Shown here piece after piece: positions 1 through 23,624 of a stretch of DNA of 23,624 nt (within the stretch, counting starts at the first letter, position 1; every line of letters starts with the position of its first letter). The stretch is taken from positions 1-23,624 of IMG/VR virus record IMGVR_UViG_3300010430_000460. The stretch is one strand, 5' to 3'. The translations under genes and the position numbers were made by a program. This DNA is from a virus. The notes below the pieces were generated by a model that did no database searches, was not told where the DNA came from, and was given only the letters and a program-made list of their open reading frames with translations.

Positions 1-1319
1 AAAAAGCGTTTGTACCAACTTAGTTTCACTTCATCCTCTTCAGGATCTTCATTTGCTTTTTTAGGGTCAACTTTTTTGTTGGCTTCAGGATCTTCTGTTT
101 TAGAATTTTGAATGCTTTGCCTCATGGCTTCACGTTCCTTTTTTAAAGCCTCGTAGTTTTCAGGCTTTGGTATGCTGTAGGTTTCATAAAAGAAATCATC
201 ATCAACTGGTAAGTTTAAATCTGCAACTAATGATTTGTGAATCTCATAGTTTTCCTTTTTATCCAGGTCAACTTCATCACCTTGAATCATAAACTCACCA
301 CCTTGAGTGTTAAAGCCAGCAGCTTCCAATACTTTTATAAAGCGACTGTTAAGTACTTTGCGAGTAAAGGTGATATCACTTTCATGTTTGTTATCATCTT
401 GCTCACCATGCGTTTTGCTTTGTGCATAACCACTAGTGTCAGAGCTTTCAACCGTTTCAGTAGTACCAAGTAATGATTTACTAATCTCTTTATTTAAAAA
501 CTTAATAAAGTCATTATGTATAGTGCTTTGGCCATTTGCACCATCCATTAAGTTTACTTGCGTACCATCAGGACGTACAATAACACCACCAGCTCCAATG
601 TTTAAACTTTCCTGAAGCTGTACACGTTGTGCTTCGTCAAAGCCATCCCAAACTGCATCAATAATTGGTCTGCCAAATACTTGTACAAACATGGCATAAT
701 CACCAACACCACCACGTTTTAAAATGGCATATTGCGCAGCTTTAAGTAGTAAGCCTAAATCTTTTGGGTTGCCAACTTCCATAACGGTTTTGGCATAAAT
801 ACCTTCACGTATGTTTATACCATCATCACCAAGAGCTTGGTATGCAACAATGCCTAAATGTGGTCTGTAGTTTAAACGAGGCAATAAGTTTGCTGAGACT
901 TCCCATTTGCCACTATGGTTTTTCCAAAATTGTGGCTCCATAATAGAGTAACCCCAAAATTTGGAGTTTATAATTTCGGCAACCAAATCATCAAAGCCAA
1001 CGCTATCAATTACATTGTTAATCTCATCAACTGGTTTACCTTCCTTATCTACAAATTGCCAGTTGGCTGTGGTTACAGCATCAATACGTTTACCAATTAC
1101 AGCTTCAACATGGCCATCTAAAACTACATCAGCATAGAGATCATACAATAAGGTTCTGCGAGGTGTTCTAGCTTCAGCACTTTGTAAAGCCTTGCGCCAT
1201 TTTGGTATATCTTGCTCAGTTCTGCTAACTGGACGTACTTCAATTTTTTGTATTACTATTGGAGCAGTTCCACCTCCAGGTGGTGTAACGTTTTTCTCCT
1301 TAAATAAAGTTTTAGCCAT
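1..1319 (-). CDS. Phage portal protein, Mu gp29-like (DUF935), 3' end cut by window edge
   Basis: The portal forms the dodecameric ring at the capsid vertex through which DNA is packaged and to which the tail is joined. The frame starts at ATG 1319 (MAKTLFKEKNV) and stays open for 439 codons to the left edge, so the C-terminus is missing. The call rests on overall resemblance to Mu gp29/DUF935: an N-terminal segment with IPKWRKALQSAEARTPRR, a core with YAILKRGGVGDYAMFVQVFG (the region following Mu-type 'WA.F.E.YG'), the stretch IVRPDGTQVNL, and FLNKEISKSLLGTTET near the end of the core. A Lys/Asp/Glu-rich linker precedes the visible end. It lies 17 bases downstream of the gp36-like gene in the terS-terL-gp36-portal series. 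The minor head protein usually found beside DUF935 portals is not seen; it may lie off the left edge. Confidence 0.88.
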   Translation of the reverse strand, partial: MAKTLFKEKNVTPPGGGTAPIVIQKIEVRPVSRTEQDIPKWRKALQSAEARTPRRTLLYDLYADVVLDGHVEAVIGKRIDAVTTANWQFVDKEGKPVDEINNVIDSVGFDDLVAEIINSKFWGYSIMEPQFWKNHSGKWEVSANLLPRLNYRPHLGIVAYQALGDDGINIREGIYAKTVMEVGNPKDLGLLLKAAQYAILKRGGVGDYAMFVQVFGRPIIDAVWDGFDEAQRVQLQESLNIGAGGVIVRPDGTQVNLMDGANGQSTIHNDFIKFLNKEISKSLLGTTETVESSDTSGYAQSKTHGEQDDNKHESDITFTRKVLNSRFIKVLEAAGFNTQGGEFMIQGDEVDLDKKENYEIHKSLVADLNLPVDDDFFYETYSIPKPENYEALKKEREAMRQSIQNSKTEDPEANKKVDPKKANEDPEEDEVKLSWYKRF

Positions 1320-1336
1320 TATAAAGCGTTTTTAAT

Positions 1337-1744
1337 TTAGTATTTTGTTTCTCGTTTGGTTTCACTGGTTACATGAAACGAGGTATCTAATCCTGTAGTG
1401 GTATTTAGTGGCCAACCATAAGGCACAGTTTTACCACTTTGTACATCTTTAAGCCATTTTATAGCTGAGTTGTATCGGCTTTCTCTAAAATCATCATCAG
1501 CTGCTGCATTAGCCAATGTGATAAAGTGCCAAGTAGCTATATCTTTTAACCACATGAGTAAGGTTTTATCTCTTGCAGAGCCAGTTTCGGCAAAAATGGT
1601 ATCAATATCATAGCGTGACAAATAGCCTTTGGCTTCACCAATAGCAGCTGCAATAGCCTCATCAATTAACGTGCTGTCGCTTCGGCTAATGGTTGTAATT
1701 TGCTCAGTGTATAAATGTGTTTTTAAGTCGGCTTCTAGTAGCAT
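1337..1744 (-). CDS. Gp36-like phage protein (DUF1320), head-tail connector candidate
   Basis: A 135-residue, mostly helical protein resembling the Mu gp36/DUF1320 family, whose members sit among head genes and are thought to help join head and tail. The sequence has the typical layout: an N-terminal strand and helix (LLEADLKTHLYTEQITTISR), an Ala-rich helix with DEAIAAAIGEAKGYLSRYD, a central helix with LLMWLKDIATWHFI, and a C-terminal helix (YNSAIKWLKDVQSGK) followed by PYGWP. The start at 1744 lies two bases after the terL stop, so the two genes are probably translationally coupled. Family identity is by recognition of the layout, not by a search; the exact role is inferred. Confidence 0.75.
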   Translation of the reverse strand: MLLEADLKTHLYTEQITTISRSDSTLIDEAIAAAIGEAKGYLSRYDIDTIFAETGSARDKTLLMWLKDIATWHFITLANAAADDDFRESRYNSAIKWLKDVQSGKTVPYGWPLNTTTGLDTSFHVTSETKRETKY

Positions 1745-1746
1745 AA

Positions 1747-3249
1747 TTAAAAGTGTTTTGCAGAGTTTCTGCGTTGATATTTTTGTGTTGAAATTAAATT
1801 CATGTTGGCAGATGTTTTGCTATCTACAACCCATTTTGCACCTTCAACAGCATCAGGAGCATCATCATTGGCTCTACTTTTTGGTGAGAGTGCTAAAAAT
1901 TGACCTTCAGCTGCTTGCATTTCTTCAGTATCTCTAAGCTGCTCATTAAATACAAGTTTACCAGCTCTGTTTATAGGTTCAAGATTACTCTCAATCCTGT
2001 GGTACTTATCAGGCTTTTTACGCTCATCTGCTTTAGGATGTATGGCCACACCATGACGTTTGTTGGCTTCTTTTATTTCAAGCTTAATTGGGTCGTCAAT
2101 CCAAGGCCATTCAATATAATAGTAGATTGGTACTTTAGAGCCAAAGTCTTTTTGTATTTCGTAGTTCCAATCCAACATTTTTGCAGTGGTGGTTTGAGCG
2201 CAATGCATACGTAATACATGGTATTCGTTTTTCCATCTACCAATTAGAGCTGTAGCTTTATAGTCGCCTTTTTTCTTGTACGATGGATCTGTATAAGCCA
2301 CCAGAAATTTATAATCTCGTAATGGTCGCATTTTACCATAAGTAAGACTCTTAAACACCTTACCAAGCACAATAGGTGTGTTGTAGTATTCCTTTTGAAT
2401 GGAAGCCCAACTCATGGTTCGTAAAGCAATATCAATAAGTGCTTCTGTGTTTTTTTGTGGCCAAGAGCTGTTGCCTTCTTTGTCACGAATATTAATAACA
2501 TCAGCCTTATCAGCTTTTTTTATGGCTCTTTTAATACAGCAATTTTCAGCAATAATGTTACCACACCACAATACCAATAATGATTTTGAAATGGAACGTG
2601 TTGCCAATACAGCTTGCTCAAACCAATCCCATTTTTGATCTACAATGTCAGGGTTTCTACAATCTACATCAGTATCAAAATCATCCATTAAAATAATATC
2701 TGGTCGTATCTCTTCATTACGCAAACCTCTAGGAGACTGCCTTGCACCTAAAGCCACAAAGGACACTCCAAGCTTGGTATTAAACGCAGTGTCTGTCCAA
2801 TCACCAAAGGTCATTTGCTTACCATAATCATTAATGATACGTTGGTTGTTTTCCAGGTTTAATTTATATGGCTTCAGTAATTTGGTAGCACTATCTAAGT
2901 TGGCACTTATAAGCAACACAAACCGTTTTTGTTTGGTTAGTGTGAGCTTCATAACTTCCATCATGGTACGAGAAGATTTTGCAAGCTCTCTACTCCAAGC
3001 TCTAACCTCATACCATTCAGGATTATTCATAATACGTCTGGTAGATCGTTTATGAAAAGGAGCTGGCTCGCTGGTGTAATAGTTTGGAAAGTAGTATTTA
3101 AACCAAGCTTCATTATCTTTTTCCAGCTGCTCAATACGTTTTAGTTTATCCTCTTGCGTTTCAGAATGATCTACAACAGTACTGCGTATTAAGTCCTGTA
3201 CATATTTATCCCAAAAAGCAATGGCTTTTTTATCTTCAACTTGGCTCAT
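1747..3249 (-). CDS. terL: Terminase large subunit, Mu gp28-like
   Basis: The packaging motor ATPase and headful/end-cutting nuclease, 500 residues, within the normal size range. ATPase half: a Walker-A-like loop RELAKSSRT (87-95), a coupling-type ARQSPRGLR (169-177) and Walker B IILMDD (185-190). Nuclease half (RNase H fold): acidic residues fit at D321 (VAYTDPSY), E380 (YYYIEWPW) and D466 (NDDAPDAVEGA). The N-terminal adaptor region has FPNYYTSEPAPFHK, typical of gp28-like terminases. The ATG overlaps the stop of the 40-residue micro-ORF upstream (ATGA), implying coupled translation. Motif assignments are by eye; the overall call is strong. Confidence 0.93.
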   Translation of the reverse strand: MSQVEDKKAIAFWDKYVQDLIRSTVVDHSETQEDKLKRIEQLEKDNEAWFKYYFPNYYTSEPAPFHKRSTRRIMNNPEWYEVRAWSRELAKSSRTMMEVMKLTLTKQKRFVLLISANLDSATKLLKPYKLNLENNQRIINDYGKQMTFGDWTDTAFNTKLGVSFVALGARQSPRGLRNEEIRPDIILMDDFDTDVDCRNPDIVDQKWDWFEQAVLATRSISKSLLVLWCGNIIAENCCIKRAIKKADKADVINIRDKEGNSSWPQKNTEALIDIALRTMSWASIQKEYYNTPIVLGKVFKSLTYGKMRPLRDYKFLVAYTDPSYKKKGDYKATALIGRWKNEYHVLRMHCAQTTTAKMLDWNYEIQKDFGSKVPIYYYIEWPWIDDPIKLEIKEANKRHGVAIHPKADERKKPDKYHRIESNLEPINRAGKLVFNEQLRDTEEMQAAEGQFLALSPKSRANDDAPDAVEGAKWVVDSKTSANMNLISTQKYQRRNSAKHF

Positions 3250-3368
3250 ACTATAAAATAAATTCTATGATATCTAATTTCCAAACCATCTAAGCTCATT
3301 ATAGGAATGTCTATCCAGGAAGCATACACCTTTTTACTTTTTCGTTTATAACGTGTGTTCTTACTCAT
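3246..3368 (-). CDS. 40-residue basic micro-ORF between terS and terL
   Basis: ATG at 3368-3366 overlaps the terS stop (TAATG) and its TGA overlaps the terL start (ATGA), so the frame exactly fills the gap between the two terminase genes. The product begins MSKNTRYKRKSKKVY and ends YHRIYFIV. It is very basic in its first half (eight Lys/Arg in the first 13 residues) and hydrophobic/aromatic at the end. No family is recognised. The double coupling argues for real translation rather than chance; a DNA- or terminase-binding peptide is a guess from charge and context only. Confidence 0.6.
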   Translation of the reverse strand: MSKNTRYKRKSKKVYASWIDIPIMSLDGLEIRYHRIYFIV

Positions 3369-3817
3369 TACAGTTTGCTTTTAATAAAACCATCTACATA
3401 CTTACTAAGTTCTTGAGCTTTTTCTAAATCTACTTTACGTACAAACTCAAGCAATCCAGTACACGCATGTATAATTTCTGGCAAAGCAGCTTTGGTTTCA
3501 AGTTCTTTAATATCTTTTACCAACTTTCTACGTACATCACCAAGTTTGCTATCGGCAAAACGCTGTCCAGCATCAAAGGTTTGTATGTATTCGTTTATTT
3601 CAACCAACTCATTAAGTAGGTTGGCCATTTGCTCCTCACGAGTGAGTAAGAAGTTTTTTTGCAGTTTTCCCCAGCCACCTTCATTAAACCACTTATTCAT
3701 GGTCTGTGCAGATGTGCCAACACGTTCAGCAGCCTCTTTTTGTGACAGCTTCTCTTTGGTAATCAGGATTTTTGCATAATCCTTTTTTTGCTGATTTGTA
3801 AGTTTATTTGCTCCCAT
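3368..3817 (-). CDS. terS: Terminase small subunit-like DNA-binding protein
   Basis: First gene of the packaging operon; it should recognise phage DNA and load the large subunit. The N-terminal third contains a helix-turn-helix with KEKLSQKEAAERVGTSAQTM followed by NKWFNEGGW (about residues 20-48), the common form in small terminases of Mu-like and other phages. The rest is helical with a predicted coiled-coil oligomerisation region (ANLLNELVEINEYIQTF; KLVKDIKELETKAALP). I chose ATG 3817 (MGANKLTNQQ, 149 residues); a TTG three codons upstream at 3826 would add only three residues. The divergent intergenic region and its inverted repeat lie upstream. Confidence 0.8.
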   Translation of the reverse strand: MGANKLTNQQKKDYAKILITKEKLSQKEAAERVGTSAQTMNKWFNEGGWGKLQKNFLLTREEQMANLLNELVEINEYIQTFDAGQRFADSKLGDVRRKLVKDIKELETKAALPEIIHACTGLLEFVRKVDLEKAQELSKYVDGFIKSKL

Positions 3818-3992
3818 ATAAAACAAATTTGCACCTTATAATGCACTCCCTAAAATGCAATATTTTTAAGCATCCTTTTTACTACACACTAAGCATGCAG
3901 TAAGCTGTATGCTTACGATTTCGCAATTTTTTTACACCAAAAAAGCAAGGTTAATTTGTTTTATTAATCGGTTGCACAAAAGCACAGATACT
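3818..3992. promoter_or_regulatory. Divergent promoter/operator region between packaging and capsid operons
   Basis: This gap separates terS (minus) from the protease/scaffold gene (plus) and must drive at least one of the two operons. It holds three TAAGCAT boxes at 3867-3873, 3890-3896 and, inverted, 3909-3915. The last two form an 11-bp inverted repeat described separately. It also holds repeated TGCAC at about 3830 and 3843. No perfect Bacteroidota -7 TAnnTTTG with a -33 TTG is visible; near matches exist on both strands (TTAATTTG plus, CAAATTTG minus). Promoter function is inferred from layout. Confidence 0.5.
3890..3915. repeat. 11-bp inverted repeat, 4-base loop (operator or leader hairpin)
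   Basis: Arms TAAGCATGCAG (3890-3900) and CTGTATGCTTA (3905-3915) flank TAAG. In DNA there is one mismatch; in RNA that position is a G-U pair, so the hairpin would be fully paired. It lies 77 bases before the protease start and 72 bases before the terS start. No T-run follows, so it is not a terminator. A dyad operator for a phage regulator is the simplest reading. Confidence 0.6.
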
Positions 3993-4991
3993 ATGAAAAA
4001 AACCAGTAAACGCTTTGTACTCTCTAGTGAGATTAAAAACGACAAAGGCTTTCGAGTTCGTACTTCAGGCATTAGGCTTGCAGACTATGAGCTGAATCCT
4101 ATAATGCTATTTATGCATCAACGTCCTAAGGGTGTAAGTAAAGATGAAGTGCTGCCAATAGGTAATGTAGTTGATATTAAACTAGAAAACGGAAAGTTAA
4201 CAGGCTGTTTAGCATTTGATGAAACAGACGACTTTGCAATGAAGCTTTACACTAAGGTTGAAAACGGAACGCTTCGCATGGTAAGTGCTGGCTTAGTTCC
4301 ATTAACCTGGAGTAAAGATCCATCTGGTGAGGTTTGGCTTGAAACATCAACCCTAAAAGAAATAAGCTTGGTTGATATTGGCTCAAACGCTGAAGCTGTT
4401 GCTGTAACCTTATATGATGAGCAAGATAACATCATTAACCTTTCACTTGAAGATATCAAATCAAATTTTAAACCAGATAATACCATGAAATTAATTCAAT
4501 TAAGCGCACTTGCTGTGCTTCCAATGTTAAAGCTAAGTGCAGATGCAACTCCAGAAGAGGCACAAAATGCAATTAGTGAATTAGTGACGCTTGCTAATAC
4601 GCAATCGACAGAAATAGTCACTTTAAAATCTGAGCGTGATGATTTTAAAACCAAGTATGAAGCTGAAGTAAAACTTAGCTCTGAGGCTAAAATTACATCA
4701 TTGTTGGATGGTGCAGTTGCCAAAGGAAAGTTTGTTGAAGGTGATCGTGCTAAATGGGTAAAATTAGCCAACGCTGATTTTGATGGCACAAAAGACATCT
4801 TAGATGGTATGGCAGAAGCTAAATCAGTTTCTAGCCAAATTGATGAAGGTAAAGCAGATAATGCATTACTAAAAATGAGCTATGATGAGCTTGACAAAGC
4901 TAACCAATTGGTGACGCTTAAAGCTGAGAATTTACCAGCTTTTAAAGAGAAGTTCAAAGCCAAGTTTGGTAGAGAGTATAAAGAAAACTAG
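3993..4991 (+). CDS. Prohead protease fused to capsid scaffold
   Basis: 332 residues. Residues 1-140 resemble the HK97-type prohead protease: VRTSGIRLADYELNPIMLFM, a likely catalytic His at 42 (FMHQ), LPIGNVVDIKLENGKLTG, a likely catalytic Ser at 98 (MVSAG), and EISLVDIGSNAEAV. Residues 165-332 look like a scaffold of the Mu gpI C-terminal type: helical, coiled-coil (STEIVTLKSERDDFKTKYEA) and charged. This one gene should both template and mature the procapsid. ATG 3993 (MKKTSKRF) is preferred because a longer frame from 3909 would put the coding start inside the inverted repeat and add non-conserved sequence. An in-frame Met at 165 (nucleotide 4485) could start a separate scaffold product, as in other fused protease/scaffold genes. 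The major capsid gene follows after 73 bases. Confidence 0.85.
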   Translation: MKKTSKRFVLSSEIKNDKGFRVRTSGIRLADYELNPIMLFMHQRPKGVSKDEVLPIGNVVDIKLENGKLTGCLAFDETDDFAMKLYTKVENGTLRMVSAGLVPLTWSKDPSGEVWLETSTLKEISLVDIGSNAEAVAVTLYDEQDNIINLSLEDIKSNFKPDNTMKLIQLSALAVLPMLKLSADATPEEAQNAISELVTLANTQSTEIVTLKSERDDFKTKYEAEVKLSSEAKITSLLDGAVAKGKFVEGDRAKWVKLANADFDGTKDILDGMAEAKSVSSQIDEGKADNALLKMSYDELDKANQLVTLKAENLPAFKEKFKAKFGREYKEN

Positions 4992-5064
4992 TAGCAGCTA
5001 CACTGAGGCTAGAGAGTATTAAGTATAAGCTAAAAATTAATTTACACACAAACCTAAATTCACA

Positions 5065-6186
5065 ATGAAAAACAAGAAATTAAATTTAAAGAACTACCTA
5101 TATAACTTTGTTGTAGTACTTTTTGTAGCTGCACTATTTGTGCAAATTACGCCAGCTGTAGCAGCCTCTAGTGCTGTGGTAGCTTTGGCGACTGGAACAG
5201 CTTTGAGCTATGTGCAAATGCCTAGTGCTGCATTTATGGCCATACAAGTTGAGATTTGGCAAAATCACATTGAGGAAGAAATTTTTAAAGATAACAGTTT
5301 CCTTAGATTATCACACAACGCAGATGATTACGTGATTAACTCTAAAGCAGTGCATATACCACAATCAGGTGGCTCTGGAACAGTTGTTAAAAACAGAACT
5401 TCATTACCAGCAACAGTTCGTAAACGTACTGATTCTGATGTGATTTACTTACTGGATGAGTTTACCACAGATCCAGTTTTAATTCCACATGCAGACACTA
5501 AAGAGCTAAGCTACGATAAGAGAGCTTCAGTACTTGGTGAAGATCGTGATAAGATTGTTGAAAGCGTTGCAGAAGAAACCATTTACAACTGGTTAAAATC
5601 TCCAGTGTATGGTACGTATGGAGCAACTACATTGCCAGCTGGTAATGTGTTACCAACTACAGGAGCATCAGTAGCTGCAACTGCACCAAGCGCAACAGGA
5701 ACTCGTAAAGCTGCAACCAGAACAGACTTACAGTCTATGCAAACGTTCTTCAGACAGCAAAAGCGTTGGTTTGAAGGTAAAATGCACTGTATGTTACCTC
5801 CAACAATGTTGGCAGAGTTATTTCCAGCAGATGATATTGTAACAGCAACTTACATGCAAAATGTAACTGAAGCTGAGCGCAGACAAGGTGTGATTATGAA
5901 AGCTTATGGCTGGAACATTATGGTAAGAAGCTCTGTAGCTCGTTTACAAACCGATGGTACAATTTTAGCTCCAGGAGCAGCTGGAACTACAACTGATAAC
6001 GAAGCAGCTTTATTCTGGTATCAGGATGCTGTTGAGTTCGCCTTTGGTGGTGTTGAAGCTTTTGAAAACTTGAAAGACCCTCAGTACTATGGTGATATTT
6101 ATTCATTCTTAGTAAGAGCTGGTTCAAGAGCTAGACGAGTTGGATATGAAGGTATTGCTTTATTACAGCAAGCTCCAACTGCTTAA
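5065..6186 (+). CDS. Major capsid protein with signal-peptide-like N-terminus
   Basis: 373 residues, in the position of the major capsid gene directly after the protease/scaffold and followed by a terminator, as expected for the most highly expressed phage protein. The body fits capsid proteins: DLQSMQTFFRQQKRWFEGK, MHCMLPPTMLAELFP, AYGWNIMVRSS and AVEFAFGGVEAFENLKDP with YGDIYSFLVRAGSR near the C-terminus. The oddity is the N-terminus: a basic stretch (MKNKKLNLKN), a hydrophobic core at 14-28 (FVVVLFVAALFVQIT) and an A-V-A site at 31-33, indistinguishable by eye from a Sec signal peptide. In HK97-like assembly an N-terminal arm is removed by the prohead protease, so this segment may be trimmed or may anchor procapsids to the membrane. 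No alternative Met before 51 would remove it cleanly. Confidence 0.82.
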   Translation: MKNKKLNLKNYLYNFVVVLFVAALFVQITPAVAASSAVVALATGTALSYVQMPSAAFMAIQVEIWQNHIEEEIFKDNSFLRLSHNADDYVINSKAVHIPQSGGSGTVVKNRTSLPATVRKRTDSDVIYLLDEFTTDPVLIPHADTKELSYDKRASVLGEDRDKIVESVAEETIYNWLKSPVYGTYGATTLPAGNVLPTTGASVAATAPSATGTRKAATRTDLQSMQTFFRQQKRWFEGKMHCMLPPTMLAELFPADDIVTATYMQNVTEAERRQGVIMKAYGWNIMVRSSVARLQTDGTILAPGAAGTTTDNEAALFWYQDAVEFAFGGVEAFENLKDPQYYGDIYSFLVRAGSRARRVGYEGIALLQQAPTA

Positions 6187-6214
6187 TTAACTTAAAATAT
6201 TTTGATTGGTCGGA

Positions 6215-6257
6215 AGAGTGAGTTACCAACCTGACGGACGATACTCACTCTTTTTTT
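6215..6257 (+). terminator. Rho-independent terminator after the major capsid gene
   Basis: Perfect 9-bp stem AGAGTGAGT (6215-6223) / ACTCACTCT (6243-6251) with a 19-base loop, running directly into seven T residues (6251-6257). It lies 28 bases after the capsid stop and 14 bases before the next start. It probably lowers downstream transcription relative to the capsid gene. Confidence 0.85.
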
Positions 6258-6270
6258 AAAAACAAAACTT

Positions 6271-6738
6271 GTGAAACACTTTAACCTCATACTCATTTTT
6301 GTACTGCTTTTTTCAGCATGCAGATCTGCAAGGCCAAAAGTAGAAACTCACAAAACCGTTACAGACACCACGACCACCAAAGTACGAGTTGAAACTAAGT
6401 ATGACACCATACGTATTCCAGGAGACACTGTAACCATTAGAGTGCCTTTTGAGAAACTTACTGAGCAACCAATTGTATTTGCTTCTAAAACAGGACATAT
6501 TAAAGCAGCTGTTAGTAAAACCAATGATTTGGTAGAGGTGCAGTGTTATGTTGATGAGCTAATAAAAATTATTGAATCTCAAAACACAACCATTGAGACT
6601 TTAACCAAACGCTTGGAAACTCAGGAAACAACAATTACAGAAACCGAATATAAAACGCCTTGGTACATGAAGGCCTTAGCCTTAATTGGTGGTATAGTGC
6701 TGCTTATTTTCGGAATCAAATATTTTAAACCTTTTTAA
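6271..6738 (+). CDS. Lipoprotein with C-terminal TM segment; unimolecular spanin (u-spanin) candidate
   Basis: 155 residues starting at GTG 6271; no in-frame ATG precedes the signal peptide. Residues 1-17 form a lipoprotein signal ending FSAC with C17 the likely lipidated residue (Phe at -3 is slightly atypical). The middle is Thr/Val-rich and strand-like (DTTTTKVRVETKYDTIRIPG), then coiled-coil (DELIKIIESQNTTIETLTKR). Residues 133-151 form a single C-terminal TM helix (ALALIGGIVLLIFGIKYF) with a short basic end. A lipid anchor at the N-terminus plus an inner-membrane anchor at the C-terminus is the defining topology of u-spanins such as T1 gp11, which fuse outer and inner membranes at the end of lysis. 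Its place between capsid and tail genes, far from the amidase, is unusual. A structural or receptor-blocking lipoprotein is the alternative. Confidence 0.6.
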   Translation: MKHFNLILIFVLLFSACRSARPKVETHKTVTDTTTTKVRVETKYDTIRIPGDTVTIRVPFEKLTEQPIVFASKTGHIKAAVSKTNDLVEVQCYVDELIKIIESQNTTIETLTKRLETQETTITETEYKTPWYMKALALIGGIVLLIFGIKYFKPF

Positions 6739-6751
6739 AAACCTTTTTAAA

Positions 6752-7207
6752 ATGTCAAAAGAAAATAGTAGAGAGCGCAGAATTGAACTCATGTTAGCGC
6801 ATAACCAACACATCCAAACGCTGTACGTTACAGCAGACGACCAAGGATTTGAAAAAGAATCTTCAGCTGAAGCTCACACCAACAGATTGGTAGATAAAAC
6901 TATTGAGGCAGTTAAAAACCCTCATTATAAAAAACCTGTAGTGAATCTTCCAGGAACATCAGGAACAGCACCAACAGATACTCCAGCTCCTGAAGCTGAT
7001 GAGACTAACATACTAGACAATAGCATTGGCGACCTTAAAAAAGCACTTCAGGATGTTACAGATATTGAAGCTTTAGAAGCATTAAAGTCTGAAGAGGAAG
7101 CAGCCGAAAAGCCACGTAAAGGAGCTTTAGATGCTATTGATGCACGTATTGCAGAAATACAAACAGCAGCAGCCAATGGTTTGGATGTTGATGAGGAAGA
7201 GGAATAA
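6752..7207 (+). CDS. Acidic helical phage protein of unknown function
   Basis: 151 residues, beginning 13 bases after the spanin-like gene. The N-terminal part has an extended segment (QHIQTLYVTADDQGF; EAHTNRLVDKTIEAVK), then a Pro/Thr/Ala-rich linker (GTSGTAPTDTPAPEADE). The C-terminal part is a helical hairpin with IGDLKKALQDVTDIEALEAL, KSEEEAAEKPRKGALDAI and DARIAEIQ, reminiscent of short HeH/LEM-like or fragment-binding modules. It ends in DVDEEEE. The position between capsid and tail tube suggests a head-completion, neck or decoration role, but no family is recognised with confidence. Confidence 0.6.
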   Translation: MSKENSRERRIELMLAHNQHIQTLYVTADDQGFEKESSAEAHTNRLVDKTIEAVKNPHYKKPVVNLPGTSGTAPTDTPAPEADETNILDNSIGDLKKALQDVTDIEALEALKSEEEAAEKPRKGALDAIDARIAEIQTAAANGLDVDEEEE

Positions 7208-7234
7208 TCGTTTAACCTAATAATAAAACAAATT

Positions 7235-7753
7235 ATGGCTAAGTATAGTTATGGAATTAGTGCCTTTACAATGGGAGATATTGATGGCACAACAGGCTTA
7301 CAAACAAGTCCTGTTGACCTGAAAGAAACCGTTTACAAAGACACGTTCAACGTTACTGAAGAGGAAGGCTCATCAGTAGACCACTATTCAGAAATGGATA
7401 GTACGCCAAAAATATCATTTCAAGATATTGGTAAGGAAACCATTACGTTTCAAATGATGGATACAGATGTAGATAAGTTGGTACTCTTTTTAGGAGGTAC
7501 AAAAACTGTGGTTGGAGGTAGAGATACCTGGAACAAACCAAGTGGAGCTGTATCTATTGAAAAGTACATTAAAGTAACCACTTTAGATGGTACAGATTTA
7601 GAGTACCCAAGAGTACAAGTATCAGCTCGTAAAAACTTTCAGCTACGTAAGCAAGGTATTTGGTTGCTAGATGTAACAATGACTGTGTTAACACCATTGT
7701 TGCCTTCAGGTACACCATTAAGCCCAGTAATTGTAACTGATCCAGCACCTTAG
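7235..7753 (+). CDS. Tail tube protein (major tail protein)
   Basis: 172 residues, compact and strand-rich, in the position of the major tail protein immediately before the chaperone pair and tape measure. Typical features are the opening AKYSYGISAFTMGDIDG, a polar central loop (NVTEEEGSSVDHYSEMDS), alternating strands (ISFQDIGKETITFQMMDTD) and FLGGT, and a C-terminal strand with GIWLLDVTMTVLTPL. Tube proteins stack as hexameric rings around the tape measure. The call depends on context and fold-like pattern rather than on a unique motif. Confidence 0.72.
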   Translation: MAKYSYGISAFTMGDIDGTTGLQTSPVDLKETVYKDTFNVTEEEGSSVDHYSEMDSTPKISFQDIGKETITFQMMDTDVDKLVLFLGGTKTVVGGRDTWNKPSGAVSIEKYIKVTTLDGTDLEYPRVQVSARKNFQLRKQGIWLLDVTMTVLTPLLPSGTPLSPVIVTDPAP

Positions 7754-7755
7754 TC

Positions 7756-8241
7756 ATGAAAGAACAGCTGCACACTGAAAAGTTTGCTGCTGATACCATA
7801 CTGCAAAAGGGAGTCCAGGTTAAAATCCCTGCTCCCTTTTTTTTAAAGGTATTTGGCAAAAAAACGATCAATCTAAAAATTACAAGTCCACTGGAAGGCA
7901 CAATGCATAGAGTAGCCAGTTACTATTTACGTACAGGAATCACTTTTGATATGTTGGAAGGCATCACTACTGAAGAGGCTTTATTGCTACAAGTAAAGCA
8001 TGGTAAAACCATAAGTAAAGCAGTAGCTGTAGCAGTACTAAATGGTTACTGGAGTGGTAAACTGTTTACAAGGCCATTAGCCTGGTATTTGCGTTGGCAC
8101 TTAAAAAGTAAAGAGTTGTTTGCGCTTACCACAGCATTACTCATTTATGGAGGTGTACAGGATTTTATGAATACTACCAAATCGGTTCGGAAGATGAAAC
8201 TGACGACACCGAGAATGGGTCAGAAGAGCCAAGGGAGTTAA
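7756..8241 (+). CDS. Tail assembly chaperone, short form (lambda gpG-like)
   Basis: 161 residues starting two bases after the tail tube stop. It is helical with an N-terminal strand segment (KGVQVKIPAPFFLKVFGKK). Its place between tube and tape measure is that of gpG, which coats the tape measure during tail assembly. The last 20-25 residues (from about NTTKSVRKM) look like out-of-frame translation of the sequence that, in the -1 frame, encodes an acidic linker and a second domain. That is the classic sign of a programmed frameshift in this gene pair. The product before the shift is about 137 residues. Confidence 0.75.
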   Translation: MKEQLHTEKFAADTILQKGVQVKIPAPFFLKVFGKKTINLKITSPLEGTMHRVASYYLRTGITFDMLEGITTEEALLLQVKHGKTISKAVAVAVLNGYWSGKLFTRPLAWYLRWHLKSKELFALTTALLIYGGVQDFMNTTKSVRKMKLTTPRMGQKSQGS

Positions 8242-8447
8242 AGCAATTAGGCCTACATAGCCCTTGGGGAATGTTACATCAAATAATAAGTGAAACAGGA
8301 TGGTCACTGCATTATGTGTTATGGAAAGTGAGCAGAGCAAACATCTTGCTCATGCTGGCAGATAGAAGCAATGTAAAAAGCGTAAAAGCAAGTGAGAAAG
8401 TAGGATCAGGAAAAGATTTAATTAACAAGTATAAGCGCAAAAGCTAA
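8112..8447 (+). CDS. Tail assembly chaperone, -1 frameshift extension (lambda gpGT-like T domain)
   Basis: The -1 frame relative to the gene at 7756 is open from 8112 (after TAA at 8109) to TAA 8445-8447, with no ATG, GTG or TTG near its beginning. From about 8166 it reads YEYYQIGSEDETDDTE, then an acidic linker, then a compact domain: LHSPWGMLHQIISETGW, LHYVLWKVSRANILLML and GKDLINKYKRKS. It can only be made efficiently as a fusion of about 230 residues. The best slip region by eye is around 8160-8167 (G GAT TTT A, where the A-site TTT can re-pair), giving VQDF followed by YEYYQ. A canonical XXXYYYZ heptamer is not present, so the exact site is uncertain. Confidence 0.75.
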   Translation, partial: RVVCAYHSITHLWRCTGFYEYYQIGSEDETDDTENGSEEPRELKQLGLHSPWGMLHQIISETGWSLHYVLWKVSRANILLMLADRSNVKSVKASEKVGSGKDLINKYKRKS

Positions 8448-8457
8448 CTAAAACAGA

Positions 8458-8475
8458 TTCCCACTTTCGTGGGAA
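8458..8475 (+). promoter_or_regulatory. Perfect 7-bp hairpin directly upstream of the tape measure start
   Basis: Arms TTCCCAC (8458-8464) and GTGGGAA (8469-8475) with a TTTC loop. It sits 11 bases after the chaperone stop and 7 bases before ATG 8482. No T-run follows, so termination is unlikely; a translation-initiation brake or RNA-processing site for the tape measure gene is more plausible. Confidence 0.55.
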
Positions 8476-8481
8476 GTGAAC

Positions 8482-11400
8482 ATGGAAAAGTTTGACCCAA
8501 TTGATATTGATTTTATAATTAACTCAGAGGAAGTTAAGGCTGATACCAATAAGATTAAAGACGACCTTAAATCTGTTGGCCAAACAGCTGAAGAAACTTC
8601 TAAAAAAGTTAATGAACAAATAAAAGGTGCTTTTGCTAATCCTGATAACGAAAAAGCCATTAGTGATGTTAATGAGCGACTTAAAGAGCAAGGCACTATT
8701 GTAGGTGCAAATAACCAAAAGATTTTTGACTACAATAAAGCTTTAAAAGATATCACTGAAGATTTTTCTAAAAGCTCACTTGAAGGCCTTGACACTCTTA
8801 AAAACAAAATACCTCAGTTACTTAGTGAGATAGATAGGCTTAAAGAAAAGAATGATGGCCTAACTAAATCTGGCGAAGCTACTATACCAGTTTGGCAGCA
8901 AGTGGCTAAAGGTTTGTTTAGTTGGGGAACAGCCTTGAGTGTTGGCGCAACATTACTGGCTGTATATGGTAAAGAAATTGCACAATGGGTTGTTAACCTA
9001 TTAAAAGGTGGTGATGCCATTAACGTTGCAAAAGAACGTATTAAATCACTCAATGCAGCACTAGAGAGCAACAGCTTTACTAAGGCATTACAAAACGTAT
9101 TTCAATTACGATCTCAATTTGAGTTATTTAATGAAGGTTTACTAGATAAAGATATAGTACTAAAAAAGTACAATGAAACTTTAGGTCAGGTTGCTGGAAC
9201 CACAGATGATATTAATGAAGCTGAAGCTACATTTCAAGAAAAATCAGATGCTTATGTAAAAGTAATGCTTTATAGAGCTGCTGCTACAGCAGCCACAGCT
9301 GAAGCTGCTAAACAATTAAATGACGCAACAACAGAGTTATTTAGGCTTCAAGATAGAGAAGAAACGTTAACGCAACGTGCGCAAGATCCTGTGCAAACTT
9401 CAACCAGAACAGGAGCGCAATTTGGTAAGGCGTTTTCTGCTAAAAAAGAACTTGAAACTGTTGAGGAAAAAATAAAGAAGACCCAAGCAGATGCGGAAAA
9501 GATAAAAACCTCTTTTAATGATATTATTAAAAAATTTGAAAAAGATGCTTTAAATCTTGCCACTTTAAATGGCTTCAATTTATTTGGTGATGATGGAGGT
9601 AAAAAGCAATTAAGTGAGTACCAAAATCTCCTGGACAAACTTGCTGAGCTTGACAAAGAATACTCACGCAAAAGCTTTACTAAAGATGAGGAAGAGCTGC
9701 AAGCCTTACGAGATAAGTTTGACAAAATTAGAACCCTTGTACAACGCTATAATGCAGATCCTGATAACAAGGCTCAAATAATAGATTTAAGTGGCTTAGA
9801 CGACTTGCAAAAACAAGCTGAAGAAACGCTAACCTACAGACAAAGCACCGAAAATTTAAAGGATGAGCTGGCTGTACAAAAGCAACTCTTTGAAGATTTT
9901 GAAAACTACAAAAAAACCTTTGGTATAGACAAAGCCAAAGAAGAGTTTGCTGGTAAAATTGATGCAGCCACGAGTTACTATGAGTATTTAAAACAGCAAA
10001 AGCTTGAAAATGAAGAGGCCTTTACAGCTGTTGATAATGGTACAGCAACAGGAGCGCAAATTGAACGTGTAAACTTTATTAATGAAGCTCTTAAAAAAGA
10101 AACTGATGAGCAAAAGAAATTGTTTGATAAGCAGTTGGCTCAGCTGTTAAACTACCAGCAACAGCGCAACCTATTAATTGAGCAGTACAATGCACAACGA
10201 TTACAACTCATAGCAGCTGGTGAGAATGATGCAGTTGCAGAACTGGACAAACAACACCAGGAAGAGCTTGACGCTTTAGATGATGCCAACGTTAAAAAAT
10301 TACAAAGCTACAAAACCCTGTTTGATGGTATTGTAGGCCTTACAGCTAAAGAAGCACGTATTGTTATTGCCAACGCTAAAGAGCTTTTAAAAACCCAAAA
10401 CATTTCGGCTGAGCTAAAAACAAAAATACTCAAGCAAATTGCCGAAGTTGAAAAAATACTCAATGCTAGTAAGCTCACTAACGTACAACAATACACCAAT
10501 GCCATTGGTAGTTTAGGCGCATCACTTTCACAATTAGGCAATGACTTAAATAACAGTAGTCTTTCAAATGCTGGCAACATTTTAACCAATTTAGCTGGAG
10601 GAGTTCAAAATTTATTTGGTGCATTTGCTGAAGGTGTAAGTACAGGCGATGCTATTTCACTTGGTTTGAGTGGTATTACAAGCCTTTTGGGTTTAATTGG
10701 TAAAATAGGATCTAAGCAAGCAGAACGAAGAGAGAAAGCAAGGCAGTATTATTTATCTGTAATAGCCATGCAGAACCAATACAATTTGAGTTTGCAAGAG
10801 CAATTGCGTTTACAAAGTGTTCTTGACGAAAACGTATTTATAACCAATTACGAAGGTAGAATACGTGATGCTTTAGCTGCTATATTAGAAGCTAATGCTG
10901 CTTATGATGCAGCCATTAATAACCTGATTGAAAATGGTAATATAACTCAGTCTAATTCACAGTTCGTTCAACAATTTTTGGGCACTTCAGCTTTAGATTA
11001 CCCTGATTTATTACAACAGAGCGAAGATGGTATTTATAGCTTAAACACAGCCTTGGCTCAAAGCCTTCTTGATAACGGACTTATTAATGATGAAACAGCT
11101 GCAATATTAGAAAATATTATTGCTTGGGAGGAAGCTTTAGAAGCAGCCCAAGAGCAAATAAAAGAAGTGATTAGTGATTTAACAGGCTCATTAGGAACTG
11201 ATTTAAAAAATGTTTTGGTAGATGCCTTTCAGTCTGGCGAAAATGCAGCCATACGAATGGGTGAAACGGTTGAAAATGTTTTGGAAAACGTACTGAGTAG
11301 CTTTGTGTTTAACGCTATTTTTCAAGAGGCCTTTGATAATTTAGAGGCACAAATGGCAGCGAGTTTTGGTGTTGGTGGTGATGGTAGCTGGATAGATGAT

Positions 11401-11814
11401 TTTGCAGCCTTCTTTAACTCAGCTTCAGGACTCACAGACGACTTTAATGCAGCACTCGCTGAAGCACAAGCGCAAGCAGCAGCAGCAGGCTTTAATATTT
11501 TTGATGGCTCTTCATCTGCTCAGCAAGGATTAACTGGAGCTATACGTAGAGAAATTACTGAAGAGACAGGCAGTGAGCTTGTAGGTTTATTTAGAGGTCA
11601 GTTTGATATTACCAAACGTATGGCTGAGCTTACTGAAGCTTACTATGAGCGTGAGCAAGCACACCATGCCAATTTACTAGAGCTTATTGCAATTAACACA
11701 TTGATAGAACAAAACACCTTGCACACTGTTGAAAAGCTTTCAGCTGCATTGGTGCATTTGGAAAGCATTTCAGAAAATACTGAGCAACATTATTTATTGG
11801 ATTTAGGAGGTTAA
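8482..11814 (+). CDS. Tape measure protein
   Basis: About 1,110 residues, the longest gene here, following the tube and chaperone genes; it sets tail length and is ejected with DNA. By the usual proportion of roughly 0.15 nm per residue, the tail would be about 165 nm (inference). ATG 8482 is preferred over GTG 8476. It is dominated by Ala/Lys/Glu-rich coiled coils. One hydrophobic segment lies near residues 140-174 (LFSWGTALSVGATLLAVYGK) and a Gly/Leu-rich membrane-active region near 675-745 (LTNLAGGVQNLFGAF; ISLGLSGITSLLGLIGKIG). Both are typical of the membrane-penetrating parts of tape measures. The C-terminal 150 residues (YYEREQAHHANLLELIAINT) are helical and probably bind the tail tip. 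No peptidase or lysozyme domain is seen. Confidence 0.9.
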   Translation: MEKFDPIDIDFIINSEEVKADTNKIKDDLKSVGQTAEETSKKVNEQIKGAFANPDNEKAISDVNERLKEQGTIVGANNQKIFDYNKALKDITEDFSKSSLEGLDTLKNKIPQLLSEIDRLKEKNDGLTKSGEATIPVWQQVAKGLFSWGTALSVGATLLAVYGKEIAQWVVNLLKGGDAINVAKERIKSLNAALESNSFTKALQNVFQLRSQFELFNEGLLDKDIVLKKYNETLGQVAGTTDDINEAEATFQEKSDAYVKVMLYRAAATAATAEAAKQLNDATTELFRLQDREETLTQRAQDPVQTSTRTGAQFGKAFSAKKELETVEEKIKKTQADAEKIKTSFNDIIKKFEKDALNLATLNGFNLFGDDGGKKQLSEYQNLLDKLAELDKEYSRKSFTKDEEELQALRDKFDKIRTLVQRYNADPDNKAQIIDLSGLDDLQKQAEETLTYRQSTENLKDELAVQKQLFEDFENYKKTFGIDKAKEEFAGKIDAATSYYEYLKQQKLENEEAFTAVDNGTATGAQIERVNFINEALKKETDEQKKLFDKQLAQLLNYQQQRNLLIEQYNAQRLQLIAAGENDAVAELDKQHQEELDALDDANVKKLQSYKTLFDGIVGLTAKEARIVIANAKELLKTQNISAELKTKILKQIAEVEKILNASKLTNVQQYTNAIGSLGASLSQLGNDLNNSSLSNAGNILTNLAGGVQNLFGAFAEGVSTGDAISLGLSGITSLLGLIGKIGSKQAERREKARQYYLSVIAMQNQYNLSLQEQLRLQSVLDENVFITNYEGRIRDALAAILEANAAYDAAINNLIENGNITQSNSQFVQQFLGTSALDYPDLLQQSEDGIYSLNTALAQSLLDNGLINDETAAILENIIAWEEALEAAQEQIKEVISDLTGSLGTDLKNVLVDAFQSGENAAIRMGETVENVLENVLSSFVFNAIFQEAFDNLEAQMAASFGVGGDGSWIDDFAAFFNSASGLTDDFNAALAEAQAQAAAAGFNIFDGSSSAQQGLTGAIRREITEETGSELVGLFRGQFDITKRMAELTEAYYEREQAHHANLLELIAINTLIEQNTLHTVEKLSAALVHLESISENTEQHYLLDLGG

Positions 11815-13022
11815 TGTATAAACTAAACGACATATTATTATCTACTTATGGCATCATTCCAACACGAGTGAGTGGCGAAGGCATTGCTATAAAAGGCATT
11901 TTTGATTTGCCTAAACGTCATGGTGATACACACTACAGCTGGGATGAATCCAACTCTGTTGAGCCTTATGTTGCAGCTGAAGAGTTGTTTTATTCAGGTA
12001 GAGACATCCTTTTTCAAGGCATTATACTTGGTGATAAAGCCACTGTAACCACTAATCTTAACAACCTTAAAACTGCTATTAATGCCTTTAATAGTACAGT
12101 GCCTTTAGAAACACCTTATGGTAATGCTTGTGTTTATATTACAGATATTAAGGTTAAAGATTACAATGGTGGAGCTTCACTACTTATTGAGTTTAGAGAG
12201 CCTGTAGTTGGAGCAAGTTGTGGTATTAATGTTGAAGATACCATTTACTACTCTGAAGAGTACTTGGCCACAGCAGATAAAAATGACTGTCCGAGTGGTT
12301 ATCATGGCAGTACAGTAGGACTCACTGCCACAGCTGGAATGTTTACCAGCACCATAAGCCAAGCAGCTGTCAACTTACTAGCTGTAAATTGGGTGCTAGA
12401 AAATGTACAAGCCTATGCCAACGCTCAAGGCACTTGTATTATTAATCCACCAGTGTATTACAATGTACAAAAGACTGCTCAGCTTCAAAAAAATGATTGT
12501 GCTTCTGGTAGTACAGGATCTATGGTTACTTATGTGGTTGAAGCTTTTACGTACAGCTCAGAGATTAGCCAGGAAGATGCAGACGCTCAAGCAGATGCTG
12601 ATATCTTAGCCAATTTTGACCAAGCCTATGCTAATGCTAATGGTTATTGTACAGCAGATCCACCAACAGGGTTTTCAACCTTTGTGATGATTGAAAATTA
12701 TACAGGAATACCTTTAAATAGAATTAGGAGACAGCGTTTTGAGGTTGGTGAGTCTATTAGAGTTGGCTCAGTGTTTAGTTTAACATGCTTTGGTGTTACA
12801 GTTTCACACACAGCTATTGGTGCAGATACACCAGCAAGTATTGTGTTGGCATTAAAGAACATTATCAATAGCACAACAGCAAGTGAGTGGAATGCAAACG
12901 ACCAAGCACCACCAGAGTCAACCATATTTTTTCCACCTGAAGCAAGTACTGAAGGCTCAAACATATTAAAAGTTATTATCAATAGAAACTGGCAATTTTA
13001 TCATAACGTAACTAATCCATAA
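11814..13022 (+). CDS. Distal-tail-like protein carrying two tandem DUF5977-like repeats
   Basis: 402 residues; ATG overlaps the tape measure stop (TAATG). Residues 1-135 fit a distal tail (Dit-like) core: MYKLNDILLSTYGIIPTRV, then LFYSGRDILFQGIILGDK, ending SLLIEFREPV. Residues 142-213 and 214-284 are two copies of a repeat of about 72 residues sharing Y..(10)..KNDC..G..GS, then TSTISQ/SSEISQ, and ending AYANA(Q/N)G.C. This is the DUF5977 pattern known from large Bacteroidota proteins and phage tail proteins. The remaining 118 residues (IENYTGIPLNRIRRQRFEVG onward) form a separate strand-rich domain. The repeats would project from the tail-tip ring and might bind the cell surface; this is inferred. 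Confidence 0.72.
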   Translation: MYKLNDILLSTYGIIPTRVSGEGIAIKGIFDLPKRHGDTHYSWDESNSVEPYVAAEELFYSGRDILFQGIILGDKATVTTNLNNLKTAINAFNSTVPLETPYGNACVYITDIKVKDYNGGASLLIEFREPVVGASCGINVEDTIYYSEEYLATADKNDCPSGYHGSTVGLTATAGMFTSTISQAAVNLLAVNWVLENVQAYANAQGTCIINPPVYYNVQKTAQLQKNDCASGSTGSMVTYVVEAFTYSSEISQEDADAQADADILANFDQAYANANGYCTADPPTGFSTFVMIENYTGIPLNRIRRQRFEVGESIRVGSVFSLTCFGVTVSHTAIGADTPASIVLALKNIINSTTASEWNANDQAPPESTIFFPPEASTEGSNILKVIINRNWQFYHNVTNP

Positions 13023-13390
13023 TGTACACAATAGACACCATACCAATGACAGATTATGGTTTGCACATCGCAAGCCATGAAGGTGAATTGCATTTGGTTG
13101 ATGCTAAGGATCAGTTTTTTACTGCTTATGAAACTGAAGGCTTCCAGATCACCAAACGCAAAGAAAATGAGCTGTTGCTTAATGGGTTTATTATCGCTTC
13201 AGATTTGGCAGATTTTAAAACCAAAACAGCTGCTTTGTACACAGCTTTAAGTGCTTCAGGTACTAGAGCCATTGTACTTAATCCTGAAGCTTTAACGTGT
13301 TTTGGTACTGAAGGTTACACCATAGATAAAGTGAGAGTATTTAATAACGCTGTGTATGCACGTTTTAAAATGAAATTAATAATCGTTTAA
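13022..13390 (+). CDS. Small tail-tip protein
   Basis: 122 residues; its ATG overlaps the previous stop (TAATG), and the hub-like gene begins on the base after its own stop. The start MYTIDTIPMTDYGLHI resembles the N-terminus of distal tail and tail-tip ring proteins, and the rest is mixed strand/helix (FKTKTAALYTALSASGTRAI; YTIDKVRVFNNAVYARFKMK). A reduced second Dit-like ring protein between the distal tail protein and the hub is the best reading; no catalytic motif is seen. Confidence 0.55.
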   Translation: MYTIDTIPMTDYGLHIASHEGELHLVDAKDQFFTAYETEGFQITKRKENELLLNGFIIASDLADFKTKTAALYTALSASGTRAIVLNPEALTCFGTEGYTIDKVRVFNNAVYARFKMKLIIV

Positions 13391-15331
13391 ATGGCCAACT
13401 TAGACATATATAGAGACGCAAGCATTATCAGTACAGTTAGTATTGATGAGAAAACTGTGCTTATAAAAAAGCTAATGGCAGCCGATAAAATAACGTCACG
13501 CTTTATAACTAAGGCTGTTATTCCTGTTGAGATTGGCGACTATATCACCTTTGCTGGCAATAACTATTACCTAAACCAATTACCATCTATTGAAAAGCAG
13601 AATGATAAAACCTACAAATATAACATGGTGTTTCATTCGGTGTTGTACGATATGTATAACAAGATGCTTATTAGTAGTGATGGCCTAACCGATTTTTCAT
13701 ACACTGCCAACGCTGAAGATATGTTAACGCTCCTGGTTGAGCGCATGAATGAAATTTATTCTGGTTGGACTGTTGGTGATGTTGATGCCTCTGAGAAAAA
13801 AACAATCAAATTCACCAATGAAAGCTGCCGAACTGCACTTACTAAAATAGCTAGTTTATTTCAGTTTGAGTTTGAGCTAAGTGGTAAAACCATACATCTA
13901 AAAGAAGCTGTAGGAACTATTACTGAGCATGAGTTTGAGTATGGCCAGAACAAAGGTCTTTATAACCTGACTAGAAAAAGCGTTGAAACCAATACGCTTG
14001 TTACTAAAGTATATGGTTTTGGTGGTACTAAAAACATACCTTACACTTATCGTGACCATGCAAAGCGTCTGGTTTTTGAAGAGCGTTTTTTAACCAAAAA
14101 CGATTCTATTTATGGCATACGTGAAGGTCATTATACCAATAATGATATTTACCCTCAGCGTACAGCCAATCTTACAGCTGTAAACATCTTATTTAATGCT
14201 GGAGTGTTTAATGTAACTGATAGTTACATTGAAGATAACACGCTAGATTTTAACATTAATGATTTTTTAGCTGAAGGCCTTACACCAAAAGTGGTGTTTA
14301 AAAGTGGTGATCTGAGTGGCTATCAATTTGAGATTTGGAAATACGATCACGATAACAGACGCATTTTCATTAATCCTGTTAATGAAAGTGATGGTTATGC
14401 ATTGCCAAATGAAACTAATAAACCAGCTATTGGTGATGAGTACACTTTGGTAGATTTAAAGATGCCACCAAGTTACATTTTTCAAGCTGAAGATGATTTA
14501 AAAGCAGCAACGCAAGTTTTTCTGGATGAAAACGCAGTACCAAAAAGCCTTTACATTGTAAAGCTTGACCCAAAATACACAAAATCTGAAGCCATTACAT
14601 TAGATGCTGGCGACCTGGTTAAAATTGTAGATGCTTATTTAGGTGTAGATCGTTCAATTAGAATCGCTCAGGTAACTTACCCAATAGTAAACCGTTACAA
14701 AATCACAGCCATTATTGCAGACTTTATACCAAAAACATTGCAAGAGCAAATTGTTGGTACAGTAGCCAATTTTGGTGATACCATTGAGAATATTGTAAAC
14801 AATACTATTAATAACAACACACAAATTACCAACAACAATAACACTACTGTAATTAATGAAGGTAATTTAAGTAAGGTGCTTGTTTTTGATAGAGAATTTA
14901 CCTGGGAAAAAAGCTTTGACAATTTAGATAATCCTGAGAAGCTTGAAGCTGGAGACATCATCATGAATAACTTTTACAATCGTAACACCTTTGTTATAAA
15001 GTGGCAATATATAGGTGCAGATGATAGTATGATAACCAGGAACAAACGTGAGAGCTGGAAGGAAATAGAAACGCTGGAGCTTGCAGATGCTACTACAGTA
15101 ATAAACAAGCTGAAGCTTTTAATGTTTGAAGAGAGCAGCACACCAACTCACTTAGCCAGTTTAGATGCTAATGGTAATGTTGGTAAGGTTGATATGCTAA
15201 AATTCACCAACAGGAACATTGATGGAGGCTTTGCAAATAGTGTTTATCTGGCCACGCAGAACATTGATGGTGGAGCAGCAGCAATAATGGCATCAGGATT
15301 AATAGATGGAGGTAACGCACAACAAAATTAA
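13391..15331 (+). CDS. Tail-tip hub / tail-associated protein (Tal, gp27-like)
   Basis: 646 residues. Residues 1-450 look like the baseplate-hub fold: an early strand pair (VSIDEKTVLIKKLMAADKIT), EIGDYITFAGNNYYLNQLPS, and a middle region with VTKVYGFGGTKNIPYTY and IYPQRTANLTAVN, seen in Bacteroidota siphophage hub proteins. Residues about 469-493 are an Asn/Thr-rich linker (NNTINNNTQITNNNNTTV). A smaller domain follows (TFVIKWQYIGADD). The last 40 residues carry three NIDGG-like motifs (RNIDGG, QNIDGG, LIDGG), which often precede or attach fibres. No peptidase motif is recognised. It probably closes the tail channel and holds the fibre encoded next, which starts three bases downstream. Confidence 0.72.
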   Translation: MANLDIYRDASIISTVSIDEKTVLIKKLMAADKITSRFITKAVIPVEIGDYITFAGNNYYLNQLPSIEKQNDKTYKYNMVFHSVLYDMYNKMLISSDGLTDFSYTANAEDMLTLLVERMNEIYSGWTVGDVDASEKKTIKFTNESCRTALTKIASLFQFEFELSGKTIHLKEAVGTITEHEFEYGQNKGLYNLTRKSVETNTLVTKVYGFGGTKNIPYTYRDHAKRLVFEERFLTKNDSIYGIREGHYTNNDIYPQRTANLTAVNILFNAGVFNVTDSYIEDNTLDFNINDFLAEGLTPKVVFKSGDLSGYQFEIWKYDHDNRRIFINPVNESDGYALPNETNKPAIGDEYTLVDLKMPPSYIFQAEDDLKAATQVFLDENAVPKSLYIVKLDPKYTKSEAITLDAGDLVKIVDAYLGVDRSIRIAQVTYPIVNRYKITAIIADFIPKTLQEQIVGTVANFGDTIENIVNNTINNNTQITNNNNTTVINEGNLSKVLVFDREFTWEKSFDNLDNPEKLEAGDIIMNNFYNRNTFVIKWQYIGADDSMITRNKRESWKEIETLELADATTVINKLKLLMFEESSTPTHLASLDANGNVGKVDMLKFTNRNIDGGFANSVYLATQNIDGGAAAIMASGLIDGGNAQQN

Positions 15332-15333
15332 CT

Positions 15334-16554
15334 ATGGCAGATATATTACAACTTAGACGAGATACAGCAGCTAATTTTACAGCTGCAAATCCAATATTAG
15401 CACAAGGTGAGCCAGCACTTGAAATAGACACCAAAAAAGAAAAGATTGGTGATGGTGTTACTGCTTGGAATGATTTGGCTTATAAAAATCTTGGAGCAGC
15501 TTCAGCTGTAGACACTACAAACTTTGATGGTATTTTATCACCAGCTGATGACACTGTACAAAAAGCACTTGAAACTATAGACGATTATGTGCCAGCTGGC
15601 GGAGGCGACATGCTCGCAGCAACCTACGACCCAACAAGTGTAGAAGGTGATGCATTTGATATGGATAACATGGCTGAAGGTGCTGATACTAAAATTTTAA
15701 CAGCAGCCGAAAGAGCAGCAATTGCCTCACATACATCTGAAATAGCAGCTTTAGTTTCTAGTTATTCCAGACGAAAAGCAGTAATTGATATTATTGATAA
15801 CACAGCTGCTCCACCAACAGAAGTAAGTGGAGATAGATATATACTTGACAATACAGGTTCGTCACATGCTAATTGGGATGGAGCTTCAGCTTTTGATATT
15901 GTTGAATTTGATGGCACAAATTGGGTTGCTACAACACCATTAGAAGGTTATATAGCTTATGTAGATGCAGAAGATAAAGACGCATTATACATTGATGATG
16001 GCTCTCCAGAATGGCAATTAAGAGATATTTCAGCATTCGATTTAGCAGCAGCAATCAACAGTGCAACAAATAAACCTACTCCAGTTGATGCTGATAAAAT
16101 AGGAATTTGGGATAGTGTTAGCGGATTATTAAGAAGCGTTACTTGGTTAAATTTTAAAGCAACTCTCAAAACCTATTTTGATACGCTTTATGCAGACAAA
16201 ACCGACTCCATAAGCTTCTTTGCCTCAGACCTAACAACAGATTTAGCGACTGGCGAAACATCAGGTATATATGCACCTTATGATTTTACACTTTTAAGTT
16301 ATTGGATTGGAGCAGTAACACAAGTACCAACAGGATCAGGACTAGAAGTAGATTTATTAAAAAACGGTTCTAGTTGCACAAGTACAGCAGCCGAAATTGA
16401 CGCAACAGAAAGCACCAGTTTAACAGGAACATCACCAGTACTTACAACCACATCATTTGTAGAAGGTGATTATATAAATGCCGACATTTTAGCAGTTGGC
16501 TCAACAGACGTAGGACAAGGTTTACAAATAGTATTAAAAATTCAAAAAACATAA
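15334..16554 (+). CDS. Tail fibre protein with Mtd_N-like N-terminal domain
   Basis: 406 residues. Residues 1-50 (ADILQLRRDTAANFTAANP, then LAQGEPALEIDTKKEKIGDG, then W) match the short attachment domain found at the start of many tail fibres and major tropism determinant proteins. A helical stalk follows (TAAERAAIASHTSEIAALV), then a strand-rich region with DRYILDNTGSSHANWDGAS and a C-terminal globular strand domain ending IVLKIQKT. It probably attaches to the hub upstream through the N-terminal domain. The C-terminal part has Ser/Thr-rich strands (TSTAAEIDATESTSLTGTSP) consistent with a fibre tip. Confidence 0.78.
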   Translation: MADILQLRRDTAANFTAANPILAQGEPALEIDTKKEKIGDGVTAWNDLAYKNLGAASAVDTTNFDGILSPADDTVQKALETIDDYVPAGGGDMLAATYDPTSVEGDAFDMDNMAEGADTKILTAAERAAIASHTSEIAALVSSYSRRKAVIDIIDNTAAPPTEVSGDRYILDNTGSSHANWDGASAFDIVEFDGTNWVATTPLEGYIAYVDAEDKDALYIDDGSPEWQLRDISAFDLAAAINSATNKPTPVDADKIGIWDSVSGLLRSVTWLNFKATLKTYFDTLYADKTDSISFFASDLTTDLATGETSGIYAPYDFTLLSYWIGAVTQVPTGSGLEVDLLKNGSSCTSTAAEIDATESTSLTGTSPVLTTTSFVEGDYINADILAVGSTDVGQGLQIVLKIQKT

Positions 16555-16558
16555 AACA

Positions 16559-17035
16559 ATGGGAAATTTTAAAGCGTATGAAAGCTTATTAATGATTAGT
16601 GGTAAACTACAACCACCAAACATTTTAGATCACAATAACGTAGATAGAAAAGTAAAATTCTTTGATTTGGTTACTCAAATAGCACTTGAAAAAGCTATTG
16701 AAATTTACCAAAATCCAAAGGTAATTCCAGCCTTATCTGCAAATCCATCAGAAGCAGAACAAAAAGCCTTTGATGATGCAAGTAATTATTTGAATAAAAT
16801 ATACAGAACAGCCGATAAAATTATTGATAATGATGGCAACACCTTTAGAAAATTATTAAAACTGGTAGTTACACAATTTTCAGAATTATACAACTTTCAG
16901 GTGTTTGTAACAAAAACCCAAGAAGGTAATATTAATTATTGGGAAACCAGAACCACAGAATCCATGCTAAAAGCAATAGAGCTTTTATCAGGCATTAAAG
17001 CAGATGAAAAAACAGCTTACGATAATATAATTTAA
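16559..17035 (+). CDS. Helical protein of unknown function between two fibre genes
   Basis: 158 residues, mainly helical (FDLVTQIALEKAIEIYQNPK; EQKAFDDASNYLNKIYRTAD; NTFRKLLKLVVTQFSELY), without signal peptide, TM segment or recognised motif. It lies 4 bases after the fibre gene, and its stop (TAATG) overlaps the start of the lectin-like gene. Its place suggests a fibre assembly chaperone or a small fibre connector; this is inference from position only. Confidence 0.55.
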   Translation: MGNFKAYESLLMISGKLQPPNILDHNNVDRKVKFFDLVTQIALEKAIEIYQNPKVIPALSANPSEAEQKAFDDASNYLNKIYRTADKIIDNDGNTFRKLLKLVVTQFSELYNFQVFVTKTQEGNINYWETRTTESMLKAIELLSGIKADEKTAYDNII

Positions 17036-17730
17036 TGCACGTACTTAATCCATATCGTTTAGCTTCAACTGGACCATCAATTACACCAGATGAATTATCA
17101 AACCTTGCTATGTGGTATGATGGTACAGATAGCAGTTCTATGTCATTGGATGGGAGTAATCGTGTTTTATCTATAACAGATAAATCTGCCAATGCAGAAG
17201 TTGCTGTTAAAAATGTATCATTATCTGGTTCTGTTTTCGATGGCACAAAAATAACTTTTACACCTTCAGGTGGTGGTTTAGGTGCTAGTACAAATAATAA
17301 TATCACATCAGATATACATGGCTTTATAGTGTTTTCTAATTGGGATGCATCATCAGCTTTTTTTGTTAACAGAAGTGCATCGTCAAACAGGCTGTCTTTA
17401 GGAAGAAAAGACATTGGGTTAATAGGCTTTACTAAATACATAGGAAGTTGGAATACTGCTTTTGATGACGTAGCAACGGTTACTGATGAAATATGGATAT
17501 TAGAATTTAAAGTTATTAGTAATACTCCAACAGGTTATTTAAACGATAATGCTTTAGTATATAATAGTGCTACAGGAGTTCCAACAGCGACAGGGAACTA
17601 TTTTAATTTAGGTGGTCGAAGTCAATATGCAGCTGAAACTTGGGATTTTTACGAATGTTTTATATCTGATGCTGAATTAACAACAGAAGAAAGAGATGGT
17701 ATATTAAATTATTTAGCAAATAAATATTGA
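17035..17730 (+). CDS. Lectin-like (LamG/ConA-type) tail protein, receptor-binding candidate
   Basis: 231 residues, starting ATG 17035 in a TAATG overlap. The order of elements fits a concanavalin A-like/LamG jelly roll: LSNLAMWYDGTDSSSMSLDG, then ITDKSANAEVAVK, GTKITFTPSGGGLG, HGFIVFSNW, FVNRSASSNRLSLGRKDIGL, WILEFKVISNTPTGYLNDN and FYECFISDAELTTEERDGIL ending NYLANKY. The closing segment (an 'element of the fibre turning to a short helix') is typical of these domains in phage tail proteins. There is no signal peptide, so it is probably a virion component binding surface glycans. Its TGA overlaps the TTG start of the next gene. Confidence 0.7.
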   Translation: MHVLNPYRLASTGPSITPDELSNLAMWYDGTDSSSMSLDGSNRVLSITDKSANAEVAVKNVSLSGSVFDGTKITFTPSGGGLGASTNNNITSDIHGFIVFSNWDASSAFFVNRSASSNRLSLGRKDIGLIGFTKYIGSWNTAFDDVATVTDEIWILEFKVISNTPTGYLNDNALVYNSATGVPTATGNYFNLGGRSQYAAETWDFYECFISDAELTTEERDGILNYLANKY

Positions 17731-18275
17731 AACTCCTAACCTACATATCACTATTTCTAAGTCTAAGCCTAAACGCTCAGGAGTTCTACACCTTTGACAT
17801 CACAGCAGATGCCAACTATGTGTTTTCAGAACTAGAACAAGGCTATAGCATAGGCAATGATAGCATTGAACCTTACGCAGAGTTTAACCACATTGGCAAT
17901 TTAGACTTTAAGCATAAAACCTTAGAAATAATGAATGCCAAAGTCACAATATATGGTGATACCTTAAATGTTGGCACAATTATAAAGCGTTTTGCAACAT
18001 CAAAACTAGTAGTAATACCAAACACTTTAGAAATTGAACAGCCAGTAGTTGAGGCAGTACGCATTTACCCAAATCCAGTAGTAAATTATTTTTTTGTAGC
18101 AGGAAACAATTTAAAAAGCATCACAGTATTAGATGCGTATGGTAGAGTTTTAATACAGCAAAACAATGTAAGCGAGCTAAACAAAATACCAATAGAAGCA
18201 AGTGCTGGAATGTACTTTGTAAACATAATAGATAATAACGGTTTAAGCCAATTAAAAAAATTGATTGTGAAGTGA
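17727..18275 (+). CDS. Secreted protein with T9SS type A sorting domain
   Basis: 182 residues, starting at TTG 17727, which overlaps the previous stop (TTGA). The TTG start is supported because the signal peptide begins exactly there (MKLLTYISLFLSLSLNAQ, cleavage after A17). Residues about 18-108 are a short passenger rich in polar strands (DFKHKTLEIMNAKVTIYGDT). Residues 112-182 are a textbook type A C-terminal sorting domain: RIYPNPVVNYFFV, ITVLDAYGRVL, SAGMYFVNIID and KKLIVK at the very end. Such domains direct export across the outer membrane by the host type IX system and, commonly, surface attachment. The passenger has no recognised family. A surface protein that changes host adhesion or blocks superinfection is a reasonable guess. 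It is co-transcribed with tail and lysis genes. Confidence 0.85.
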   Translation: MKLLTYISLFLSLSLNAQEFYTFDITADANYVFSELEQGYSIGNDSIEPYAEFNHIGNLDFKHKTLEIMNAKVTIYGDTLNVGTIIKRFATSKLVVIPNTLEIEQPVVEAVRIYPNPVVNYFFVAGNNLKSITVLDAYGRVLIQQNNVSELNKIPIEASAGMYFVNIIDNNGLSQLKKLIVK

Positions 18276-18826
18276 TACCTATTGAAACGCAAATAAGAAA
18301 TTTTCTAGTAACTGATATAAACAAAGCTATTAAACTTTTATATCAACACTATTACTATGCTTTGTTTGCGGTTGCTAATCAAATATTAAATGATGAAGAA
18401 AAATCTAAAGATGTCGTTCAAGAAACTTTTATAGTTGTTTGGCTTAATGCTAATAATTATGATTTTAAAAAATCTAAACTATATACATGGTTAAGAACCA
18501 TAGCAAAAAATAAAGCAATAGATAATTTAAGGTATCAAAAAACCTACAACTACCAAAGGCTTAATGATAATATATATTTAAAACCAAGTGATTCAGTTTT
18601 TAATACAGATGTTATTGGTTTAGCAGATAACGTTGCTAAGCTAACACCAAAATATGGTACAGTAATAGAAGATGCTTTTTTAAAGGAATACACAAGGTTA
18701 GAAATAGCAAAGCGTAAAAACATTCCTGTATCAACTGTAAAATCAAGAGTTAAAATAGGATTAAGAGAATTAAGAGAAATTTATATAGATAAACCTTTTT
18801 TTGTTCCAAATCAAAAGAAGCCATGA
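18272..18826 (+). CDS. ECF-type RNA polymerase sigma factor
   Basis: 184 residues starting at GTG 18272, overlapping the previous stop (GTGA). Region 2 spans about 15-90 and contains DVVQETFIVVWLNA (48-60) and LYTWLRTIAKNKAIDNLRYQ (70-89), the core- and -10-binding elements. Region 4 spans about 118-170 with the helix-turn-helix TRLEIAKRKNIPVSTVKSRV followed by KIGLRELREI. Regions 1.2 and 3 are absent, as in sigma-70 group 4. The link between regions 2 and 4 is short. No anti-sigma gene is visible beside it; its neighbours are two secreted proteins. It could redirect host RNA polymerase to phage or host promoters, including its own operon. Its targets cannot be read from this window. Confidence 0.88.
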   Translation: MIPIETQIRNFLVTDINKAIKLLYQHYYYALFAVANQILNDEEKSKDVVQETFIVVWLNANNYDFKKSKLYTWLRTIAKNKAIDNLRYQKTYNYQRLNDNIYLKPSDSVFNTDVIGLADNVAKLTPKYGTVIEDAFLKEYTRLEIAKRKNIPVSTVKSRVKIGLRELREIYIDKPFFVPNQKKP

Positions 18827-18830
18827 TGTT

Positions 18831-20354
18831 ATGAAAAAACTAGTATTAATATTATTAACGTTTTGCGCATTATCACACGCTCAATTACAAGAGGGTTACA
18901 CTTTTGAGGTTGGCACAAACTTAATACCATACTTAGGTCAAACCGAATACCTAACAAGTACAGCCTTTTCAGATGATGGTATTTATCAGTTTGTTTCAGT
19001 ACGCACAGGTAAAGTAATGCTTTTAAAATGGAACGGTTTTGAGTACGAATACAAAGGCGTTATTATAGAAGTTGAAACACGAACCGTTGCAGAATATGGA
19101 TTAATACGTGTTAATTACAATAATGGTTATTTAGATGTTTTTTATACAGAATTACCACAACGTTATTTTCCAAACATAACCACAGATAATTATTTAACCT
19201 GCAATGTAGTAGCAAGGTACAAGTTTGAAAATGAAACTGCAACCTATCAAAATCATGTAATAGGTGACACTATAGAAGATGGTTTTTTAGCACTTGGCGA
19301 AAATCACAATGGTGGTGATATTGCTTATGATGAAGATGGTTATTTATTCTCAGCAACAGGTGATGGTGGTAATTGGACGTACAAAAACATTGCTAAAGCC
19401 TTTGGTTATATTTCTGATGAAGTTTACAACAATGGAGTGAATTATATATCTATGACCTTAAGCACATCAAATGGTAAAGTGTTTAGAGTAAATCCAAACA
19501 CAGGTGAAGGTCATCCAGACAATCCTTTTTACGATGCTAACAATCCTAAATCCGTTGAAAGTAGGGTTTACGCAATGGGTTTTAGAAATCCTTGGCGATT
19601 ACATTATAACGATGGTGTGTTATACGTTGCAGATGTAGGAGCGCAAAATAGAGAAACAGTACACGCTATTACTGAAGGTGGCACAAATGTAGGTTGGTCT
19701 ATGTATGAAGGCTTTGATAGAACAAATCAATCAGGCAATGCAATTAATCCAGATTTAGGTATTGCATTTAATGAACTACTACAAGAACCTACTTCTTTTG
19801 ATTATGGTGGTTTATGGACTAAGCACGTTAATAGTTTTGATTATGGACGTAGCACCAACACAACACGCTTACCATACTTTGAAGATAACGAACTAAAACT
19901 AAGAAATGCTAATGCGAATTTTGAAGGAGCAAGCGTAGTTGGTGGCGTTGTAAAAGATGGTAAGTATTGGTTTATGGATTCTTATCGTGATTGGATTGGT
20001 GTTGCAGATTTAAGCGATACAGCACCACATTTTACAGAAGTAAACACCATTGGTAACTTAGGGCAAAATGGCTTTGTACATATAGCTGAAAATCCTTTAG
20101 ATGGTTCTTTATGGTTTACAGAATTATTTAAACGAGTTTGGAAGTTGAGTTATGATGAAACGTTAAGCACACCAGACCATGAGTTTAATTACAAATTAGC
20201 AACCGTTTATTATACAGATATAACACGCAGAAAAATAACCTACATAAACCAAGCTGCTGATGGTTTATACTTTGCTTTTTATGATTATGAAGGTAAAACG
20301 GTTGTAAATAAAGAAATATTAAAAGATGGTGTAATTATTAATAAACCATTTTGA
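18831..20354 (+). CDS. Secreted glucose/sorbosone dehydrogenase-like beta-propeller
   Basis: 507 residues from ATG 18831, 4 bases after the sigma stop. An in-frame ATG at 18801 would put ten residues ahead of the signal peptide and is rejected. Signal peptide 1-18 (MKKLVLILLTFCALSHAQ). The body matches the PQQ-dependent soluble glucose dehydrogenase/GSDH family: AEYGLIRVNY, a conserved His in ENHNGGDIAYDEDG (H159), SATGDGG (175-180), GKVFRVNPNTGE, a R-N pair in GFRNPWRL (R252, N253), YVADVGAQNRETVHAI and GGTNVGWSMYEG. It may oxidise a sugar or act as a non-enzymatic propeller; a few canonical positions differ from the family, so activity is not certain. The last 30 residues (DGLYFAFYDYEGKTVVNKEI) faintly resemble the end of a T9SS sorting domain but lack the YPNP opening. 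Confidence 0.82.
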   Translation: MKKLVLILLTFCALSHAQLQEGYTFEVGTNLIPYLGQTEYLTSTAFSDDGIYQFVSVRTGKVMLLKWNGFEYEYKGVIIEVETRTVAEYGLIRVNYNNGYLDVFYTELPQRYFPNITTDNYLTCNVVARYKFENETATYQNHVIGDTIEDGFLALGENHNGGDIAYDEDGYLFSATGDGGNWTYKNIAKAFGYISDEVYNNGVNYISMTLSTSNGKVFRVNPNTGEGHPDNPFYDANNPKSVESRVYAMGFRNPWRLHYNDGVLYVADVGAQNRETVHAITEGGTNVGWSMYEGFDRTNQSGNAINPDLGIAFNELLQEPTSFDYGGLWTKHVNSFDYGRSTNTTRLPYFEDNELKLRNANANFEGASVVGGVVKDGKYWFMDSYRDWIGVADLSDTAPHFTEVNTIGNLGQNGFVHIAENPLDGSLWFTELFKRVWKLSYDETLSTPDHEFNYKLATVYYTDITRRKITYINQAADGLYFAFYDYEGKTVVNKEILKDGVIINKPF

Positions 20355-20398
20355 ACTTAACCTAATTCAATAGTTTTTCGAGGGATTAAAAAGCTATT
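20351..20398 (+). promoter_or_regulatory. Possible promoter and hairpin ahead of the lysis genes
   Basis: TTG (20351-20353) and TAGTTTTT (20371-20378) are separated by 17 bases, a near match to the Bacteroidota -33 TTG / -7 TAnnTTTG pattern (last G replaced by T). A hairpin AATAGTTTTT (20369-20378) / AAAAAGCTATT (20388-20398), with one bulged G, overlaps it. This is the largest gap (56 bases) in the 17-21.9 kb run, so a local start for lysis genes is plausible but weak. Confidence 0.3.
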
Positions 20399-20410
20399 AA
20401 AACTTATAAA

Positions 20411-20767
20411 ATGAAAGATTGGATTATGTATGCCATTCATGCCATAGGAGCAACACTTACCATTTTTAGTGGTTGGGAACTTATTAATAGGGATTTATCG
20501 CCTGAAAAACGTAAGCCTTTAACCTTTAGAGTGCTGTTTGCTAATTTAATACTGGCATTTATTGGCACAGTAGTATTTAGTCCTTATGTGATACGAAGGT
20601 ATGAAATAGTTGATATTAGCGAAATTCTAATAGTAGGATTTGCTTTAGCAATAGTGTTTCCTTTTGTAGTTCACTTAGTATTATTGTGCCTTCAATTATT
20701 GGTCAGCCAACTACCAGAAGTAATTGTATATGGAGTGAAAAAGTTTTTTAAAAAATGGTTTAAATGA
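20411..20767 (+). CDS. Three-TM membrane protein, holin candidate
   Basis: 118 residues. Hydrophobic segments at about 4-24 (WIMYAIHAIGATLTIFSGW), 41-61 (VLFANLILAFIGTVVF) and 69-98 (ILIVGFALAIVFPFVVHLVL), then a strongly basic end (KKFFKKWFK). Size, three TM helices, charged C-terminus and position ahead of the amidase gene fit a class I holin, which makes the timed lesion in the inner membrane. No holin family signature is recognised; other small inner-membrane proteins could look the same. The next gene starts two bases later. Confidence 0.6.
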   Translation: MKDWIMYAIHAIGATLTIFSGWELINRDLSPEKRKPLTFRVLFANLILAFIGTVVFSPYVIRRYEIVDISEILIVGFALAIVFPFVVHLVLLCLQLLVSQLPEVIVYGVKKFFKKWFK

Positions 20768-20768
20768 T

Positions 20769-21386
20769 ATGATAACAAACATTATAAAATATGGAAATCT
20801 GGTCATTGTCTTTGTTTGGTCGTTCTGGATTATGGCATCATACTTCTTCCACGATAGTCTTGTAGCTTCATTAGGTGATCCATCAGCAGTAACCACAAAA
20901 TTTGTAACAGCTTTTTTGATAAATATTTTAGTCTTAATGTACTTTTTTAGAAAAAGAACATTACCCTTTTTGTATTTATTAATATACACAATAGTTGGTG
21001 TAGTAGCAGCATTTTTACTTTATAATGAATCGTTAAACACATTTCCAAGATTTGAGGATGAAAATATTGCAATAAAAAGTGTTGCAAGTGATGTGCCAAG
21101 TTGGGTGACTCTTATTCTAATTCTGCTTTTTATAATAGAAAGTAAATTAAAAAACAGCAAAATTTTACTGTTTATTCTGCTTTGCCTTACCACAATAGCA
21201 ATAGGTCATTTAAGCAACACACCAAAACTTTACGGTTATTTTCAAGGTATAATGACAGGAGTTGCAGCACCAACAGCAATAATGTTATTTCATTTAGTGA
21301 TATACAAAATAGTTGACAATACACCAAACTTATCAAAAATAGGTAATTGGATATATGAATTAAGAACCAAAACACTTAAAGTATAA
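20769..21386 (+). CDS. Six-TM membrane protein of unknown function in the lysis region
   Basis: 205 residues with about six hydrophobic helices: near 9-27 (NLVIVFVWSFWIMASYFF), 44-60, 64-84 (LPFLYLLIYTIVGVVAAFLL), 112-124, 131-148 (ILLFILLCLTTIAIGHL) and 157-181 (GVAAPTAIMLFHLVIYKIV). It has no catalytic motif or recognised family. It is too large for a usual holin. Its place between the holin candidate and the amidase (two-base gaps on both sides) suggests a lysis regulator, an antiholin-like protein or a membrane-sited exclusion protein. Confidence 0.55.
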   Translation: MITNIIKYGNLVIVFVWSFWIMASYFFHDSLVASLGDPSAVTTKFVTAFLINILVLMYFFRKRTLPFLYLLIYTIVGVVAAFLLYNESLNTFPRFEDENIAIKSVASDVPSWVTLILILLFIIESKLKNSKILLFILLCLTTIAIGHLSNTPKLYGYFQGIMTGVAAPTAIMLFHLVIYKIVDNTPNLSKIGNWIYELRTKTLKV

Positions 21387-21388
21387 CT

Positions 21389-21949
21389 ATGAAAAAACGA
21401 GCCACACAATTAGTAATAGCAGCCTTATTCACGTTAGGCTCTGGAGTTGGTATTTACAACTTCACAGGAACAGACGTTACGCTTCCTAATGGCGAAGTCA
21501 TTAAAACAGGAAAGCTCACAGAGAGCTTAACAAAACATTACCAGGAGCGAAATATTGAAGATAGTTTGTACATCACTATCCATCATACAGCTGGCTCAAA
21601 AAACCAGTCACTTGAAAGCATTGCAAAGTTTCATGTAGAAATGAATGGTTGGCCAGCAATAGCCTATCACATTGCAATAAATGATGATGGCGATATTAAT
21701 TTTCTTAATGATATTGAAGAGCGCACTTACCATGACAGCGGCGAAAACACAGTAAGTATTGGCGTGGTTCTAGTTGGTAATTACGAAGAGGATTTGCCAA
21801 GCGAAGACATGATTAAAAGTGTAAAGCTGGTTACAGATGCGCTTTGTCAGTCATTAAAAATAAAAGGCATCAGAGCGCATCGTGACACGTCACCAACATT
21901 GTGCTGTGGCATTAATGCTTATGTAAAACTAAAAGACGTGTTTTTTTAA
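21389..21949 (+). CDS. N-acetylmuramoyl-L-alanine amidase (Amidase_2), likely SAR-type endolysin
   Basis: 186 residues. The enzyme cuts the bond between muramic acid and the peptide stem and so lyses the cell. It fits the T7-lysozyme/PGRP fold: zinc ligands probably H65 (ITIHHTAG), H164 (IRAHRDTSP) and C172 (TLCCG); PAIAYHIAINDDGDI and NTVSIGVVLVGNYE are the expected core strands. The N-terminus (KKR, then ATQLVIAALFTLGSGVGIYNF, about 5-25) is a weakly hydrophobic, Ala/Gly/Thr-rich segment without a good cleavage site, as in signal-anchor-release endolysins, which reach the periplasm by Sec and are activated when the anchor leaves the membrane. A normal signal peptide is the alternative. No cell-wall-binding domain is present. 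Confidence 0.88.
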   Translation: MKKRATQLVIAALFTLGSGVGIYNFTGTDVTLPNGEVIKTGKLTESLTKHYQERNIEDSLYITIHHTAGSKNQSLESIAKFHVEMNGWPAIAYHIAINDDGDINFLNDIEERTYHDSGENTVSIGVVLVGNYEEDLPSEDMIKSVKLVTDALCQSLKIKGIRAHRDTSPTLCCGINAYVKLKDVFF

Positions 21950-21968
21950 TAACAAATTAAATAAAACT

Positions 21969-22076
21969 ATGAATGACTTATGCAAATGTAAAGTACCACA
22001 GCCAAAAACACATTTAACAGAGCTTGATGAGCCTTATGATGTTTGCCAAGCTTGTGGTAAAGACGTTGACAACTAA
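21969..22076 (+). CDS. 35-residue Zn-ribbon-like microprotein
   Basis: ATG 21969 follows the amidase stop by 19 bases. The product has C5 and C7 (LCKCKV) and C26 and C29 (VCQACGKD), two cysteine pairs about 18 residues apart, which fits a minimal zinc knuckle or ribbon; H15 is also available. The rest is acidic and polar. No family is recognised. A metal-binding regulator or a protein-binding adaptor are possibilities. Cysteine placement in so short a frame makes chance unlikely. Confidence 0.6.
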   Translation: MNDLCKCKVPQPKTHLTELDEPYDVCQACGKDVDN

Positions 22077-22089
22077 TTAAATTAGTGTA

Positions 22090-22170
22090 ATGCAACTCAA
22101 CAGCTCAGAAATAGAACAATTATTAACTCAGCATCAGGTAGATCTTGAGGCTATAAAACAACAATTATGA
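22090..22170 (+). CDS. 26-residue ORF coupled to the next gene (tentative)
   Basis: Reads MQLNSSEIEQLLTQHQ and ends in AIKQQL. It is amphipathic and helical. Its TGA overlaps the next ATG (ATGA), and it begins 13 bases after the microprotein stop. It could be a real micro-gene or a leader that couples translation to the small membrane protein. Support is spacing only. Confidence 0.35.
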   Translation: MQLNSSEIEQLLTQHQVDLEAIKQQL

Positions 22171-22346
22171 TATCAGATTTTATTAAACAGTATGGTATTG
22201 CAGCTTTTATAATTTTATTGGCTTGCATGTTAGGGATATTCAACCTTGGAATACTAGGTTATAAGTTCACAGCTGTAATACTCTTTAGCACAATAGCTGT
22301 GGTGTATTTAATGTTTCACACACCAACACTTTGGAAAGTGATTTAG
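22167..22346 (+). CDS. Two-TM small membrane protein, holin-like, with frame continuing past an amber stop
   Basis: 59 residues to TAG 22344-22346, with two hydrophobic helices: about 9-31 (YGIAAFIILLACMLGIFNLG) and 34-50 (FTAVILFSTIAVVYLMF), and a short cytoplasmic start MISDFIKQ. Size and topology fit a class II holin or pinholin. The same frame continues after the amber codon for 22 codons (AFFSKPLSRVWNFIKSLWES, then KP) to TGA 22413-22415, giving the basic amphipathic C-terminal tail usual for holins. Either the gene carries a recent nonsense mutation, or the amber is read through to make a longer form. The ATG overlaps the preceding ORF stop (ATGA). Confidence 0.62.
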   Translation: MISDFIKQYGIAAFIILLACMLGIFNLGILGYKFTAVILFSTIAVVYLMFHTPTLWKVI

Positions 22347-22440
22347 GCATTTTTTAGTAAGCCACTGAGTCGTGTCTGGAATTTTATTAAATCGCTTTGG
22401 GAGTCAAAACCATGAGTAAATAAGGACACTATAATGAATA

Positions 22441-22466
22441 AGGAGAGCTGTAAAAGGCTCTCTTTT
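22441..22466 (+). terminator. Rho-independent terminator closing the late operon
   Basis: Stem GAGAGC (22443-22448) / GCTCTC (22457-22462), extended by a G-U and an A-T pair, with an 8-base loop and a T-run at 22463-22467. It lies just after the last phage gene and before the converging alpha/beta hydrolase gene. Confidence 0.75.
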
Positions 22467-22591
22467 TGTTGATGTATATACCTTAAAATAGCTTTAAAAA
22501 TGTTTTAAAAAGGCTTATTTGAGATGCTTTAAAAATAGGACATCTTGTTTTTTGTTAGGTCAAAAAAATAGGGCGTTTGGATTTTGCGAAT
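22467..22591. other. A/T-rich intergenic segment, candidate prophage right end
   Basis: No gene is visible. Four TTAAAA motifs start at 22483, 22494, 22505 and 22529 (spacing 11, 11 and 24), with GCTTTAAAAAT occurring twice. A perfect 7-bp inverted repeat TTTTTTG (22548-22554) / CAAAAAA (22561-22567) encloses TTAGGT. The segment lies between the late-operon terminator and a chromosomal-looking gene. An attachment site or transposase-binding end is possible but unproved; the left partner is outside the window. Confidence 0.3.
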
Positions 22592-23488
22592 TTACATTAG
22601 AAAATCGATTTGTACACTACTTGACTTATTAAATAGGTCACTTGGGTAATGCAATAAGCCGAAATGTCCTCCAGTCATATCAACCCATTCCTTAGGTTGT
22701 TTAATCATCTCATATACTTCTTTTGTAATTTCTGGACTTGCTCCAGTCATTTCATCTTTGGTAGCGACAACCATAAGTATTGGAGCTTTTAATTGAGATG
22801 CACATTGACCAATATGAAATCCTTCTGGTGTTTTAACAGTTGAAAAGGAAACTACATTTTGCCAGTTTGTACCAAATCGACTTCCATATTCCATAAACCA
22901 ACGATAGGCCGTTAACTCTGTTAATACCGATGGAATATTCATTTGGTCTTCAGAAACAATTGGAACGCGCTCTGTAACAGTATGTGGCAAGTTCTTAATG
23001 TTGTCGGTTAAAAGTGTATTCTTTGCAAACGTATAAAGTTCTTCATTAATGTTTTTTGAAGTAGGTTCATCTCCAAATGCTGGAATTATTGATATAACTG
23101 ACTTGACCCTATCATCAACTGTTCCTACCAGAAATGCCTCACGAGAACTCATACTTGCTCCCCAAACTGCGATACGTGTTGTGTCAATTTCTGATCTCAT
23201 AAAAAGAAAATCAATTGCATCAATGTATCCTCTTGCTTGTATCCAAAAATTAATTTCCTGACGAGGTTCTCCATCGCTTATGCCAAAATTTCTGTGATCG
23301 TATAATAGAACAGCGAAACCAGCTTTTTGGAATTCTTCAGCATATTTATCTGCGGTCATTCCTTTTATTGTAGTTGTAAATCCATGAGCCATAACTATAA
23401 CAGGATGTTTTAAAGTGTCACTTTCGGGTAAATAAAGATTCCCTCTTAGAGTAGCTCCTTGTGACTTAAATTCAATATCGAGCGTCAT
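22592..23488 (-). CDS. Alpha/beta hydrolase (dienelactone-hydrolase/esterase-like)
   Basis: 298 residues, minus strand. Alpha/beta hydrolase signatures: oxyanion segment VIVMAHGF (30-37), LLYDHRNFGISDG (61-73), nucleophile elbow GASMS with S112 (last Gly of GxSxG replaced by Ser), acid D245 (VATKDEMTG) and H275 (GGHFGLL). The N-terminus (FKSQGATLRGNLYLPE) is typical of cytoplasmic esterase/peptidase-like members. No signal peptide is seen. Substrate unknown. It starts 19 bases after the stop of a partial gene on the same strand, so the two are probably one chromosomal operon. It is likely host DNA flanking the prophage, though a cargo gene cannot be excluded. Confidence 0.85.
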   Translation of the reverse strand: MTLDIEFKSQGATLRGNLYLPESDTLKHPVIVMAHGFTTTIKGMTADKYAEEFQKAGFAVLLYDHRNFGISDGEPRQEINFWIQARGYIDAIDFLFMRSEIDTTRIAVWGASMSSREAFLVGTVDDRVKSVISIIPAFGDEPTSKNINEELYTFAKNTLLTDNIKNLPHTVTERVPIVSEDQMNIPSVLTELTAYRWFMEYGSRFGTNWQNVVSFSTVKTPEGFHIGQCASQLKAPILMVVATKDEMTGASPEITKEVYEMIKQPKEWVDMTGGHFGLLHYPSDLFNKSSSVQIDFLM

Positions 23489-23507
23489 AGCTATGGATTA
23501 TCTTTAG

Positions 23508-23624
23508 TTATACAAGGATTAATTCTTTTTTGAACTCATAATGATTTGCTGTTTTTTCATATCTAAGTAGAACACGTTGAGCATTTTCAGGGATGTATGC
23601 GATTTTATAATCTTCACCTGCAAA
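23508..23624 (-). CDS. Partial CDS at right edge, 3' end only, unknown function
   Basis: The last 38 codons of a gene entering from the right edge: FAGEDYKIAYIPENAQRVLL ... NHYEFKKELILV, then TAA at 23510-23508. Too little remains to name a family. It is upstream of and close to the alpha/beta hydrolase on the same strand. Confidence 0.5.
   Translation of the reverse strand, partial: FAGEDYKIAYIPENAQRVLLRYEKTANHYEFKKELILV

Follow-up and report, generated by a model that had tools for sequence, protein, structure and literature searches.

Phage-encoded cargo proteins of the type IX secretion system (T9SS) are a concept that is already published. Cryophage encodes three T9SS cargo genes, and a hijack of the host system was suggested for it, so that superinfection exclusion, besides competition, has already been proposed as the benefit of such genes (Bellas et al. 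2020, PMC7468147). T9SS domains have also been noted in gut phages (de Jonge et al. 2019, PMC6949934). Here, we describe a candidate T9SS cargo gene in a temperate Mu-like phage, represented by the IMG/VR virus record IMGVR_UViG_3300010430_000460, whose 23,624 nucleotides were analysed at full length and are referred to hereafter as the window.

The gene (17727..18275, + strand) codes for a protein of 182 amino acids, predicted to be composed of a signal sequence (residues 1-17), a passenger (residues 18-112) and a type A C-terminal sorting domain (residues 113-182; 18063..18272, + strand). Its start codon is a TTG, which overlaps by 4 nt (TTGA) the stop codon of the preceding ORF (17035-17730), exactly as the sequence-only reading of this DNA had claimed. 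An in-frame TAA (17721-17723) lies one sense codon upstream, so that this TTG is the sole usual start codon that includes the signal sequence. The same packing is found on the 3' side, where the GTG of a sigma factor gene overlaps the cargo stop codon, again by 4 nt (GTGA), and these overlaps with both neighbours argue against the cargo gene having a promoter of its own. The Sec-type signal sequence MKLLTYISLFLSLSLNA (also written KLLTYISLFLSLSLNA), which is followed by QE, was read from the sequence and from its hydropathy, which reaches up to 2.06 across 11 residues; the structure model gives an N-terminal helix at residues 2-15 and is poor elsewhere.

The sorting domain is recognised by two profiles, both above their curated cut-offs, namely PF18962 on residues 113-182 (E=1.8e-9; 38.2 bits for a cut-off of 27; profile positions 1-75 of 75) and TIGR04183 (E=1.3e-11; 44.3 bits for a cut-off of 23; profile positions 1-72 of 72), and the match ends at residue 181-182 of 182. 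The motifs YPNP, DAYGR, GMYFV and KKLIVK are all present in it, KKLIVK being the extreme C-terminus. The signal peptide and complete type A sorting domain that had been proposed are thus borne out by hydropathy, by both profiles and by the four motifs. In a six-frame search, the domain was present once in the whole record (E=5.8e-12). Residues 113-180 also resemble, weakly (E=0.11), a type A sorting domain of solved structure (8glj_D), and an ice-binding protein (5uyt_A) matched the cargo protein with its C-terminal part (E=0.0019). The profile and motif matches are not due to chance, and by its sequence the protein qualifies as a type A cargo of the T9SS. Its export by the host system is strongly indicated on this basis, and the phage probably displays a self-encoded protein on the host surface.

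The record is a virus fragment that encodes a Mu portal protein (PF06074, 209 bits) and gp36, as well as a terminase, a major head protein and a tape measure protein assigned by PHROGs. A tail fibre-type protein (15334..16554, + strand) with an Mtd N-terminal domain (PF18454, 47 bits) and matches to tail PHROGs is also present, and the gene run is on the + strand throughout, from 3909 to about 22.35 kb. A sister contig (L021/L022) encodes proteins 98.9-100% identical to those of the record over the overlap, and its L022 part supplies the other end of the phage, with a Mu-type transposase (PHROG 310, 135 bits; PF09299), an AAA ATPase and an S24 repressor. Since the transposase and the repressor are encoded in this near-identical contig, the phage is temperate and transposable. 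Its Mu-like features are therefore the Mu-type portal in the window, the transposase in the sister fragment and a probable CA-type right end with end repeats. In the tail region, a protein (11814-13022) contains DUF5977 repeats in two stretches (146 bits). The putative major head protein (5065-6186) begins with a signal-peptide-like hydrophobic stretch (MKNKKLNLKNYLYNFVVVLFVAALFVQITPAVAAS), its PHROG 267 match starting at residue 42; this stretch seems common to close relatives, as the alignment with them begins at residue 1.

We infer that the right end of the prophage lies at 22596, 4.3 kb downstream of the cargo gene, because a host hydrolase gene is truncated there, the end is of the CA type and the end repeats are inverted. 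Indeed (i) the putative Mu-like right end (22535..22596) has an end repeat of the TAGGACATCT type, with TTTACA as outermost bases, and the sequence switches from ...GCGAATTTACA to TTAGAAAATCG at 22596/22597, which fits a Mu-type CA end, (ii) the TAGGACATCT repeat at 22536 is found again near the opposite phage end in L022, inverted once the contigs are equally oriented, and (iii) the 3' end of a host alpha/beta hydrolase gene (22592..23488, - strand) is interrupted, its last codons being replaced by the insertion. Chromosomal homologues of this hydrolase, 68% identical in three Flavobacteriaceae and weaker in two more, end in ...QIDFLNKYFN or ...QVDYLNRYFK, and the window copy ends in ...QIDFLM. 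An origin of the cargo gene in contaminating host flank was rejected, given that the probable prophage end lies 4.3 kb downstream of it and beyond the phage endolysin gene, which independently supports a position inside the phage. The attribution of the cargo gene to a phage by the sequence-only reading holds: tail genes lie upstream, the endolysin gene and the probable Mu-type end lie downstream, all within a same-strand run, and the locus is therefore not one found only in a chromosomal, non-phage context. As regards the host, T9SS domains were found in 26 of the 26 Flavobacteriaceae sampled, and SprA in all six genomes checked, of which five encode a relative of the flanking hydrolase; these genomes are of bacteria other than the actual host of the phage. 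We infer that the host is a member of the Flavobacteriaceae.

The gene upstream of the cargo gene (17035..17730, + strand; 231 aa) probably codes for a tail-tip or accessory protein. It had been described as a lectin-like tail gene; the term lectin-like found no confirmation, the protein having no match in Pfam, PHROG or NCBIfam. On the other side, an ECF sigma factor of 184 aa is encoded (18272..18826, + strand; PF04542, 59 bits; PF04545, 32.8 bits; PHROG 1740, 83 bits); neither it nor the dehydrogenase-like protein that follows in the same gene run figured in the sequence-only reading. Of 351 Flavobacteriaceae, 252 encode relatives of the sigma factor, the closest being 46% identical. At four of the closest sigma loci (L195, L197, L199 and L202), a gene of similar size directly follows the sigma gene, and a profile search at two of them (L195 and L199) identified its product as an RskA-type anti-sigma factor (PF10099); no anti-sigma gene adjoins the phage sigma factor gene. 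The next gene (18831..20354, + strand) codes for an exported glucose/sorbosone dehydrogenase-like protein of 507 aa (PF07995, 55.5 bits). Its relatives were found in 13 of 400 Flavobacteriaceae and are 32-37% identical; ten of the 13 end in a T9SS sorting domain and the other three extend beyond the DNA compared. In these chromosomal GSDH proteins, the sorting domain is thus part of the enzyme-like polypeptide itself, whereas the last 58 residues of the phage copy have no supported similarity to the T9SS domain of its relatives. A hidden sorting domain at this C-terminus is not claimed (hhalign probability of 6%, no PNP motif). Two T9SS-linked genes are therefore nearly adjacent in the phage, and only one of them bears the label.

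Further downstream are a small membrane protein (20411..20767, + strand), holin-like by position only, another membrane protein (20769..21386, + strand), both with no significant family match in Pfam, PHROG or NCBIfam, and an N-acetylmuramoyl-L-alanine amidase, the endolysin (21389..21949, + strand; PF01510, 56 bits; lysis PHROGs). The closest relative found for the endolysin comes from a Flavobacteriaceae prophage (L192; E=2.8e-61), where its gene follows those of the tail. The + strand gene run closes with a terminator-like hairpin (22440..22465, + strand), such sites being at chance level in the region, and promoter-like sites in the region are no commoner than in shuffled sequences.

The distribution of these genes was examined in a comparison set of about 120 phage loci (1.98 Mb, some overlapping), for which the terminase or the tail-tip protein served as anchor. 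No homologue of the fibre, the upstream gene, the cargo, the sigma factor, the dehydrogenase-like protein or either membrane protein was found in these loci, the amidase being the only gene of the stretch with one. A sorting-domain profile built for this analysis returned nothing from the same loci except a weak match in L151, which was rejected as the PPC domain of a peptidase-like protein. In the closest relatives (G003 and G005), unrelated genes follow the tail-tip protein. Apart from a fibre homologue in L190 and the amidase in L192, the same holds for the five chromosomal Flavobacteriaceae prophages examined, in which the cargo gene was not found beside the tail genes. Two Flavobacteriaceae prophages (L191, 8976-9050; L192, 8945-9019), which have the same tail-tip protein, adjoin the same chromosomal genes and a tRNA-Met, and these shared neighbours suggest that their integration is site-specific and not Mu-like.

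The possibility of a conserved gene of the phage group was rejected, as no relative was found in the about 120 loci or in the five chromosomal prophages. By these comparisons, and because the gene is absent beside the tail genes of the five related prophages, it is best classified as a private accessory gene and not as a conserved strategy of the group. It resembles a moron, in that it lies within the phage, between phage genes, and is missing from otherwise syntenic relatives. The drop in GC content, from 36-40% in the phage core to 27-34% in the majority of genes beyond 16.5 kb, agrees with this view; against it, the third-position GC of the cargo gene itself (0.31) is like that of the phage core and unlike that of its AT-rich neighbours.

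The passenger belongs to no family in Pfam, PHROG or NCBIfam. The cargo protein had no match in PADLOC and no homologue of known function was found, and its structure model (pLDDT 40) gives no confident fold for the passenger. A search of 400 Flavobacteriaceae genomes yielded matches to the passenger in four genomes (E of 0.003-0.01 per genome), which were rejected as being at chance level for 400 genomes. With chance-level matches and no confident fold, the passenger may be a decayed remnant of a larger cargo. Nor did any result support the roles offered by the sequence-only reading (receptor masking, superinfection exclusion or lysogenic conversion), the passenger having no relative that could point to a function.

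T9SS cargo was found in three further viral lineages, with searches that used short exact peptides or single sequences, synthetic consensus sequences serving as search seeds only, so that recurrence was sampled and not counted. In brief, these lineages include: a group of three contigs (L230-L232), whose cargo proteins measure about 770-800 aa and are encoded in the vicinity of endolysin, holin, terminase and portal genes; a contig (L234) with a 645-aa T9SS frame together with endolysin and baseplate genes; and a 635-kb uncultured phage (L179) with a 204-aa T9SS frame. Pfam searches confirmed the sorting domains of L230, L232, L234 and L179. A T9SS gene in L233, which adjoins host-like genes, was left out of the count. 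In L230 (7823-13093), the T9SS cargo gene is followed by genes for a possible outer-membrane barrel protein, a thioredoxin-like protein, an endolysin and a holin.

The explanation that we favour, with somewhat better than even confidence in it as a whole, is that of a moron-like accessory gene for a T9SS-exported cargo, which a temperate Mu-like phage carries among its late genes, in the stretch from tail to lysis functions. The cargo would be translated by reinitiation at the overlapping stop codon, mainly during late-gene transcription. The protein would pass the inner membrane by the Sec pathway, be recognised by the host T9SS (SprA translocon), lose its sorting domain and end on or outside the cell surface. 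There, the passenger of about 90 residues could alter the surface of the infected cell to the benefit of the phage, perhaps most plausibly by masking or occupying an adsorption structure, with less superinfection and fewer progeny lost on debris; we propose this last step only tentatively and with low confidence. The host-derived look of the sigma factor and of the dehydrogenase-like gene suggests that this spot gathers accessory genes.

The same look could also mean that a host T9SS cargo gene was recently captured together with the sigma factor and dehydrogenase genes, and is neutral or decaying, with no benefit to the phage. The sigma factor and the dehydrogenase indeed have many chromosomal relatives and no close phage ones, the sorting domain seen in relatives of the dehydrogenase is missing from the phage copy, and the cargo passenger is very short and resembles nothing. 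However, the three frames are all open, the packing into the phage run with 4-nt overlaps is not readily produced by raw capture, and T9SS cargo recurs in unrelated phages; we regard such a passive origin as less likely, but as a serious rival. A slightly less probable reading, which is also to be taken seriously, has the gene active in lysogens, where it would confer on the host a surface trait, such as adhesion, gliding or competition, with no role in the lytic cycle. The temperate nature of the phage agrees with it, as do the existence of promoter-like sites and the adjoining orphan sigma factor, which could allow expression independent of the late genes, but the frequency of these sites does not exceed that in shuffles and the overlapping genes leave no intergenic room upstream for a promoter.

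Two readings appear very unlikely compared with the accessory surface cargo favoured here. The protein could be a tail-tip or envelope-disrupting component, whose sorting domain would serve assembly or outer-membrane targeting at lysis, as the gene sits between the fibre and lysis genes, and another phage lineage has T9SS cargo a few genes from an endolysin and a holin; yet a Sec signal would remove the protein from the cytoplasm, where tails assemble, and no tail family in Pfam or PHROG matches it. Finally, the cargo, the sigma factor without an anti-sigma factor and the exported dehydrogenase-like protein could conceivably form one phage operon reprogramming the host envelope, in which the sigma factor would turn on a host envelope regulon and the cargo would be displayed on the surface, jointly changing the adsorption or adhesion of the infected cell; this, too, we consider improbable.

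In summary, the window shows both a prophage end and its host flank, and SprA is encoded by each genome examined in which the flanking host gene occurs. As genetic tools and T9SS mutants are available in flavobacteria, it can be tested directly whether phages use the T9SS to modify the surface of the cells they infect. Among described systems, the gut phages of BACON cluster 2 are similar in having T9SS sorting domains near phage structural genes, and differ in having ORFs with a BACON domain (PMC6949934), of which the present phage has none. The L230/L231/L232 and L234 proteins share a signal-like N-terminus, a PF18962 match over the cut-off and a position near lysis, packaging or baseplate genes, but are larger (about 640-800 aa), belong to unrelated backbones and, in L234, lie several kb from the lysis gene. 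Cryophage is likewise a Bacteroidetes phage whose accessory genes encode type A sorting domains, and a T9SS hijack for exclusion or competition has been proposed for it, although it is circular, of 76 kb, and has three such genes with enzyme-like or PA14 passengers (PMC7468147). The present phage is, in contrast, temperate and Mu-like and encodes one 182-aa protein with a unique passenger, and thereby extends the small set of phage lineages known to encode T9SS cargo by one that is temperate and transposable.
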